Positions 1 through 64,000 of a DNA stretch of 64,000 nt are shown here, in pieces. The position numbers and the translations under genes were made by a program. How positions within the stretch are numbered: position 1 is the stretch's first letter; each line of letters starts with the position of its first letter. The notes beneath the pieces are model-generated. The model was given only the letters and a program-made list of their open reading frames with translations. It ran no database searches and was not told the DNA's origin. Source of the stretch: Aliidiomarina sanyensis. Lineage in GTDB: Bacteria > Pseudomonadota > Gammaproteobacteria > Enterobacterales > Alteromonadaceae. The stretch lies in NCBI RefSeq assembly GCF_003987175.1, contig NZ_PIPM01000002.1, positions 186,001-250,000 on the forward strand. Reading direction: 5' to 3'.

Positions 1-926
1 GGATTGAAGCCCTCGCGAACCGTCACAATACCGCCGACGGCCTCTGCACCAGCCACATCCAATGCACCGCGACGTTCCGCAGGTCCAAAACCCACTGTTG
101 CGACATCCGAAACCCGAATGGGTGTGTTATCACTCGCCAGACGCACCACGGCATCTTCAATATCTGCAATGGATTTAATGAAACCAACCCCGCGGACCAC
201 GTATTCCACTTGATTGATTTCGGTGGTGCGCGCGCCGATATCCAGATTTGATTCGGCCACCGCAGACATCACCTGTTCGAGGGTCACGTTATAGAAACGC
301 AATGCATCGGGATCGACATCAATCTGGTACTCCCGAACATACCCGCCGATGGAAGCAACCTCACTGATGCCCTCCGCAGCGAGAAGCCCATAACGAACAT
401 ACCAGTCTTGCACCGACCGCAGTTCATCGAGATCCCAGCCACCGATCGGGTTACCTTGCGGATCACGCCCCTCGAGGGTGTACAGGTACACCTGCCCCAA
501 TCCAGTTGCATCGGGCCCAAGAGCTGGCTGAACGCCCTCAGGTAGAGTTCCGGCCGGGAGGCTCGCCAATTTTTCTAAAATTCGAGCTCGTGACCAGTAA
601 AACTCAATGTCATCATGGAAGATGACTGAGATCGTTGAGAAACCAAACATCGAGAGCGTGCGAACATCCTTGACCCCCGGCACGCCCATCAATTGAACAG
701 ACAATGGATAACTGACTTGATCATCCACATCTTGCGGTGAACGACCCGGCCAATCGGTGTACACGATCTGTTGGTTTTCACCAATATTTGGAATCGCATC
801 AACCGCAACGGGTGAGCGTGGGAATGAGGTTTCCCAATTGAACGGCGCAACAGCAACCCCAGCAAATATCACCAGGGCCGTTAACAACGCGACGATCAGC
901 TTATTTTCCAGTAACCAACGAATCAT
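1..926 (-). CDS. cusA: CusA/CzcA-family heavy-metal RND efflux permease (N-terminal part, cut by window edge)
   Basis: This is the inner-membrane proton-driven pump of a tripartite metal exporter. About 308 codons are visible and the reading frame stays open to the window edge, so it is partial by position and not broken. The first membrane helix lies at residues 8-28. The porter domain follows, with DAIPNIGENQ at 43-52 and LGPDATGLG at 136-144, both close to the CusA/CzcA pattern. The ATG at 926 has a strong GGAGG site 8-10 bases upstream. It sits 5 bases after the adaptor gene cusB, so pump and adaptor are made together. The metal-binding domains of CusB favour copper or silver as substrate over zinc/cobalt/cadmium; the methionine cluster that would decide this lies outside the window. 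Confidence 0.9.
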   Translation of the reverse strand, partial: MIRWLLENKLIVALLTALVIFAGVAVAPFNWETSFPRSPVAVDAIPNIGENQQIVYTDWPGRSPQDVDDQVSYPLSVQLMGVPGVKDVRTLSMFGFSTISVIFHDDIEFYWSRARILEKLASLPAGTLPEGVQPALGPDATGLGQVYLYTLEGRDPQGNPIGGWDLDELRSVQDWYVRYGLLAAEGISEVASIGGYVREYQIDVDPDALRFYNVTLEQVMSAVAESNLDIGARTTEINQVEYVVRGVGFIKSIADIEDAVVRLASDNTPIRVSDVATVGFGPAERRGALDVAGAEAVGGIVTVREGFN

Positions 927-931
927 TCGCG

Positions 932-2779
932 TTACCCTCCTTGACCAGGCAAGGCAGCAACCTGATCACCGCAACGCAACATTTGCGCGCCGAAATAAGG
1001 GTTCAGCAGTTGGTCGTCCCGCTGCAGCCAATCGGCTCCCTGACCGCGACGCGCCATTGGACAATGCATCCGATACAGGGTATCCGTATGAAAGCCTGCT
1101 TCTGCGAGTGCAATCATTCCTTGTGAGTGAACGAAGAACAAATCGCGCGCCGCGCGAATACCACTGACATGATGACTGTGGCCTTTGCCTTCAGATACTT
1201 GTTCTTGAACTGGAGACAATGCTGAAGTCCACTGAACTGCTTCCACCTCACTATAAAATAGCTCAGCTGCTGCTTGCCATGCGCTGAAGTCGTCGCTGTG
1301 TAGGGCGTCCCACATCGCGTGATACGCATCGAACAAATTTGCCATGCTCAGGTTTTCGTCAAAGCGAATGTCTGCAACCGCGTGATCATCATGCCCAGCC
1401 TGTGCGGATGCACCATGCGCTTGGTGATCATCGCCATTCGGACCATGCCCGTGGTGTTCATGCCCCGTCGGGCCGCCACCTTGTGGCGCCATCATGCTCG
1501 GACGACCGCGCAGTTGAAGTTCACTATCAATCCGGAATGCACCGCGACTAACGATCAGCTCGCCGGCTTCAAGCCCACTTAACACTTCGTAGCGATCACC
1601 CAAGCGCCGCCCGAGCTCAACAGTTCGTGCTTCAAATTCGCCACCCTCAGGCTCCATTTGGATGTAAACCACCGCCCGCTGCCCCGTGATCAATGCTGCC
1701 GAGGTTGGGATGGTCAGTACATCATCGACATGCAGTTGAACAGTGGCGCGCGTAAACGAGCCTGGCGTAATTCCTTGACCCGGATTTTCTAGCGCAACAC
1801 GAACGGTACGAGTCCGACGATCCGCATCAATACGCGGTGCAATCGAGATAACTTCGCCCGCGTAGGTCGTACGTCCTGTACCCAGCGTAAACTCGATTTC
1901 CTGCCCCACCTGAATGGTGGCTAAATCGCGCTCGAATACTTCGAATAACGCCCAAAGCTTATTCTCATCCGCGAGTTCAAGGAGCGCATCACCGGTGTTT
2001 ACATAATCGCCTTGACTAATATTGCGGGTGACGACCAAGCCTGCGCTCGGCGCGCGAATGGTAATGCGATCACGGGCTTCGCCACGCTCAATCACGTTGT
2101 TTATTTGCTCTTGCGTTAACCCCAACAGACGCAAGCGCTCGCGCGCTGCACGCAATGTCATTGCTTGCGAATCACGCAAAAATTCAGGCCCGCCCTGTGC
2201 TTGTCGATGCGCCTGAATTAGTTCTTGTTGAGCCACAAAAAGCTCCGGACTATAAAGTTCAACCAAAGGTTCATTGGCTTGCACATAGGCACCTGTGTAA
2301 TTGACATAGAGGCGCTCGATTCGTCCCCCGGTCCAAGCACTTATGGTTGTGAGCGCACGCTCGTCAAACTCGATTTGCCCAGTCAGCCGGACTTCGTGAT
2401 ACGCGTGTCCCTGACGAACCGGCTCTGATTGAAGCCCGAGCAGCGCCAAACTACGTCCCGAGAATTCGATCCGAACGAATTCATCATCCGAACCGCCGGC
2501 CGCAACCGGAATAAGCTCCATACCGCAAATAGGACACCGGTCATTCGGGTCTGTACTGCGGAAGCTTGGGTGCATCGAGCATGTATATTCCTGAACACCA
2601 CTTGCAAATGCCTCTTGCAGGTCATGGTCACTATGATCCGCATGGTCATGATCGTGCGCAGCATGGTCATGACTGTGATTGTGAGATGGTGTCTGGAATG
2701 CGATTCCGAGTGCCAAGGTGCCGACAACCATGACAATAAAGAGTGCCGCGATGGCATTCACAACATTAAACTTTTTCAT
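932..2779 (-). CDS. cusB: CusB-type periplasmic adaptor with metal-binding ends
   Basis: Membrane fusion (adaptor) protein that links the pump to the outer-membrane channel. At 615 residues it is longer than the roughly 400 of E. coli CusB. The visible order is an N-terminal membrane anchor (7-27), a His/Asp-rich stretch (33-53), a heavy-metal-binding domain (65-92, with C67, C82, C85 and M87 in CSMHP...CPICGMELIPV), the barrel-sandwich and beta-barrel core (about 100-425), a second His-rich linker (about 430-465), and a C-terminal DUF3347-like domain ending in MHCPMARRG...NPYFGAQML. The three metal-binding segments suggest it captures copper or silver in the periplasm. The start overlaps the end of cusC by 4 bases (ATGA), and GAGGTGG lies just upstream. 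Confidence 0.9.
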   Translation of the reverse strand: MKKFNVVNAIAALFIVMVVGTLALGIAFQTPSHNHSHDHAAHDHDHADHSDHDLQEAFASGVQEYTCSMHPSFRSTDPNDRCPICGMELIPVAAGGSDDEFVRIEFSGRSLALLGLQSEPVRQGHAYHEVRLTGQIEFDERALTTISAWTGGRIERLYVNYTGAYVQANEPLVELYSPELFVAQQELIQAHRQAQGGPEFLRDSQAMTLRAARERLRLLGLTQEQINNVIERGEARDRITIRAPSAGLVVTRNISQGDYVNTGDALLELADENKLWALFEVFERDLATIQVGQEIEFTLGTGRTTYAGEVISIAPRIDADRRTRTVRVALENPGQGITPGSFTRATVQLHVDDVLTIPTSAALITGQRAVVYIQMEPEGGEFEARTVELGRRLGDRYEVLSGLEAGELIVSRGAFRIDSELQLRGRPSMMAPQGGGPTGHEHHGHGPNGDDHQAHGASAQAGHDDHAVADIRFDENLSMANLFDAYHAMWDALHSDDFSAWQAAAELFYSEVEAVQWTSALSPVQEQVSEGKGHSHHVSGIRAARDLFFVHSQGMIALAEAGFHTDTLYRMHCPMARRGQGADWLQRDDQLLNPYFGAQMLRCGDQVAALPGQGG

Positions 2780-4095
2780 AGAGCCACCTCATGGGAGTCT
2801 GATGGAACGACAAGGGCTTGAATCGTTGCCACGGCGGCAAGTTGATTCGCAAGTGCACGACGATACGCTAATGCGAACGCGAGCCACTCTTGTTGACTGG
2901 AAAGAACTTCAGCAAAGCTTGCAGTCCCATTACTGTATTGACTTAACACCGCAGCGACTGCCTGCTCGGCACGCTTCACTAGGACCTCTCCGTACAGCTG
3001 ACGATTGCGCTCTGACTCGCGCCACTGATACAGCGCCATACTCAACTCTGCCTGCACTTGTAGTTTTGCGGCTTGGTATTGTGCTTGCCCCCGGCGGAAA
3101 TCGGCCTCTGCGGAGTCACGGAGCGCACGATAATTCGAGCGCCAGATTGGAAGGGAAAATGAAACCATCCCAGCGAATGTGCCGTCACCCATGTCGGTGT
3201 CCATATACTCAACACCCAGCATAAGCCGTGGCAGACCTGCCGTGCCCGCAACGTCACGACCCACGTGCAACGCCTGTAATTCATATTTTGCCGAGCGCAA
3301 GGCTGGATTTTCAGAATGGATCATGGCGTACAGTTGTGCCGGTTCGACCGGTAACTGCGCGTAGGCTTGATGTGTTGATACTAGGTCAAAGTGATTGGGA
3401 AGTTCAGCATGCACATCGCGACCAAGTGCGCTGTTGAGCCGGGCCTGTTGCGAAAACAACATGGCCTCCAAATTGTCTGCTTCAGTGACCGCTTCATCGT
3501 GCGCATTTTGCACACGGAGTAGATCGCTCAAATTGACCGATCCTGCAGCGTACTGTTGCTGCACGATTTGCACCGATTGAGCCAGTAAGGCAATCACGTC
3601 CTGCTGAAGGCGCCGGTTCTCTTGCACATACAAGTATTCGCTAAATGCAGTGACGACGTCTGCTGCAAGGTCCGCTTGGACTTGAGCGAGACGCGCCTGT
3701 GCTGCACGCAATTCAGCGCGGGCTTGTTCAATCGCCATTCCACGACGATTAAAAATTGGAATATCCTGCCCCACCGCGAGCGTCCGGTAACCCGTATCAT
3801 TGAGGCCTTGAGACAGGGTCACTTCCGGGTCCATCCAGGCGCCTGCAGCGGTGATCCCAGCTTGTGCTCGCTCAACCTCCGCTTGGGCAGCCAGCACGAG
3901 TGGATGGTGTGCTTGCGCGTGATGAATCAAATCCGCAATTTCCGCATTGACCGGCAGTGCAAAGGTCTTGGTTGGATTGGATTGCGTCGTGACGCGGTCA
4001 ATGTCCGAATAATTCGGTTGATAGCTCGCGCAACCGACCAATGTAAGGACGGTGAGCAGCACACCTAAGTGCGTCAATCTTTTTGCTAAAAACAT
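2776..4095 (-). CDS. cusC: TolC/CusC-family outer-membrane efflux lipoprotein
   Basis: Outer-membrane channel of the CusCBA exporter, 439 residues. It opens with a lipoprotein signal whose lipobox LVGC places the lipidated cysteine at C22. Two repeated outer-membrane-efflux domains follow (about 60-240 and 250-430), rich in Ala, Gln and Glu as expected for the helical tunnel. The ATG at 4095 is preceded by AGGAG at good spacing. It is the second gene of the operon, after a small Cys-rich protein, and is translationally coupled to cusB. The assignment to a Cus-type system comes from its neighbours; the protein alone could serve any heavy-metal RND pump. Confidence 0.85.
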   Translation of the reverse strand: MFLAKRLTHLGVLLTVLTLVGCASYQPNYSDIDRVTTQSNPTKTFALPVNAEIADLIHHAQAHHPLVLAAQAEVERAQAGITAAGAWMDPEVTLSQGLNDTGYRTLAVGQDIPIFNRRGMAIEQARAELRAAQARLAQVQADLAADVVTAFSEYLYVQENRRLQQDVIALLAQSVQIVQQQYAAGSVNLSDLLRVQNAHDEAVTEADNLEAMLFSQQARLNSALGRDVHAELPNHFDLVSTHQAYAQLPVEPAQLYAMIHSENPALRSAKYELQALHVGRDVAGTAGLPRLMLGVEYMDTDMGDGTFAGMVSFSLPIWRSNYRALRDSAEADFRRGQAQYQAAKLQVQAELSMALYQWRESERNRQLYGEVLVKRAEQAVAAVLSQYSNGTASFAEVLSSQQEWLAFALAYRRALANQLAAVATIQALVVPSDSHEVAL

Positions 4096-4164
4096 GGAGA
4101 AACTCCTGAATAATCAATCACAAACGAATCAAAACTCGGTTCGATTCGCGGTATTTCGATGTAT

Positions 4165-4587
4165 TCAGGAAATAATAGGAGGAGGACTTACCTTGGCGAG
4201 CAATAAAGAATATCGTGAGGTCTTAGAGAATGCGCGATCATGTGCAACAAGCGGACGTTGTCCGATAACTGCTGAGGTAGCCGCACTACAACCATGACCC
4301 GACATCACACAATGACCACAGTCGGAAGAACACTCAAGAAAACAATCTGCAGGATCTTCACAACAGTCATTCATAACCGGCGATGAGGTCGCTTGTCGTT
4401 GTTGACGAATTTCAGCAAGCTTTGCAGCCATCATTTCACAATGGGCATCTTGCGTCTCGGCCGCGGCGTCTTGCATTGTGTGATGCGCTGGCGCAGTCAT
4501 CTGGGCGCTAGGCATACTGGTGCTGTTGCCAGAAAACGGCAACAACAGCAATGACGCTAACGTGATGATCACAACCCAATGACGCAT
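4165..4587 (-). CDS. Small Cys/His/Met-rich secreted protein, copper-operon leader gene
   Basis: A 140-residue protein of no family I can name with certainty. It has a signal peptide (about 1-21, ending LPFSGNST), then His, Met and Cys residues in a chelator-like pattern: HHTMQ, HCEMM, then DCCEDPADCFLECSSDCGHC and MSGHGC. It resembles the small Cys-rich periplasmic proteins (CopL-like) found beside copper efflux genes, so periplasmic copper binding is the likely role. This is inference. I chose the ATG at 4587 because GGAG lies 5 bases upstream and a signal peptide follows; the longer reading frame from 4686 adds 33 residues that spoil the signal. It is the first gene of the cus operon, 69 bases before cusC. 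Confidence 0.7.
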   Translation of the reverse strand: MRHWVVIITLASLLLLPFSGNSTSMPSAQMTAPAHHTMQDAAAETQDAHCEMMAAKLAEIRQQRQATSSPVMNDCCEDPADCFLECSSDCGHCVMSGHGCSAATSAVIGQRPLVAHDRAFSKTSRYSLLLAKVSPPPIIS

Positions 4588-4611
4588 AAAATCTCCAATC
4601 CAAGTCCTTTC

Positions 4612-4639
4612 ACTATACTCAGCGCCCCTGAATTTGCAA
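4612..4639 (-). promoter_or_regulatory. Candidate sigma-70 promoter of the copper operon
   Basis: On the minus strand TTGCAA (4634-4639), a 16-base spacer and TATAGT (4612-4617) form a plausible promoter about 25 bases upstream of the ATG at 4587. The -35 element lies inside a perfect 10-base palindrome, ATTTGCAAAT (4632-4641), which could be part of a regulator site. The spacer is not the 19 bases typical of MerR/CueR-controlled promoters. Confidence 0.45.
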
Positions 4640-4745
4640 ATCTTTAGTTGTGCATACAACCATAATTTCTCTTTTGTACTTCTCAACTATCTGACAAATC
4701 GACGTTTTGCGTCTAAGTTTAAAAGGAACCTTTTTGTGGAGATAA

Positions 4746-5135
4746 ATGAAGATGACTGCAACCATGGCCATGGGCCTTGCCTCAATCCTGTTCTTATTTG
4801 CCATCATCATTGGCGTCATGCTCGCTTTTGCACGCTTTGGAAAAGATCGGAATCCCCCTCCTGTGCTGGTTTGGTGGCACGGCGCCTTTGCGATTCTTGG
4901 CTTCCTTATTCTTCTATTTGGAGCTGCATTTGTTGGATTGCCGGCGACCGCAAATACGGGTGTCGTTCTTCTCGCGCTCGCTGCACTGGGTGGACTGATC
5001 ATGCACTTCAAATATGATCGCAAGCGTGCCTTGATTCCCGTGCCCATGGTTTGGGTCCATGGTGTAATTGCCCTCATTGGCTTCTTGATGATTCTGTACG
5101 CCATGCTTAATATCGCTGACACCACACAGATCTAA
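4746..5135 (+). CDS. Small four-helix inner-membrane protein, unknown function
   Basis: A 129-residue, very hydrophobic protein with four predicted membrane helices (about 6-27, 40-62, 66-85 and 99-121). Two short polar loops repeat the pattern FxxDR(K/N) (FGKDRNPPP near 31 and FKYDRKRALIPVP near 88), each followed by VWWHG or VWVHG. The two halves therefore look like an internal duplication with one histidine per half (WWHG, WVHG). I do not recognise a named family. GTGGAG lies a few bases upstream of the ATG. It is divergent from the copper operon and 13 bases before the EVE-domain gene, so those two may be co-transcribed. Confidence 0.7.
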   Translation: MKMTATMAMGLASILFLFAIIIGVMLAFARFGKDRNPPPVLVWWHGAFAILGFLILLFGAAFVGLPATANTGVVLLALAALGGLIMHFKYDRKRALIPVPMVWVHGVIALIGFLMILYAMLNIADTTQI

Positions 5136-5148
5136 CCCTTGGGTACAT

Positions 5149-5622
5149 ATGACAGCAAAGAACTATTGGCTCATGAAGTCCGAGCCTGACGAGTGCGGTA
5201 TTGATGATTTTGCGCACACGCCAACTCAACCCATCCACTGGGATGGCGTGCGCAATTACCAAGCCAGAAACTTTATGCGGGATATGCGGATTGGTGATCG
5301 CGTGTTCCTCTATCACTCAAGCTGCAAATTCATTGGTATTGCGGGGATAGTGGAGGTGGTCAAGGAGGCCTACCCAGATCCGAAGCAGTTCAATCCCGAA
5401 TCGGCTTACTTTGATCCTAAATCCACTTTGGAGAAACCACGGTGGGATGCAGTTGACCTGATCTTTGTCGAGAAATTTCCCAAGGTCATATCCTTGGACC
5501 GACTTAAATCGATTAAGGCGTTAAACGAAAACCCACTCGTAAAAAAGGGGAATCGACTCTCTGTGATTCCCTTTACGTCCGTTGAATGGGAGGCAGTCCA
5601 TGCCACCCGAAACCTATCCTAA
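5149..5622 (+). CDS. EVE-domain protein
   Basis: A 157-residue protein made almost entirely of one EVE domain, the PUA-like fold also seen in human THYN1. The hallmarks are YWLMKSEPDE at 5-14, WDGVRNYQARNFMRDM at 31-46, and GDRVFLYHSSC at 48-58. EVE domains are thought to bind modified bases in DNA or RNA, but no enzymatic activity is established for the single-domain bacterial form. Length is normal for the family. It follows the small membrane protein by 13 bases on the same strand. Confidence 0.9.
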   Translation: MTAKNYWLMKSEPDECGIDDFAHTPTQPIHWDGVRNYQARNFMRDMRIGDRVFLYHSSCKFIGIAGIVEVVKEAYPDPKQFNPESAYFDPKSTLEKPRWDAVDLIFVEKFPKVISLDRLKSIKALNENPLVKKGNRLSVIPFTSVEWEAVHATRNLS

Positions 5623-5634
5623 CCGCCTCTATTC

Positions 5635-5667
5635 CTGAGCGGCACGCGGCGCTCAGTTCGCCGCTCA
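5635..5667 (+). repeat. Two mutually exclusive inverted repeats after the EVE gene
   Basis: CTGAGCG at 5635-5641 can pair with CGCTCAG at 5650-5656. The overlapping TGAGCGGC (5636-5643) can instead pair with GCCGCTCA (5660-5667). No T-run follows either hairpin, so this is not a standard intrinsic terminator. It lies 13 bases after the EVE stop and may act as an mRNA end or a processing structure. Confidence 0.4.
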
Positions 5668-5816
5668 AACTTGATCGCAATCGGCTTAAAGAACAGGTTC
5701 GCAAGAAACGAGGAGAAAATTTGATATGGATCATCACTTCCAGAGAACGACTCCTTCGTTATACTCTGTCTTACAATAAGCCATGAATATGAGCTGTCGC
5801 CATAAGGAAAAAGCCT

Positions 5817-6434
5817 GTGAAAATATATGAAACCGCTACCGCCCCAAATCCGCGCCGAGTTCGCATGTTTCTTGCTGAAAAGGGCCTTCTAGACGAAGTG
5901 GAGTTTGTGCAGATTGATTTGCAAAAAGGAGAAAATCTCTCCCCGGAATTCACTGCGAAAAACCCCATGCGCAAGGTGCCTGTGCTTGAACTTGAGGATG
6001 GGATCTGTATTAGTGAAACCATGGCGATTTGTCGGTATTTTGAAGAAGCATATCCAGAGAGCACCGCACTCCTTGGCCGCTCGGCATTGGAAAAAGCGCT
6101 CGTGGAACAATGGTTACGTTGGGTCGAGTTCTATTTTGCCGTTCCTACGGGGATGGCGTTTCAACACACCAGCGGATACTTTAAAGACCGAATGAAGTGT
6201 TTTCCGGAATGGGGCGAAGACTGCAAAACGGCAGTCACAAAGTTCATGGGCTTTCTGGACTCCCAACTTAGCACTCGCTCATACCTTTGTGGTGATGCCC
6301 TGACCATCGCAGATATTAATGCCTTCACAACTGTGCAATTCGCACGGGTGATCAAAGTTCGGATTCCGGACGACCACCCACATTTACAGGCTTGGCATGA
6401 CCGGATGCTTGCTAGGCCTTCCGCGAAAGTTTAA
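5817..6434 (+). CDS. Glutathione S-transferase family protein
   Basis: A 205-residue cytosolic GST. The N-terminal thioredoxin-like domain (1-75) begins KIYETATAPNPRRVRMFL and carries the cis-proline in KVPVLEL followed by the ISETMAI motif that contacts the gamma-glutamyl group of glutathione. The all-helical C-terminal domain includes LCGDALTIADINAF, the N-capping box typical of the family. The start is a GTG at 5817 with AAGGA just upstream. A possible promoter is the TATACT at 5760-5765. Substrate cannot be read from the sequence. Its stop codon overlaps that of the convergent permease gene. Confidence 0.92.
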   Translation: MKIYETATAPNPRRVRMFLAEKGLLDEVEFVQIDLQKGENLSPEFTAKNPMRKVPVLELEDGICISETMAICRYFEEAYPESTALLGRSALEKALVEQWLRWVEFYFAVPTGMAFQHTSGYFKDRMKCFPEWGEDCKTAVTKFMGFLDSQLSTRSYLCGDALTIADINAFTTVQFARVIKVRIPDDHPHLQAWHDRMLARPSAKV

Positions 6435-7414
6435 AACGCAACCCACCAGAGCGTTCCACTGGCGACCAAAAGCCAAAGCAAAGTCGCCAGTGCAATCGGC
6501 TTGAATCCTGCTTGTTTGAGCTGCGCGAGTGATAGACTTGCGCCAATGAAGAACAAACAAAGCGCTAGCAAGTGGCGGGCTCCCTGAAAAGCAAACGCAT
6601 ACACGGGCTGGCCTTGTGGAATCAAGGCAGCAATCATGATGGCCAGAATATACAGGACAATGAATAAGGGAACTCCTGGAACAATTCCAACTGCAGACGA
6701 GCTCGGGTGAGTCCGGCGGTACCACCAAGCAAAAATCAAGACAAGTGGCACGATAGCTAACGCGCGCGTCAATTTTAGCGTGGTAGCAACCATCAGTGAT
6801 TCATCCCCGTACAACTCGGCCGCAGCGACCACGGAGGAGGTGTCGTGGATCGCAAGGGCTGCCCAAATCCCAAACTGCTCTTGGGTCAGCCCAAATGCGT
6901 GTCCAACCGCTGGAAAAGTCCACAGCGCGAGGGCATTGAGTACAAACACACAAGCCAGCGCGACGGCAATCGATTCCGCTCTGGCGCGAATGGCTGGAGC
7001 AACGGCGGCAATGGCGCTCCCTCCACAAATTGCGGTTCCTGCACTAATCAGCTTTCCGCTCGTGGGTTCGACACGGAACAACTGGGTCAGCGCCAGCCCT
7101 AAAATAATGGTTCCTGTGATCACCACGACGAGTAGACCGAGCTGACTCACACTCGCACTCAAAGCAACCGAGAGATTCACCCCAAATCCCAGTCCAACGA
7201 TCGCCACCGCCAATAATTTCTTCACCCACACGGCCGGCTTAACTTGCGGAGGGACCCAGCCAAAGAGCGCCATCAAAATTCCTAAAACCAATGCATAGGA
7301 CGATGAGATGAGCGGCGTCAGACTCAGCAAGGCGAGAAAAACAAAGACAATATGTTTGAGAGCAATCACTTGCATAAAGCGTTTGGATTTAGTCAGACCA
7401 ATAGATGCTCTCAT
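6431..7414 (-). CDS. YeiH/UPF0324-family membrane protein, putative sulfate exporter
   Basis: An integral membrane protein of about 327 residues with around ten hydrophobic helices. Features matching the YeiH (PSE, UPF0324) family are the glycine-rich KLLAVAIVGLGFGVNLS, GKLISAGTAICGGSAIAA, EQFGIWAALAIHDTSSVVAA and the C-terminal ARHLLALCLFFIGASLSL. The function is annotated in databases as putative sulfate exporter but is poorly tested. The frame also opens at a TTG (7498), which would add 28 polar residues and run almost into the divergent gene. I prefer the ATG at 7414, although no strong ribosome site precedes either. It converges on the GST gene with overlapping stops. Confidence 0.85.
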   Translation of the reverse strand: MRASIGLTKSKRFMQVIALKHIVFVFLALLSLTPLISSSYALVLGILMALFGWVPPQVKPAVWVKKLLAVAIVGLGFGVNLSVALSASVSQLGLLVVVITGTIILGLALTQLFRVEPTSGKLISAGTAICGGSAIAAVAPAIRARAESIAVALACVFVLNALALWTFPAVGHAFGLTQEQFGIWAALAIHDTSSVVAAAELYGDESLMVATTLKLTRALAIVPLVLIFAWWYRRTHPSSSAVGIVPGVPLFIVLYILAIMIAALIPQGQPVYAFAFQGARHLLALCLFFIGASLSLAQLKQAGFKPIALATLLWLLVASGTLWWVAF

Positions 7415-7530
7415 TAAAGCATACTTTTCAAGATATTCGCGTCTTGTGTGATTGTCATTTTCGACGGATACTTCCCAACGAGGGTCCAAGACCGGCAACT
7501 ATGGACCACGCATGAATGAGGATTCATCGA

Positions 7531-8397
7531 ATGAAAATCCAGTATATTGTGGCAGGTGGCTGCGTCGTTTTGATTGCATTGCACTTGGTTTCGAATGCGC
7601 AACCTCAAGCGAATAGCCGCTGCGCTGTCAGCAAGACAGAAACCTTTCAACTCAATGATAGCGATGCAAAGAAGTTGATCGTGAATATCGGACCGGATCG
7701 TGCCAATTTGAGGGCCGGCCGCGAGCGACAGGGTTCGATCACCGTTCGTTTTTGTGCATCCGATGACAACCGGATGCGGCCAATGGCAGCAGACCTCGTC
7801 ATTGAGGACGAGATTGCGCAACTTCAATTGAATCACGGTGGGCAGTCGAACCGGAGTTCAACCAGCTGGTTTGGACGAACTCGCTCGTCCTACAGTTACT
7901 TCGAAATTGACGGGCAAGTGAATGCATTTACTGATTTGGATATCAGTGTTGGTTCAGGGAAAGCCGACCTTTTTGGCTTCTCAAATGTCAACGCAGTGCT
8001 CGGTAGTGGCGAAATTGATATTGCGGGTGTACCTAATGAAGTCAGAATCCAGGTCGGCAGCGGCAAAGCCGAGCTCGATAACATTGGCTCGCTGCGAGTT
8101 GGTTCAGTCGGCTCCGGTAAGATCGAAGTGGAACGCATCCGTGGTGACGCGGAAATTGGCAGCATTGGTTCCGGTAAAATTGAGTTGGAACGGGTCGATG
8201 GCGGCGTTACGGTTGGGACGATTGGCTCAGGGAGCTTCCAAGCCTCGCGAGTGCGCGGTAATTTATCAATCGGTAGCGTAGGTTCAGGTAGCATTCGCAT
8301 TGATGACGTCGAGGGTGATTTCCATCTGCGCAGCAAAGGGAGTGGCTCGGTTCGTCACACCAACGTTCGTGGGAAAGTCACGGTTCCGAATCGTTAA
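7531..8397 (+). CDS. DUF4097-like secreted beta-repeat protein
   Basis: A 288-residue exported protein. It has an N-terminal signal or anchor (about 1-24), a globular part to about 130, then a repetitive C-terminal half built from about eight units of some 20 residues, each centred on Gly-Ser-Gly (VGSGKAD, LGSGEID, VGSGKAE, VGSGKIE, IGSGKIE, IGSGSFQ, VGSGSIR, KGSGSVR). Spacing and composition match the right-handed beta-helix of DUF4097/GIN-type putative adhesins. The function of such proteins is unknown, and no enzyme motif is visible. I start at 7531 because GAGGA lies 8 bases upstream; an ATG at 7516 is possible. It stands alone and converges on the hydroxylase gene. Confidence 0.75.
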   Translation: MKIQYIVAGGCVVLIALHLVSNAQPQANSRCAVSKTETFQLNDSDAKKLIVNIGPDRANLRAGRERQGSITVRFCASDDNRMRPMAADLVIEDEIAQLQLNHGGQSNRSSTSWFGRTRSSYSYFEIDGQVNAFTDLDISVGSGKADLFGFSNVNAVLGSGEIDIAGVPNEVRIQVGSGKAELDNIGSLRVGSVGSGKIEVERIRGDAEIGSIGSGKIELERVDGGVTVGTIGSGSFQASRVRGNLSIGSVGSGSIRIDDVEGDFHLRSKGSGSVRHTNVRGKVTVPNR

Positions 8398-9209
8398 TGT
8401 TTCTCATGGTCGATATTGCGCCACGGTTGGCGCAATATCGCGGAGAGCGCGTTGTCCTTTTCGTCACGAAAATCCTCAAGTCCGAGCGTCATATCCTGAT
8501 GACCCGCTTCCGGTTGATCGCGATAGGTTCGGAACAGCCGGTCCCACCATGGTAGGTTAAACCCGTAGTTACTGTTCGTTTCATGCGGATGCCACGAGTG
8601 ATGCACCCGATGCATATCGGGCGTCACCACCCACCAGCGCAGAAGACGGTCAGCTCGTACCGGCAAACGAATATTACTGTGATTGAAGAGCGATGTGGCA
8701 TTCAAAACGACTTCAAACAACAAGACCGCCACGGCCGGAGCCCCGATCAAAAGAACAGCGCCTATTTTGATGACCATTGATAAAATCATTTCCAGCGGAT
8801 GAAAACGTAAGCCCGTGGTCACATCCACATCAACATCGGTGTGGTGCATTCGGTGTAACCGCCACAACAGCGGGACTCTATGGAACAGCAAATGCTGAAG
8901 CCATATCGCGAAATCAAGGAACAAAAAGGCGAGTGGGATCGCAAGCCAGAGTGGCGCTGCGAGCCAATTTAGCAGCCCGATGTTTTGCGCTTGTGCCCAT
9001 AATGCAGCGCCAATAGCCGCGACCGGGAAAAGTAATCGCAGCGCGAGCGTATCAATTGCAATGATAGCCCCATTGGTGCGCCAGCGGCCTTTCCGGCCTC
9101 GCAGCAAGGCACGCTTTGGGGCAAGTCGTTCCCAACTCATGAACAGCACGACGAGGCCGAGAAAGACACTCAGACGTATGTAAGTTTCATAAGCGAGGAA
9201 CGCGTCCAA
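8394..9209 (-). CDS. Fatty acid hydroxylase / sterol desaturase family membrane protein
   Basis: A 271-residue di-iron membrane enzyme. The conserved histidine boxes are all present: H106-xxx-H110, H119-xx-HH(122-123), NH at 176-177 and H200-xx-HH(203-204). Helices lie at about 10-26, 48-75, 82-104 and 145-170. Members insert oxygen into, or desaturate, lipid chains using two iron ions on the cytoplasmic side. The bacterial substrate is usually unknown and cannot be read here. Its stop overlaps that of the convergent DUF4097-like gene. There is no operon partner. Confidence 0.88.
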   Translation of the reverse strand: MDAFLAYETYIRLSVFLGLVVLFMSWERLAPKRALLRGRKGRWRTNGAIIAIDTLALRLLFPVAAIGAALWAQAQNIGLLNWLAAPLWLAIPLAFLFLDFAIWLQHLLFHRVPLLWRLHRMHHTDVDVDVTTGLRFHPLEMILSMVIKIGAVLLIGAPAVAVLLFEVVLNATSLFNHSNIRLPVRADRLLRWWVVTPDMHRVHHSWHPHETNSNYGFNLPWWDRLFRTYRDQPEAGHQDMTLGLEDFRDEKDNALSAILRQPWRNIDHEKH

Positions 9210-9342
9210 AATATAATCTCTCTCGTAACTCGATTCAGCAGCATTTCACGTCACAAAATGACATAGCCATTACAGACGCAGTGAACTATCTTTAGAATCA
9301 ATTACGTAATGGCGTATCGATTCGATTTCTCGGAGCATAACA

Positions 9343-10071
9343 ATGAAAAAAATCCTCTGCTATACCGCAGGCATTTCCGGCTTTCTTGCAATCTTTATCC
9401 TCGCGATCGCAGGGCCCCTCTACCAAGTAGATATCGTTCATTTTCGCACATCCTTTCAAATGATGCGTTGGGCGGCATACCTTGGTATTGCGTCTGTTGT
9501 CCTTGTGGTACTTGCACTTTTTATTTTAAAGCCAAAACATGGCAAGCATCGCTTAATCCTTCTGACCTCTCTTTTGCTCGGCTTATTGGCATTCTATTTG
9601 CCTTTCCAGCAATATCAAACGGCTCAGAGTGTTCCACGTATCCATGACATTACCACCGATACTGTGAACCCACCGGCTTTCATTGCAATTGCACCGCTGC
9701 GCGCGGATGCTCCAAATCCGGTTGAATACCCAGGTGAGGAGACCGCACAGCTTCAGCAGGCTGCCTACCCTGACATTCAAACCATGCGATTCACAATACC
9801 TGCACCCGATGTTTACGCAGCTGCACTGCGTGTGGTCGAGCGTGCGGGCTGGGAGCTCGTCGAGGCAAATGCCAATGAAGGGCGTATTGAAGCCACTGCG
9901 TCGACTCGTTGGTTTGGTTTCAAAGATGATGTGGTCATTCGAATTGTTGCTGATGGTGGCGACACATTATTAGATATGCGCAGCAAATCTCGCATCGGTT
10001 TAAGCGATGTCGGCGCAAACGCGAATCGCATTCGCGCGTTTCGCGATCGGCTTGAGCGCGAACTCGATTAG
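9343..10071 (+). CDS. DUF1499 family membrane-anchored protein
   Basis: A 242-residue protein with two to three N-terminal membrane helices (about 5-25, 44-64 and 71-88) followed by a DUF1499-like domain from about 105. This domain contains YPDIQTMRFTIPAPDVY, GWELVEANANEGRIEATAST and the C-terminal RSKSRIGLSDVGANANRIR, which is the usual end of the family. Its role is unknown, and it occurs as a single gene in many gammaproteobacteria. The ATG is preceded by CGGAG. It ends directly against the stop of bcsC on the other strand. Confidence 0.85.
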   Translation: MKKILCYTAGISGFLAIFILAIAGPLYQVDIVHFRTSFQMMRWAAYLGIASVVLVVLALFILKPKHGKHRLILLTSLLLGLLAFYLPFQQYQTAQSVPRIHDITTDTVNPPAFIAIAPLRADAPNPVEYPGEETAQLQQAAYPDIQTMRFTIPAPDVYAAALRVVERAGWELVEANANEGRIEATASTRWFGFKDDVVIRIVADGGDTLLDMRSKSRIGLSDVGANANRIRAFRDRLERELD

Positions 10072-12345
10072 TTAGCGATCTACATAACGACGTGGTGGAT
10101 CCGGTGGGCGGGCAACCGGCGTATTGGGTTGTTCGAAGTGATAGCGCAAGTAAATCAAGCCTTGGTTCGGTGAGAACGTATCCGACCGAATCAAGTTTGC
10201 TTGCGCACCCACATACCAATTGTCTGTCAGCTTGTATTCCAACACACCCGTTAAACTATAGCTGCGTCCTCCGCCTGTCCCGCCAGCAAAAATCGGATCG
10301 ATGCCCGTTTCCGGCTGAATGGTGACGGCTTGATTTTGCAAATCAAAATGCCGAGGGAAGAACACTTGCTCATGCAATCGGGTGTCGGAAAATCCAACAG
10401 AACCTCTGACGAGGTAAGAGAATCGATTGAGGCGACCGAACACCGTCACCGGAAAGCCAATCGATTGATATAACTCGGGACTATAGTAGTTACCTTGACC
10501 ATACGTGGCTTGACTTAGGTCTTCTTGAAATCCCCAAAACAATGTGTTGATTCCAAGCGTGACTGCCAGCGGCTCGGTATCGTATGCACGCATGTAACCA
10601 CCCGTAAATGCATACCAACGGCTGTTACTTTCAACCTCGTGTCCCGTGTAATATTCCAGACCGGTGGAGCCCCACCAACCGAATCGACCGCCCTGATCCC
10701 AACTTCCACTCAGATGCAGACCGTTGCGGGTGACCGCCCCCCAACGCCGTTCAGAGAATGGGTCGTCGATACCAGCAAAACTGATCATGGTCGAAGTCAA
10801 AATGCGTCGTTCGGCATTCAAACGGACCCCAAACTCACCCACCCGCCGCGTGTGACCAATACCGCCAATCCACGTCGAACGGTTAAAGCCAACCGGACTT
10901 CGGCCAATATCGAAATACCAGTCATCGAACTCGGCTCCCACACCAAGCGCTACGCCTTGGTCACGGGCTGTTTCTTGAACGCCTGTTGGGCAATCTTCCT
11001 CACACAGGAGTCCCGTGCCAAACCGATTGCGCCAAAATGGGTTATCGAGATCCGCGGCGCCTGCATCGAGCCATGTTGGATCAATGCGCACAAACCAGAA
11101 ACCATCGCGTGATGCAAAAGGCACCCGTAAATCCAACATGATTGTTTGCGCGGTGAGCTCCGTGATTCCCGGCGTTCCGCTTTTTTCAGCATAATCAAAT
11201 CCGAGGTAGAGCACCGCATGGTCCCGTGTGCGTTCCCGAGCCGGAAGTGCCGCTTCAGTTTGTTGCTCTGTCTGCAAAGCGAGTAATCGATCCCGCTCGT
11301 TCAGTCGTTCGATCAGTGCGATCATGCCGGAACCCCGCTGCGGAGCGGGTACGTTCAACATAGCGGCACGCGCTTGGCCATGACGATTGGTTCGTTCTAG
11401 GTGAAGGGCATAAGCAAACCACGCGTCATCACTCGGTTGCGTCAACAGAAGCTCAAGAAAGACCCGATCCGCTCCCTGCGCATCTCCTTGAGCTTGCAAC
11501 GCGGCGGCTGCCTCGGCCACCGCCCAAGGATTGACAGGCGGCACTGCAACCTCTTCTGCAGCTGGGGAATCCTGCGCACCTTGTCTCTCAACTTCGGAGG
11601 CACGGGCTTGTCGCTCAGCTTCAGCCTCTCGGGCTGCGAGTGCAGCTTCTTCTGCACGGCGGGCGGCCTCCGCTGCACGTAACTCGCGTTGGCGCTCCTC
11701 TTCTTCGGCTGCTAATTCGGCCGCTCGATGGCGCGCTTGCTCCTCAACTTCGGCGCGATAGGCTTGGACTCGGAGAATTGTCAACTGGATCTGTTGTGAG
11801 CTTGGGTGTTCTGCCTGAAGTTCGCGTAACATCGCCAGCGCGTCCGAATCACCAAGTCGCGCATGGGCTTCCCAGTACTGCAAGCGCAGATCAAGACTAA
11901 CGGGCGGTTCTGGGAACGCTGCTCGCCAGCGATCAACGGCTTCCTCGTAACGCCCACCCAATGCAAGAATTTGTGCCTCAGCCACACGCTGTTGTTGGGA
12001 TTCGGGTAAGTCAATCAATTCACGAATCCGTTGCGTTGCGATATGGTCCGGATGGGTCGCTTGCAACCGACTATACCAAAGCTGTGCGCTATGGAGGTTT
12101 CTCTGTTGGATTGCAAGAGTCGCATGGACCTCGAACAGCGTTGGGTGCTCTGGATGAACCCGTCCAAGTTGTTCAAGGACACGTTCAACTCGATCTGGAC
12201 GACCACGGTCTAGCCAATACTGAATCCGCGCCTCCAACAGCTGAGCGGAAATCTGATCAAGATCCTCAACGTCACCCCATGCAGGACTCGCCATACACAG
12301 AGCCACAAACAGCGGAATACCGGCGAACTTATAAGGCACAGTCAC
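10072..12345 (-). CDS. bcsC: BcsC-like outer-membrane cellulose export protein (short form)
   Basis: Forms the outer-membrane channel and periplasmic scaffold through which cellulose leaves the cell. A signal peptide (1-24, ending SPAWG) is followed by TPR-like helices (25-190), a charged Ala/Glu/Arg-rich coiled coil (about 195-255), a second TPR-like part (265-350) and a C-terminal beta-barrel (about 370-757) matching the BcsC C-terminal domain. At 757 residues it is much shorter than E. coli BcsC (about 1,150), mostly through loss of TPR repeats; the barrel is complete. It is the last gene of bcsRQABZC, overlapping bcsZ by 17 bases. No terminator is visible between it and the convergent DUF1499 gene. 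Confidence 0.9.
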   Translation of the reverse strand: MTVPYKFAGIPLFVALCMASPAWGDVEDLDQISAQLLEARIQYWLDRGRPDRVERVLEQLGRVHPEHPTLFEVHATLAIQQRNLHSAQLWYSRLQATHPDHIATQRIRELIDLPESQQQRVAEAQILALGGRYEEAVDRWRAAFPEPPVSLDLRLQYWEAHARLGDSDALAMLRELQAEHPSSQQIQLTILRVQAYRAEVEEQARHRAAELAAEEEERQRELRAAEAARRAEEAALAAREAEAERQARASEVERQGAQDSPAAEEVAVPPVNPWAVAEAAAALQAQGDAQGADRVFLELLLTQPSDDAWFAYALHLERTNRHGQARAAMLNVPAPQRGSGMIALIERLNERDRLLALQTEQQTEAALPARERTRDHAVLYLGFDYAEKSGTPGITELTAQTIMLDLRVPFASRDGFWFVRIDPTWLDAGAADLDNPFWRNRFGTGLLCEEDCPTGVQETARDQGVALGVGAEFDDWYFDIGRSPVGFNRSTWIGGIGHTRRVGEFGVRLNAERRILTSTMISFAGIDDPFSERRWGAVTRNGLHLSGSWDQGGRFGWWGSTGLEYYTGHEVESNSRWYAFTGGYMRAYDTEPLAVTLGINTLFWGFQEDLSQATYGQGNYYSPELYQSIGFPVTVFGRLNRFSYLVRGSVGFSDTRLHEQVFFPRHFDLQNQAVTIQPETGIDPIFAGGTGGGRSYSLTGVLEYKLTDNWYVGAQANLIRSDTFSPNQGLIYLRYHFEQPNTPVARPPDPPRRYVDR

Positions 12346-13555
12346 GCATTCCCTCCGCAGTTAAGTCCAAACGAGCATCTGATAAAAACTCGACACAACC
12401 CAGAGCACTCAGCCCAAAAAGCAGCAGCATTTGATCATAATAGAGGTCTTGATAACGTTCAGGATTGCGAGCTTGAATCCGATTTCTCTGCTCCTCAGCA
12501 CTTCGTGTTCCAAACGCAGCATCATAAGAAGACAATACCGGTAGTAGCAAACCTGAAAATCCAATGGGACCAATTCCTGATGCAACTTCATCATGGAACG
12601 ATAAACGCTCGGGCGGGAATCCGCGCTCATCCGTTAGGTGATATATGCGGGATAGCCCGTGGAACAGTCGCTCATCCGACTGCCGCTGTGCATCCCACCA
12701 AAGCCATAAATAGGTGCGAATGGCATCATATGACCCATAAGCCACCACATCCTGATCGCGCGCTTCCAGTTGCTCAAATGGCACAATCTCTACAGGCGAC
12801 GAAACACCAAGCCAATCAGGAACTACCCCGTTCCCTGTATTCAATAAAGCCAAGAAAAGTCGACGGCTCGAGCGTTCAAGCTCAAGCCAGCGAGCATCCT
12901 CACTATACGCAGCTAACCCCTCGAACACCGTCAAGGTCAAATAGCTTGGATTCATTAAGACATAATTGTCGCGGGTAAAGCCAAAGGGGGCAGGCAATAA
13001 AATCCGTTGACCATTTTGCTGACGTGTACTGGTTTCGAGGATTCGTCGACTGAGACGGTGTGCTAAAGCCGCATAGCGAGGTTCTTGCCAACGTTCAGCC
13101 CCAGCAAACAGGGCGTAAGTCATCCAAATATCTGCATCGACTGCGGGGTTCTCATCAAGAATCCGCCAGTCGCCGTCGTCACTTCGTCCCCATAGCCAAG
13201 CGGGTAGTTGGTCTCCGAGTCGGCCCCTCGCGAGGTTTGCATCAGCCCACTGCAATAATTTCTCGAAGGTTCCTCGATCGTCAGAGAGCAACGCAAACCA
13301 CATGCCATACGCCTGCCCTTCTGAGGTACTGATCCGACGTTCTGTGGAACGATCGATAACGCGGCCATCAGATGCCACCAAGCGCTCAAGGAAGCGTTGG
13401 TAGTGCCAACGGAAGCTGAGCACATCGGTGACATCCTGTTCATCAACCGCTGGCTCATCTGGGTGCTGCGTATCCATCGCAGGTCGGCAACTCGTTAAAG
13501 CAGCAACGATAAAAAGTACTCCAAGACCCAGCCAAGGACGCATCATAGGTTTCAT
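12329..13555 (-). CDS. bcsZ: BcsZ endo-beta-1,4-glucanase, GH8
   Basis: Periplasmic cellulase of glycoside hydrolase family 8 that trims nascent cellulose and is required for normal export. The general-acid glutamate is E79 in TSEGQAYGM, and the base is D277 in GSYDAIR. Length is 408 residues against about 370 in E. coli, the extra part being N-terminal. Unlike the soluble E. coli enzyme, this one has a lipobox (LTSC, cysteine 23) followed by a polar linker, so it is probably a lipoprotein tethered to a membrane. It starts 3 bases after the bcsB stop and overlaps bcsC. Confidence 0.93.
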   Translation of the reverse strand: MKPMMRPWLGLGVLFIVAALTSCRPAMDTQHPDEPAVDEQDVTDVLSFRWHYQRFLERLVASDGRVIDRSTERRISTSEGQAYGMWFALLSDDRGTFEKLLQWADANLARGRLGDQLPAWLWGRSDDGDWRILDENPAVDADIWMTYALFAGAERWQEPRYAALAHRLSRRILETSTRQQNGQRILLPAPFGFTRDNYVLMNPSYLTLTVFEGLAAYSEDARWLELERSSRRLFLALLNTGNGVVPDWLGVSSPVEIVPFEQLEARDQDVVAYGSYDAIRTYLWLWWDAQRQSDERLFHGLSRIYHLTDERGFPPERLSFHDEVASGIGPIGFSGLLLPVLSSYDAAFGTRSAEEQRNRIQARNPERYQDLYYDQMLLLFGLSALGCVEFLSDARLDLTAEGMRDCAL

Positions 13556-13558
13556 ACC

Positions 13559-15808
13559 TTACGAGCGACGGCGTTCTGAGCGACGACGCGCAATGCCCGC
13601 CAAGAACCAATACAACACCAGTACGAGGGTAATCAGTGCTAGCAATGTGATCACCGACACGACCACAGGATACCGTGCCAGATGGAAATGTAATCGCGTC
13701 CAGAGGCGCAGCTCACCGACATAATAGGTTTCATAGGTCCGCAAGTGACGCTCAGAGCCTGGCGTTAAAACCGACATAAAGCCACGCACTGCGGTATTAC
13801 GCTCTGGCGAGCGCAGGAGCGCATCCACTTGTGATAAAAACTCGTCTTGGTTGGCAGTCAGTGCAACCACTGTTGCCTGCCGCGCTAATGGCGATTCGAA
13901 GCTCACGAGGGCCGCACTCGGTCCGCTGATTTGAATATCTTCCTGAGGGCTGAATAAGAGACTCTGAGAACCAGCCAATCCATGATGGCGCAACTGCCGA
14001 TCAAGGGAGTCGCGACCAAAACGTTCAAGAAATTCACGCAACGCTCCCCCGCCAACAATCAGGAGATCTTTCTCCGTTCGTTGCGGTAATTCAGCCACCG
14101 TGCTCACACTCAATAAACTTCCATGATGACCTGTCGATGCCCCAATAAGTCCGAGCGCGGTCATTGTTGCATTGAATTCTGTGTCACTGGGCGACGACTC
14201 GATCACTAAGATTGTATTTGCCAAGTCATCTTGACGAGAAAACGGATAACCGGTCTTCACAAACAAGTGGAGATTTGGCATTTCTGTGTAGTGCTGATAC
14301 CCACGCAAGTCGATCTGCGAGTCCCCATCGATTGCCGCCACAGTATTACCGAGAGGACGCGTGCGACACTCTTCTGAAACAGCGCTGAAACTGAAGCGGA
14401 AATCCAATCGATTTACCGCACCAAGCTTGAACGCTGGAATCTGGATCGTTGACTCGACAAAGGGGTTACTCGCCAATAAAGGCACCCGCAAGCGCTGGTG
14501 GTCGCCGCCAAAACCACGTTCTGTAAGCGTATACCCTTTGATGAATTCGTCATTCACAAACACACTCATACGGCTTTCATCAGCGGCCACTGGCGGCGTA
14601 TAACGGAACCGTAAATCCATCGGAATGCCTTGGCGTTGCCACGTAAACAAGTCCGGTGGTAGGCGTAAGTTCATGCCAATAGGTTCTCCCGCGTAGCCGC
14701 TCCGTTGCAGCTCGCTTTGAAACTCAACAAGTTCCGCGAGACGTACCGGCCGCTGCGTACTGATCCAACGAGGCGCCGAATAAGGCGCTCGACGCTCGAC
14801 GCGGACTTGATTGACTCGCAGCTCGGGACCGCTCATGCCCACCGGGTTTTCCACGAGCCCTTGCACAGCCTTAATCAAACCTGCCGCATCGGGAGCCTGC
14901 ACAAGCAACATTTTGTATGCCTGATTCACAGGGTTGGTCACCATCCGAATGGTCGGTGTCGTAATTGCTGGAAGATCTCGGAACAACCATGGGCGCTGTT
15001 CATTGGTCATCAAGACAATGGCGTGATGCTCAGGCCATGCGCGAACTTCATGAATATCCTCTTGATGTTCTGGGTAACGATACACATGGGTTTGCAGGCC
15101 ACGCCAGTTGGCGATATTGCCAAAGTAGGACGACAAGATACCCGCAGCAGCGACGTGATGGGTGCTGAGCTGATCGGGCACCAAATAGTGCAGATTGACA
15201 CGCGAAAAATCCCGTTGATCGACAAAGGGCTCTGGAAACCAAGACAGATCATTCGCAACCACAAGGTGCTGCCGGGTCAGTTCAAGACGCGAGTCACCCA
15301 AAAACTCGAGCCAAGCCTGTGGAGCGACCACTGAACACTGCATGCCGCGGGCTTCTGCGAGTAACTCGAATTCCAACTCATTGTACAGATCGAAGTATTC
15401 GGCAGGGAGCTCCATGCGAATCTGTTGTCGCTCACTCGCCCCATCCGATGTCAGCTGAACCGCGCGAATCAGCTCACCATTCAAGCGCACACGAAACTGC
15501 GATATGTCCTCCAGTAGCGTTGGTGAATAGGTATAATTTAAGTACAGCGTACCCCCTTGAACCAACTGATCCATCCGGCTACCGAAGCCCAAAGTGAGAC
15601 GGTTCGACATCCCATCGATCAGGAGGGGTTGATCCCCTCCGAGCTCTCGAAACGTGTAACGATGTGTGCTCTGTGGGAGATCAAAGATTTGATTCTCCAA
15701 TACCGGAGGCATCTCATCACCTTGACCTGCGACGGCATGCGCCGACAGACTGACCAAGAGAACGGCACTCACCCAGCAGAGAATGTGTCGCATCACATTA
15801 ACCATCAT
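13559..15808 (-). CDS. bcsB: BcsB cellulose synthase periplasmic subunit
   Basis: The 749-residue periplasmic partner of BcsA. It has a signal peptide (about 1-28), two repeats of carbohydrate-binding plus flavodoxin-like modules, and a single C-terminal membrane helix (about 716-738) followed by a basic tail (RRRSERRRS). That helix is needed to complete the BcsA channel. Recognisable segments include GSRMDQLVQGGTLYLNY and VNDEFIKGYTL. It overlaps bcsA by 11 bases and precedes bcsZ by 3, so all are likely translated from one message. Confidence 0.95.
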   Translation of the reverse strand: MMVNVMRHILCWVSAVLLVSLSAHAVAGQGDEMPPVLENQIFDLPQSTHRYTFRELGGDQPLLIDGMSNRLTLGFGSRMDQLVQGGTLYLNYTYSPTLLEDISQFRVRLNGELIRAVQLTSDGASERQQIRMELPAEYFDLYNELEFELLAEARGMQCSVVAPQAWLEFLGDSRLELTRQHLVVANDLSWFPEPFVDQRDFSRVNLHYLVPDQLSTHHVAAAGILSSYFGNIANWRGLQTHVYRYPEHQEDIHEVRAWPEHHAIVLMTNEQRPWLFRDLPAITTPTIRMVTNPVNQAYKMLLVQAPDAAGLIKAVQGLVENPVGMSGPELRVNQVRVERRAPYSAPRWISTQRPVRLAELVEFQSELQRSGYAGEPIGMNLRLPPDLFTWQRQGIPMDLRFRYTPPVAADESRMSVFVNDEFIKGYTLTERGFGGDHQRLRVPLLASNPFVESTIQIPAFKLGAVNRLDFRFSFSAVSEECRTRPLGNTVAAIDGDSQIDLRGYQHYTEMPNLHLFVKTGYPFSRQDDLANTILVIESSPSDTEFNATMTALGLIGASTGHHGSLLSVSTVAELPQRTEKDLLIVGGGALREFLERFGRDSLDRQLRHHGLAGSQSLLFSPQEDIQISGPSAALVSFESPLARQATVVALTANQDEFLSQVDALLRSPERNTAVRGFMSVLTPGSERHLRTYETYYVGELRLWTRLHFHLARYPVVVSVITLLALITLVLVLYWFLAGIARRRSERRRS

Positions 15809-18410
15809 TTTCTTCCTTATACTCTGGCAACTGTGGCATCAAGGACCGGAGGAAATTGCCCAGGCGCTCTAATAATGTAAAGAGGGGCAACATATACGGT
15901 GCAAACTGCTTTGCCATTCGCTTGTACCCTCGTAATCCAATCGCAATCACTTCGCGAAAACTTTTCATCGGACGCTCTTGTTCTTCCATGCTCCGCCAAC
16001 CGACCCAAGCATCGGCGCGTGAGAAGGTGGACCGCAAAAATGCTTGTTCATTCTCGATGCCCTCAAACTGAAACAGCACACCGATCGATTGGTCCCGTCG
16101 ATTTACAATTTGCGCTTTGAATGCGTGCTGTTCGAGCCCATCGGCCAACAAGATTCGCACCACATCACCGGTTTCCAAGGGGCAACTCTCGGGAACTCGT
16201 AAGCCTGCTCCTGTATCGGAGTAATCAATGAGATCGGCCTGAAATACGTGCTCTGATGAGGTCATAATCGAGATCCGGCGCTCAACGCGGATCCGATGTG
16301 AGGAGCGCACCTGTTTGGCTTCCTCCGCAACCGCCACGGCCCCACCTAAAATAATTAGGTTATAAGTGACCCAAACGAGGTTCAATACCACGGTTAAATA
16401 CTCATCGCTCGGACCCGTCAGCAGTCGCCACACGCCAAATCCAAACCCGAGTAAACTGAGCAGCACCAAAATCACATAGGGCCGCGACACATCCCAATCA
16501 AAATAAGTACGTTCTGTAATTCCGCCCTTTGCTGTCACATTAAATTTGCCATGTTTTGGGAAAAAGAGAGCAACGGTGGTGGGTTTCAAAATATACCAAG
16601 ATAAAACAGTTTCATACATTTCAGCCCAGAATGAATGACGGAATCGGCCTTGAGTCCGTGAGTTTGTCAAATAGGCATGAATAATGTGGGGTAACGCATA
16701 CATAGCAATCATAATGGCCGGAGCAAACACGATATACGCATGCAGTAACAGGAATGCCAAGGGGGCAAGCATAAAAATCAAGCGCGGTAAGCCATTCAAA
16801 AAATACAGCATCGCGTTCGCGTAACAAATCCGTTGCCCAAGATTAAGACCTTTTCCACGCAACGGATTATCCAAGCGAAAAATTTGCGCCATACCCCGCG
16901 CCCAACGCATTCGTTGACCGATATGGGCAGATAAGCTCTCGGTCGCAAGCCCGGCTGCTTGCGGAATATTGAGGTACGCGGAGGTATACCCGAGTCGATG
17001 CATTTTTAGCGCGGTATGTGCATCTTCCGTCACCGTCTCGACAGCTATTCCACCAACCTCTTCCAAGGGTCCTCGCTTCAGGACCGCACAAGAACCGCAG
17101 AAAAAAGACGCATTCCACATATCATTGCCGTCTTGAATTAGGCCATAGAACAACTCGCCCTCATTCGGTTTATTCCGAAACATCGAGAGATTCTTTTCAA
17201 ACGGGTCTGGTGAGAAAAAGTGGTGCGGGGTTTGGACCAGCGCTAATTTGGGCTCTTCCATAAACCAGCCCATGGTGAGCTGTAAGAATGAGCGAGCCGG
17301 AATGTGGTCACAATCAAAAATGGCAATGTAATCGCCACTGGTCTTTTTTAGGGCATGATTCAAATTTCCGGCTTTTGCATGCGAGTTATCCGGTCGAACC
17401 ATGTAATTCACCCCATTTTCTTGCGCAAACAGGGCAAACTCTGGACGCCGACCGTCATCGAGCAAATACACCCGAAGTTTGTCTTGAGGCCAATCCATTG
17501 CGAGCGCTGCCAAGACAGCGGGCTTTACGACATTTAATGGCTCGTTATAGGACGGAATATAAATATCGACAGTGGGCCATTCTCTTGGGTTATCTGGGAG
17601 GCGCGCAACTTTTCGCTCGAGAGGCCAAATCGTTTGGATATATCCAAGAATCAAAATTGACCATGCGTAAATTTCAGCACTAAGAAGAATCAGGCTCAAC
17701 AAGGTATCTAAGGGGATATCCCAGTTAATCGTTTGAGTCACACGCCAATACAGGTAACGGGTACTTACCAAGACCGAAAGGACCACCATCAGCAGCATGG
17801 CGCCGCGTTTTTGGACATCACGAACCCAAAGCGCGACCCCCCAAAAGAACAGCAGCATGACAGCCTGGGATGCAGCATCCATCGGTAGGGTAATCGTGAG
17901 CGCCACAAGAAATGCCGCGAGCATCGTCAGTCCAACACGAATCAAGGGCGTGTTAAGCCAATTGTAATGACTGACTTCGCCAAAAGCGTGAATAACTGAG
18001 GTCGCTTTTTGTGTCAAAAAAGGGGCAACTTTGTGATTAACCAGAGAGGTTCCTGAACGATGTGCTCGTCTAAACACGTTGCTCGTTTCTTTGAAAATAC
18101 GCCGATTCGTGGCGGGTTCTTCATCGGGCGATTTGACAAAAACTAACCACATCAATTGAATGAAAATTCTGAGCGGATCTAAGGGTTTCAACCGTGAAAA
18201 GTCGACCTGAGGAAACCAGTAGCGCAACGATTTTGATGTCTCCTGCGGCTCGGAACCGCTCGCACTGATGGCCTGCGCGTGAGCCCGATCGCGCGTGAAA
18301 TCACTCCGAAACAGCAACACTTCCGAGTACAAGCCCATGAGGTGCAGCGTCGCTTGAACGCGCGTCATGGTTTGTCGGGCTTGTCGCCACTGGAAGTGCA
18401 GCATGTTCAT
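15798..18410 (-). CDS. bcsA: BcsA cellulose synthase catalytic subunit (GT2 plus PilZ)
   Basis: Polymerises UDP-glucose into cellulose and pushes it through the inner membrane. In the 870-residue form all GT2 motifs are present: DDG at 318-320, DCD at 366-368, TED at 461-463 and QRMRW at 499-503. The C-terminal PilZ domain has the c-di-GMP motifs RSSHR (702-706) and DxSxxG (729-734), so synthesis should need cyclic di-GMP. Helices flank the catalytic domain on both sides. I start at 18410 because the ATG overlaps the bcsQ stop (TAATG) and GGAG precedes it. A frame extension to 18476 lies inside bcsQ and looks spurious. Confidence 0.96.
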   Translation of the reverse strand: MNMLHFQWRQARQTMTRVQATLHLMGLYSEVLLFRSDFTRDRAHAQAISASGSEPQETSKSLRYWFPQVDFSRLKPLDPLRIFIQLMWLVFVKSPDEEPATNRRIFKETSNVFRRAHRSGTSLVNHKVAPFLTQKATSVIHAFGEVSHYNWLNTPLIRVGLTMLAAFLVALTITLPMDAASQAVMLLFFWGVALWVRDVQKRGAMLLMVVLSVLVSTRYLYWRVTQTINWDIPLDTLLSLILLSAEIYAWSILILGYIQTIWPLERKVARLPDNPREWPTVDIYIPSYNEPLNVVKPAVLAALAMDWPQDKLRVYLLDDGRRPEFALFAQENGVNYMVRPDNSHAKAGNLNHALKKTSGDYIAIFDCDHIPARSFLQLTMGWFMEEPKLALVQTPHHFFSPDPFEKNLSMFRNKPNEGELFYGLIQDGNDMWNASFFCGSCAVLKRGPLEEVGGIAVETVTEDAHTALKMHRLGYTSAYLNIPQAAGLATESLSAHIGQRMRWARGMAQIFRLDNPLRGKGLNLGQRICYANAMLYFLNGLPRLIFMLAPLAFLLLHAYIVFAPAIMIAMYALPHIIHAYLTNSRTQGRFRHSFWAEMYETVLSWYILKPTTVALFFPKHGKFNVTAKGGITERTYFDWDVSRPYVILVLLSLLGFGFGVWRLLTGPSDEYLTVVLNLVWVTYNLIILGGAVAVAEEAKQVRSSHRIRVERRISIMTSSEHVFQADLIDYSDTGAGLRVPESCPLETGDVVRILLADGLEQHAFKAQIVNRRDQSIGVLFQFEGIENEQAFLRSTFSRADAWVGWRSMEEQERPMKSFREVIAIGLRGYKRMAKQFAPYMLPLFTLLERLGNFLRSLMPQLPEYKEENDG

Positions 18411-19180
18411 TAGGATGCTCCGTGGGGCTGTGTTGCATCGGTATGGTCGTGCTGAGCTAAGTATCCAATCAGCCACAGGGCGAGCGCGTCATAATCACGC
18501 GCAGCTTGGGCCTCGTACTGATAACTGACCAAAGGTTGCTGTTTGGCAAAGGCTTCTGCCACGTGTTGATCACGATGAATCACCACCGGCACGAGGCGGT
18601 CTCTGTGGATCTCCGATTGCAGAAACACCAACATATCGTTCGCAAGCTGTAAGTGCGGCGCGACACCATTGATGAGAATGCGTGCCCGGCGGCCAGATGC
18701 CTCTTGCTGAGGCATGCGATCGCGTTCAAATGCGAGAAGTGCAGGTACCGCCCTCGGTTCCGGCTGGATAACGTGAATCATCAGATCGGCATGGATATCG
18801 AGCCATTCTCGCAAGGGACCGGGTGCTGCAGGCGCATCGACCACTAGAATGCGCTCTTTGGTGGCCAAGATGGGTTCCATGCGTTGTGCGAAGGACGCTT
18901 CAAATCGCGCTCTTTCCTGCACACTGCGCGCAACACCCATTGGCATAAACGGATATCCCTCATGGGTCTCGAGCACCGAATTCACCAATGGCCCCGGTTG
19001 ATTGACTAGGCCCTCAAGCTGCTCGAGGGGCATGCCAAATAACAAGCCAAGGTGATTCTGCGCATTGAGGTCCAGCGCGATGGTTCGCACGGCCATCTCA
19101 TTGAGCGCGACCGCCAATCCTGCCGCAACGCTTGTAGCTCCGACTCCCCCGCAGAGACCTTCGATGCCGACTACTCGCAT
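18410..19180 (-). CDS. bcsQ: BcsQ MinD/ParA-like protein of cellulose synthesis
   Basis: A 256-residue protein of the MinD/ParA fold that helps place or assemble the cellulose synthase at the cell pole in enterobacteria. The P-loop region is CGGVGATS (10-17): both the signature lysine and the second lysine of a normal deviant Walker A motif are missing. E. coli BcsQ is also irregular here, so this fits the family. VVDAPAAPG near 140 corresponds to the Walker B / switch II strand. It overlaps bcsR upstream by 10 bases and bcsA downstream (TAATG). Confidence 0.9.
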   Translation of the reverse strand: MRVVGIEGLCGGVGATSVAAGLAVALNEMAVRTIALDLNAQNHLGLLFGMPLEQLEGLVNQPGPLVNSVLETHEGYPFMPMGVARSVQERARFEASFAQRMEPILATKERILVVDAPAAPGPLREWLDIHADLMIHVIQPEPRAVPALLAFERDRMPQQEASGRRARILINGVAPHLQLANDMLVFLQSEIHRDRLVPVVIHRDQHVAEAFAKQQPLVSYQYEAQAARDYDALALWLIGYLAQHDHTDATQPHGAS

Positions 19181-19413
19181 TCTGGCTCCTCCGTCCGCAA
19201 AAACCCACGGTGTTGCTCTGCAACCACTGAGAGGGATTCATTGAGTAATGGCCATTTGCTTTGAATTCGAGCGAGGTGTTCGTGCAACCGCACCTCAACG
19301 TATGGCGTATCAAACTTGTTCACGTGCACCCGCAAACGCTCCACATCCGGCGCGCTTACGCGCTCCGCGACGCCGTTCGCATTCTGCAAATTCGTTGCCC
19401 AAAGTGATGTCAT
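19171..19413 (-). CDS. bcsR: BcsR-like small protein
   Basis: An 80-residue protein that opens the minus-strand cellulose operon. Residues about 35-60 (DTPYVEVRLHEHLARIQSKW followed by PLL) match the core of enterobacterial BcsR, where a similar Asp-Tyr segment leads to a KRWPLL motif. In E. coli BcsR stabilises BcsQ and takes part in the regulatory complex. The N-terminal 30 residues are unlike E. coli BcsR. The start has no strong ribosome site, but the overlap with bcsQ supports the frame. Confidence 0.75.
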   Translation of the reverse strand: MTSLWATNLQNANGVAERVSAPDVERLRVHVNKFDTPYVEVRLHEHLARIQSKWPLLNESLSVVAEQHRGFLRTEEPECE

Positions 19414-19557
19414 AGTGTTATGAATAAGTTATTGTTTGTTCTATGCTTACAGCAAGCTTAGGCGAACACACAGCGTTAGGCTAGCGATTTTTAAACGCGA
19501 AATTCCGCCAAGATAATGTTTATAATTTAACCGAGGTGGAACCATCCCATCGCCGAT
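19414..19557. promoter_or_regulatory. Divergent control region between bcsRQABZC and bcsEFG
   Basis: These 144 bases separate the two cellulose transcription units. On the plus strand a perfect TATAAT (19521-19526), with TG three bases before it, is a good -10 for bcsE; the -35 is weak, as expected for a promoter relying on its extended -10 or an activator. On the minus strand several AT-rich candidates lie near 19430-19460, none clear. I see no convincing operator palindrome. Confidence 0.5.
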
Positions 19558-21141
19558 GTGGATGACAGATTTCAGAAAGTGGAGCGCACGTTGATTTCAT
19601 TGCAGTCGATCTTGCCGAATTCCAAACCCAAACTTGCGCCGCTTGTAAGCTCTGAGGCGCATTGCTTTGTTGCGCAAAGTATTGAGTGGATTTGGCGACT
19701 CCTCGATCAGGTCGCTGATCAAAAGCCCACGTGTCTTCTTGCCCAACCGGACATTATCGATCGTTGGCAACGGCGCACGGAACATGAACAAGCACCTCAG
19801 AAGGTCATCTTAGGTGAATGGAAACATGCCAGAAAATTTCATTGCGGACAGGTGCTACTTGCCATTGAAAAGGCATCGGTCGCGTGTGATGTGATCGTAC
19901 TTCATCTAAATTTTCAAGCGCCCGGCCTGATTGAGAAGAACCTTCTGACCGATGACTTCTTCATCCAGCTTCAACGCTGGGCAGCACGACAGAACAAACT
20001 TCTCCTCGTCATGGCGCAAGGCGAAATTGATCAAGATGCGTTGCATGTGTTTATGCAGAACATCGTGCGGCGCTTCACAAGCCTACATTTTATTTACCAG
20101 AGCCAACCGGATTGGCGCTGGAGTGTACAATTTTGGTTTCAAGGCTACACCCTCAGCCGTTGGAATTGGGACATCCGAGAATACACCGATGCGCACGGTG
20201 CGGTGCAGCTGCAAATTGTCACGCAAGACTCCGAGGTCACCCCAACTCAACGGTTAGGGGATAAAGCCAAACGCTTGTTTTGTTCCAACGCACTCGAACC
20301 CGGTGAGTTTTTGCCAAGTGACTGGAAACGAATTGGTGCAGAGACTGACTTTCGACAGCATGTCGAGCCAGGGACCGACGCGACCCTCATTATTGGAATG
20401 TTAAATCGAGACGAATTAATCGCCATCGCAACACGTATCTTTGACTTGCGTAAGCATGCGGGCATGTACTTGCGGATCTTGATTCGTGCCCGCGATGAGT
20501 CGCTCCGCTTGCAAGATGAGCGCTTTTTGATTTCCGCCGGCGCAACCCTTGTATTGCCCTCTGAATTATCGACACGTCGCGTCATCAGTTTGGCCGAGAC
20601 AACCCTTGGATTCACATACACACATACGCTTCCTGAGACCTTCGACGAGCTCAAAACCAACCGATTAATTGACGATGTCAAAGGGTACCTTGTGCCACTC
20701 GATTTCGTGGAGCGTGTTAAGCGAGCGCAATTGAAGGCGGAACGTCAAGGATTAGACACCTTGTTTATCGAAGCAGATGTCGCAACTGGCCTCACGCCAC
20801 TTTCGTTGATTCGGCGCTTTCGCAGTCGTCGGCCGGGTGACATGATTACAGTCAGCCATGGAAAACTGATCTTGTTTTTCTATGGTTGCCGAGAAACCGA
20901 TGCAGAAAACGTCTTGTATATGAGTTTTGGGATTCCGGCTGCCAATCTCTTTCGACGCGAAGCGCGGTTTACCCGTCACGGCCAAATTCTGGACGCGTGC
21001 GCGCAGCTTGAAGCCGAAGAAAAGCATCATCCGTCGGACGATTTATCCCAAGCCGTCAGCCGGCGCCACGATCTAGCCCCTCGAACACCTGATCTTCATA
21101 CGCCGGCACACGGGCCGGTCCGGAAAGCAAAGTACATATAG
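19558..21141 (+). CDS. bcsE: BcsE c-di-GMP-binding cellulose regulator
   Basis: A 527-residue cytosolic protein; E. coli BcsE is about 523. It binds cyclic di-GMP through a degenerate GGDEF-like domain and boosts cellulose output. The RxGD site is present as RPGD at residues 425-428, inside RRFRSRRPGD, where E. coli has its RxGD motif. The N-terminal half is the inactive NTPase-like part that contacts BcsR/BcsQ. The start is a GTG at 19558. The nearest strong ribosome site (GAGGTGG) is about 20 bases upstream, so the true start is not certain. It leads bcsEFG. Confidence 0.88.
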   Translation: MDDRFQKVERTLISLQSILPNSKPKLAPLVSSEAHCFVAQSIEWIWRLLDQVADQKPTCLLAQPDIIDRWQRRTEHEQAPQKVILGEWKHARKFHCGQVLLAIEKASVACDVIVLHLNFQAPGLIEKNLLTDDFFIQLQRWAARQNKLLLVMAQGEIDQDALHVFMQNIVRRFTSLHFIYQSQPDWRWSVQFWFQGYTLSRWNWDIREYTDAHGAVQLQIVTQDSEVTPTQRLGDKAKRLFCSNALEPGEFLPSDWKRIGAETDFRQHVEPGTDATLIIGMLNRDELIAIATRIFDLRKHAGMYLRILIRARDESLRLQDERFLISAGATLVLPSELSTRRVISLAETTLGFTYTHTLPETFDELKTNRLIDDVKGYLVPLDFVERVKRAQLKAERQGLDTLFIEADVATGLTPLSLIRRFRSRRPGDMITVSHGKLILFFYGCRETDAENVLYMSFGIPAANLFRREARFTRHGQILDACAQLEAEEKHHPSDDLSQAVSRRHDLAPRTPDLHTPAHGPVRKAKYI

Positions 21142-21160
21142 CAGGGAAGGACAGACCATA

Positions 21161-21358
21161 ATGCCAGAACAAATAATCGCGCTGCTCCTGTTTATTTCAT
21201 TCGCCCTTGGTGTGAGCGTGGGCTACATTCTTGCGCGGTTACGCCAGCGGTCCCCGCGGTCCCTTTTGGATCTGTTAATGACAAATCGTTACCTCCGCAT
21301 TTATCGGCCTAACCAGAAGCGTACAAAGACCAAAAAAATGGAACGTGACTCGGTATGA
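21161..21358 (+). CDS. bcsF: BcsF small membrane protein
   Basis: A 65-residue protein with one N-terminal membrane helix (4-26) followed by a basic cytoplasmic tail (ARLRQRSPRSLLDLL...YLRIYRP). Size, topology and place between bcsE and bcsG match BcsF, which in E. coli recruits BcsE to the membrane and relays signals to BcsG. GGGAAGGA lies upstream of the ATG. The end overlaps the bcsG start by 4 bases (ATGA). Confidence 0.88.
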   Translation: MPEQIIALLLFISFALGVSVGYILARLRQRSPRSLLDLLMTNRYLRIYRPNQKRTKTKKMERDSV

Positions 21359-22965
21359 CAGACGCATTATATCAACGCCAACGCAACCAACTGGCACACC
21401 ATCCACTCTTTAGCTGGCCCGGCTTGGGTGTTTGGAGCTTCTATTTTATCGTCAAAGCGGGGCTCACCGTTGCCGGCGTCATTGAATTTTTTGTCTTGTG
21501 GAATTTGACCTTGTTTGTATTTCTCGTCATTCCAGTCCACCCCTATTGGCTTAAAATACTTCGCCAAATCCTTGCGATCACCGCAGCCACCATTTTGTTT
21601 TATCAAGAAACAGGTCTCCCGCCATTTGGCCGACTAATCGCCCAATGGGACTTAGTCTCAAGCTTCAGTCTTGCTTATACAATCGAACTTCTGGGTCGCT
21701 TTATTGCAGTGGAGTGGATCGCTGGGCTGATTGTCGCTTGGATTCTTTACATGTATCTAGCGAAAGCCATTCGCATGACTGTGGTGGCCTTTATCGTCAT
21801 TATTACAGCGCCACTTTGGTCCCCGAGTGAGGTACAGCCTTTTGACACGGGCCCTGTCGAACGAATGGCTGGCGCACCGGTGGCTGCGACCCGTCTTATC
21901 GGCACCGATCTTGATTCCGTATTGTCCGAATTTTATGCTCGAGAGAACCTTTTTCAGCTGATTGCTCCTCGGCAAGTCGAGCCTGATTTTGACATCTTAA
22001 TCGTCAACGTCTGCTCACTCTCATGGCAAGATCTGACGCAATTTAACCTACTGGACCATCCATTCTTGACCCGTTCAGATATCACATTGACGAACTTCTA
22101 CACCGGCAGTTCCTACTCGGGTCCAGCCACCTTACGTCTGTTGCAATCCAGTTGTGGCCATCGGCCGCACAGCCGTATCTTTGAACCGGAGGCGGTTTGT
22201 TTGCTGGGCGATCAGCTCGCTGACCTGGGTTTCAGTCGCGAGATCCGTCTGAATCATACAGGTACGTTTGATAACTTTTTGGGTCAGGTACAGCAGCTTG
22301 GTGGGTTCGGTGATGCGACCTTCGTTGACCCGTCGAACTTCCCCACCACCATGCAAGGGTTTGATCAATCGCCAATTTATTCGGATGCGGCCGTGCTGTC
22401 AGATTGGTTAAATACAGTTGATGACAATGCACGACTCACCTTCTACAACACCACGAGTTTACATGATGGAAATCGCCTAACCGGATTCCGGGGAAATAGC
22501 ATCGCGAGTTATCGCACCCGGCTGAATAATTTATTGTCGGACTTGAATCAACTCTATGATGATATTATTGCCTCGGAGCGCCAAGTTCTGGTCGTTATTG
22601 TTCCTGAACATGGTGCTGGCTTACAGGGAGACCAATTCCAACTGCCCGGTATGCGAGAAATTCCAACACCGGCACTCACCCACGTACCCGTCATGATGCG
22701 TTTGTTCGGGCCAGACGTGAACGCGCAAGAACGAAGCCCTATTCAGGTCGCCCGCAGCACGGGTCCCACGGCTGTAACGAGCGCGATCTATCAAATTCTT
22801 GAGCAACGTCCATTTTCGGGCGGGGTTTACGATCCCGTTCGAATCGTACAGAACCTTCCTGAAACACGTCCCGTATTGGAGAATGACCGCGTCATTATGA
22901 TGCAACACGAAGGTCAGTTTTATCTACAAATTAACTACGGGGAGTGGCGTCCATATGTCCAGTAA
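21355..22965 (+). CDS. bcsG: BcsG cellulose phosphoethanolamine transferase
   Basis: Transfers phosphoethanolamine onto nascent cellulose in the periplasm. The 536-residue protein has about five N-terminal membrane helices (to residue 153) and a zinc-dependent alkaline-phosphatase-like catalytic domain. Residues matching those studied in E. coli BcsG are C220, the likely nucleophile S255 in YSGPA, C267 and C282 (disulfide candidates), H370, and E418-H419. All catalytic positions are kept, so modified cellulose is predicted. Its last codons overlap the start of the following SDR gene by 11 bases, which is unusual for a bcs operon. Confidence 0.93.
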   Translation: MTDALYQRQRNQLAHHPLFSWPGLGVWSFYFIVKAGLTVAGVIEFFVLWNLTLFVFLVIPVHPYWLKILRQILAITAATILFYQETGLPPFGRLIAQWDLVSSFSLAYTIELLGRFIAVEWIAGLIVAWILYMYLAKAIRMTVVAFIVIITAPLWSPSEVQPFDTGPVERMAGAPVAATRLIGTDLDSVLSEFYARENLFQLIAPRQVEPDFDILIVNVCSLSWQDLTQFNLLDHPFLTRSDITLTNFYTGSSYSGPATLRLLQSSCGHRPHSRIFEPEAVCLLGDQLADLGFSREIRLNHTGTFDNFLGQVQQLGGFGDATFVDPSNFPTTMQGFDQSPIYSDAAVLSDWLNTVDDNARLTFYNTTSLHDGNRLTGFRGNSIASYRTRLNNLLSDLNQLYDDIIASERQVLVVIVPEHGAGLQGDQFQLPGMREIPTPALTHVPVMMRLFGPDVNAQERSPIQVARSTGPTAVTSAIYQILEQRPFSGGVYDPVRIVQNLPETRPVLENDRVIMMQHEGQFYLQINYGEWRPYVQ

Positions 22966-23791
22966 TCAAACTATTCAGAACACGAAAAAGCGTATCTTTA
23001 TCACCGGGGGCGCCAGCGGTTTTGGACTTGCACTTGCACGACACTTCACACAAGCTGGGTGGCGCGTCGCAATAGGTGATATCCAAGACCAAGCCGGCGA
23101 GCAAGCGGTGGTTGAACTCAGTCAATTGAACGATGAGGCCGAAGTTCGATACCTCCATTGCAACGTCACACAAGAAAGTGACCTCGCAAAAGCCATGGCC
23201 GTGATGCAACGCGATTGGGGGGGCTTAGACGTCTTAGTCAATAACGCGGGCGTAGCACAAGTGGGCGCGATCGACACCGTCGATATGCAGGATTGGCAAT
23301 GGATTACCGACATTAACTTGTTCGGCGTCGTTCGGGGTTGTAAACACGCTATCCCATTATTCAAGACACAAGGCTCCGGTTATATCGTGAATGTCGCTTC
23401 AATGGCGGGCTTACTCGATGTCCCCAATATGACTGCGTACAATGCAACCAAGGCTGCTGTGGTCTCGGTTTCGGAAACGCTGCAACATGAGCTTGCACCC
23501 CACAATATTGGCGTATCGGTCGTCTGTCCCTCTTTTTTCCGCACTAATTTAGGTGGCAGTATGCGCAGTACTGTCCCTGGGATGGACAAGACGCTCGATA
23601 AACTCATGAGCAAAAGTCGCCTCACGGCCGATGACATTGCGCAGCAGGTCGCTCGGGGAATCGAAACCGGTCAGTTCTATATTCTCCCCCATGCGAATGC
23701 CAAGCGAATTTGGCGCCTTAAAAGCTGGTTGCCAAGACGCTGGTATGCGCGCATGATGCAGAAACAGACTGTCACGGGAAAGGGCCGCTGA
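22955..23791 (+). CDS. Short-chain dehydrogenase/reductase
   Basis: A 278-residue classical SDR. The cofactor loop is TGGASGFG (17-24), NNAG is at 96-99, and the catalytic triad is S149, Y162 and K166 in YNATK. An acidic residue after the second strand (D42 in IGDIQD) favours NAD over NADP. The basic C-terminus (RIWRLKSWLPRRWYARMMQK) resembles SDRs that act on lipid-like substrates, but the substrate is unknown. It begins inside the last codons of bcsG and ends 1 base before the aldehyde dehydrogenase gene. Confidence 0.9.
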   Translation: MSSNQTIQNTKKRIFITGGASGFGLALARHFTQAGWRVAIGDIQDQAGEQAVVELSQLNDEAEVRYLHCNVTQESDLAKAMAVMQRDWGGLDVLVNNAGVAQVGAIDTVDMQDWQWITDINLFGVVRGCKHAIPLFKTQGSGYIVNVASMAGLLDVPNMTAYNATKAAVVSVSETLQHELAPHNIGVSVVCPSFFRTNLGGSMRSTVPGMDKTLDKLMSKSRLTADDIAQQVARGIETGQFYILPHANAKRIWRLKSWLPRRWYARMMQKQTVTGKGR

Positions 23792-23792
23792 A

Positions 23793-25202
23793 ATGACCCC
23801 CTTATATGAGCATTTTGTCCGCTTGCGCGCAGCGTTTCAGGCCGATCCAAACCCGACCGCGAACGTCCGAACTCAGCATCTCGAAGCCCTCTCTCACGCA
23901 CTTCTGCAACGACAGAATACCTTTATCCAAGCAATCGCCGAGGATTTTGGTAAACGCAGTCCACACGAGACGCGTTTAGCTGAGATCCTTCCATCGCTTG
24001 AGGGGATAAAATACGCGAGAAAACGAATTAAAAAGTGGATGCGCCCATCGCGTCGAAGCGTTGGTCTTGCGTTCCAGCCAGCGCGAGCGCGCGTGGAGTA
24101 TCAGCCTGTCGGAGTTGTTGGCATTATCGTTCCGTGGAATTATCCCCTGTATCTTGCGATGGGACCCTTAGTCGCCGCACTCGCTGCTGGGAACCGCGTA
24201 CTCATCAAAATGAGTGAATACACGCCAGCTACGGCGAAAGCATTCCAACAGATGATTGCTGAAACCTTTGAGGAAGACCATGTGGCAGTCGTTCTCGGCG
24301 ATGCAGAGGTTGCAGAAGCGTTTTCCGAGCTACCGTTTGATCACTTACTTTTTACCGGGGGCACATCGATTGGACGTCATGTAATGGCAGCCGCTGCAAA
24401 AAATCTGACCCCGGTGACACTCGAGCTCGGTGGCAAATCACCCGCAATTATTGGTACGCACCAAGGCAAAAGCGTTTTGCGTGAGCATGCGGAACGGATT
24501 GCTTTTGGTAAAGCCCTGAATGCGGGGCAAACCTGCGTTGCTCCCGACTACGTGCTCTGCCCACACGATCAACTCGAGCTATGTGCTGCTTATATTCTTG
24601 AAACATGGCAGCAGATGTATCCGACATTGCGCGACAATCCTGATTACACGCAAATCATTAATCAAAAGCAATTCCAACGCCTCGAGCATGCGCTGGACCA
24701 AGCAGAAAACGCGGGAGCTCGGATTATCCAGCACAATCCAGCCAATGAATCATTGCAAGGGACGCGGGTATTTCCGCCGACCATGGTGATTGGCGCCCCG
24801 GGCGATGCCTCCTTGCTGCAGAACGAAATTTTCGGTCCCATTTTGCCGCTGGTGCCTTATCGCACCATCGAAGAGGCGGTCGCCCATGTGAATCAGGGTC
24901 CTCGCCCGCTCGCACTCTATTACTTTGGCTATGATGCGCAGGAAAAGCGATATGTGCTCGATCACACACGATCCGGCGGCGTCTGCGTGAATGACACCGT
25001 GTTCCAAGTTGCTCAAGACGATCTACCCTTTGGTGGTATTGGACAATCAGGAATGGGGCACTATCACGGCCATGAGGGATTTTTGACGTTTAGTAAAGCC
25101 CGAAGCGTCTTAAGCAAAGGCCATTTAAACAGTGCGAAGATCATCTATCCCCCGTATGGTGGGAAGCTCCTTCGCCTGATTTATAAACTCTTTATTCGGT
25201 AG
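23793..25202 (+). CDS. Aldehyde dehydrogenase, coniferyl-aldehyde-dehydrogenase type
   Basis: Oxidises aldehydes to acids with NAD(P). Of its 469 residues the key ones are N117 in PWN, E211 in LELGGKSP and the nucleophile C248 in NAGQTCVAPDYV. Length and the QTCVAPDYVL motif place it with the short class 3-like group annotated as coniferyl aldehyde dehydrogenases, many of which handle long-chain or aromatic aldehydes. The C-terminus ends in a hydrophobic, basic tail (LLRLIYKLFIR) that may touch the membrane. It is flanked by the SDR and GMC genes, suggesting a joint alcohol-to-acid route. Confidence 0.92.
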   Translation: MTPLYEHFVRLRAAFQADPNPTANVRTQHLEALSHALLQRQNTFIQAIAEDFGKRSPHETRLAEILPSLEGIKYARKRIKKWMRPSRRSVGLAFQPARARVEYQPVGVVGIIVPWNYPLYLAMGPLVAALAAGNRVLIKMSEYTPATAKAFQQMIAETFEEDHVAVVLGDAEVAEAFSELPFDHLLFTGGTSIGRHVMAAAAKNLTPVTLELGGKSPAIIGTHQGKSVLREHAERIAFGKALNAGQTCVAPDYVLCPHDQLELCAAYILETWQQMYPTLRDNPDYTQIINQKQFQRLEHALDQAENAGARIIQHNPANESLQGTRVFPPTMVIGAPGDASLLQNEIFGPILPLVPYRTIEEAVAHVNQGPRPLALYYFGYDAQEKRYVLDHTRSGGVCVNDTVFQVAQDDLPFGGIGQSGMGHYHGHEGFLTFSKARSVLSKGHLNSAKIIYPPYGGKLLRLIYKLFIR

Positions 25203-25208
25203 CAGGAA

Positions 25209-25733
25209 ATGGACCGCCGCACTTTCCTCAAGCTATCCATTGGAGCGGCGCTCGTTCTCGGGGTGAGTGGCACGAGTATTCGCTGGATACACCGTGCTCG
25301 CCGAGCGCCTGAAGATGGCTTTCAGATATTACGGCCTCAAGATCGGGTCTTCTTTGCTGCACTGTTGCCAATCATTTTAGCTGGTCACGAAAATTTCAAA
25401 CCGCACCTTCATGCAACTCTACAAAGTCTCGACTCTATGTTGCTGCACAGTAGCCCAGCAATTCAGAAACAGGTTTATGATCTTACCGATCTCGCAACAT
25501 TTTCCGTGACCCGTGGCATGACGACCGGTGTCTGGCGCGATTGGTCTGAGGTCACTAGCCGCCATGCAGCGCATTTTCTTGACCGCTGGCGTCACAGCCG
25601 CATTGGACTCTTTCGACAAGGTTATCAAGGCATCTGTCAACTGTGTCAAATGGCTTGGTACGGTCTGCCACACGCATGGGACGCCGTGGGATATCCGGGA
25701 CCACCTGATTTTTTAGAGGTGCTGCATCGATGA
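25209..25733 (+). CDS. Tat-signal small subunit-like protein preceding a GMC oxidoreductase
   Basis: A 174-residue protein with a twin-arginine signal (MDRRTFLKLSIGAALVLG) and a small helical domain. Such proteins often sit directly before GMC dehydrogenases and resemble subunit 3 of membrane-bound gluconate/sorbitol dehydrogenases, where they carry the flavin subunit across the membrane. The overlap with the GMC gene (ATGA) supports that role. The large subunit has no signal of its own, so piggy-back Tat export is plausible. No cofactor motif is visible. Confidence 0.72.
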   Translation: MDRRTFLKLSIGAALVLGVSGTSIRWIHRARRAPEDGFQILRPQDRVFFAALLPIILAGHENFKPHLHATLQSLDSMLLHSSPAIQKQVYDLTDLATFSVTRGMTTGVWRDWSEVTSRHAAHFLDRWRHSRIGLFRQGYQGICQLCQMAWYGLPHAWDAVGYPGPPDFLEVLHR

Positions 25734-27322
25734 CGCAAAGTCTCTATCCTGCGGGAATCGCACGAGGGTGGCGGGTGTTGGATGGCCGCTCAAGCATGCC
25801 CAGCGAAGTCTTTGACGTTATTGTTGTCGGTTCTGGTGCAGGTGGCGCAACCGCTGCGGAAGTCTTGGCAACCCGAGGTTTGCGTGTCCTGATTATTGAG
25901 GAGGGTGGATTACGGGATGCCGGCGATTTTCGCAATGACGAACTCAAAGCGTATGCGCAACTGTATCAAGAGGGCGCCTTACGGACGACCGAAGATGGCG
26001 GTATCAGTATCTTGCAAGGCCGCACCGTCGGTGGCAGCACCACCGTAAACTGGACGACAAGTTTTCGCACCCCTGATTCGACCCTTGCCCATTGGCATGA
26101 CCAACATGCACTCTCTGAAGCGACACCAGCACACCTTGCTCCATTCTTTGAGCGTATAGAGAAAAAACTTGGAATAGCGCCTTGGGTTGCTGCACCAAAT
26201 GAAAACAATGCCGTGATTCAACGAGGCTGTGAAGCACTTGGCTGGCATTGGGAGGCCATGCAACGGAACGTTCGGGGTTGTTGGAACTTGGGATATTGCG
26301 GGACCGGCTGCCCCACCAATGCCAAGCAATCGATGCTGGTGACCAGTATTCCTAATGCACTTGAGCACGGCGCTACCTTACTCCATCACACCCGCGCCCT
26401 TCGCTTGGAGTGGTCCGGAACTCAGGTTTCTGGCGTCGTCTGTCAGCCCATGAAAACAAGCTTGGATGCATCTGAAGGCTCGTCAAAAACAATTCGAGCC
26501 CGTCATATTGTGCTCTCAGGTGGTGCCATTCAAAGTCCCGCAGTGCTGTTGCGCTCTCGCGTACCTGACCCATTTCAGACCCTTGGAAAAAGAACCTATT
26601 TACACCCGGTATGCATGAATATGGCGTTCTTCGACCAACCGATTGATGGCTTCTATGGCGCGCCTCAGTCCATTTACTCCGACGAATTTAATGCAATACC
26701 ATCCACCGGTTATGGCTTCAAAATTGAAGTAGCCCCCATGCAGCCGAGCATCGTCTCGGCACTTATGGGGAGTTATGGGTCGGAACACACGGAACGAATG
26801 CGCCAATTACCGCAAGCTAACCTGATGTTAGCCTTGCTGCGGGATGGCTTCGCTTCAGATGACCCCGGTGGGACCGTAAAATTGCGGAAAAATGGCGATC
26901 CGGTGCTCAATTACCCGCTTCGCGCTGCACTTTGGAATACCGTCCGGACCGCCTGCGAGCGCATGGCCGATATTCAATTCGCTGCAGGCGCACGGACCGT
27001 CATGCCAGTTCATGCGTTGGGTCAACCCTGTGAATCACCCGCAGCGTTCCGGGAGCACCTGGCAACCCTCCCCATGCGAATCTTTGATATGCGACTGAGC
27101 AGCGCGCATGTGATGGGCGGATGTCGCATGCACCCTCGACCAGAGCACGGCGTGGTGACACCCAAAGGGCGTCACCATCAGTTGGAGAATCTTTCGGTCT
27201 TTGATGGGTCAATCTTTCCGAGTAGTATCGGTGCGAACCCGCAACTTTCCATTTATGCGTGGGCCCTGAAACTGAGCGAGGAGCTCGCTGAAACGCTCGC
27301 TCCCTCCGTTAGCCCGGTCTAG
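25730..27322 (+). CDS. GMC-family FAD-dependent alcohol oxidoreductase
   Basis: A 530-residue flavoprotein. The FAD-binding GSGAGG lies at 34-39, followed by LIIEEGG. RTVGGSTTVNW is the second GMC signature, and the active site is the His of SSAHVMGGCRM with the Asn of IGANPQLSIYAW near the C-terminus. The cysteine-rich GCWNLGYCGTGCPTNAKQS near 180 is shared with long-chain alcohol oxidases and choline-dehydrogenase-like proteins. With the Tat protein it may work in the periplasm and feed electrons to quinone or a cytochrome; no cytochrome gene is nearby. It converges on the SirB2-like gene with overlapping stops. Confidence 0.88.
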   Translation: MTQSLYPAGIARGWRVLDGRSSMPSEVFDVIVVGSGAGGATAAEVLATRGLRVLIIEEGGLRDAGDFRNDELKAYAQLYQEGALRTTEDGGISILQGRTVGGSTTVNWTTSFRTPDSTLAHWHDQHALSEATPAHLAPFFERIEKKLGIAPWVAAPNENNAVIQRGCEALGWHWEAMQRNVRGCWNLGYCGTGCPTNAKQSMLVTSIPNALEHGATLLHHTRALRLEWSGTQVSGVVCQPMKTSLDASEGSSKTIRARHIVLSGGAIQSPAVLLRSRVPDPFQTLGKRTYLHPVCMNMAFFDQPIDGFYGAPQSIYSDEFNAIPSTGYGFKIEVAPMQPSIVSALMGSYGSEHTERMRQLPQANLMLALLRDGFASDDPGGTVKLRKNGDPVLNYPLRAALWNTVRTACERMADIQFAAGARTVMPVHALGQPCESPAAFREHLATLPMRIFDMRLSSAHVMGGCRMHPRPEHGVVTPKGRHHQLENLSVFDGSIFPSSIGANPQLSIYAWALKLSEELAETLAPSVSPV

Positions 27323-27690
27323 AATGGCTTCGCCATTGCCAAGTGAAAGATGACCAGCAGTTGAACCAGCGCAAGCACCGCGGCAATGACCCGGGTACGT
27401 TTTGGAAACTTCGGCTTCAACGCGAATAATCCTGCCACGATATAACCAACGAGCAGCACAATTTTCAAGAGCAACCAATGTTGCGCAAAGATATTCCAAC
27501 CGCCGAGAACCACGAGCACAATCGCCATGGTTAATAACAAGGTATCGTTGGCATGCGGAATCCAACGTAACGGGGTCGTTCGCCAACCCGGCTTTCCGGC
27601 CGCATCCAGTCCTAAGCGAACAATAAATAACACCGCGGTCAAATACGCGGCCAGCATGTGAACCATTTTAAATGTGATGTAATGTTCCAT
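27319..27690 (-). CDS. SirB2-family membrane protein
   Basis: A 123-residue protein with four membrane helices (about 5-23, 44-63, 70-88 and 98-117). The N-terminal HYITFKMVHMLAAYLTAVLF and the RWIPHANDTLLL segment match the SirB2 family, named after a Salmonella invasion-gene regulator but biochemically unknown. Conserved histidines (H3, H11, H46) hint at haem or metal contact; this is speculative. I start at the ATG at 27690, preceded by AAGAG, and not at the frame opening at 27729, which would run into the candidate FNR box. Confidence 0.82.
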   Translation of the reverse strand: MEHYITFKMVHMLAAYLTAVLFIVRLGLDAAGKPGWRTTPLRWIPHANDTLLLTMAIVLVVLGGWNIFAQHWLLLKIVLLVGYIVAGLFALKPKFPKRTRVIAAVLALVQLLVIFHLAMAKPF

Positions 27691-27715
27691 AAATATACTC
27701 TTATCGGTTCCAAGT

Positions 27716-27729
27716 TTGTGGCAGATCAA
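27716..27729 (+). promoter_or_regulatory. Candidate FNR/Anr box upstream of hemN
   Basis: TTGTGGCAGATCAA matches the FNR/Anr consensus TTGAT-N4-ATCAA at 8 of 10 fixed positions. Its centre is 60 bases before the annotated hemN start, so activation from about -41 would place the transcript start near 27764. hemN genes are classic FNR/Anr targets, which supports the call. The site also lies just upstream of the divergent SirB2-like gene. Confidence 0.6.
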
Positions 27730-27782
27730 GGTTTAAATCGGCCCGTTTCGTTACTGTTGCACCCTCTCAATCAGTTTTCTGG

Positions 27783-29204
27783 ATGGCGCACATGTCGGGT
27801 TCTTCTTTTAAGTCAATAAGCTCAATGGCAATGCTTGAAGCCATGCAGCCCGCTTGGGATGACGCCCTCATTCAGCGTTACAATATCCATGGGCCACGCT
27901 ACACATCCTATCCGACTGCATTGGCGCTGTCCCCTGATTTCTCCACCGAGCAGGCAAAACGTGCGTTGCTTAACTCACGGGAGCCCCTTAGCCTCTATAT
28001 TCACATTCCGTTCTGTCATTCGCTCTGTTACTACTGCGGGTGTAATAAGGTGATTACCCGTCACCAAGAAAAAGCAGACGCCTACCTCGATGCATTGATT
28101 GCTGAGATGGCCATGTATGCACCTTACGTTCGCCATCGCACGGTGCAAGCCCTGCATTTAGGAGGTGGAACGCCAACGTTTCTATCCTCAGCACAGTTCA
28201 CACGCTTAATGAACGCGCTCGCGACTCACTTCAATTTTCGCGCTCAAGACTGCCAAGAAGTCAGTATTGAAATTGATCCGCGGGCTTGCACGTTAAGCAA
28301 GCTTGCACACCTACGCGCGTTGGGATTCAACCGAGTGAGCTTTGGGGTGCAAGATTTTGATCACGATGTGCAGATCGCGATAAATCGAGTTCAGACCGAG
28401 GAGCTTGTGCGTAATCTCGTTGAAGCGGCGCAAATTTACGGATTTGAATCAATCAATCTGGACTTGGTATACGGGCTCCCTCATCAAAACCTTGATAGCT
28501 TTCACAAGACCTTGACCAAAGTCATTGCATTGAATCCGGATCGTGTTTCTTTGTTTAGTTACGCCCACCTTCCGAGCCGATTCCCAGCCCAGCGAAAAAT
28601 CAAAGATGAAACCTTACCGGACGGGGCAGAAAAGTTAGCGCTTCTGCGAGCGGGGATTGAATCCTTTACCGGCGCGGGATATCAATTTATCGGGATGGAC
28701 CACTTTGCGCGCCCCGATGATGAACTCGCTGTCGCGCAACGGGATGGCCGGTTACAGCGCAATTTCCAAGGGTATACAACTCACGGATCTGACTGCCTGC
28801 TAGGACTCGGAGTATCATCCATCAGCCAGGTAAATGGCGTTATTTGGCAACATGAAAAATCCGTTACCCCCTACCAAGCGTCCGTGCAATCGGGTACTTT
28901 GCCGGTGGTGAAAGGAATTTCGCTAACCCGCGATGATAGTTTACGTGCCGCGCTGATCGCGCAGCTTATTTGCCACTTCCATCTCCACATTCGCGCTTTT
29001 GAACATGCCTGGCATGTCAACTTTCAAGACTACTTCGCAGAAGCACTGACCCGCCTGCAACCGTTTATCGACGATGGGCTCGTTCGGCTTTCGAAGACCA
29101 GCATCGAAGTCACACCTGCAGGACGCCTCTGGGTCCGCAGCATTTGTGCGTGCTTCGATGCTTATTTAAATGATGGTCAGAGCCGTTATTCAAAAGTTGT
29201 TTAA
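27783..29204 (+). CDS. hemN: Oxygen-independent coproporphyrinogen III oxidase HemN
   Basis: Radical-SAM enzyme that converts coproporphyrinogen III to protoporphyrinogen IX without oxygen in haem synthesis. The iron-sulfur ligands are C78, C82 and C85 in FCHSLCYYCGC, with the extra cysteine C87 typical of HemN. HLGGGTPTFLS is the glycine-rich SAM motif. QRYNIHGPRYTSYPTA near 31 is the HemN N-terminus, which separates it from HemW. The length of 473 residues includes up to 16 extra at the start. Internal ATGs at 27825 and 27831 are alternatives and would give about 457 residues, as in E. coli. It is probably induced at low oxygen via the box at 27716. Confidence 0.95.
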   Translation: MAHMSGSSFKSISSMAMLEAMQPAWDDALIQRYNIHGPRYTSYPTALALSPDFSTEQAKRALLNSREPLSLYIHIPFCHSLCYYCGCNKVITRHQEKADAYLDALIAEMAMYAPYVRHRTVQALHLGGGTPTFLSSAQFTRLMNALATHFNFRAQDCQEVSIEIDPRACTLSKLAHLRALGFNRVSFGVQDFDHDVQIAINRVQTEELVRNLVEAAQIYGFESINLDLVYGLPHQNLDSFHKTLTKVIALNPDRVSLFSYAHLPSRFPAQRKIKDETLPDGAEKLALLRAGIESFTGAGYQFIGMDHFARPDDELAVAQRDGRLQRNFQGYTTHGSDCLLGLGVSSISQVNGVIWQHEKSVTPYQASVQSGTLPVVKGISLTRDDSLRAALIAQLICHFHLHIRAFEHAWHVNFQDYFAEALTRLQPFIDDGLVRLSKTSIEVTPAGRLWVRSICACFDAYLNDGQSRYSKVV

Positions 29205-29214
29205 TCCGCTTCAT

Positions 29215-31005
29215 TCATGGTTGGCAAGCCGCGTCATTGAAGGCATGCCGCTGTTCACCGACAATCAGTACATGGGTACACGGAAGTTCAAGCTGTATAT
29301 CACCGGATTGCAACGCAGTGAGTTCCGCTTCTTGATGAGTAAGCACATAGCCGATGTACTTCCAGCCCACTCCCTGCTCGCGCTCACCAAACACAGTGCA
29401 GCTCGCAAACCCGCGGCTTTGATTATTAACTTCGCAAACTAAGTACCCGGTATCCTCCTGCCCACGCCCTTCTGCATCCATAAACAATGCAAAGTAGAGC
29501 GCAAAACAGGGCTGTTCTTCACAACGAGCGTTGGGTAACCGCTCCTTCATTACTTGTGCCAGCTCTTCGCTCGGAGCAGCCCCAGTAATTCGCGAGACCC
29601 AATCACCACTGCGGTCTGAATCAACCGTGCGGTCGAGACGATGCATCCAGTAAGGGTTATCGGCATCGAGTGCGTGCTGCAACGTTGGGGCAAACTCCGC
29701 GTAATCCGGATCACGAAGCCACTTTCTAAGATATTCCGGTCCGTAACGTCCCGTGTTAAAGCGCAACCAACTGACTTGGTGTTCAAATTCAAGCTGATTC
29801 GGAACGCTCCAATCTATTCGTTCCGCCTGACTGGCTGCAGACATTCGATACACATCTAAGACAGGGGTGTAACTCAATAAAATGAGGGGCATCGCGACAA
29901 GTGCAACCGAGATATTCACTCGAGATAACAGCCACTCTGGAGAGCGTCCACGCCACCAGGTCAGCACCGCATATCCGAGGGTATGCAGGAGAAAAAGCAG
30001 TCCAAAAACACCTAGCCAGTACACGGAGGGTGTTATTCCTTGATCTGAAATTCGCACGATCACAGAAATCAATACAAGAGACGCGAGCAACGGTGCAACC
30101 GTGAGGCCAAAACGGACGATGAGCTGCAGCCACTTTGGATAAGGCAAAGGCTGCTCACCGGTTTGCAGCACTGCATTCAAGAAGACCACCAATAAAACAA
30201 TCATCATTAAGAGAACATTCGTCACCTCCCAATCTACTGGATGCTGGCGTTCCCAGATGAGCGTGACGCCAGTGAACGGAAGTGCAAGTGTGAAAACGAT
30301 TAAGATTCCAGCCAGTACCGGCAGCAGCCATGTCGCCACCATAAATACTAGTCTCCGCGAGGCGTCGATGGCGCGCGGCTGACTACGTCCTATCACCACA
30401 CCTAATCCAAACAGCAGCCCCGTCATCGCTGCGATAAAGAAATCGTGCCCAAACAGGCGTCCGAAGAAGTCAATCTGAATCAGTTCAAAAAGAGCCGCCC
30501 AGAGGACCAAAACGAGCCAGCTCAACAGGGTAAAAAAGACAGCGGTCCACAATACCAGTGCATTTTTCCATGCGAAATGAAACAGCGTCGGATAGTGCCA
30601 ACGAAAGCTTCGGCGCACCAAACGGGACTGAAAGAATGCGGTGGCTATAAAACCAACTAAGAAGATATGCCACGAAAACAATGCAATCGAAGTTGACCGA
30701 GCGAAACCTAATCCCGGCCCCATGACCCAGCTAAAAAAGCCAGCGATCGGCACGATAATCGCGGCCGCTAATGCAAGGTTTTGCCAAAGCAACCGATCAC
30801 GGAGATTCTGCGCAGACAACAAAAAAATAGTGGGCACACTGACCACAAAGATGATCAGCGCCATACGAAACTCAAAACTCGGAATCGCTTCTACTGCATA
30901 CATTGAGAGGACATAAATAACGATGCCCTGCAGTAATGCAACGCTAATCAATACAGTTTGAGAAACGCGGGTGAGCGCCTCGTGGAGGGTATCCTTTTCG
31001 TTCAT
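29215..31005 (-). CDS. DUF4153 polytopic membrane protein
   Basis: A 596-residue inner-membrane protein with about ten to twelve hydrophobic helices in the first 410 residues and a soluble C-terminal domain (about 425-596). The pattern fits DUF4153, whose function is unknown. The C-terminal part includes AERIDWSVPNQLEFEHQVSW and DNPYWMHRLDRTVDSD; it has five cysteines, including a CEEQPC pair, and could be periplasmic. It converges on hemN with an 11-base gap. It stands alone, just downstream of the RND operon terminator, so it has its own transcript. Confidence 0.8.
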   Translation of the reverse strand: MNEKDTLHEALTRVSQTVLISVALLQGIVIYVLSMYAVEAIPSFEFRMALIIFVVSVPTIFLLSAQNLRDRLLWQNLALAAAIIVPIAGFFSWVMGPGLGFARSTSIALFSWHIFLVGFIATAFFQSRLVRRSFRWHYPTLFHFAWKNALVLWTAVFFTLLSWLVLVLWAALFELIQIDFFGRLFGHDFFIAAMTGLLFGLGVVIGRSQPRAIDASRRLVFMVATWLLPVLAGILIVFTLALPFTGVTLIWERQHPVDWEVTNVLLMMIVLLVVFLNAVLQTGEQPLPYPKWLQLIVRFGLTVAPLLASLVLISVIVRISDQGITPSVYWLGVFGLLFLLHTLGYAVLTWWRGRSPEWLLSRVNISVALVAMPLILLSYTPVLDVYRMSAASQAERIDWSVPNQLEFEHQVSWLRFNTGRYGPEYLRKWLRDPDYAEFAPTLQHALDADNPYWMHRLDRTVDSDRSGDWVSRITGAAPSEELAQVMKERLPNARCEEQPCFALYFALFMDAEGRGQEDTGYLVCEVNNQSRGFASCTVFGEREQGVGWKYIGYVLTHQEAELTALQSGDIQLELPCTHVLIVGEQRHAFNDAACQP

Positions 31006-31128
31006 TTCAAAATCTTCCGTGAGAGATATTCAGCTCTTACCCTACCCCATTTTTCGCAACGGAGAAAGCGGGTTTTATGCTCTCACACATGTTGGGACAG
31101 GCGCTTCCGGGCGGAGGGAGAAATGCAT

Positions 31129-31153
31129 AAAAAAAGCCCGGAAAACCGGGCTT
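31129..31153 (-). terminator. Intrinsic terminator of the ArsR-RND operon
   Basis: AAGCCCGG (31134-31141), a 4-base loop and CCGGGCTT (31146-31153) form an 8-bp stem. On the minus strand it is followed by a run of seven T. It lies 17 bases after the adaptor stop, a textbook Rho-independent terminator. Confidence 0.92.
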
Positions 31154-31169
31154 CAAGAAGTTGCGGAAA

Positions 31170-32234
31170 TCACCGCTGGGGGAGTACGTTTTCTCTCGGG
31201 TGGAGGCCCGCGGCGATTTCAACCCATAAGCGATCATCAATGCTGTGGGTATCACCAAGTCGGACAATACGCCGCTCGGGGCCTGCTGGGGTATTCACCT
31301 GAATAAAGTCGAGTTGACCTCGGTGGGTCACCCAATCGCTTGGAACGAGGAGTGCTTGGCGCTCACCAACTGTGACGGTGACCTTCCCAAACATCCCCGG
31401 GTAAAGTTGAGCGTCGGTATCGAGGACTAACCGAACAATAAAGCTGCGAGAGGCGGTATCTGCTGCAGGTTCAATTTCCACCACCTGTCCCGTAATGACC
31501 GTCTCTAACACATCCAAATTGACTTTCAATGTGTCGCCAATCGAAAGGACACCGAGCGCGGACTCGCTCACGGCTGCTTCGAGGCGCAGGGTTTGCGGAT
31601 CATAGAGGCTAATCAGTTGCATGCCAGGAGTTGCCGTATCACCCGTAAATACCGAGCGACGGCTCACTACACCAGAAAATGGCGCAACAATCATACTGAA
31701 CCCTTCACTCGTGCGCGCTTCGGATAAGGCTTCGCGTGCTCGATTAAACTCAGCCTCTGCTGAGTCCCGTTGTGCACGGACTTCGTCAAGGCGTGCCTCC
31801 GGAAGTAAACCTTGGGACACCAGTTGCTCACTGCGTTGGAAGTTCAAACGTGCTTCATTTACCCGCGCCTGCGCTGACGCAAGTGCCTGTTCTTGCTGAC
31901 GAACACGCGCACTTAAATCGTCGCTTTCGAGACGCAGTAATACATCCCCTGCTTCGACACGATCGCCGGCATCCACAAGCACCTCAGCAACACGTGCGGT
32001 AATCCGCGCTGACAAATTAGCTTGTTGCCGAGCCTGGAGACTACCGCTAAACATGCGCCGCTCTGGAACCACAGTCCAATCAATGGTTTGGCCACCTGCT
32101 TGTGGCGTTCCTGCAGTGTGCTTAGCTTCGGTCGATACTTTGCCAACAAAACCCCCAGCCAGCCAAACAAAAACCAGTACCAAGCCGAGCGCAGCACCGA
32201 GGATTCCAAGTAGCTTTTTACGATTCATGTGCAT
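31170..32234 (-). CDS. RND efflux periplasmic adaptor subunit
   Basis: A 354-residue membrane-fusion protein. It has an N-terminal anchor (about 7-28), then the barrel-sandwich hybrid split by a helical hairpin (VRQQEQALASAQARVNEARL and following, about 100-165), then beta-barrel and membrane-proximal domains. GDRVEAGDVLLRLESDDL and DAQLYPGMFGKVTV are typical of HlyD/AcrA-like adaptors. AGGAG lies 4 bases before the first ATG; an ATG two codons later is equally possible. It is the last gene of the operon, directly after its permease. No outer-membrane channel gene is in the operon, so a TolC encoded elsewhere must serve. Confidence 0.92.
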   Translation of the reverse strand: MHMNRKKLLGILGAALGLVLVFVWLAGGFVGKVSTEAKHTAGTPQAGGQTIDWTVVPERRMFSGSLQARQQANLSARITARVAEVLVDAGDRVEAGDVLLRLESDDLSARVRQQEQALASAQARVNEARLNFQRSEQLVSQGLLPEARLDEVRAQRDSAEAEFNRAREALSEARTSEGFSMIVAPFSGVVSRRSVFTGDTATPGMQLISLYDPQTLRLEAAVSESALGVLSIGDTLKVNLDVLETVITGQVVEIEPAADTASRSFIVRLVLDTDAQLYPGMFGKVTVTVGERQALLVPSDWVTHRGQLDFIQVNTPAGPERRIVRLGDTHSIDDRLWVEIAAGLHPRENVLPQR

Positions 32235-35200
32235 TTACTCCTGTTCCGGACGCGGCAAGCCGTGCCCTTCTGTATTCTGATACATCATGTGGTACACCAC
32301 GGGCACGACCAGCAAGGTGAAGAGTGTTGATGCGGTGATGCCGAAAATAATCGCCCAAGCCAGTCCATTGAAGATTGGGTCGAGGGTGATCACGATATTT
32401 GCCAACATGGTGGTTCCCGCAGTCAACAAAATTGGCCGTGTCCGCGCTGCGCCAGCGTCGAACAACGCCTCTTTTAAGGTGCACGGAGTTTGCAAGCGCT
32501 GCTGAATAAACTCGATTAGAATGAGCGCGTTGCGGACCACAATGCCGGCCAGTGCAATCATCCCGATCATCGCGGTTGCGGTAAATAGCGTCGGATTTGG
32601 ATACCCTGCGATATCCGCAGCAAACAAATTTAGGAACCAGAAACCGGGCATGATGCCGATAATCGTAAGAGGAATAGAGAGCATCATAATCCCAGAAACG
32701 GCCTTGAGTCCGGTTTGCAAGACCATCACAACATACACACCGAGCAATGCGACACCATAGGCAATTCCAAGGTCGCGGAATACATCAAGCGTGATCTTCC
32801 ATTCACCCTCACCGCTCCAGACCACTTGAATGTTGTCTTCGACTGACCAACCAAGCCCAGCACCATTGTTGAAGTAATGTCGGCGCCATTGCGGCACATA
32901 TTGATTTGCGTCCGAATTTTGGTCGACCATCACATCTGCAACCACATCCGCTGGCACGCGGCCAACTGACTCCGCATAAACATACGCCACAGGACGCAGG
33001 TTTTTGTGAAAAATGGGTCGGTCCACCGTTTGCTCGGTGAAACGCCCCAGTTCTGCCAACGGAACCAATGGGGCCGGCGCATCCACTAAACCCGCGCCTT
33101 GCTGTTGCCGCGCAACGCCGGGTTGGCCTCGCACGTAAAGGGACAGCAGATGATCTGGATTATCGCGAGCACCCCGTGGCAAGCGAACCTCAATTGGCAG
33201 TGGGTTGATTTCCGTGGCTAACTGCAAATGATCAACCACCCGTCCTGAGAGTGCGGCATGAATGGTTGTTTGAATGTCCTGTGTCGAAATGCCGGATAGT
33301 GCCGCTTTCTCGCGATCCACTTCAAAACGCCATACCCGGTAATCGGCTGGAACCGAAGTATCCACTTCACGCACAGAATCCTCCCGCGCGAGGCGTTCGG
33401 CAACGACGTGCGCAGCCGTCTCGAGTTCATTGTACGCAGTGCCCGGCGTGCCATAGATTTCAGCAACCACGGTGGCCAGCACCGGTGGGCCCGGCGGGAC
33501 CTGTACGATCTTCACTTGTGCACCGAGTGCCTCGGCGATCTCCGTGATGGCATCCCGTTCCCGGGTGGCAATTTCGTTCGATTGCATGGTCCGCCGATGT
33601 TTATCGGCGAGCACAACACGAACTTCTCCATGCCAAGGCTCGCCACGACGGAAATAATGACGCACCATGCCATTGAAATCCATTGGGGAAGCCAATCCCG
33701 CAAACGTTGCGACGGCTTCTACTTCCGGAACCCCTTGCATATATTGCGCGAGGCGTTGGACAACTTGTTGGGTCTCCTCCAAAGCGCGGCCTTCCGGTAG
33801 GTCTACAACCAACTGGAATTCATTTTTGTTGTCATGGGGGAGTAGTTTCAATGGAACTAACCGCAACGCAGGCAATGCAGCCGCGATTACAAATAGCCCC
33901 ACGATACCCCAAATAAAAAGTTTGCTGCGCTTATCGGTTGCTAAAATTGGCTCGAGTAACGCTCGGTAACCACGATACAGCAATGTTTGAGACGGATCAT
34001 AAAGCCCCTGCTCGCGCGCTGTCCCCATGATTTTCCAAGCAAGCCAAGGCGTGATTAGAAAGGCTGTGAGCGTGGAAAAGAGAACGCTCACCGGGACGTT
34101 GAATGCCATCGGCCCCATGTAAGGCCCCATCATTCCGGTGATGAAAAACATCGGGGTAAAGACAATAACGATTGCCAGCGTCGACATTAATAGCGCGCTG
34201 CGGATTTCGCTCATCGCACCGACAATTCGGTCTTTTACCGATCCCTCTCCGTTTTGCATGTGGCGGTCGATATTATCAATCGCTGCAATCGGGTCATCGA
34301 CAATTAAGCCTAAGGCTAAAATCAAGGCGAAAAGCGTGACGCGGTTAATGGTGTAGCCAAACATCAGATCGAGCCCAAGTGTCATTCCATAGGCAATGGG
34401 AATTGCGATGGCGACCACCAATGCGGCCCGCCAGCTCAAGAACAGGCCAACAAAAACCACAACCACGAGGACCGCCACAGCCAAGCTACTGACCAATTCT
34501 TTTACTTTGTCGTCTGCGGTCTCACCATAATTACGAATGACGGCAAGATCCACACCGCTCGGCAATCCATCGCCACGGAGCGATTCGAGGACGGCTAGCG
34601 TGTCATCTGCCACCCGAACGGCGTTGGCACCCCGTTGCTTGCCGACGGCAATAAAAACGGCCGGCAACCCATCTGTTGCATCTTTTGGATAGTAGAAGGT
34701 GTGTGTATCCGCTTGGGCTGACGAATCAGAGATAGTTGCAACGTCGCGCAAATAGACAGGTTTTCCATTCACAACGTTAACCACAGCATCACCGAGTTCG
34801 CGCGCTGATTGAAAGAAAGCCCCTGCCTCAATTTCAATCACTTCCCCTGCTTGATGTAAACGCCCGACACGCTGTTGTCGATTTCCTGCGCCAATGGCTC
34901 GTTCGATATCGGCCACAGTGGTTTGATGCGCAGCCAGATTCACGCTATCCAGTGAAATCTCAATGACCCGTGGCTGACCACCGTAGACATCAACACGATT
35001 CGTCCGCGGGACTGACTTCAACTGTTGGGTTGCTTGCTCAGCAATACGGCGTAACTCATAGGCCCCGATTTGATCAGGATGGGTGCTGTAGAGCGCTGCC
35101 ACCACAATCGGAACATCATCAATTTCAACCGGTTTAACCCACCAGTTGGTGACCGCTTGTGGAATCTCATCTTCATGGGAAAACAGCTTGTTGTAGAGCT

Positions 35201-35522
35201 TTACCAGCGACTCCTCGCGATCTTCACCCACGTAAAAGCGCACCGTCACCAAGGCATGATCACGATTCGATTGGGAGTATACATATTCCACGCCATCAAT
35301 CTGACTGACGACGCGCTCTAAAGGCTCGGTGACTTGCGTTGCAATTTGACGTGCGGAAAGTCCTGGCGCTTCGACCACAATATCCGCCATCGGCACGACA
35401 ATCTGAGGATCTTCTTCCCGTGGTGTGAGCCACAATGCGACCGCACCAAATAAAATAGCAAAGCCAATGAAAATTGGCGGGAAGGTGCTATTCAAAAACC
35501 AGCGAATGACGCCACCCTTCAT
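32235..35522 (-). CDS. RND efflux permease, AcrB/HAE-1-like
   Basis: A 1,095-residue proton-driven export pump with twelve expected helices and two large periplasmic loops. The start at 35522 is preceded by AAGGAG 8 bases upstream and gives the usual short N-terminus MKGGVIRWFLN; the longer frame to 35567 is not supported. In helix 4 GLIVDDPIAAIDN keeps the paired aspartates of the proton relay. The N-terminal PREEDPQIVVPMADIVVEAP is typical of the branch found next to ArsR regulators and DUF2892 proteins. The substrate is unknown; the regulator suggests sulfur stress or a toxic compound rather than a metal. Confidence 0.93.
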   Translation of the reverse strand: MKGGVIRWFLNSTFPPIFIGFAILFGAVALWLTPREEDPQIVVPMADIVVEAPGLSARQIATQVTEPLERVVSQIDGVEYVYSQSNRDHALVTVRFYVGEDREESLVKLYNKLFSHEDEIPQAVTNWWVKPVEIDDVPIVVAALYSTHPDQIGAYELRRIAEQATQQLKSVPRTNRVDVYGGQPRVIEISLDSVNLAAHQTTVADIERAIGAGNRQQRVGRLHQAGEVIEIEAGAFFQSARELGDAVVNVVNGKPVYLRDVATISDSSAQADTHTFYYPKDATDGLPAVFIAVGKQRGANAVRVADDTLAVLESLRGDGLPSGVDLAVIRNYGETADDKVKELVSSLAVAVLVVVVFVGLFLSWRAALVVAIAIPIAYGMTLGLDLMFGYTINRVTLFALILALGLIVDDPIAAIDNIDRHMQNGEGSVKDRIVGAMSEIRSALLMSTLAIVIVFTPMFFITGMMGPYMGPMAFNVPVSVLFSTLTAFLITPWLAWKIMGTAREQGLYDPSQTLLYRGYRALLEPILATDKRSKLFIWGIVGLFVIAAALPALRLVPLKLLPHDNKNEFQLVVDLPEGRALEETQQVVQRLAQYMQGVPEVEAVATFAGLASPMDFNGMVRHYFRRGEPWHGEVRVVLADKHRRTMQSNEIATRERDAITEIAEALGAQVKIVQVPPGPPVLATVVAEIYGTPGTAYNELETAAHVVAERLAREDSVREVDTSVPADYRVWRFEVDREKAALSGISTQDIQTTIHAALSGRVVDHLQLATEINPLPIEVRLPRGARDNPDHLLSLYVRGQPGVARQQQGAGLVDAPAPLVPLAELGRFTEQTVDRPIFHKNLRPVAYVYAESVGRVPADVVADVMVDQNSDANQYVPQWRRHYFNNGAGLGWSVEDNIQVVWSGEGEWKITLDVFRDLGIAYGVALLGVYVVMVLQTGLKAVSGIMMLSIPLTIIGIMPGFWFLNLFAADIAGYPNPTLFTATAMIGMIALAGIVVRNALILIEFIQQRLQTPCTLKEALFDAGAARTRPILLTAGTTMLANIVITLDPIFNGLAWAIIFGITASTLFTLLVVPVVYHMMYQNTEGHGLPRPEQE

Positions 35523-35609
35523 CCTCAACTCCTTGCAAAACGTCCTCAGGCCAGCGAGTTTATCCACCGATAGCCTGCGTTGCGTGAATATGTTTAGCTA
35601 GTTTGGATC

Positions 35610-35813
35610 TTATTTAAAAGCGTGACCCGGCTTTAAACCGACGGCTTTGAGGATCTTTGCCAACGGACAAAATCCGGTAAAAGCGGCTTGAAACATGTTC
35701 AAACCGACGAACGCAGTCAACAGCAACCAGTATGGGCTGACCGTCCATGCAAGTAGCGCAGACAGGAGGACCACAAAACCGGCAAAAGCGAACACAAAGC
35801 GATCAATGTTCAT
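35610..35813 (-). CDS. DUF2892 small inner-membrane protein
   Basis: A 67-residue protein with two membrane helices (about 7-25 and 29-46) and the conserved end [15 protein letters not shown], which marks DUF2892 (the same module forms the tail of the E. coli rhodanese YgaP). The cysteine in GFCPL is the likely reactive residue; such proteins are linked to sulfide or persulfide handling. GAGGAG lies upstream of the ATG. It lies between the ArsR regulator and the RND genes, all on one strand. Confidence 0.88.
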
Positions 35814-35909
35814 GAGTATAGACTCCTCAATAAATTAAATATTACGAATTTATGGTTTATTGTTGCTAAAAAGAGGCGCTCCAGCGCCCCTCTCAACTTC
35901 ATCTGCACA

Positions 35910-36212
35910 TCACTTGCAGTAAATTGCGTACAAGGTCTCCAACATCTGCAATGCGTTACGGTTTTCAACGCGGTACCAGACGGTGGTACCTGCTTTTCGA
36001 AACGTGACAATACCTTGCTCGCGCAATTTCGCCAGGTGTTGCGAAAGCGAAGACTGAGACAATCCCACGCGCGCTTCAAGCTCACCGACCGAAAGCTCGC
36101 CATCAACTAAGTGACAGAGAATCATCAAGCGATGGCTGTTGGCCAAGGACTTGAGGAGCGCCTCTGCGGAACTCGCATTCTTTTGCATGTCTTCGATCGA
36201 TATCTGAATCAT
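35910..36212 (-). CDS. ArsR-family regulator with BigR/YgaV-type cysteine pair
   Basis: A 100-residue winged-helix repressor. The DNA-binding helix is in LSVGELEARVGLSQSSLSQH (about 40-59). Two cysteines stand exactly where BigR, YgaV and SqrR carry theirs: C33 in MILCHL and C99 at the extreme C-terminus (YAIYCK). In those proteins the pair forms a disulfide or polysulfide bridge on sensing sulfide/persulfide and releases DNA. No metal-binding ELCVCDL motif is present, so metal sensing is unlikely. A palindrome (36221-36242) directly upstream is the likely operator. Downstream genes are DUF2892 and the RND pump, presumably its targets. Confidence 0.88.
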   Translation of the reverse strand: MIQISIEDMQKNASSAEALLKSLANSHRLMILCHLVDGELSVGELEARVGLSQSSLSQHLAKLREQGIVTFRKAGTTVWYRVENRNALQMLETLYAIYCK

Positions 36213-36220
36213 AAGGTTAT

Positions 36221-36242
36221 TATATTAGAATAATCTAATTTA
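36221..36242 (-). promoter_or_regulatory. Probable operator of the ArsR/BigR-like regulator
   Basis: ATTAGA-ATAA-TCTAAT (36224-36239) is a perfect 6+6 palindrome, extended by two more matching bases on each side after one mismatch. It begins 8 bases upstream of the regulator start codon and is AT-rich, as operators of BigR-type repressors are. Binding here would block the regulator's own promoter. Confidence 0.65.
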
Positions 36243-36333
36243 TCAAGAGTTAATTTAATGTATTATAGAATAACATCCAGCAGACTACAATGAGCCGTTG
36301 TAGAACGCAATGAAAGCAAGCGATTTTTACAGT

Positions 36334-37353
36334 TCAGCTTTCCATCCCCATTGAGATGACGAACGGATCATGTGCTTGTCTTTCAATAAAGTCTGCCTTC
36401 GAGCGTATCCCCTGCCAGCCAATTTGTATCAGCGCTTGGGCGACCGCTCCCCCCATGGTATTCCCTGGGCCGGTCAATACAATCTGATCCGGTGCGAATT
36501 CTTTGACTGCCGTAATGACCGCACGCGTGAAGTCATAGGTTTCACACACTTGATGCACCAAGGTGTAATCTCGCAACCTCCCGACGTCCGTTCCGAGAGG
36601 TTGCCAAACCTTTCCTCGGCCATCAATGAGTGGAATCGCGGGTGTCGTAAAGAACGCCGGACTAAAACGCTGAAGTGCGCGTTCACTAGCAGGCTGCATC
36701 AAGGACGTGTGAAATGCACTGTGACCGGGCAAAACAAAGGGGTAACGTTCATCTGCCGGAGGAAGTGACTGTATCCCATGTTGAATGGCTGTATCTGGGC
36801 CCGCAAGCACCTGATAACCACCAAAGCAAATCGAACGCTGCAGCCGAAGCTTTGGATCAGGATGGGTAAGCAACGCTTGAATATGTGACTGCCGCGTCGA
36901 GTCTTGACGCCAGTTTACGTCCACTTCGGGATAAATCAGTTGCCCACCAAGCTTCGCTCCACTCGTGAGCGCGGCCATTTCACTGACTAACGTGAATCCT
37001 CGTTCAGCATCCAATGCACCTGCGCAGGCAAGCGCAATATACCAGCCCATGGAATTGCCCGACACGGCGACAATATCCATCTCATCGGTGTCCAGTGAAA
37101 GGAAGTCCGCATAGGCGCACGCATAGATTAGTGGCGCTGCATTGGTTGCCGCAAGATGTACTTTACTCTGAAATGCTTGCATCTGATCGAGCTGTGAAAT
37201 GCTTGGCTGATCGGCGGCTCGCAATGTGTCAAAGCGAGAAATTAATGGTTGTTGGTTCGGATGTCTGCGCTGTAAATAACCTAACTCGGGGCGATTATAG
37301 GTCCCCCGTCCCGGGTTAAAGACAACCACTCGTTTACGCGTTGCAGTATCCAT
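36334..37353 (-). CDS. FabD-like acyl (malonyl) transferase, stand-alone
   Basis: A 339-residue protein of the acyl-transferase fold used by malonyl-CoA:ACP transacylases. The nucleophile is S101 in SGNSMGW and the catalytic histidine H215 in PGHSAFHTSLM. The start shares bases with the stop of the E1 gene (TAATG), so the two are coupled. It is unlikely to be the housekeeping FabD: no fab genes are nearby, the N-terminal motif is FNPGRGTYNRPELG rather than the usual FPGQGSQ, and its partners are a 2-oxoacid dehydrogenase and an acyl-CoA dehydrogenase. It may be a related acyl-CoA hydrolase or transferase. Confidence 0.72.
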   Translation of the reverse strand: MDTATRKRVVVFNPGRGTYNRPELGYLQRRHPNQQPLISRFDTLRAADQPSISQLDQMQAFQSKVHLAATNAAPLIYACAYADFLSLDTDEMDIVAVSGNSMGWYIALACAGALDAERGFTLVSEMAALTSGAKLGGQLIYPEVDVNWRQDSTRQSHIQALLTHPDPKLRLQRSICFGGYQVLAGPDTAIQHGIQSLPPADERYPFVLPGHSAFHTSLMQPASERALQRFSPAFFTTPAIPLIDGRGKVWQPLGTDVGRLRDYTLVHQVCETYDFTRAVITAVKEFAPDQIVLTGPGNTMGGAVAQALIQIGWQGIRSKADFIERQAHDPFVISMGMES

Positions 37354-39572
37354 TATCCGATCGCTCCCTTAACCATCGCTCGAGCGGCAGAAACAATAGC
37401 TTCTTTGGCGGGTAAAACGTGATAAGCGGCCTTCGCAAGTGGAATAAACGAGTCGTCCGCACACAAACGACCAAGCTTCCCAGCAAAATCCTGCTCTTGC
37501 AGTCGGGTCCATAACTCTTCGGACACGGAACCCGTTTCACGACATTCATCCACGATGAGCACCCGACGCGAGTCACCAATGCTTGTGATTAATGCATCCA
37601 TTGGTAATGGATGCAGCCAGTGCAAATCCACGACCTTGACATGAATTCCATCGCCACGCAGGACCTCTTCGGCTTGGCGACTTAAATAGTAGCCATTACC
37701 GTAGGTGACGATCGTGATATCTGCAATGCGCGCTTCATCCATCGTGAAGGAAGACACTTCACCAAACGCAATGCGCTCTTCAGGCGCAGGGTAAGCAAAA
37801 CTCCACTTCCCGTCTCCGGGTTCGCACAGGTCCTTTTGATTGTACAAAGCGATGGGTTCCAAAAAAATGACCACGCGCTTTTGCTCATCTGCAAGTCGCA
37901 CTGCCTCCCGAAGCAATTTCGCGGCACTTTCACCATTGGAGGGACAAACTAAAATAACGCCTGGCAAGTCACGAAATACTGCAAAGCTGTTGTCGTTATG
38001 GAAGTGACCGCCAAAGCCCCGCTGATAGGCTAAGCCCGCAATACGAATGACCATGGGGTTGGTAAACTGACCACTACTAAAAAACGATAGGGTTGCGGCC
38101 TCGCCACGAATTTGGTCTTCCGCATTATGCACATAAGCCAAAAACTGAATCTCAGGAATAGGCAGTAAACCATTATGCGCACAGCCGATCGCCATCCCCA
38201 AAATGCTCTGTTCATCCAATAATGTATTGATCACTCGATTCGGCCCAAACTGCTGAATCAGTCGACTTGTGACGCCATAGACACCACCCTTTTTGCCAAT
38301 ATCCTCTCCCATCATGACTGTGTTCGGATATTGAGCCATCAGGTCGAGCAACGCCCAATTCAATAGCTTGTTCAGCGTTTGCGGCTTCCCGAGGTTGTGC
38401 TTCTCATGGGAAAATAAGGCAGCACGTTGTGCTGGATTCAAGCTCGGCGGCAAGGGCTTTGCAGGCCGCTCAGGCGTGATAGAGGCCATGACCGCTGCCG
38501 CGTCAGCAAGTTTAGGCCGCTTAATCGCCTCACGACCCACGGCTCGGACTCGGGCAAATAACGCGTCTAAATAACCTCGCATGGTCTCGCGATCAGCAAT
38601 TTCATATGCCTCAAGCAACGCCAGACTCGTTCGGAGTGGATCATGCAGTTCATTGTGCGCGATTTGTTCTTTACTCAGATAGGTCATTTCCGCATCGGAC
38701 CCTGCGTGCCCGTACAGACGCACGCATTTCATGTGCAAAAACACAGGCTGCCGGCGTTTCCTTGCAATGCGTTCTGCCTCTTGAGCAGCACGATAGATAT
38801 CAAGAACATTGCGTCCGTCACAGGCGATATAATGCAAGCCTGGACGTTGCCGAAAACCCGCCTCAATCCAGCCGTGTGGTGTCTTGGTGCTGATGCCAAT
38901 CCCATTGTCCTCACAGACAAAAATAATCGGCATGGGGACATTCTGATAGGCCGCCCAACAGGTTGCGTTAATCGCTCCCTGCGCCGTGCTGTGATTCGCA
39001 GACGCATCACCCAAACTGCAAACGACCACGCTGTCGGAAGGGACTTCACCCGTCACCGATAATCGTTTGGTCAGTCCAATACTGTGGGCCATTCCCGCTG
39101 CCTTTGGCAAATGCGATGCAATGGTGCTAGTTTGCGGCGGCACAAACAGGTTTTTCGAACCGAGGACTTTATGCCGGCCATGACTGATTGGGTCATCAGC
39201 GCTCGCAGCAAAGCTTAACAGCATGTCATAGATAGGCGTGCTGCCAGGCAGCTGTTTTTGTCGTTGAATGAAAAATGCACCCGAACGATAATGAAGGAAG
39301 GCCATGTCGGTCGGTTTTAGCGCAGCGGCGATCGCCGCATTCCCCTCATGACCTGCAGAACCAATGGTGTAGAAACTCTCCCCCATTGCTTGCAGCTCAC
39401 GACTATGCACATCGAGCACACGGCTCGTGAGCTGTGTATCGATCCAGTCAAACAAATCAGCAGCCGAAAGCCCTAAGCCATGGAGATCGGGCACGCTCTC
39501 GAGCGGAGGAAGCGGCGCATCAAACAGCGCTGCCATGAGGCGCTCTTGGAGCGCAGAAGTCGCAGCAGCCAT
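37353..39572 (-). CDS. Fused alpha/beta E1 component of a 2-oxoacid dehydrogenase
   Basis: A 739-residue thiamine-diphosphate enzyme joining both E1 subunits in one chain. The alpha part (1 to about 370) has HYRSGAFFIQRQ, the cofactor motif GDASANHSTAQGAINATCWA and the phosphorylation-loop-like HGRHKVLGSKN. The beta part (from about 390) has MMGEDIGKKGGVYGVTSRL, LDEQSILGMAIGCAHNGLLP and EIQFLAYVHNAEDQI. It would decarboxylate a branched-chain or dicarboxylic 2-oxoacid; the partner E2 and E3 are not in the window. Its position beside glutaryl-CoA dehydrogenase makes 2-oxoadipate (lysine breakdown) one possible substrate, but branched-chain 2-oxoacids are equally possible. It starts 6 bases after the preceding gene. 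Confidence 0.85.
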   Translation of the reverse strand: MAAATSALQERLMAALFDAPLPPLESVPDLHGLGLSAADLFDWIDTQLTSRVLDVHSRELQAMGESFYTIGSAGHEGNAAIAAALKPTDMAFLHYRSGAFFIQRQKQLPGSTPIYDMLLSFAASADDPISHGRHKVLGSKNLFVPPQTSTIASHLPKAAGMAHSIGLTKRLSVTGEVPSDSVVVCSLGDASANHSTAQGAINATCWAAYQNVPMPIIFVCEDNGIGISTKTPHGWIEAGFRQRPGLHYIACDGRNVLDIYRAAQEAERIARKRRQPVFLHMKCVRLYGHAGSDAEMTYLSKEQIAHNELHDPLRTSLALLEAYEIADRETMRGYLDALFARVRAVGREAIKRPKLADAAAVMASITPERPAKPLPPSLNPAQRAALFSHEKHNLGKPQTLNKLLNWALLDLMAQYPNTVMMGEDIGKKGGVYGVTSRLIQQFGPNRVINTLLDEQSILGMAIGCAHNGLLPIPEIQFLAYVHNAEDQIRGEAATLSFFSSGQFTNPMVIRIAGLAYQRGFGGHFHNDNSFAVFRDLPGVILVCPSNGESAAKLLREAVRLADEQKRVVIFLEPIALYNQKDLCEPGDGKWSFAYPAPEERIAFGEVSSFTMDEARIADITIVTYGNGYYLSRQAEEVLRGDGIHVKVVDLHWLHPLPMDALITSIGDSRRVLIVDECRETGSVSEELWTRLQEQDFAGKLGRLCADDSFIPLAKAAYHVLPAKEAIVSAARAMVKGAIG

Positions 39573-39578
39573 AATCCG

Positions 39579-40760
39579 TTAGGCGCCGAATGCAGCCAGA
39601 CCGGTTTGCGCGCGACCTAAAATCAAGGCGTGGACGTCATGGGTGCCCTCGTAGGTATTCACCGCTTCAAGATTCATCACATGACGAATGACGTGATATT
39701 CGTCTGCAATGCCGTTTCCACCATGCATATCACGCGCAACGCGCGCAATATCGAGGGCTTTGCCGCAGCTATTTCGTTTGATCAGGCTAATCGTCTCAGG
39801 CGCGAGCAGCCCCTCATCCGCAAGACGTCCTGCTTGAAGCGCACCAAGCAAACCAAGACTGATATCGGTTTGCATATCGGCAAGCTTCTTTTGTACTAGC
39901 TGTGTGGCCGCCAGTGGTCGACCAAACTGAATTCGATCCAGAGTATATTGGCGCGCGGCATACCAACAAAATTCAGCGGCACCCAGCGTTCCCCAAGCGA
40001 TGCCATAACGTGCTTTGTTCAAACAACTGAATGGACCTTTCAGACCTTTTACCTCAGGAAATATATTTTCTTCAGGTACGAACACTTGATCCATCACAAT
40101 CTCACCGGTAATGGACGCACGTAAACTAAATTTTCCGTCTATTTTCGGCGCACTGAGGCCTTGCATCCCTTTCTCAAGGACAAAGCCACGGATCTCACCA
40201 TCAAGCTTTGCCCAGACCACAAAAACATCGGCAATAGGACTATTGGTAATCCACATTTTAGAGCCGGTCAGCTGATACCCCCCATCCACTCGTACCGCTC
40301 GCGACTTCATGCTCGCTGGATCAGAACCCGCATCCGGTTCGGTTAAACCAAAACAGCCGACCCATTCGCCGGTGGCTAACTTCGGCAGGTATTTCTGACG
40401 CTGCGCTTCAGTTCCAAAGGTATAAATAGGATACATGACGAGGGAACTCTGGACACTCATGGCACTTCGATAACCCGAGTCGACCCGCTCCACTTCTCGT
40501 GCAATCAGCCCATAACAGACATGATTGACCCCTGCACCCCCGTAGTTTTCCGGAATGGTTGCACCAAGCAGACCCATCTCACCCATTTCACTCATAATTG
40601 CGCGATCGAAATGCTCTTCGCGATTCGCCATCAGCACACGAGGCATCAGTTTCTCCTGACAGTACGCATGAGCACTGTCACGAATCATTCGCTCTTCGTC
40701 CGTTAACATACCATCCATCAAAAAGGGGTCTTGCCAATCAAATGCGGCACGGCTACTCAT
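39579..40760 (-). CDS. gcdH: Glutaryl-CoA dehydrogenase-like acyl-CoA dehydrogenase
   Basis: A 393-residue FAD enzyme. The catalytic base is E371 in [17 protein letters not shown], the ending characteristic of glutaryl-CoA dehydrogenases, which oxidise and decarboxylate glutaryl-CoA to crotonyl-CoA. [20 protein letters not shown] is the FAD-contact segment, and the arginine in [16 protein letters not shown] is the substrate-carboxylate region of this group. First gene of a three-gene unit with the fused E1 and the acyltransferase. CGGAGAG lies upstream of the ATG. The neighbouring minus-strand terminator at 40833 insulates it from the gene upstream. Confidence 0.88.
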
Positions 40761-40832
40761 GGGTCTCTCCGAAGCGAAAATGCAGTTTTGTTTTTGCTAA
40801 GTTGTGTAGTCAACGTACTATATGCACCGGCC

Positions 40833-40867
40833 AAAAAAAATACCCCGGAGGTGAAATCCGGGGTATT
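40833..40867 (-). terminator. Intrinsic terminator after the coiled-coil protein gene
   Basis: AATACCCCGGA (40839-40849), a 7-base loop and TCCGGGGTATT (40857-40867) form an 11-bp stem. On the minus strand this is followed by eight T. It ends the transcript of the gene at 40896-41636 and separates it from gcdH. Confidence 0.92.
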
Positions 40868-40895
40868 TATGACTGATAAGACCAATATAAAAACG

Positions 40896-41636
40896 TTAGG
40901 GGCGCTGCAGAGAACGATCAACGAATATTTGGAAATCATCTTCCTCAGCGCGCTCCAGAATCATGGTCGAGGTTAGGTCTTGCAGACCCTCTACATTGCG
41001 CAATTCTGTTGTGAATAAGCGCGCATCAAAGGGCCGTTGGTCGAGCGATGTGACGCGCAGTCGACACATATATGTACGACACTCAATTTCCTCAACCTGA
41101 TAATGCCGCAAACCTTCCACATTGACGAACATATCACGCAATTGTTGTTCCGCAGGGAATGCCCACTCGGGATCGACCGGTTCATTCTCTAAACGCAGTT
41201 CAAAATCGTCTAAGTTCAGCATACGGGCTTGGGCATTTTCCAGCGCCTCCCGCACCTGCGGATCATTCAGGTTGCTTACGGGACCACGATCAGCCGCTGC
41301 GTCGTCCTCCGGCAAAGACTCCCAATCTTCCTCTTCCGCATAGAACTCGGCTTCCTCAAGCGCATCTTCCAGCGCATCAGCTTCCCGTTGCGTCAAGATG
41401 CGTGTCAAAGCACGGTTCTCCGCTTGTAACTCATTCACGAGTGCTTCGAGATTGAGCACACGCCGTTGATCGAAATCCAACGGTTCAGGTTCTGGTATCG
41501 CGCGCAGCGCTGTGATTTCTTGCTCTGCCGCCTGCAAATTTGTTTCAACGTCAGCGATGTGCGAGCGTGCCTGCCACAAAATAATCGCCAAAATACAGAT
41601 GATTGCAATGTACATCCAATGCAAAAATTTGGACAC
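40896..41636 (-). CDS. Membrane-anchored acidic coiled-coil protein, unknown
   Basis: A 246-residue protein I do not recognise. It has one N-terminal membrane helix (7-23), then a coiled coil (about 27-95, DVETNLQAAEQEITALRA and LEALVNELQAENRALTRIL), a highly acidic stretch (EDALEEAEFYAEEEDW), and a C-terminal domain (about 155-246) with two cysteines (ECRTYMCRLRV) that could form a disulfide in the periplasm. AGGAGG lies upstream of the ATG. It is monocistronic: divergent from chaC and closed by a terminator. The topology (anchor, coil, periplasmic domain) suggests an envelope scaffold or sensor, but this is inference. Confidence 0.72.
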   Translation of the reverse strand: MSKFLHWMYIAIICILAIILWQARSHIADVETNLQAAEQEITALRAIPEPEPLDFDQRRVLNLEALVNELQAENRALTRILTQREADALEDALEEAEFYAEEEDWESLPEDDAAADRGPVSNLNDPQVREALENAQARMLNLDDFELRLENEPVDPEWAFPAEQQLRDMFVNVEGLRHYQVEEIECRTYMCRLRVTSLDQRPFDARLFTTELRNVEGLQDLTSTMILERAEEDDFQIFVDRSLQRP

Positions 41637-41761
41637 ACCGTCCTCCTGAAAACCAAAGTTTATTGACTATGGTAGTATATGCCATCGAATACACTTCGCG
41701 ACATATTTACTGCAATCACCCATGGTAAAGACCTATATTTGAATAGATTAGGAGGCCTTGA

Positions 41762-42322
41762 ATGCCCCATGACACGCAAGCCATCAATAAAAACCGTCAA
41801 AATCTTGAAGGATTGGAGAGCGTTTGGGTTTTTGGGTATGGCTCGCTAATATTTAAGGCAGATTTCCCATACATCGAGCGGCGAGCGGCACGTATTGATA
41901 ACTGGCAACGGCGGTTCTGGCAGGGCTCCCATGATCATCGCGGTACACCGGAAGCGCCCGGCCGGGTGCTCACACTGGTTGAAGTGCCGGGAACCACGTG
42001 CCGAGGGATGGCATATAAAGTTACGCCCGATGTTTTCGCCCATCTCGATCATCGAGAGAAAAATGGCTACCTCCGATTCGAGACGGCATTTCATTTTGAT
42101 GACGGGACAGAAGCACAGGGGCTTGTGTATATCGCAACGGAAGAGAACGAGGCGTGGCTTGGTCCAGCGTCAGAGCATGACATCGCAGCTCATATTGCGA
42201 AGAGTGAAGGACCTAGTGGACCGAATGATGAGTATGTCTTGCGGCTTGCAGAAGCCTTACGCGCGATGGATGAAGACGACCCGCATGTATTTATGATTGC
42301 TGATTACCTCAGTCAACCGTGA
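41762..42322 (+). CDS. chaC: ChaC-family gamma-glutamylcyclotransferase
   Basis: A 186-residue enzyme that cleaves glutathione to 5-oxoproline and Cys-Gly. VFGYGSLIFKADFPYIERR (23-41) is the substrate loop with YGSL. RFWQGSHDHRGTPEAPGRVL is the ChaC signature, and the catalytic glutamate is probably E99 in LDHREKNGYLR. Length agrees with ChaC (E. coli about 230; ChaC2 about 180). AGGAGG precedes the ATG. No partner gene: the next gene converges on it. Confidence 0.92.
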   Translation: MPHDTQAINKNRQNLEGLESVWVFGYGSLIFKADFPYIERRAARIDNWQRRFWQGSHDHRGTPEAPGRVLTLVEVPGTTCRGMAYKVTPDVFAHLDHREKNGYLRFETAFHFDDGTEAQGLVYIATEENEAWLGPASEHDIAAHIAKSEGPSGPNDEYVLRLAEALRAMDEDDPHVFMIADYLSQP

Positions 42323-42345
42323 GATGAACCGCAGGCATGACGTCT

Positions 42346-43363
42346 TCATGACGTGCCCAAGGCATACCACAGAAATACGAGTGCGAAGCCGAATAAATAC
42401 AACAAACCAATCCATGCCCACCCATGTAGCAGCCGTCGACGGCGCGTCTGTGTGCCGGATTGTCGCACCAAGCTGAAGTTTAACCACGCGAAAATCGGTG
42501 TTGTCAGGAAGGCGGCTGTCATCGCAAAGGTCAGCATCGGGCTTAAGGCACCTCGGAAAAATAGAATCACCCCCATTCCAAGTCCCGCCTGCAACAACAA
42601 GAGGATACGATATCCACCCTTATCGACGTTGGTGTGGGGCGCGTCGACCGCAAGCCGTCCCGTTAATAAAAGCCCGGTAATGTGCAAGCCCCGCGCGTAT
42701 CCATCCAATACCGTGAGCGTGGTTCCGAACATACAGAAAAAAGCCACCGTGGCCACAAGCCATCGAGTCCACTCCCCAAGGCTGTCCGCATACATGTTCA
42801 CGAGCTGTTGCGCGAATGCCGCACCCGCCATTGCAATTGTTTGCTCACTTCCATGTTGGACCAAGGCTCCGAGCGCAAGGAAACAAAGCGCAAGGCCAGC
42901 CGTGACCCAGTAACCTAAGTTAAAATCAAACAACCCGCCCTTCCGCGAAACAGGAAGAATACGTCGCTTTTCTTGGACCCAAATCGAATTGATGACGGAT
43001 ATTTCAATCGGGGGCGGCAGGAAAAATGAAGTAGAGCAAGCTGGCTGTCAACAATAAAACCCCCGCCGTATTCACAATCGCCGCGAGGATATTGAGGATT
43101 AAAAACCCCCACAAATAAATCCGGCCTTTTCGAAAGTAGCCATGAAGCAAGCTTTCATTGTGCGTTAGCGTGTAATCAACACCGAACCGGAAAAATGGAT
43201 ATTTAAGTACATTGATGAGCAGAATGAGGCCCGCCAACTGCCAACCAAACAAAGCCCCCGCTTGAGTGGACGCAACGAGGTGTGAACCTCCAATGGCGGC
43301 GGTGGCCATCAGAATCCCGGGGCCGATGGCACTCCAAATAGACGTTGTTTCGCGTGCTGACAT
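42346..43363 (-). pseudogene. NRAMP-family metal transporter, broken by internal deletion and frameshift
   Basis: Two pieces of one NRAMP-type divalent metal transporter in different frames. The N-terminal piece (43363 to 43004, 119 residues) has GPGILMATAAIGGSHLVAST, the usual first-helix motif, and reaches LLTASLLYFIF. The C-terminal piece resumes in another frame at about 43018 with PPPIEISVINSIWVQEKRR and runs to 42346. The remaining coding length is about 339 codons, whereas family members have about 410-420. The part missing between the pieces (helices after the third, up to the PAPIEIS motif) accounts for roughly 75-80 residues, so the damage is a deletion that also shifts the frame, not a single base slip. 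Confidence 0.8.
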
Positions 43364-43386
43364 AATTATTATTCTTGTGTGGTCAT

Positions 43387-43413
43387 AAAAAAGGCGCTCC
43401 GAAGAGCGCCTTT
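43387..43413 (-). terminator. Intrinsic terminator of the OmpA-family gene
   Basis: GGCGCTC (43393-43399) and GAGCGCC (43404-43410), extended by AAA/TTT pairs, form a stem with a UUCG tetraloop closed by C-G on the minus strand. Six T follow. It sits 50 bases after the stop of the OmpA-family gene. Confidence 0.92.
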
Positions 43414-43462
43414 CAATCTATCACAGCTTACATGGCTTCACGCAAGCAATGTTTCGTGCGAA

Positions 43463-44545
43463 TTAACGCGTTTGCGGTACACGAATCTCGACTGTTAAGC
43501 GAGCTTCAGTCCGACGGTTACGTGCGTTCGCTGGCAAGCTGATTTCGTTCACAACAGGCTGTGACATACCGTGACCTACGGTACGGATACGGCTACGGTC
43601 GATGCCGTGCTCGTTCACGAGGATGTCAGCGACTGCGCGTGCACGACGCTCAGAAAGACCTTGGTTGTACTCACGGGTACCGATCAAGTCAGTGTGGCCG
43701 TGCAGTGTCACTTGGGTATCTGAGTGCTCACGCATGAAGTCTGCCAAACGGCGAATATCACCACGATAGTCACTGGTTACACGTGCTGAATCGAATGCGA
43801 AGCCAACACGCAGGTCTTGTGAAACTTGCTCTGTGGTGTATACGGTACAGCCGCGCTCATCAACAACGTGGCCACGTGGCGTATTTGGACACTCATCACG
43901 GTAATCTGGTACACCATCACCATCTGAATCGGTGGTGCGGTCGATTGGATCATCTTCCACTACAGGTGCAACATCACGTGAACGCCAATTCGTCAGTAAT
44001 GGACCACCACTCCCAATCCGATAGTTTACTGAACCGATGAACTGCTGATCATCGAAATCAGAAGACGTTTGCAGCGCATACTCTGCACGCCAGAACCAAC
44101 GGTCGTTAATGTCACGCGCGTAACCAACGGTACCGCGGTACATGCGATCACGGTGGAACTGAACTTTCGTCTGGTTCACACCCAAGCCAAGGAAAAAGTT
44201 CCGGTTCAGGTGGAACAATACGTCTGTACCGAATAAACGGCCATACGACGTGCTATCAACCCCATCGACGCTCGCTTCAACGTAGTCGATGTACGAACGA
44301 ATGCTGAAACGGTCAGTCAACGGTACAGAAAACTCAAGACCCGGCTGAGGGGTATTGAAGCTGCTGTCTAGGTTGAATGGTGCTCCGTTATTGACGTGGA
44401 GGCGATCCGAGTCAAACTTAATTGTGCTGACACGAACACCCACAGCGATATCGTGTGTGCCTGAGTAATTCTCTGCTGCCGCCTGCGGTGCGACTAACAG
44501 AAGACCTGCTAATGCAGGGATGGTGATTCCAACTAATTTTTTCAT
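43463..44545 (-). CDS. OmpA-family porin with calcium-type linker
   Basis: A 360-residue outer-membrane protein. It has a signal peptide (1-24, APQAAA), an eight-stranded beta-barrel (about 25-195), a thrombospondin-3-like Asp-rich linker (DSDGDGVPDYRDECPNTPRG, two cysteines) and a C-terminal OmpA domain (about 245-355). The domain has TLHGHTDLIGTREYN and NQGLSERRARAV, which bind peptidoglycan. It anchors the outer membrane to the wall. GGGACCCCC lies upstream, with a near-consensus promoter and a 129-base leader, as expected for an abundant protein. It ends in a UUCG terminator. Confidence 0.93.
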   Translation of the reverse strand: MKKLVGITIPALAGLLLVAPQAAAENYSGTHDIAVGVRVSTIKFDSDRLHVNNGAPFNLDSSFNTPQPGLEFSVPLTDRFSIRSYIDYVEASVDGVDSTSYGRLFGTDVLFHLNRNFFLGLGVNQTKVQFHRDRMYRGTVGYARDINDRWFWRAEYALQTSSDFDDQQFIGSVNYRIGSGGPLLTNWRSRDVAPVVEDDPIDRTTDSDGDGVPDYRDECPNTPRGHVVDERGCTVYTTEQVSQDLRVGFAFDSARVTSDYRGDIRRLADFMREHSDTQVTLHGHTDLIGTREYNQGLSERRARAVADILVNEHGIDRSRIRTVGHGMSQPVVNEISLPANARNRRTEARLTVEIRVPQTR

Positions 44546-44906
44546 AAGGGGGTCCCTTCTCTACCTTTTTGTTACTCCACAACGTTTCGATGGTTTGGGG
44601 GTGAACCGGACGAAACCTCGGCAACATACATGCATGCGTTTACTTGCAGTCTATTGACCAGATCGAATGACGCAGTTTCGAGTATAACATTTAACCTAAG
44701 AAGGTCAAAGATATCCGGTACTAACAGGGGTTTTTTCGCAAGAAAATAAACGCCCTCACCGATCGATGACCTTTCTTCAGTTCTTAAGTCTACGTAGCGA
44801 CACCTTTTTTCGCGAGTCTACCTGCGTAAAATTTGTGCTAAGAGCTTTTCAACAAGACGCCACAACTTATTAACAGTTATCGGTTATGTCGCAAGGTCAA
44901 CTCACC
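44546..44906. other. Non-coding gap: OmpA-family promoter and leader, cpdB tail
   Basis: These 361 bases hold the promoter and 5' leader of the OmpA-family gene (to about 44708) and then the region after cpdB. AAGGTCA (44701-44707) recurs inverted as TGACCTT around 44767-44773. I see no clear terminator for the cpdB side arriving from the same strand, and no small reading frame worth calling. Confidence 0.5.
44681..44708 (-). promoter_or_regulatory. Near-consensus sigma-70 promoter of the OmpA-family gene
   Basis: On the minus strand TTGACC (44703-44708), a 16-base spacer and TATACT (44681-44686) match sigma-70 at 5 of 6 bases in each box, with an extended -10 TG. Transcription would start near 44674, giving a leader of about 129 bases before the ATG at 44545. 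Confidence 0.78.
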
Positions 44907-46907
44907 TTACTTTGTGTGTTGCGGAGCCCGTAACTCATACAGTGCGTAGCCCTGTTCATCCAATCCAATGGTCGTAAGCCCATCGGTATTTTGCACGATT
45001 TGTTGCGCGGCCGTGCTTGGACTCCCTCTGAAACGAAGGGAAACCTCGCTTGGGATCATCAATTCCCAATTCTTTACAGTCACGACACGCAATCGACCGT
45101 CAGCTTCACTTGTTTGTGTCCGCGCATAATCGGCAATGACCCGTCGCACTTCTGCGTCGCTCGCATACACAAGTGTCGAGCCATCAAGTCCGGGGAAGTT
45201 GCCGCCACCACCCGCCCGATAGTTGTTGGTTGCGATCAGAAATTGCTGATCCGGGCGAATCGCTTCGCCTTGCCATTTTAAATCAACGACTCGGTGGCTC
45301 TCTGGGTTAATAAGTTCACCGCCATTGGTGTACCGGCGCGGTTGCGTTGGATCGATTCGATAGGTAATGCCGCTAATGACATCAAAATTGAAACTCGGGA
45401 ACCGTGCAAGAAGTTCTTGTGGTTCGCTGCGCTCTGGGTCGATCTGTGTGAAGGCATTCGCCGACATCTCGAGCCATTCCCGCACTTGAGCTCCACTCAT
45501 AGAAACGACTTGCAAAGTATTCGGGTACACGTACAAATCGACCAAGTTACCGAGCGTAAACTCCCCCGCCTCGATCAGCGTGTAATCATGAGGCCCTTGA
45601 CTACCATTTCGAAAGGGTGCTGCAGCTGAAAGGACTGGTAGGTCTGCAGGGATCGAACCTTCCGCTTGAAGTTGCTTCACGTACCAGGTCTGAGCATCGT
45701 TAATCAGTTGCAACGCAGACTCCGGCATGACACGACCAAACAGTGAGGACACCCGGTGTTCAAGTTGCCCTAACGGTTCGTTCAACATGGTGAGGGTGGC
45801 CTCCTGCTCGCTTTGCAGCAACCGTTCAAGATGCGGATCTTTACGGTGATCAATGGCCCGCACAAGTACCTGCGAATCAATAATCTGCCAACCGTCATCG
45901 GTTTGCTCTAATCGCAAATCGATGATTCCTAGGTGATCTCCCCAATATCCCGGAGATACCGCAGGAACTCCGCGCACGAAACCACGCTCATTGTCCACAT
46001 CGGGTAAATTATCGTATGACGGTGAACCCGGGAACAACTGATGTTGATGGCCAAACAGAATTGCATCGATCCCTTCAACGCCCGCGAGTTGATACGACGC
46101 TTGTTCCGCAAACTTTGGATATTCTGGGTAGGTTCGCAAGCCCGAATGAGGCACCGCGATGACAATATCGGCACCTTCAGCACGCATCTGTGGAATGAAG
46201 TGTTCAGCTGCCGAAACCATGTCCCGCACGCGAACTTTGCCGGTGAGATGCTGCGCATCCCAACGCATGATCTGGGGTGGTACGAACCCAATCACCCCCA
46301 CGTGAATTCGGTGTTGCGCTCCGTATTGGTCAACAAAATCACGTTCTAAAATCACGTAAGGCGGCACTAACGGCTCGCCCCAAGCTCCCGCATATTTACC
46401 TGCGGTTTCCTCCGATTCTGCATAAAAGACGTTCGCGCTCACATAGGGAAACTCTGCTCCCGCGAGCGTGGCAAACATAAAATCAAGACCGTAATTGAAT
46501 TCATGGTTACCTAAATTTGCGGCATCAAACTGCAGATAATTTAATGCTTTCATGATCGGATGCACGGCATTTTCAAGGTATGCCACGCCTTGCTCTGCGG
46601 CCCAATCGCCCATGGCACTGCCTTGGATCAAATCGCCATTATCAATCAAGATATTATTTGGATTTTGGGCACGTGCTTCGTGAATTAACGCCGCAGTGTG
46701 TGCAAGGCCATACTGGGTCGTGGGGGTTTGACGAAAATAATCAAACCCAAGCATATAGGCATGCAAATCTGTCGTTTCCATAATGCGCACATCGATGTGC
46801 GGAGCCGCTTGATGTTCCGGAACCTGAACTGTACTCGGATTGCAAGCGCTTAGGGCAAACGCCCCCACCAACGCAAGCGTCACTCCGTAGGAACGATAAA
46901 GCATCAT
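44907..46907 (-). CDS. cpdB: CpdB-like 2',3'-cyclic nucleotide phosphodiesterase/3'-nucleotidase lipoprotein
   Basis: Periplasmic metallophosphatase of 666 residues that salvages nucleotides. The metal-binding motifs are METTDLHAYM, DNGDLIQGSAMGDW, NLGNHEFNYGLDFM, VPHSG and FGHQHQLFPG. The C-terminal nucleotide-binding domain contains APFRNGSQG and FLIATNNYRAGGGGNFPG. The N-terminal lipobox ALSAC (cysteine 22) makes it a lipoprotein, unlike soluble E. coli CpdB. Length is normal (E. coli 647). No terminator is obvious after it. Confidence 0.93.
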   Translation of the reverse strand: MMLYRSYGVTLALVGAFALSACNPSTVQVPEHQAAPHIDVRIMETTDLHAYMLGFDYFRQTPTTQYGLAHTAALIHEARAQNPNNILIDNGDLIQGSAMGDWAAEQGVAYLENAVHPIMKALNYLQFDAANLGNHEFNYGLDFMFATLAGAEFPYVSANVFYAESEETAGKYAGAWGEPLVPPYVILERDFVDQYGAQHRIHVGVIGFVPPQIMRWDAQHLTGKVRVRDMVSAAEHFIPQMRAEGADIVIAVPHSGLRTYPEYPKFAEQASYQLAGVEGIDAILFGHQHQLFPGSPSYDNLPDVDNERGFVRGVPAVSPGYWGDHLGIIDLRLEQTDDGWQIIDSQVLVRAIDHRKDPHLERLLQSEQEATLTMLNEPLGQLEHRVSSLFGRVMPESALQLINDAQTWYVKQLQAEGSIPADLPVLSAAAPFRNGSQGPHDYTLIEAGEFTLGNLVDLYVYPNTLQVVSMSGAQVREWLEMSANAFTQIDPERSEPQELLARFPSFNFDVISGITYRIDPTQPRRYTNGGELINPESHRVVDLKWQGEAIRPDQQFLIATNNYRAGGGGNFPGLDGSTLVYASDAEVRRVIADYARTQTSEADGRLRVVTVKNWELMIPSEVSLRFRGSPSTAAQQIVQNTDGLTTIGLDEQGYALYELRAPQHTK

Positions 46908-46973
46908 AAACCTCTTTCTTCTCGGTTAATCTTCGAACGCTGTGGCGTGTTTTCAGAGCAACAAACCACCGCG

Positions 46974-47858
46974 CTAAGTATCTGAAACAAGCCAATCCAC
47001 ATGGTGCAATGCATTTTGCGGCGCTTTGCCGTCAGCCAAGGAATACAGGTCTTGAACCGGTAAAAAAGCCTGTCTGAGTTGGCTATCGAGCTGCCATGGA
47101 GGATTAAAAATCAACATCCCTGAACCATACATACCGCGTACCGCTCCCTCTGGCTTATAGACGAACTCACTGCGCAAGCAGGGAATGGAGCCTTGCTGCA
47201 TATCGGCCAGCATTGCTTCATGGCGTCGCGCAGGGAGGAGAGGGTACCAAACTAAAATGACCGCATGACGACAGCGTTTCAACGCTTTCGCGACCGTCTC
47301 CGCGACTGCGCCATACTCCTCTTTATTTTCGTATGCTGGGTCGATCAAGATCACGAGCCGAGGCGTTTGTGGGGGGAGTTGCTGCACAACGCCCTTGAGT
47401 CCATCGCCATAAATCACGCGTCCCGTGCGGGTTTCCCCCACCGCATTTAGTTCACTGAGCTCAGTTGGATGGAGCTCGAACACCGTATGCCGGTCTTGCT
47501 CACGACGTAATGCGCTGACCCATGCAGGAGAACCGGGATAAAACTGCAGTGTCTCGGCTGCGACGGGATGTCCATGGGCAGCATCAAGCACACCAAAAAA
47601 AGACTGCCAGAGCTCGGCTATCGGACTGTGCTCAAGAGCGTCTCGGTGACTAAGAAGGCGCTCAACCCCTTCGCGGAACTCACCATTCTTTTGGGCTTGT
47701 GGGCCATGGAGATCGTACCATCCTCGCCCAGCGTGGGTATCGAAAAAATGAATGGCCGCCGGCTTTTGTTGCAGCCGTCGGGTCACAGCCCAAAGGGTAA
47801 AATGTTTGTGGATATCCGCCGGATTTCCGGCATGATAACCGTGCTGGTAACTCAGCAT
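46974..47858 (-). CDS. rlmJ: 23S rRNA (adenine-2030-N6)-methyltransferase RlmJ
   Basis: Methylates A2030 of 23S rRNA. The 294-residue protein begins MLSYQHGYHAGNPADIHKHF, the RlmJ hallmark, followed by the SAM-binding FFDTHAGRGWYDL (39-51) and the catalytic LIDPAYENKEEY, a DPAY variant of the DPPY motif of N6-adenine methylases. E. coli RlmJ is 280 residues. It is a single gene divergent from the DUF389 gene. Confidence 0.95.
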   Translation of the reverse strand: MLSYQHGYHAGNPADIHKHFTLWAVTRRLQQKPAAIHFFDTHAGRGWYDLHGPQAQKNGEFREGVERLLSHRDALEHSPIAELWQSFFGVLDAAHGHPVAAETLQFYPGSPAWVSALRREQDRHTVFELHPTELSELNAVGETRTGRVIYGDGLKGVVQQLPPQTPRLVILIDPAYENKEEYGAVAETVAKALKRCRHAVILVWYPLLPARRHEAMLADMQQGSIPCLRSEFVYKPEGAVRGMYGSGMLIFNPPWQLDSQLRQAFLPVQDLYSLADGKAPQNALHHVDWLVSDT

Positions 47859-47970
47859 AGGCGTCTCGCTTCACGACTACTTTAGAGGGTATAGCGTATC
47901 GCGAATTGGCTTTATTGTCGCCTTGCTGTGCGCTATAACTTCAAGATAACTCTTACGATTAGGTGTCGGT

Positions 47971-49902
47971 ATGGCGTTTATGGAAAAAGCCGTGGTGGTC
48001 TATCCCCCGGACCAATTCCCGTTATTGGAAAAAATTCACAGTTTTGCGCTGACCCATCATATAAAACTCATTGATGTTACCGAAGCGGAGTTCCTCGAAC
48101 GACCCGGACAATTTACCGACCAAGCCGATCACGTGGTCACTTTGGTCACCGACCAAACCGCACACCAATTTATCGACATCGCAAAAACACTTAATTTTTC
48201 ACTTGGATTTGTACCGATCATCGAAGGTGGTCCGTTAGCCACATGGTTCAACTTGCCACAAGATCGCGATCAAGCCATTCGGCTTGCATTTGAGGATGAT
48301 CCGGAAGCCATTGATATTTTGCGCTGTAACAACGAGGTGGTGCTTGGATCGGTTACGCTCGGTGAAACACCTTTTATCAGTCAACGCAGCACCACGTGGT
48401 TGCAACGGGAAGAGAACCCATGGCGGTTTGCGATGTATTGGCTTGCGCTGCTCTGGCGCAGTTTTCGCAACTTGTTCTCCATCGAGGTTATCCCAGCGAC
48501 ACTCACCACCGAGAAGAAAGAAATCAAAACCGCCATTACGGGGATTGTTGCCATCGAAAATGAGGTGAACTCCGCCGCCGCTCGAATCCTTGATACCACC
48601 ATCTCAGTTCAAGATAACCGAGTTTCAGTGGTCGCCATCGCACCAAAATCCGTCACTGAGTACTTGTCGTTCCTTTTGCAGTCGCTTATCCGTCGTGATT
48701 CGCAGCGTAAGTTACCGGGCTGTATCAGTTACATCAAGACGCGCCGGATGACCATCAAAACGCAAAAACCAATCCGTGTTGCACTGGACGGGCGTGCCAA
48801 TAAAACCGACCATGTGGAACTTGAAATGTACCCGCGTGCAGTGCGCATTAACATGAGCGATGCGTACCACGACTTTCACGCACCGATTGATGACAATAAA
48901 GACACCATGCGGATTGATAATCTGCCACAAAATGAGGATCGGATTGCGCTCATCTCCCGTCATTTGCCCTTGTTTACCCACGCCCTCGAAGACGATTTCC
49001 GGGAGTTATTTATTCAAATCCGAGATAGTGCGCAGGCACACCCGCATTATTTGGCCCTCATGGTACTAAGCTCCGTTGTTGCAACACTTGGCCTCTTCTT
49101 GAGTAGCACGGCGATTATTATCGGGGCCATGGTATTAGCGCCACTCATGGCACCGATTGTCGCGATTGCAATGGGGCTACTTCGTAGTGAGCGCACACTT
49201 ACCCAGACAAGCCTGCGAACGATTGGCATTGGCGTCGTGCTCGGTTTAGCAACTTCAGCATTTCTTGCGTTACTCGTGCCCGTGCGAGAAATCACCCCGG
49301 AAATCGCAGCTCGACTCCAACCCACCTTGCTTGACCTTGGCGTTGCAATTGCGTGTGGTATCGCCGGAGCATATGCCTATGCCCGTGCCGCGGTGATGCG
49401 CAGTCTGCCGGGGGTCGCGATCGCCGTTGCACTGGTTCCACCCTTGTGTGTCGCTGGCATAGGCTTGGGTTGGGCAAATCTACAAATGATGTATGGCGCA
49501 GGACTGCTACTACTCACCAACTTAGTCGGCATTGCAGGGGCAGCAGCGTTAACCTTTTTGGTCCTCGGCTATGCGCCGGTGAAACGGGCACGCAAGGGAT
49601 TAACCTTGACCTTTGCCTCGGTCGGCATCATTGCCATTCCACTAGCATTTGCGTTTGCCTCCATCTACCAAACCTATCAAATTGAGCGAGACCTAAGTCA
49701 GCGCCATTTTTTTATTGCCGAACAAACCATTGAATTAACCAACGTAGAAGTTACTTTACGCCGTAACCGTATCGCAATCTCTGCGGATACCGTTGGCACA
49801 CAACCCCTTGATTTAGCCACCATGCAGGCACTGAGAGATGAGTTAGAAACTCGCTGGGACCGACCTGTTGAGCTCGAACTCGGGTTCCGATATCGGTTGT
49901 GA
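47971..49902 (+). CDS. DUF389 / TIGR00341 family membrane protein
   Basis: A 643-residue protein with a soluble N-terminal half (about 1-345) and a C-terminal membrane half of about six helices (355-565) ending in a short soluble tail. The membrane part shows the family motifs IIIGAMVLAPLMAPIVAIAM and GVAIAVALVPPLCVAGIGLG. The N-terminal part, which includes a stretch like a lipid-kinase domain (GCISYIKTRRMTIKTQKPIR), is typical of the long marine form. Function is unknown; a transport role is often guessed. The dcp gene follows 65 bases later. Confidence 0.85.
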   Translation: MAFMEKAVVVYPPDQFPLLEKIHSFALTHHIKLIDVTEAEFLERPGQFTDQADHVVTLVTDQTAHQFIDIAKTLNFSLGFVPIIEGGPLATWFNLPQDRDQAIRLAFEDDPEAIDILRCNNEVVLGSVTLGETPFISQRSTTWLQREENPWRFAMYWLALLWRSFRNLFSIEVIPATLTTEKKEIKTAITGIVAIENEVNSAAARILDTTISVQDNRVSVVAIAPKSVTEYLSFLLQSLIRRDSQRKLPGCISYIKTRRMTIKTQKPIRVALDGRANKTDHVELEMYPRAVRINMSDAYHDFHAPIDDNKDTMRIDNLPQNEDRIALISRHLPLFTHALEDDFRELFIQIRDSAQAHPHYLALMVLSSVVATLGLFLSSTAIIIGAMVLAPLMAPIVAIAMGLLRSERTLTQTSLRTIGIGVVLGLATSAFLALLVPVREITPEIAARLQPTLLDLGVAIACGIAGAYAYARAAVMRSLPGVAIAVALVPPLCVAGIGLGWANLQMMYGAGLLLLTNLVGIAGAAALTFLVLGYAPVKRARKGLTLTFASVGIIAIPLAFAFASIYQTYQIERDLSQRHFFIAEQTIELTNVEVTLRRNRIAISADTVGTQPLDLATMQALRDELETRWDRPVELELGFRYRL

Positions 49903-49967
49903 ATTTGAGTCTGGAGCCCACTCCTGCTATGTTATTGCGCGGCTTTATCCACCATGAGGAATCACCC

Positions 49968-52139
49968 ATGCGCATGAAACTTATCGCCGCTGCAATCGGC
50001 CTTGCATTGACTGTCACCGCCTGCTCAGACGCTCCGGTTGCACCTCAATCGACACAAGATGAGCAGACAGCCATTCAACTCAGTGCAGACAATCCGTTCT
50101 ATGCACCAAGCCCATTGCAATTCCAAGCACCTGATTTCACTCGTATCCGCGATGAACATTACGCGCCTGCGTTTGAGGCTGGCAAGGCACAGCAAGCCGC
50201 AGAGATGCAGGCCATTGCGAACAATCCTGAGCCACCTACCTTCGAAAACACAATCCTTGCCATGGAGACCTCGGGCGAATTGCTCACGCGGGTATCTCGC
50301 GTGTTTTTTGCGATGACTTCCTCGACCAGCAACGATGCGATTCGTGATCTACAGGCAGAGCTGGCACCGAAACTCTCGGCGCATCGCGATGATATCTATC
50401 TGAACCCAGCCTTGTTCGCTCGTGTCGATGCACTCTACGAGCAACGAGACACGCTAGGACTTGACGACGAATCTTTGCGTCTACTCGAGGTCTACCATCA
50501 ACGCTTTGTACGCGCGGGTGCTAATCTGACCTCAGAACAAATGACGCAAATTCGAGCACTTAACGAAGAAGAATCCTCATTAACCACACAATTTGCACGG
50601 AATGTGTTGGAAGCAACACGCAATGCAGCAGTCATCATCGAAGATGTTGAAGAACTCGATGGTATGAGCGAAAGTGCAATTCGCGCAGCCGCCAATCGCG
50701 CAAACGAACTCGGGCACGAAGGCAAATACGCGCTCGCAATTACTAACACCACCCGTCAAGACGGACTACTGGCAAGTTTGCATAATCGCGACGTGCGCCA
50801 GCGTGTGTGGGAAGCATCCTCAAGCCGCGGGTTTGGTGTTGATGAAGCGACTGATAACCGTCCAATCGTGTCTCGTCTCGCTCAGGTTCGCGCAGAACGA
50901 GCGGCTATTTTGGGCTACAACAATTACGCAGAGTATGCGCTCGAAGAACGCATGATTGGCACACCGGAGCGAGCTTACGAAATGCTGCTCGACATGGTGC
51001 CCGCTGTTGTTGAGCAAGTTCAGCAAGAAAAAGCGCTACTCGAGGCTAAAATTGCCGAACTCGGACACGACCATGAGCTCGCCCCCTGGGATTGGGCCTA
51101 TTACGCAGAAAAAGTGCGTGTCAGCGAGTACAACCTCGACGAAAGTGAAATCCGTCCTTATTTCGAGTTTAATCGCGTTCTCCATGACGGAATGTTCTAT
51201 GCGATGACGCGTCTGTACGGAATCACCTTCGAGCCACGTCCTGATCTTCCGGCATATCATGACGATGTGGAAGTGTATGAGGTTTTTGATAAAGATGGTT
51301 CGAGCTTAGGTATTTTCTACGCAGATTACTTTGCGCGCGATGGCAAGCGCGGAGGCGCCTGGATGAGTTCGTTTGTTATTCAAAACCATTTGAATGATGA
51401 GCGGCCGGTGGTGTTCAACGTGATGAACATTCCAAAAGCGCCTGAGGGAGAACCCACCTTACTTTCATACGGGTTCGTAAGCACCATGTTCCATGAAGTC
51501 GGCCATGGCGTCCATGGGCTATTCTCTGATGTGACCTATCCTTCGCTAGCGGGAACTGCGGTCCCTCGGGATTTTGTTGAGTCTCCGTCAAACTTCCATG
51601 AAGACTTTGCCCATGACCCGCAAATCATCAGCAACTATGCCAAACATTATGAAACTGGCGAGCCAATCCCCGACGAGCTTCTTGAACGCATGCTCAATGC
51701 GCTGAACTTCAATCAAGGGTTTGACACGCTCGAGTACATGGCAGCAGCACTGCTTGACCTCGATTGGCATATGCTCAGTGCAGATGAGCCATTGCAAGAC
51801 GTTGAGAGCTTTGAACGGGCAGCACTGGAACGTCATGGCGTGTTATTCGATGCGATCCCGCCACGTTTCCGCTCAACCTACTTCTCGCATATTTTTGCAG
51901 GCGGCTATGCGGCAGGATACTATTCATACATGTGGTCAGAAATGTTGGCGGCCGATGCGTTTGCGTATCTGATGGCCGAGGGCGGTATTGATGGGCCCGT
52001 CGCTCAGAAATATCGAGATACTATCCTCTCTCGGGGCGGCACCAAAGAAGCGCTTGAGCTCTATATGGATTTCCGTGGTCAGGAGTACGACACGCGTCAT
52101 CTGTTGATTCGCCGTGGTTTACTGGATTCGGACGATTAA
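49968..52139 (+). CDS. dcp: M3-family peptidyl-dipeptidase Dcp (lipoprotein)
   Basis: Zinc metallopeptidase that removes dipeptides from the C-termini of peptides. The HEXXH zinc site is HEVGH in STMFHEVGHGVHGLF, with the third ligand glutamate in ESPSNFHED. ESYxDxxG-like and YYSYMWSEMLAADAF are family segments. I start at the ATG at 49968 (723 residues): GAGGA lies 7 bases upstream and a lipoprotein signal with lipobox VTAC follows; the frame extends upstream to 49899 without support. E. coli Dcp lacks a signal, so this periplasmic lipoprotein form is typical of marine relatives. It ends in a strong terminator. Confidence 0.93.
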   Translation: MRMKLIAAAIGLALTVTACSDAPVAPQSTQDEQTAIQLSADNPFYAPSPLQFQAPDFTRIRDEHYAPAFEAGKAQQAAEMQAIANNPEPPTFENTILAMETSGELLTRVSRVFFAMTSSTSNDAIRDLQAELAPKLSAHRDDIYLNPALFARVDALYEQRDTLGLDDESLRLLEVYHQRFVRAGANLTSEQMTQIRALNEEESSLTTQFARNVLEATRNAAVIIEDVEELDGMSESAIRAAANRANELGHEGKYALAITNTTRQDGLLASLHNRDVRQRVWEASSSRGFGVDEATDNRPIVSRLAQVRAERAAILGYNNYAEYALEERMIGTPERAYEMLLDMVPAVVEQVQQEKALLEAKIAELGHDHELAPWDWAYYAEKVRVSEYNLDESEIRPYFEFNRVLHDGMFYAMTRLYGITFEPRPDLPAYHDDVEVYEVFDKDGSSLGIFYADYFARDGKRGGAWMSSFVIQNHLNDERPVVFNVMNIPKAPEGEPTLLSYGFVSTMFHEVGHGVHGLFSDVTYPSLAGTAVPRDFVESPSNFHEDFAHDPQIISNYAKHYETGEPIPDELLERMLNALNFNQGFDTLEYMAAALLDLDWHMLSADEPLQDVESFERAALERHGVLFDAIPPRFRSTYFSHIFAGGYAAGYYSYMWSEMLAADAFAYLMAEGGIDGPVAQKYRDTILSRGGTKEALELYMDFRGQEYDTRHLLIRRGLLDSDD

Positions 52140-52186
52140 TTCATCGTCCGCACACCCGTGATGCGCTGCATCCGGTCACAACCGAA

Positions 52187-52220
52187 CAAGGGGCGGCCAC
52201 GGTACGCCCCTTGATTTTTT
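52187..52220 (+). terminator. Intrinsic terminator of dcp
   Basis: CAAGGGGCG (52187-52195), a 9-base loop and CGCCCCTTG (52205-52213) form a 9-bp stem followed by A and six T. It lies 48 bases after the dcp stop. Confidence 0.92.
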
Positions 52221-52267
52221 GGATGCAGGGTTCTTTGTGCCCAATCTGTTAAAAAAAGAGACTATCC

Positions 52268-53860
52268 ATGATCGATCGTGCAGCTCTATACCTCAAAGCA
52301 GCGAGCCTACTCGCGCTGCCCTTCCTCTTCACTCCTTTTGCGGCGCTTGGGCAGAGCTCAGCCGCATCGGCTCATGATGCATTATCTGGGATCGAACACG
52401 TCATAGAGGCCGGCCGTGAACAATGGGGAATTCCCGGCATGGCGGTCGGTGTGATCTATCAAGATGAATTTATCCACTTAGAAGGTTACGGCGCACTGAA
52501 GCTTGGCGAACCCCAACGCGTCGATGCAGACACCCTGTTTGGTGTTGCTTCAACATCCAAAGCCATGACGGCCGCGACACTAGCCATGCTGGTCGATGAG
52601 GGCAAGATTACCTGGGATGATCGCGTCGTCGATCATTTGCCATGGTTCGAACTTTCGGATCCTTGGGTCACACGGGAAGTTCGCATTCGCGATCTGCTGA
52701 GTCATCAAGTCGGTGTCGGGCGAATGACCGGTAACCGTTTGCAGTTTATGCCGACCGCTGACCGAGAGACTGTGATCCGACAGATGCGGTACCACACACC
52801 CGAAGCACCGTTCCGCTCACGATATGTCTACAGCAACATTATGTATTCAGTTGCGGGAGAAATTACCGCAGCTGTATCAGGAATGAGCTGGGATGATTTT
52901 ATGCATCAGCGCCTTTTTGCACCGTTGAACATGACGCGATCGAACACGTCAATTACCCAGTTCGATACCGACGACTCCAACATTGCCTGGCCCCACCAAG
53001 AAATTGATGGTCAATTGGAGGTCATTCAACGTCGAAATTGGGACAATGCGGGCCCCGCCGGATCCGTGAACACGTCGATTCGCGATATGGGTCAATGGAT
53101 CCGTTTGCAATTAGGCGAGCCCGGAGTCTACGAGGGAACCCGCTTATTGAGCGAAGAGGTCATGGCAGAAATGCACCGGCCACAGGTGGCGACAGGTCGA
53201 GCCGATCGCGAATCCCCGATCGAAGCCTACGGTCTTGGTTGGAGCCTCGATCATTATCGCGGACTCCAGATAAGCCAGCATGGCGGAGCCACCGATGGGT
53301 TCAACACCTCGCTCGTGCTTGTTCCTGAACTCGATCTCGGCATCGTCGTGGTTACCAATACCTTTACACCGTATCGGATTGCCGTGGTGAATGAAATTAT
53401 TGATCGCATTGCCGGCTTTGAATCCCATGATTGGAACAACGAAATCTATGCGCGGTACCAAGCACAATATGCGCGTGTTCTTGAAGAGCGCGAAGCCATT
53501 CACGCCGCCCGTCAAGAAGGAACGGAGCCCAGCCTCACCGAGCAACAAATGATCGGGCGCTATTACGATCCGCAATACGGACATGTCGAAGTGTTCAAAA
53601 ATGAAACGGGAACACTGTCCCTGCATTTTTGGGAGGATGGTGTCTCACTGTTAGATTTGGAGCATTGGCATCATGACACGTGGCGTGCGAGCTATCACAA
53701 CCGTGCACAACGAGAAAAGTTTGTGCACTTCACGCGAAATGCCGATGGGGATGCGGCCACATTAGAAGTTCGTTTTACCCTTAGACCGGCCCTTTTGCAG
53801 GTGGGTATCTATCCGACCCCTTACTATCGTGATGTGAGCTTTCAGCGGGTGCGTGACTAA
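52268..53860 (+). CDS. Serine hydrolase, class C beta-lactamase/DD-peptidase fold
   Basis: A 530-residue exported protein. It has a signal peptide (about 1-29, AALGQSSA), then a penicillin-binding-protein-like domain with the nucleophile S95 in STSK (95-98), the YSN motif at 188-190 and HGG in QISQHGGATDG (about 336). A C-terminal DUF3471-like lipocalin domain (about 430-530) follows. Such proteins are esterases, D-amino-acid peptidases or inactive relatives; true beta-lactamase activity is unlikely with the extra domain. It starts about 50 bases after the dcp terminator and faces fliA. Confidence 0.9.
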   Translation: MIDRAALYLKAASLLALPFLFTPFAALGQSSAASAHDALSGIEHVIEAGREQWGIPGMAVGVIYQDEFIHLEGYGALKLGEPQRVDADTLFGVASTSKAMTAATLAMLVDEGKITWDDRVVDHLPWFELSDPWVTREVRIRDLLSHQVGVGRMTGNRLQFMPTADRETVIRQMRYHTPEAPFRSRYVYSNIMYSVAGEITAAVSGMSWDDFMHQRLFAPLNMTRSNTSITQFDTDDSNIAWPHQEIDGQLEVIQRRNWDNAGPAGSVNTSIRDMGQWIRLQLGEPGVYEGTRLLSEEVMAEMHRPQVATGRADRESPIEAYGLGWSLDHYRGLQISQHGGATDGFNTSLVLVPELDLGIVVVTNTFTPYRIAVVNEIIDRIAGFESHDWNNEIYARYQAQYARVLEEREAIHAARQEGTEPSLTEQQMIGRYYDPQYGHVEVFKNETGTLSLHFWEDGVSLLDLEHWHHDTWRASYHNRAQREKFVHFTRNADGDAATLEVRFTLRPALLQVGIYPTPYYRDVSFQRVRD

Positions 53861-53877
53861 TTTCACCGCGGCGCCAG

Positions 53878-54573
53878 TCAAGCGACTTTGGCTCGAATAC
53901 GTTTGATCGCTTGGCTGTGAAGTTGTGAGACCCGTGACTCGGTGACCCCAAGCACGGCACCAATCTCTTTCAAGTTAAGCTCTTCTTGGTAATACAACGC
54001 CATGACGAGCTTTTCTTTTTCTGGGAGTGCACCAATCGCATCGGCAATCAAATGCCGTCGCTCAGCACTAAACAATGCATCCGCAGGCGAATCATAGGCG
54101 CCGTTGTCTGATGCTGCGTCATGATGATCCGTTACGACTTCATCATACGACAAGACAAGACCATTATTTGTGTCATGTAGGAGCTTGTGATATTCCTCAA
54201 GTGGCATCTCAAGCGCAGCGGCAATCTCGCGCTCTTCCGGTGGACGTCCCAATTGCTGTTCGAGCCGACGGACGCAGGCTTCGACCTCTCGTCCAGACCG
54301 CCGCACACTCCGCGGAAGCCAGTCGCGAGAACGCAACTCATCAATCATCGCGCCGCGAATCCGTTGATGGGCAAAGGTTGAGAACGCAACACCCGCTCGC
54401 GCATCAAATCGCGTCAAGGCATCGAGCAACCCCTCAAGGCCCGCTTGAATCAAATCATCTAAATCAACGCCCGCAGGGAGCCGAACCTGCAAAGACAAAG
54501 CTTGCCGGCGGACGGTGGGGTAATATTGCTTGATCACGGCGTCGCGATCGAGTTTGCCCTGCGCTGTATACAT
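53878..54573 (-). CDS. fliA: Flagellar sigma factor FliA (sigma-28)
   Basis: Directs RNA polymerase to late flagellar genes. The 231-residue protein shows region 2 (DLDDLIQAGLEGLLDALTRF and STFAHQRIRGAMIDELR), the conserved DWLPRSVRR, region 3 (LGRPPEEREIAAALEM) and region 4 with the helix-turn-helix NLKEIGAVLGVTESRVSQLH. E. coli FliA is 239 residues. GGGAG lies 12 bases upstream. It is the last gene of the flhBAF unit. Its probable target promoter lies upstream of motA in this same window. Confidence 0.96.
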   Translation of the reverse strand: MYTAQGKLDRDAVIKQYYPTVRRQALSLQVRLPAGVDLDDLIQAGLEGLLDALTRFDARAGVAFSTFAHQRIRGAMIDELRSRDWLPRSVRRSGREVEACVRRLEQQLGRPPEEREIAAALEMPLEEYHKLLHDTNNGLVLSYDEVVTDHHDAASDNGAYDSPADALFSAERRHLIADAIGALPEKEKLVMALYYQEELNLKEIGAVLGVTESRVSQLHSQAIKRIRAKVA

Positions 54574-54610
54574 GATTCTTCGTTCACTCCCTTGTTACTC
54601 AATCGCAATT

Positions 54611-55147
54611 TTATGCGCGCTGAAGTACCAAAAGTTCAATTTGAAAAAAATCCCGCGCGATTTGTTGAACATTATTTACGAGTCCACGCCGGGACTGCAC
54701 CGGAGGATGCATAAGCAACATCCGAGGTGTCTTGCTGCACCGATGCTGTAAATCTTTGAGCGTATGATAAGCTCGCTGAAATCCCTGTACGTCCGTATCC
54801 AACCACAGTGCCCACCGGCCAAATCGTTGCGCATACTCAAGAAAATCCTCGTCCAATGGACTGCGCACAACAATATTCCATTGGTTCGGATCCCCTACCC
54901 ACTGTCGGCCTTCCTGATGATAGCGCAGGATAGCCTCGCTCGCATGTGTGGCAACCTCCGTGGAATACGGGTGGGCAATCACCAACAAATTCTGGGTTTT
55001 CTCACGGGAACGATCCGATGCTGAGGCACGCGAGCCACTTGGTCCACTCTCACTGGCTCTCTGAGTGTTTGCATGAGGCGCTTCAGACTTACTTGCCGCA
55101 GCCCACGCACGCAGGCCCGCCGCTTGATCTAGTTCTTGATTCGTCAT
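54611..55147 (-). CDS. FlhG-like FlhF activator without a P-loop
   Basis: A 178-residue protein in the slot where the MinD-like ATPase FlhG normally lies between flhF and fliA. Its N-terminus ELDQAAGLRAW (5-15) matches the DQAxxLR helix by which FlhG/YlxH activates the FlhF GTPase. A Ser/Ala-rich linker (16-50) follows, then about 125 residues whose predicted strands (NLLVIAHPYS, NIVVRSPLD, WALWLDTDV, RMLLMHP, IELLVL) recall a shrunken MinD fold. No GKGGVGKT Walker A is present in any frame, so ATP-driven MinD-type control should be absent. It overlaps flhF by 4 bases (ATGA). I infer a remodelled or eroded FlhG. Confidence 0.7.
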   Translation of the reverse strand: MTNQELDQAAGLRAWAAASKSEAPHANTQRASESGPSGSRASASDRSREKTQNLLVIAHPYSTEVATHASEAILRYHQEGRQWVGDPNQWNIVVRSPLDEDFLEYAQRFGRWALWLDTDVQGFQRAYHTLKDLQHRCSKTPRMLLMHPPVQSRRGLVNNVQQIARDFFQIELLVLQRA

Positions 55148-57372
55148 GCCATCACCCCTGCGTTCGCTTGTGCTGCATCATCATGGCGCAAAATAGCGAG
55201 GGTTGCGCTTGCCTCCAACATTTGTAGAACACCCGAAAGCAACTTCGTTGTATCATGACGCCCCCGCCGACCCGAGTAGTCAAACAACTGATGACGAATC
55301 TGTGTGCCGTTTTCGGTCGGGTCTTGCTGAACTCGAATAACGAAATTTGCAATCAGTACGCCGAGATACACCAAGTCGGGTGTTTGCGCGTCGGCCCCTA
55401 CCATGGTTTGTAAAGCGCGCACTGCCTGTCGGCTTAAGCTCGCCAATTCGTCGATCGCCAATTGTTCCAGTAACAGCTGTTCGGTGAGTTCGCGTGTTTG
55501 TCCTTTGGGGCTCAGCCAATGGCGGCGCACGAGCGTTGCCTTGCGCTCGGAGGCTTCAACAAGGCCAAACCATAAGTCCATCGGCTCTTCGGTATCGGGC
55601 AGCACAACATCAGCGCGCTGAAGTTGACAGCGCACCGCTTCGCCGCGATAGACTAAACGGTGCTCTTGAGGTGGCGTCATACTCGCATTGACCCGCAACG
55701 CAGCCTGCGCTTTCCCAGCGTGGATGACCCGGTGATTTCGATTGATCACAGCAACCCATGGAGCGTTGAGTGCCGCACGTTGGGCAGGTTCCGGTAGTGC
55801 AGCACAAATGTGGTAACTCGCGTGGAGGTCTTTCGCAACCGCTGCCATATCCAGCGACTCGCCCTGAGTTTGGTGAGGATCATTGACAATCGGGAAGTAT
55901 CCCAGATACCCATGATTGTTGATCGGCATCGGCGGCAAGTGCCACTTACAACTAGCAACCGGCGTGGATTTCGGCCAGCTAATCCCCGCCACATTTTGCG
56001 TGTCGAGTAGTTCCCGTGCCTGTGCGTGAATGGGTGTAAGATCAAGCCCGACCCCCGTTTGTGCGCTTTTCAACACGGCCGCTTGGGTAAATTCCAACAA
56101 CTGAAACCAAGGCGTATATTGATGCACTCGTTGTCGCAGTTGTTGTAGCCCCCGTGGATTCACCCGCGTGTTGCTTGAGACAGCGGGTTGGGATGTGGAG
56201 GCAGCCACCGAGGTTGCGATGCTCGACCCGCCCCACAGCTCTTCAAAAATATCATTTTCGGCCACAATCCGAGCCGTCGCTTGGACAAAATACTTTGCCA
56301 ATTCGGCCGGATCCGCTAACTCGAGGTCTTCTGGCACGCGTTGGCCATAAGAGACAAAGTGCACACACAAATCGTGCTGGATTATGGTATCGAGAACCGC
56401 TCCAAGACTCGCTGCCTCATCCTTTTTAGTGACAATGCAGTCATTAATTTCATGGCCTGACTCGGAGGCCACTGCCCGAAAACGCTCCACCACTTCATAC
56501 AGCGTTTCCCGTTGGCTTGATGCGTTCAGCAGCAAAACAAGCCGCGTTGCACTTGGTGCACCTGCCTTAGCCTGAAGTTGGGCAATGCGCTGTGTAAGGC
56601 GTTGGTCGCGCTGGCTCATCCCAACGGTATCGATTAGCACCAAACGTTTCTGGCTCAGTTTTGGCGCGAGTTGCTCAAGCTTATCGTCCTCACCGAGCGC
56701 GACCATTTCCACACCCAGGAGTTCGGCATATATTTTAAGTTGCTCCTGTGCTCCCACACGGTAACTGTCCGTGGTCAACAACAGCAGCCCTTCCGGTCCA
56801 AACTGCATAACATAATGTGCAGCCAACTTGGCAGTCGTCGTGGTTTTTCCTACGCCGGTTGGGCCCACAAGGGCAATGACACCATGCTCCGCAAAGAGCT
56901 CGACGGGCATCTCGGGCGTTCGAAGGTGCGACTGCACGTAGTCGTGTAAAATGGAGGATGCGGAACGAGTCAGGTCGCTTACATTATCGAGCGCCTTTTT
57001 CGTTAAGCGACCACTCAAGCCGCCCGCTTGCGCCCAGCGCAGAAGATCGTGACGCATATCGGCGCGAACCGTGGTGATGGCCCCTGACTGCTCAGGCTTT
57101 AACATGGAACGCATCTGCTCGACTTCTTGCAATAAACGCTGCGCCAGTCGAGCGAAATCACCGGCTTCGCTGTTGCTCGCTCCAGCGTCTGAAGCGACTG
57201 GCATTGTTGTCGAATCCTGCGATGCCTGAGACGCTTCATCGGCCATCGCCATGACCTCGATGCCCTCCTCTGTTTGACGGGAGGATAGAATCATCGCATC
57301 AGGCCCCAATTTAGCTCGGACCTGCCGCATGACATCGCGTTTGTTGATACCAATAAAGCGCATCACACTCAT
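55144..57372 (-). CDS. flhF: FlhF SRP-like GTPase with long C-terminal extension
   Basis: Sets flagellar placement and number. The B domain (1 to about 100) begins MRFIGINKRDVMRQVRAKLG. The NG core (about 105-375) has GPTGVGKTTTTAK (170-182), DSYRVGAQEQL, IDTVGMSQRD and TKKDEAASLGAVLD, and ends at YGQRVPEDLELA (342-353), where most FlhF proteins stop soon after. Here another 365 residues or so follow, with no domain I recognise, including a basic, beta-rich part (WVAVINRNHRVIHAG...) and a helical end. Total length is 742 against about 400-500. It lies 3 bases into flhA upstream and is coupled to the FlhG-like gene downstream. Confidence 0.93.
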   Translation of the reverse strand: MSVMRFIGINKRDVMRQVRAKLGPDAMILSSRQTEEGIEVMAMADEASQASQDSTTMPVASDAGASNSEAGDFARLAQRLLQEVEQMRSMLKPEQSGAITTVRADMRHDLLRWAQAGGLSGRLTKKALDNVSDLTRSASSILHDYVQSHLRTPEMPVELFAEHGVIALVGPTGVGKTTTTAKLAAHYVMQFGPEGLLLLTTDSYRVGAQEQLKIYAELLGVEMVALGEDDKLEQLAPKLSQKRLVLIDTVGMSQRDQRLTQRIAQLQAKAGAPSATRLVLLLNASSQRETLYEVVERFRAVASESGHEINDCIVTKKDEAASLGAVLDTIIQHDLCVHFVSYGQRVPEDLELADPAELAKYFVQATARIVAENDIFEELWGGSSIATSVAASTSQPAVSSNTRVNPRGLQQLRQRVHQYTPWFQLLEFTQAAVLKSAQTGVGLDLTPIHAQARELLDTQNVAGISWPKSTPVASCKWHLPPMPINNHGYLGYFPIVNDPHQTQGESLDMAAVAKDLHASYHICAALPEPAQRAALNAPWVAVINRNHRVIHAGKAQAALRVNASMTPPQEHRLVYRGEAVRCQLQRADVVLPDTEEPMDLWFGLVEASERKATLVRRHWLSPKGQTRELTEQLLLEQLAIDELASLSRQAVRALQTMVGADAQTPDLVYLGVLIANFVIRVQQDPTENGTQIRHQLFDYSGRRGRHDTTKLLSGVLQMLEASATLAILRHDDAAQANAGVMA

Positions 57373-59453
57373 CGGTTCTCTCCAATTAATGCGGTGATTT
57401 TCAGCGTACGGTCATCGGGGATTTCCGCTTGGGACATGACCACCAGGAAGCGCAGCTGACGACGTAAGAAATGCGCAAGCAACGGGCGTAAACTATGTTG
57501 AACCACTAAGACGGGTGGTTCGCCCATGGCTTCTTGCTGCTCAAGCGCCCGTTGGGCTTGTTGTTGCAAAGTTGCCGCCAATCCAGGCTCTAATGCTCCG
57601 CCGTTATTCAGCGCTTGCATTAGAACTTGCTCGAGGCGCACATCGAGCCCAATCACATGCAACTCCCGCGCTCCACCGAACCATTTCTGAGTAATGGCAC
57701 GACCAAGCGCAATTCGGATCTGTGCTGTCAGCTCGTGAGCATCTGCTTGTTGGCCTTCAAATTCAGCGAGAGTATCGAAAATAGTGCGCATATCGCGGAT
57801 CGACACTTCCTCATCCAACAAGTTCTGCAAGATCCGTTGCAGAACTGCAAGGGAAACACATTTCGGCACTACATCCTCGACCAGCTCTTTGCTCTCTTTT
57901 GCCAGCTTATCCACCAACTGCTGAACTTCTTGGCGACCAAGGAGCTCCGGTGAGAAACGTTGCAGCAAGTGGTTTAAATGCGTTGCTACCACAGTGCTTG
58001 CATCGACAACCGTGTATCCATAAATCTGTGCATGCTCTCTTTCTGCCGCATCAATCCATACCGCTTCGAGGCCGAACGCAGGATCCTTGGTTTCGATTCC
58101 CTGTACTGTTCCCGTGACTTGGCCCGGATTAATTGCTAACCATTTATCTGGGTAGATTTCTGCGCGCCCAACTTCGCCGCCTTTTAGCGTGATGAAATAG
58201 GTATTGGGCGTGAGTTCTAGGTTATCTCGGATATGGACCACCGGCGGTAGGAACCCTACCTCTTGAGCAAACTTCTTACGCACCGATTTAATGCGCCCAA
58301 GTAACTCCCCTTGCTGACGCTCATCGACCAAAGAGATCAATCGATGCCCGACTTCCATGCCCAAGGTATCCACCAACTGAACATCGTTCCAGGACGCCTC
58401 CGGGGATTCGAACTGAGCAATCGGCGCACTGTCCTCCGTCACATCAAGGGCAACTTGTTTTTGCTTCTGATGCATCCGCCACGCGAGGAACAACAAGATT
58501 CCAGTAAACATCAGAAAGACAAAGTTTGGCATCCCCGGTACCATTCCGAGCAAACCAATCACACAGGCAGCCAAGACCATCACGCGTGGATTGACGAACA
58601 ACTGGCTGACCATTTGCTGTCCGACATCTTGGTCTGTGTTGACGCGCGACACGGTGACACCCGCTGCCGTCGAAATTACAAGCGCTGGAATCTGCGCAAC
58701 CAGACCATCACCAATTGCCAACAATACATAGGTCCGTCCCGCATCGCCGAAGCTCATATCATGCTGCATAGTCCCTATGAGTAAGCCGCCGAGAATATTC
58801 ACCACCATGATGACGAGGCCTGCGATCGCATCCCCGCGAACAAATTTACTTGCACCGTCCATCGAGCCATAGAAATCCGCTTCTTGCGCCACTTCGGCAC
58901 GGCGCTTGCGAGCGTCTTCTTCGCCAATCAATCCGGCATTTAGATCCGCATCAATGGCCATCTGCTTCCCTGGCATGGCGTCCAACATAAAGCGTGCGCC
59001 CACTTCTGCAATCCGGCCGGCACCCTTGGTGATAACCATGAAGTTAATGATGACCAAAATAAGGAATACGACCAGGCCTACCGCAAAATTACCGCCCACC
59101 AAAAACTGACCAAAGGACTCAATCACCTTCCCAGCCGCGTCGCCGCCTTGATGTCCTTCCATTAATACAATCCGCGTGGACGCAACGTTGAGCGACAAAC
59201 GCAACAGGGTCGTAAACAGGAGAACTGCCGGGAACGCGGCAAAATCGAGCGGTTTCTCAGCAAACATGCTGACCAACAACACCATGAGAGCGAGCGCAAT
59301 GTTAAAGGTAAATAGCATATCCAAGACAAACGGCGGCAATGGCAGAACCATCATCGCCAAGATCATCAAGATCAACACCGGCCCGATGAGCAAATGGAGC
59401 TTATCGTTAGAAATCTTGCCTAGTTGTTGTAACGAAGGCGCAAAGCCTTTCAT
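57369..59453 (-). CDS. flhA: Flagellar export gate protein FlhA
   Basis: The large membrane subunit of the flagellar type III export gate, using proton flow and docking export chaperones. The 694 residues comprise eight N-terminal helices (to about 310) and the cytoplasmic FlhA-C domain. The FHIPEP signature region is present as PLDFAAFPAVLLFTTLLRLS (residues 68-87), and GDAIAGLVIMVVNILGGLLIG with NFVFLMFTGIL are typical. Length equals that of E. coli FlhA (692). It overlaps flhF by 4 bases. An 80-base gap separates it from flhB. Confidence 0.97.
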   Translation of the reverse strand: MKGFAPSLQQLGKISNDKLHLLIGPVLILMILAMMVLPLPPFVLDMLFTFNIALALMVLLVSMFAEKPLDFAAFPAVLLFTTLLRLSLNVASTRIVLMEGHQGGDAAGKVIESFGQFLVGGNFAVGLVVFLILVIINFMVITKGAGRIAEVGARFMLDAMPGKQMAIDADLNAGLIGEEDARKRRAEVAQEADFYGSMDGASKFVRGDAIAGLVIMVVNILGGLLIGTMQHDMSFGDAGRTYVLLAIGDGLVAQIPALVISTAAGVTVSRVNTDQDVGQQMVSQLFVNPRVMVLAACVIGLLGMVPGMPNFVFLMFTGILLFLAWRMHQKQKQVALDVTEDSAPIAQFESPEASWNDVQLVDTLGMEVGHRLISLVDERQQGELLGRIKSVRKKFAQEVGFLPPVVHIRDNLELTPNTYFITLKGGEVGRAEIYPDKWLAINPGQVTGTVQGIETKDPAFGLEAVWIDAAEREHAQIYGYTVVDASTVVATHLNHLLQRFSPELLGRQEVQQLVDKLAKESKELVEDVVPKCVSLAVLQRILQNLLDEEVSIRDMRTIFDTLAEFEGQQADAHELTAQIRIALGRAITQKWFGGARELHVIGLDVRLEQVLMQALNNGGALEPGLAATLQQQAQRALEQQEAMGEPPVLVVQHSLRPLLAHFLRRQLRFLVVMSQAEIPDDRTLKITALIGENR

Positions 59454-59533
59454 CTACCTTCTCCTCACGGTTCCGCTATTGCGGAGGTGTTATTTGAGTT
59501 CCAACGCGCCATGACGGAACTTATGTTGGTGAC

Positions 59534-60697
59534 CTATGCGCCCCGAGCCCGGTGATGGACTTTGCCAGCAGCCATGGCTTCAGGAACTTCAAGTTGTTTC
59601 GGTTTTAACGGTGCTTCACCGCCCTCTTTGCGAACCTGCTTCAAACGAAACGCCCAAGCGAGAACTTCGGCGACCGCGGTGTACAGCGCTGCAGGAATCT
59701 CCCGATCAATATCCACATTGAAATACAGGGCTCGCGCCAACATGGGCGCTTCTAATCGTGGAATGCGATTTTCTTCCCCGAGCTCGCGAATCTTTGCTGC
59801 GATCGCATCGGTTCCCTTTGCAATAACCCGCGGCGCACCCATGCGCTGATCATCGTATTTAAGCGCAACCGCATAGTGCGTTGGGTTGGTGATGATGACA
59901 TCAGCCTCTGGAACCTTCGTCATCATCCGTGCGCGCGACATTGCTTGCTGTTGTGAGCGAATCCGCGCTTTTACATGCGGGTCCCCTTCGGTTTCTTTGT
60001 GCTCGCGTTTGACCTCTTCTTTGGTCATCTTCAATTTTTTGGCATGGCTGTATAACTGATATGGCACATCAATCAGCACCACCACAATCAAAGTCAGCAC
60101 CATTAACACAGCGGCCTGTGCTGCAAGCTGCAACGCATTGCTCACCGCTTGCTGTACCGGTTGCTCCATCAAGCCAAGGTATTCCCCACGCTTGGAGAGC
60201 AAAAACCACACGAGAACACCCCCTACCAAGGTCGTTTTTGCTATGGCTTTCCCCAATTCAGCCAATGCTTGGCTGGAGAAGATTCGCTTCAGGCCCTTTG
60301 CTGGGTTCAACTTTGATAGCTGAGGCTTCATGCCTTTCGCTGAAACAACCCAACCACCCAACAAGGCCGGTGCTGTGAGTGCCAACACCACCATCACCGC
60401 AAACAGGGGAATCAATGCCCATAATGTCTTTTGCGCCAGCTCAAATACATTCGCAAGCATTGGCATGGTCTCGAACGCTTGCCTGCGCTCAAACAAAAAT
60501 GCCCCTTCCATGACCAAGCCAAGCTGCTGATAAAGCATGCTGCTCAAGCCCCAAAGTGTAATGACGCCACCGAGCAGTAAAACGAAGGTTGTGAGCTCAC
60601 GCGATCGGGCCACCTGCCCCTCTTCCCGCGCTTTTTGAAGCCTTCGGGGTGTGGCGGGTTCTGTTTTTTCTTGGTCGCTACTGTTCTGCTCTGCCAT
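59534..60697 (-). CDS. flhB: Flagellar export switch protein FlhB
   Basis: Membrane component that switches export from rod/hook to filament proteins. The 387 residues comprise four helices (about 36-55, 85-110, 150-167 and 190-212) and a cytoplasmic domain that cuts itself at the conserved NPTH motif (271-274, in VIITNPTHYAVALKY). The N-terminus DQEKTEPATPRRLQKAREEG is the family hallmark. It starts the second half of the cluster, 129 bases after motB, separated by a terminator, so it must have its own promoter; I see no clear FlhDC box. Confidence 0.96.
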   Translation of the reverse strand: MAEQNSSDQEKTEPATPRRLQKAREEGQVARSRELTTFVLLLGGVITLWGLSSMLYQQLGLVMEGAFLFERRQAFETMPMLANVFELAQKTLWALIPLFAVMVVLALTAPALLGGWVVSAKGMKPQLSKLNPAKGLKRIFSSQALAELGKAIAKTTLVGGVLVWFLLSKRGEYLGLMEQPVQQAVSNALQLAAQAAVLMVLTLIVVVLIDVPYQLYSHAKKLKMTKEEVKREHKETEGDPHVKARIRSQQQAMSRARMMTKVPEADVIITNPTHYAVALKYDDQRMGAPRVIAKGTDAIAAKIRELGEENRIPRLEAPMLARALYFNVDIDREIPAALYTAVAEVLAWAFRLKQVRKEGGEAPLKPKQLEVPEAMAAGKVHHRARGA

Positions 60698-60770
60698 TGC
60701 TTGCCTGTCTTACGGACACTCTGGGGGAGTTAGCGGATATTGTGCAGGAAGACAAATAACAATGAATGGA

Positions 60771-60798
60771 AAAAAAGCGCCCTCGAAAGGGCGCTTTT
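60771..60798 (-). terminator. Intrinsic terminator after motAB
   Basis: GCGCCCT (60777-60783) and AGGGCGC (60788-60794) form a stem with AAAA/TTTT flanks. On the minus strand it has a UUCG loop followed by six or more T. It lies between motB and flhB and ends the motAB transcript. Confidence 0.92.
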
Positions 60799-60826
60799 CA
60801 TCAGGTTAAACGGATTTCAGATGCGC

Positions 60827-61783
60827 TTAGTCGGAGTCGGAGTCGGAGTCATCTTGCTCGAAGAAACGCTCCGGTAACTCTCCCGAGTCGATAATTTGTT
60901 GGATTTCCCGATCTTGCTGAAGCAGTCGCTCAAACTCCTCCGCATCACCTGGAAAAAGTCCTTGGCGACGAATGAACTCAGCACTCACGGTGGTATGCAG
61001 TACAAGGGTGATTCGGCGATTCATTGGGTCTCTTGGATCGGCACCCTCGAGTGGGACGCGATCCGCAACACCCGCGACTGAAATCAGTCGGCTTGGCTCA
61101 AAACCACCTGCAATCAATTCTCGCCGCGACGCATTCGCACGATCCGCGGAAAGCTCCCAGTTGCTATAGCCTGCATCGCCACCGGAGAATGGGATGCTAT
61201 CCGTATGGCCGGTAATTGTGACTTCGTTTGGCACTTGATTTAGCAGCGGCGCAACCGTTCGCAACAGGCGACTCATGTATGGTGCAACTGTGGTGCTCCC
61301 GAGTTGGAACATCGGTCGTTGCTCACTATCAAGCAATTGAATGCGTAAGCCTTCACGGGTCATATCAAAGCGCATCTGAGATTGCAGCGCCCGGAGTTCA
61401 GGATCTGCCTCAATGGCTTGTTCAATCTGCCGTTGGATATTTTGAAAGTGGCGACGGACATCCGATGGGCGGGTCTCTCGGCGCAGATCAATTCGCGCGC
61501 GCTCACCTTCCATGTGCATTGGATCCGGCCCTCCGCCACGAATTGCACTGGTGCTCGCCGTTGCGCGGTCGCCCCCGGTCATCGCGACCACAAGCGGCGT
61601 TCGGAAGTACTCCGCAATACTTTCGCGGGCATCGTCCCCGGCCATCGAAATAATCCACATCACTAAGAACAACGCCATCAACGCAGTCATAAAGTCAGCC
61701 AGCGCGATTTTCCAACTCCCGCCGTGGTGTTTTTTCACCACCTTTTTGCGGCGGATGATGATGGGGCGATGTTCTTCAGCCAT
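60827..61783 (-). CDS. motB: Flagellar motor stator MotB
   Basis: The stator unit that couples proton flow to rotation and binds peptidoglycan. The 318 residues have a basic N-terminus, one membrane helix (about 28-47) with the proton-accepting aspartate D30 in ALADFMTALMALFLVMW, then a periplasmic linker and an OmpA-like domain with TITGHTDSIPFSGG and NWELSADRANASRREL. D30 and the ALADF context indicate proton rather than sodium drive. The C-terminus ends in a DSDSDSD tail encoded by a GTCGGA tandem repeat (60831-60851). It follows motA by 23 bases. Confidence 0.96.
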   Translation of the reverse strand: MAEEHRPIIIRRKKVVKKHHGGSWKIALADFMTALMALFLVMWIISMAGDDARESIAEYFRTPLVVAMTGGDRATASTSAIRGGGPDPMHMEGERARIDLRRETRPSDVRRHFQNIQRQIEQAIEADPELRALQSQMRFDMTREGLRIQLLDSEQRPMFQLGSTTVAPYMSRLLRTVAPLLNQVPNEVTITGHTDSIPFSGGDAGYSNWELSADRANASRRELIAGGFEPSRLISVAGVADRVPLEGADPRDPMNRRITLVLHTTVSAEFIRRQGLFPGDAEEFERLLQQDREIQQIIDSGELPERFFEQDDSDSDSD

Positions 61784-61806
61784 AAGGGTGCTCAGTCACT
61801 TCTATA

Positions 61807-62673
61807 TTACGACTCGGCCGGACGATTGCCGCGCACGTGGTCTTCCAATTCATTAAACGAGGGCCGTTCTGAGGTATCGAGTGCTTTACGTCCAAACTCC
61901 ACCGCAAGCTGCGGGGCGTAGCCGCCCATACTTGCGAGAAGCGTGACGCGAATACATTGCAATACCTTTACCGCCTCCGCGACTTGACGCTCAATGCGCG
62001 CAGCAACCGGGTTGATATAACCATAACCCATCAAAATCCCGAGGAAGGTTCCGACCAACGCATGGGCGATCATCTCACCCATAACATCTGGGGTCGCATC
62101 GGCGTAGGTCAGTGCTTTTACCACGCCCAATACCGCAGCAACGATACCGAACGCCGGCATCGCATCCCCCACTTTATGCAGTGCCTCTGCAGGAACGTGG
62201 GCCTCTTCTTCGAACGTTTCAATTTCATGCAGCATGAGCTCATCGAGCTCTTGAGGGTTCATATTGCCGCTGATCATCAAACGCAGGTAGTCGGTCAAAA
62301 ATGCCACCATCATCGGGTCTTCAAGAATAAGGGGGTGCTCCTGGAAGATGGCGCTATCGTTCGGGGCTTCAATATCACGCTCTACCGCAAGCATCCCATC
62401 ACGACGCATTTTATTCAGGAGTTTATAAAGAACAGACATGAGCTCCATGTAGAGCTGCTTATTGTATTTTGTGGTGCGCTTGAGTTTTTTCGATGCGTTC
62501 ATGGTGGCTTTAATGCCCTTCATGTTATTCGCAGCGATAAAGGCCCCAACGCCTGCACCACCAATCATCAGGATTTCAAGCGGCTGATAAATGGGCCCAA
62601 GGCTTCCGCCCGCTAGCACATAGCCACCGAACACGGAAAACGTCACAACTAGAAAACCAATGACAATCAGCAC
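61807..62673 (-). CDS. motA: Flagellar motor stator MotA
   Basis: Stator subunit forming the proton channel with MotB. It has four helices in 288 residues: VLIVIGFLVVTFSVFGGYVL (1-20) begins helix 1, and AFGIVAAVLGVVKAL near 170 is the proline-bearing region of helix 3. EIETFEEE and the loop with charged residues (about 85-130) contact FliG. I start at the GTG at 62673, with GAGGG 8 bases upstream and a match to the E. coli MotA N-terminus. The longer frame from 62727 would start at the promoter itself. It is driven by the sigma-28 promoter at 62731. Confidence 0.95.
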   Translation of the reverse strand: MLIVIGFLVVTFSVFGGYVLAGGSLGPIYQPLEILMIGGAGVGAFIAANNMKGIKATMNASKKLKRTTKYNKQLYMELMSVLYKLLNKMRRDGMLAVERDIEAPNDSAIFQEHPLILEDPMMVAFLTDYLRLMISGNMNPQELDELMLHEIETFEEEAHVPAEALHKVGDAMPAFGIVAAVLGVVKALTYADATPDVMGEMIAHALVGTFLGILMGYGYINPVAARIERQVAEAVKVLQCIRVTLLASMGGYAPQLAVEFGRKALDTSERPSFNELEDHVRGNRPAES

Positions 62674-62730
62674 GTCTGAACCCTCGCTTTCGAAAAACCA
62701 ATGTAGAGCTTCGACTCCACGACACATCGG

Positions 62731-62757
62731 TTATCGGCACAGTCTAAGGGAACTTAA
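62731..62757 (-). promoter_or_regulatory. Sigma-28 (FliA) promoter of motAB
   Basis: On the minus strand the -35 TTAAGTTC (62750-62757), an 11-base spacer and GCCGATAA (62731-62738) match the enteric FliA consensus TAAAGTTT-N11-GCCGATAA at 6 of 8 and 8 of 8 bases. It lies between the flhC stop and the motA start, giving a leader of about 50 bases. motAB is thus a late, FliA-dependent gene pair. Confidence 0.9.
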
Positions 62758-62763
62758 GGACTT

Positions 62764-63327
62764 TCAATCGCGAGAATTCACGGCTTTTGAGGCCGCTTTT
62801 TTGGTTTTCTTAGGTTTACCGGGCTTGCCGGCACGTGATGGAGGTTGACAAATTCCGCAGACATAATCGTCATCGGGCGTATGTGCGTGATTCACAAAAT
62901 CAAGCTCACAATGTGTGCAGCGAGACAATTGGAACATATTGCTTTCGAAAAAACGCAGCAGTGTCCAGGCTCGAGTAAGCCCGAGAACCTGTTCACCCGA
63001 GGTATTTTGCACGTGCTCATTGTACAACCGATAGGCTTTGGTAAACGCCGTCATGCGATCCAAACCTTGCTCGTCATGCAAATTTCGGTACATGGAATAG
63101 AACAGGGAGGAGTGGATATTCGGAAGCCATGTTAAGAACCAGTCGGTTGAAAACGGCAACAAACCTTTCGGGGGAGACTCCCCTTTCACTTCTTTGTAAA
63201 GCCGGACAAGTCGACCGCGGTTGAGATTAACTTCGGACTCCAATACTTGTAGACGAGCGCCAAGCTCAATCAGCTCGATTGCCAATTGAACTTGGTTCAT
63301 CTCATCTAGAAGTTTTTTATCACTCAT
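62764..63327 (-). CDS. flhC: Flagellar master activator subunit FlhC
   Basis: With FlhD forms the FlhD4C2 activator of flagellar genes. The 187-residue protein has the core SFEL-like FFESNMFQLSRCTHCELDFV and the zinc-binding cysteines C-x2-C (CTHC) and C-x2-C (CGIC). The N-terminal helices begin DEMNQVQLAIELIELGARLQ. The C-terminus is Lys-rich (GKPKKTKKAASKAVNSRD). It starts 4 bases after the flhD stop, so the two are co-translated. Confidence 0.95.
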   Translation of the reverse strand: MSDKKLLDEMNQVQLAIELIELGARLQVLESEVNLNRGRLVRLYKEVKGESPPKGLLPFSTDWFLTWLPNIHSSLFYSMYRNLHDEQGLDRMTAFTKAYRLYNEHVQNTSGEQVLGLTRAWTLLRFFESNMFQLSRCTHCELDFVNHAHTPDDDYVCGICQPPSRAGKPGKPKKTKKAASKAVNSRD

Positions 63328-63331
63328 TGGC

Positions 63332-63634
63332 TTAACGCGTTGATGCCATCAACATTGCCAGGTGAGTTTGCGACAAACCGGTCTCTCGACGGTTCCGCAA
63401 AATATGTGCTAACTGCTCGGCATTTTCGGCACATGGGCGGAGCACAAACTGACCTTGTGTCGCGAGCCAGGTAATCTCACGAACTGACAAAGACTCAATT
63501 AACTCCGCTAGTTCAGCGGTAAGCTTTAATCGAAATATTGCGGCCGCACGATCTTCTGCAATCATTTTTTGGACCAACAATAAGTATGCAAGATTAAGCT
63601 CTTGGAACTCTTCGAGTGTGCTTGACTTTTCCAA
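63332..63634 (-). CDS. flhD: Flagellar master activator subunit FlhD
   Basis: Partner of FlhC in the FlhD4C2 complex. The 100-residue helical protein begins with LEEFQELNLAYLLLVQKMI and has the LRPCAENAEQLAHIL region near 67, where the cysteine joins the disulfide of the dimer. E. coli FlhD is about 116 residues. The start is a TTG at 63634 with AGAGGAG 7 bases upstream; no ATG fits better. First gene of the flagellar block. Confidence 0.93.
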   Translation of the reverse strand: MEKSSTLEEFQELNLAYLLLVQKMIAEDRAAAIFRLKLTAELAELIESLSVREITWLATQGQFVLRPCAENAEQLAHILRNRRETGLSQTHLAMLMASTR

Positions 63635-64000
63635 GACCGATCTCCTCTTCTTGCTCGGGGTAGGAGCAACATGGTGTAGTGCAACGAATAGTTATAATTT
63701 TTATAGGTACATCAAAAGTTTATAACCGTTAAAGATGAACTCTTTATGACGGTTTCGTCAACATTTCGAGTTGTGGGCTCGAAAGAAGTCCAAACCACGA
63801 TGAGTTTCAATCATCTTTACGATAACTTTATATAATAATTCTAGGGATCATTGCGATGAGGGAAAACCCCTGATCTTTGAATTATTGTTAAATTATTGAG
63901 GTGGCTTTGATTATTTTCTGATCAGCGCAGAACAAACGCGCACAAGTTGTCTAATTTTTAGACGCTTTTTGCGCGTCCAATGCGTTTGATCCCAAATGAT
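63635..64000. other. Upstream region of flhDC: no gene, promoter and hairpins
   Basis: These 366 AT-rich bases, running to the window edge, have no credible reading frame. On the minus strand a candidate -35 TTGACG (63756-63761) stands 17 bases before a weak -10 TCATCT. AT-rich blocks near 63690-63720 and 63830-63890 could bind global regulators. Two palindromes lie at 63949-63977. I see no clear CRP site. Confidence 0.5.
63949..63977. repeat. Two adjoining inverted repeats upstream of flhD
   Basis: GTCTAA-TTT-TTAGAC (63949-63963) and GACGC-N7-GCGTC (63961-63977) are perfect palindromes that share the bases GAC. Neither is followed by a T-run on either strand, so they are more likely binding sites or RNA structures than terminators. 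Confidence 0.45.

Follow-up and report, generated by a model that had tools for sequence, protein, structure and literature searches.

What occupies the flhG slot of a flagellar gene cluster when the occupant has no P-loop? Several jobs have been ascribed to FlhG: it dimerises in an ATP-dependent manner, binds the membrane and FlrA, and activates FlhF. In Aliidiomarina sanyensis, this slot holds a gene, here called X, that lies on the minus strand at positions 54611..55147 of the window (the whole 64,000-nucleotide stretch of DNA analysed) and encodes 178 amino acids from its ATG. A sequence-only reading of the same DNA had described it as coupled to flhF, followed by fliA, carrying DQAAGLR at residues 7-13 (55109..55129, minus strand) and lacking a Walker A motif. 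All of this was confirmed: neither GxxxxGK[ST] nor one relaxed form of it occurs in any of the six frames.

All genes of the cluster lie on the minus strand in the order flhDC-motAB-flhBA-flhF-X-fliA. Pfam identified flhD (63332..63634, start codon uncertain), flhC (62764..63327), motA (61807..62727), motB (60827..61783), flhB (59534..60697) and flhA (57369..59453), and Pfam together with NCBIfam identified fliA (sigma-28; 53878..54573) and flhF (55144..57372), whose 742-residue product has an SRP-type GTPase domain with the sequence GPTGVGKTTT. The X ORF shares four bases with the flhF ORF, and fliA starts 37 bases downstream of X. The flhDC genes, previously proposed to control the switch, indeed lie upstream in the same direction and may exert this control. 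Within X, structure prediction places a helix at residues 9-18, with low confidence. It is followed by a linker that is variable as judged from column identity (residues 19-51; 54995..55093, minus strand) and by a remodelled alpha/beta core of the MinD/FlhG type (residues 52-176; 54620..54994, minus strand), delimited by the structural model, a fold search and hhalign. Taken as a whole, the best explanation, to which we assign a probability of roughly 0.7, is that X is a reduced FlhG acting as an ATP-independent activator of FlhF.

Proposed activity and conservation of X

X would neither bind nor hydrolyse ATP and still switch FlhF on. As in ordinary FlhG, its DQAAGLR helix would insert a glutamine into the FlhF GTPase dimer and thereby elicit GTP hydrolysis. 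Its MinD part would be missing three pieces, namely the Walker A loop, about 75 central residues (an estimate based on predicted secondary structure) and the membrane-targeting part at the C-terminus. The compact, nucleotide-free domain that remains may hold the helix in position, probably through contacts with FlhF or some other component of the flagellum. Loss of the ATPase may be tolerable because the flagella are run by FlhDC and FlrA/FleQ, the partner of the ATP-bound FlhG dimer, is gone; FlrA binds FlhG solely in this ATP-bound, dimeric state (PMC11236974). In B. subtilis, the hydrolysis-dead FlhG variant D65A has a normal hook distribution, with no discernible effect, and a Q8A exchange in DQAxxLR comes close to an flhG deletion; from such point mutants, the authors inferred that FlhF stimulation is the central function of FlhG (PMC12327844). 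The D65A protein is still a constitutive dimer, so that this exchange does not equal a loss of ATP binding. The glutamine of DQAxxLR has been described as a stand-in for the catalytic RNA base of SRP RNA (PMC12826062, in the portion consulted). SRP RNA, a functional analogue, is the trigger of an SRP-family GTPase, as the motif of X would be, but it is an RNA and not a protein helix. For X itself, neither biochemical nor motility data came to light.

X belongs to a family with a conserved genetic context. In 58 related genomes, a protein search found nine matches at E <= 0.1, comprising the gene itself, seven clear homologs from the same genus and one further match that was dropped (three stops, E 0.098); DQAAGLR is invariant in the alignment of these eight genus members. 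A pattern search of a named genome collection yielded 66 loci, the seven genus homologs among them, in Aliidiomarina, Pseudidiomarina, an 'Idiomarina sp.' MAG, Halomonas, Billgrantia, Onishia, Vreelandella, Alcanivorax, Alloalcanivorax, Mangrovimicrobium and four Pseudomonas. Together with the window, this makes a set of 67 sequences of 131-233 amino acids, counted from the start codon nearest the motif; the open frames of canonical FlhG, by comparison, span 280-325 amino acids. DQA[AS][GS]LR is present in 67/67 members and a Walker A pattern in 0/67. One of the two search patterns included DQAAGLR, which biases the first of these counts, and DQA[AS][GS]LR is still found in all ten members that do not match this pattern. 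The next recognised gene is FlhF upstream of X in 65/66 loci and FliA downstream in 64/66, and the three misses (L079, L056 and L093) sit at contig ends. X is thus conserved, and it is neither a pseudogene nor an assembly error.

When 369 genomes of the class were searched, a profile of eight X sequences gave four matches at E <= 0.01 (the gene itself, G420 and, weakly, G248 and G321), and a 67-row profile gave ten at E <= 1, of which the gene itself and G420 were clear. The weak matches G248 and G352 turned out to be canonical FlhGs, G327 (L118 / L126) was recognised as a diverged X, and the loci of G321, G258 and G397 (L114, L119 and L121) contain no frame with the motifs; L122-L124 fell outside the inspected set. 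A tblastn search of plasmid records with X gave no match. Two carriers or their relatives have been described with respect to motility: A. halalkaliphila, which carries X (L046), is reported to be motile, yet electron microscopy revealed no flagellum (PMC9558577, in part), and Pseudidiomarina are reported to have polar or peritrichous flagella or to be non-motile (PMC6193092, in part).

Conservation is unevenly distributed along the protein. Across the 67 members, mean pairwise column identity reaches 0.99 in the motif (residues 7-13), 0.47 in the core and 0.19 in the linker (0.185, covering residues 19-50). Nevertheless, the core at residues 52-176 is retained with conserved residues of its own, and the earlier claim that only the FlhF-activating helix is kept proved too strong. 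In particular, tryptophans W83, W90 and W115 are invariant in X, whereas the sole invariant tryptophan of the canonical FlhG alignment, W259, lies in the C-terminal part that is missing from X. Moreover, the core, about 125 residues of alpha/beta structure, is under purifying selection in the closest pairs: in the 14 pairs with dS up to 0.40, which share sequences and hence are not independent, its dN/dS has a median of about 0.11 (range 0.06-0.43). A wider set of 316 pairs with dS of 0.05-1 gave a median of 0.45 and a maximum of 1.1, values that we distrust because most such pairs are distant.

Together with the long FlhF that accompanies X in all eight of its genomes in the genus, the core-specific tryptophans and the selection acting on the core could mean that this MinD-derived domain is the main selected part, and that X works as a scaffold or as an assembly factor, for instance for the C-ring or the FlhF extension, with FlhF activation as one task among others or a relic. 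We consider this possible but on balance unlikely, given that conservation is much higher in the motif than in the core and that the diverged X of G327 (L118), which shares a family code with the Halomonas-like G420, has kept an intact DQASGLRQW in front of a core that is barely recognisable.

The further divergence of G327 and the disappearance of both the P-loop and the C-terminus could also be taken to portray X as a decaying pseudo-FlhG on its way to complete loss. Such an endpoint exists, since enterobacteria such as E. coli, with their transferred flagellar system, lack both flhF and flhG (PMC12826062, consulted portion). However, the motif and an open frame have persisted in 67/67 members from several families, synteny is kept and dN/dS is low in the closest pairs, which makes decay very improbable. 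The enterobacterial system shares the master regulator FlhDC with the X systems but differs from them in that the latter keep flhF and a reduced flhG. Whether the two genes were lost from the transferred enterobacterial system or were never part of it is an open point in the consulted portion of PMC12826062, and X may represent an intermediate that bears on it.

Relationship of the core to FlhG

That the core of X derives from FlhG is supported by profile comparison. With the helix excluded, the core (residues 48-178) matched a profile of 30 betaproteobacterial FlhGs in hhalign with a probability of 91.5, an E-value of 8.4e-7 and a score of 47.8, and none of 60 column-shuffled controls scored as well (best 22.1). 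Agreement of this significant alignment with the structural reading is limited to the C-terminal ~85 columns; the first third of the core pairs with a central part of FlhG and not with its P-loop region. Matches to canonical gammaproteobacterial FlhG were weak, with probabilities of 2.4 for the eight-member alignment of X and 22.7 for a larger one, both with smaller sets, and, against 46 canonical sequences, of 49.1 for the whole of X and 2.2 for its core. Since the eight-member alignment gave nothing, the larger alignment and the betaproteobacterial FlhGs were needed to reveal the relationship. The 46 canonical FlhGs were extracted by a P-loop or motif pattern from 47 loci (20, with one duplicate dropped, plus 27; the FlhF loci L033, L036, L037, L038 and L040 were left out), each of which gave such a gene.

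The fold match of the predicted structure is weak. The core is modelled confidently, with 11/13 ten-residue blocks from residue 51 onward scoring 90 or more. In a Foldseek search of the PDB, no match fell below E 1e-3, and the top hit was FleN (5j1j_B; E 2.7e-3, probability 0.99, TM-score 0.40/0.30, rmsd 11 Å), with flavodoxin second; among the top 33 were also the FlhG entries 4rz3 and 4rz2 and additional FleN chains. No convincing relative of X emerged when solved structures were searched by profile. Likewise, Pfam and NCBIfam scans of the 67 members returned no FlhG/MinD match, and the MinD/ParA families PF01656 and PF13614 had no match at E <= 1; scattered matches to other families were judged unrelated, and a SulA-like match in one member (E 0.14), which might have indicated a different P-loop-less fold, was set aside. 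In the opposite direction, the X profile matched the canonical FlhG of G248, a member of another family, over the motif, the linker and the first strand (E 0.003).

Compared with FlhG, X may thus have retained the first strand and helix, lost about 75 central residues and retained four later strands, and everything that follows these strands in FlhG, including the membrane-targeting part, would be absent. The modelled protein ends four residues past its last strand (172-174) and has no C-terminal membrane-targeting sequence. Judged from predicted secondary structure, residues 58-65 (54953..54976, minus strand) would mark the site of the FlhG Walker A loop and contain no GKT; this placement rests on the assumption that the first predicted strand and helix are equivalent in the two proteins, and the hhalign alignment does not provide it. 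What X shares with FlhG/FleN/YlxH is the slot between flhF and fliA, the N-terminal DQAxxLR and the C-terminal half of the MinD-type core. It differs in lacking the Walker A pattern with its MinD-type signature lysine, in lacking the C-terminal membrane-targeting part and in its apparently shortened centre. The earlier assignment of X to the flhG slot as an FlhG derivative without a P-loop but with an intact FlhF-activating motif is thus borne out by the family and the core match alike, and a MinD/FlhG-derived core at residues 52-176 is supported.

A graded version of the same change is seen in betaproteobacteria. Of 60 genomes sampled, 44 had a match to a betaproteobacterial FlhG query (E <= 1e-8, ParA-like proteins included), and the loci of the 30 best of these 44 were read (L155-L184, Burkholderiales). 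All 30 FlhGs have kept DQAxxLR and sit next to flhF, with fliA found in 28/30. At the Walker A lysine position, K is found in 12/30, 9 of them within GK[ST], and 1/30 has the MinD-type signature lysine, as compared with both lysines in 46/46 canonical gammaproteobacterial FlhGs. A quick tree of 76 FlhGs required at least six changes of lysine state; long branches were joined in it, and we do not rely on it. One example is the annotated FlhG on plasmid pBGF2 of Burkholderia glumae BGR1, which reads GGPVGVGCT and DQAEGLR. Like X, this eroded protein has kept the motif and replaced the Walker A lysine, but unlike X it still has the centre and the C-terminus (270 aa). In B. glumae, flhBAFG shares a transcript with fliA, and flhF is expressed in an FlhDC-dependent manner (PMC3885665, in part). 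Strong FlhC (E below 1e-70) accompanies 7/21 decayed and 3/9 intact betaproteobacterial FlhGs, so that Walker A decay is not tied to FlhDC in this group and a loss of Walker A in the wake of FlhDC finds no support there; in another two decayed cases, FlhC is represented only by a distant relative. In the X family, evolution seems to have split FlhF stimulation from the other jobs of FlhG, and to have done so by degrees in betaproteobacteria.

It is accordingly highly unlikely that X is a small Rossmann-type protein unrelated to FlhG whose DQAxxLR-like N-terminus arose by convergence, a notion that would fit the missing library match and the low scores that X obtains against canonical FlhG in fold and profile comparisons but is contradicted by the core profile match that no shuffle equalled, by FleN as best fold, by the shared flhG slot and by the betaproteobacterial forms with partial decay at the same site.

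Flagellar systems of the genus

The distribution of X within the genus follows that of whole flagellar systems. Among 17 genomes, eight have X and nine gave no X match. The FlhF frame measures 715-771 aa in the X genomes versus 443-486 aa in the other nine, in each of which flhF is followed by a gene for canonical FlhG with GGKGGVGKT. Strong FlhC (E about 1e-78) is encoded by the same eight X genomes; FlhD was searched in the window genome. The FleQ domain was found in 0/7 X genomes versus 7/7 non-X genomes, in a sample of 14/17 that left out G014-G016. In the genomes tested, X, strong FlhC and long FlhF thus exclude FlhG, FleQ and short FlhF. Strong FlhC is likewise seen in the wider set of X carriers (all 21 X genomes tested, plus G327 and G420) and in 0/27 canonical gammaproteobacteria, one of which has a distant relative at 3e-19. 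As a separate observation, two canonical-FlhG genomes of the genus (G009 and G015) encode a distant FlhC relative with E about 5e-15.

The C-terminal 444 residues of the window FlhA have a median identity of 73% to halomonad FlhA (47/48 loci) and of 49% to the FlhA of the X-free genus genomes (9/9). As FlhA is closer to halomonads than to X-free congeners, whole flagellar systems differ within the genus, and X is not a decayed form of the local FlhG. Homologs with an intact P-loop at this position in the same genus had been proposed as a sign of decay or of an assembly error. They do occur, in 9/17 genomes, but they belong to a different flagellar system, which indicates system replacement and neither decay nor assembly error.

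A second, full-length FlhG was sought with a profile of 19 canonical FlhGs. In the genome of the window, it retrieved nothing beyond ApbC/Mrp (E 2.2e-8) and a protein of the ParA type (E 4.5e-9), whereas E-values of about 1e-170 were obtained in the X-free genus members G003, G005 and G008; the search, which the sequence-only reading had called for, thus found no complete FlhG elsewhere in the genome. Canonical FlhG is absent from all eight X genomes of the genus (best E 2.5e-12). Among 24 genomes reached via X loci, 21 had best values between 2e-10 and 1e-22, and three Pseudomonas reached ~3e-130; a full FlhG besides X in these three fits a second flagellar system. In P. fluorescens F113, a second flagellum is driven by FlhDC (PMC5031763, in part).

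Other P-loop relatives in the genome of the window include an ArsA/GET3-type and a BcsQ-type protein. A BcsQ-type ATPase is encoded in the window at 18410-19180 on the minus strand (TIGR03371, E 2.3e-41, just under the cut-off) and may mark a neighbouring cellulose synthesis cluster. A MinD-level match (E about 1e-19), obtained with the FlhG profile and not with a MinD profile, was seen in G005 and G008, and in none of the eight X genomes or G003.

The C-terminal extension of FlhF

The long FlhF that accompanies X owes its length to a C-terminal extension (residues 372-742; 55147..56259, minus strand), which is predicted with a mean pLDDT of 89.7 and a pTM of 0.86 and is confidently folded from about residue 405 onward. 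Six entries of Tn5 transposase are the only PDB matches of this model below E 1e-3 (1.3e-6 to 8.5e-6, probability 1.00; next match E 0.027). They span nearly the whole extension, with TM-scores of 0.40-0.45 by query and an rmsd of 8-10.5 Å. The sequence-only reading had suggested that the ATPase function might have moved elsewhere. No replacement was found, and a transfer into the FlhF extension in particular is unsupported by the predicted fold, which resembles Tn5 transposase and not MinD.

We treat the Tn5 likeness as a predicted resemblance at the level of the fold, with descent unproven. The NCBIfam IS701 transposase model matches 2/55 FlhF extensions (best E 3.2e-4; the one inspected scored 19 bits, against a cut-off of 150), Pfam returned no transposase match for the extensions, and profile searches of solved structures gave no convincing relative. 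When the extension was compared by hhalign with a profile of five IS4 transposases, the result was no better than shuffles (3/40 as good). Judged from the columns of the 55-row alignment, a DDE catalytic triad is not conserved: W, R and A occupy the three invariant columns, D/E reaches 49/55 in the most acidic full column, and in most acidic-rich columns the window protein has a non-acidic residue. A tblastn search of plasmid records with four extensions gave nothing significant.

It is tempting to speculate that the FlhF-FlhG switch has been rebuilt as a whole, with FlhG turned into an ATP-independent activator and FlhF gaining a catalytically dead domain of the Tn5/IS4 fold, such that spatial and numerical control, formerly the task of a MinD-type ATPase, would now depend on a domain domesticated from a mobile element, together with its small partner. 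This wider scenario is tentative, and we regard it as doubtful. Among titles and the beginnings of abstracts in the open-licence literature, with longer result lists covered in part, none describes an FlhG without a P-loop or an FlhF domain resembling a transposase, and the consulted portion of a 2025 review (PMC12826062) mentions neither. Both thus appear undescribed in the open-licence literature searched, which is not proof of novelty. Natural versions of X as short as 131 aa offer small proteins for exploring what the helix can do by itself. In the class as a whole, FlhF was matched at E <= 1e-60 in 180/369 genomes, and, among the matches listed, frames above 650 aa are confined to G000, G327 and G420, all of which have X or its diverged form.
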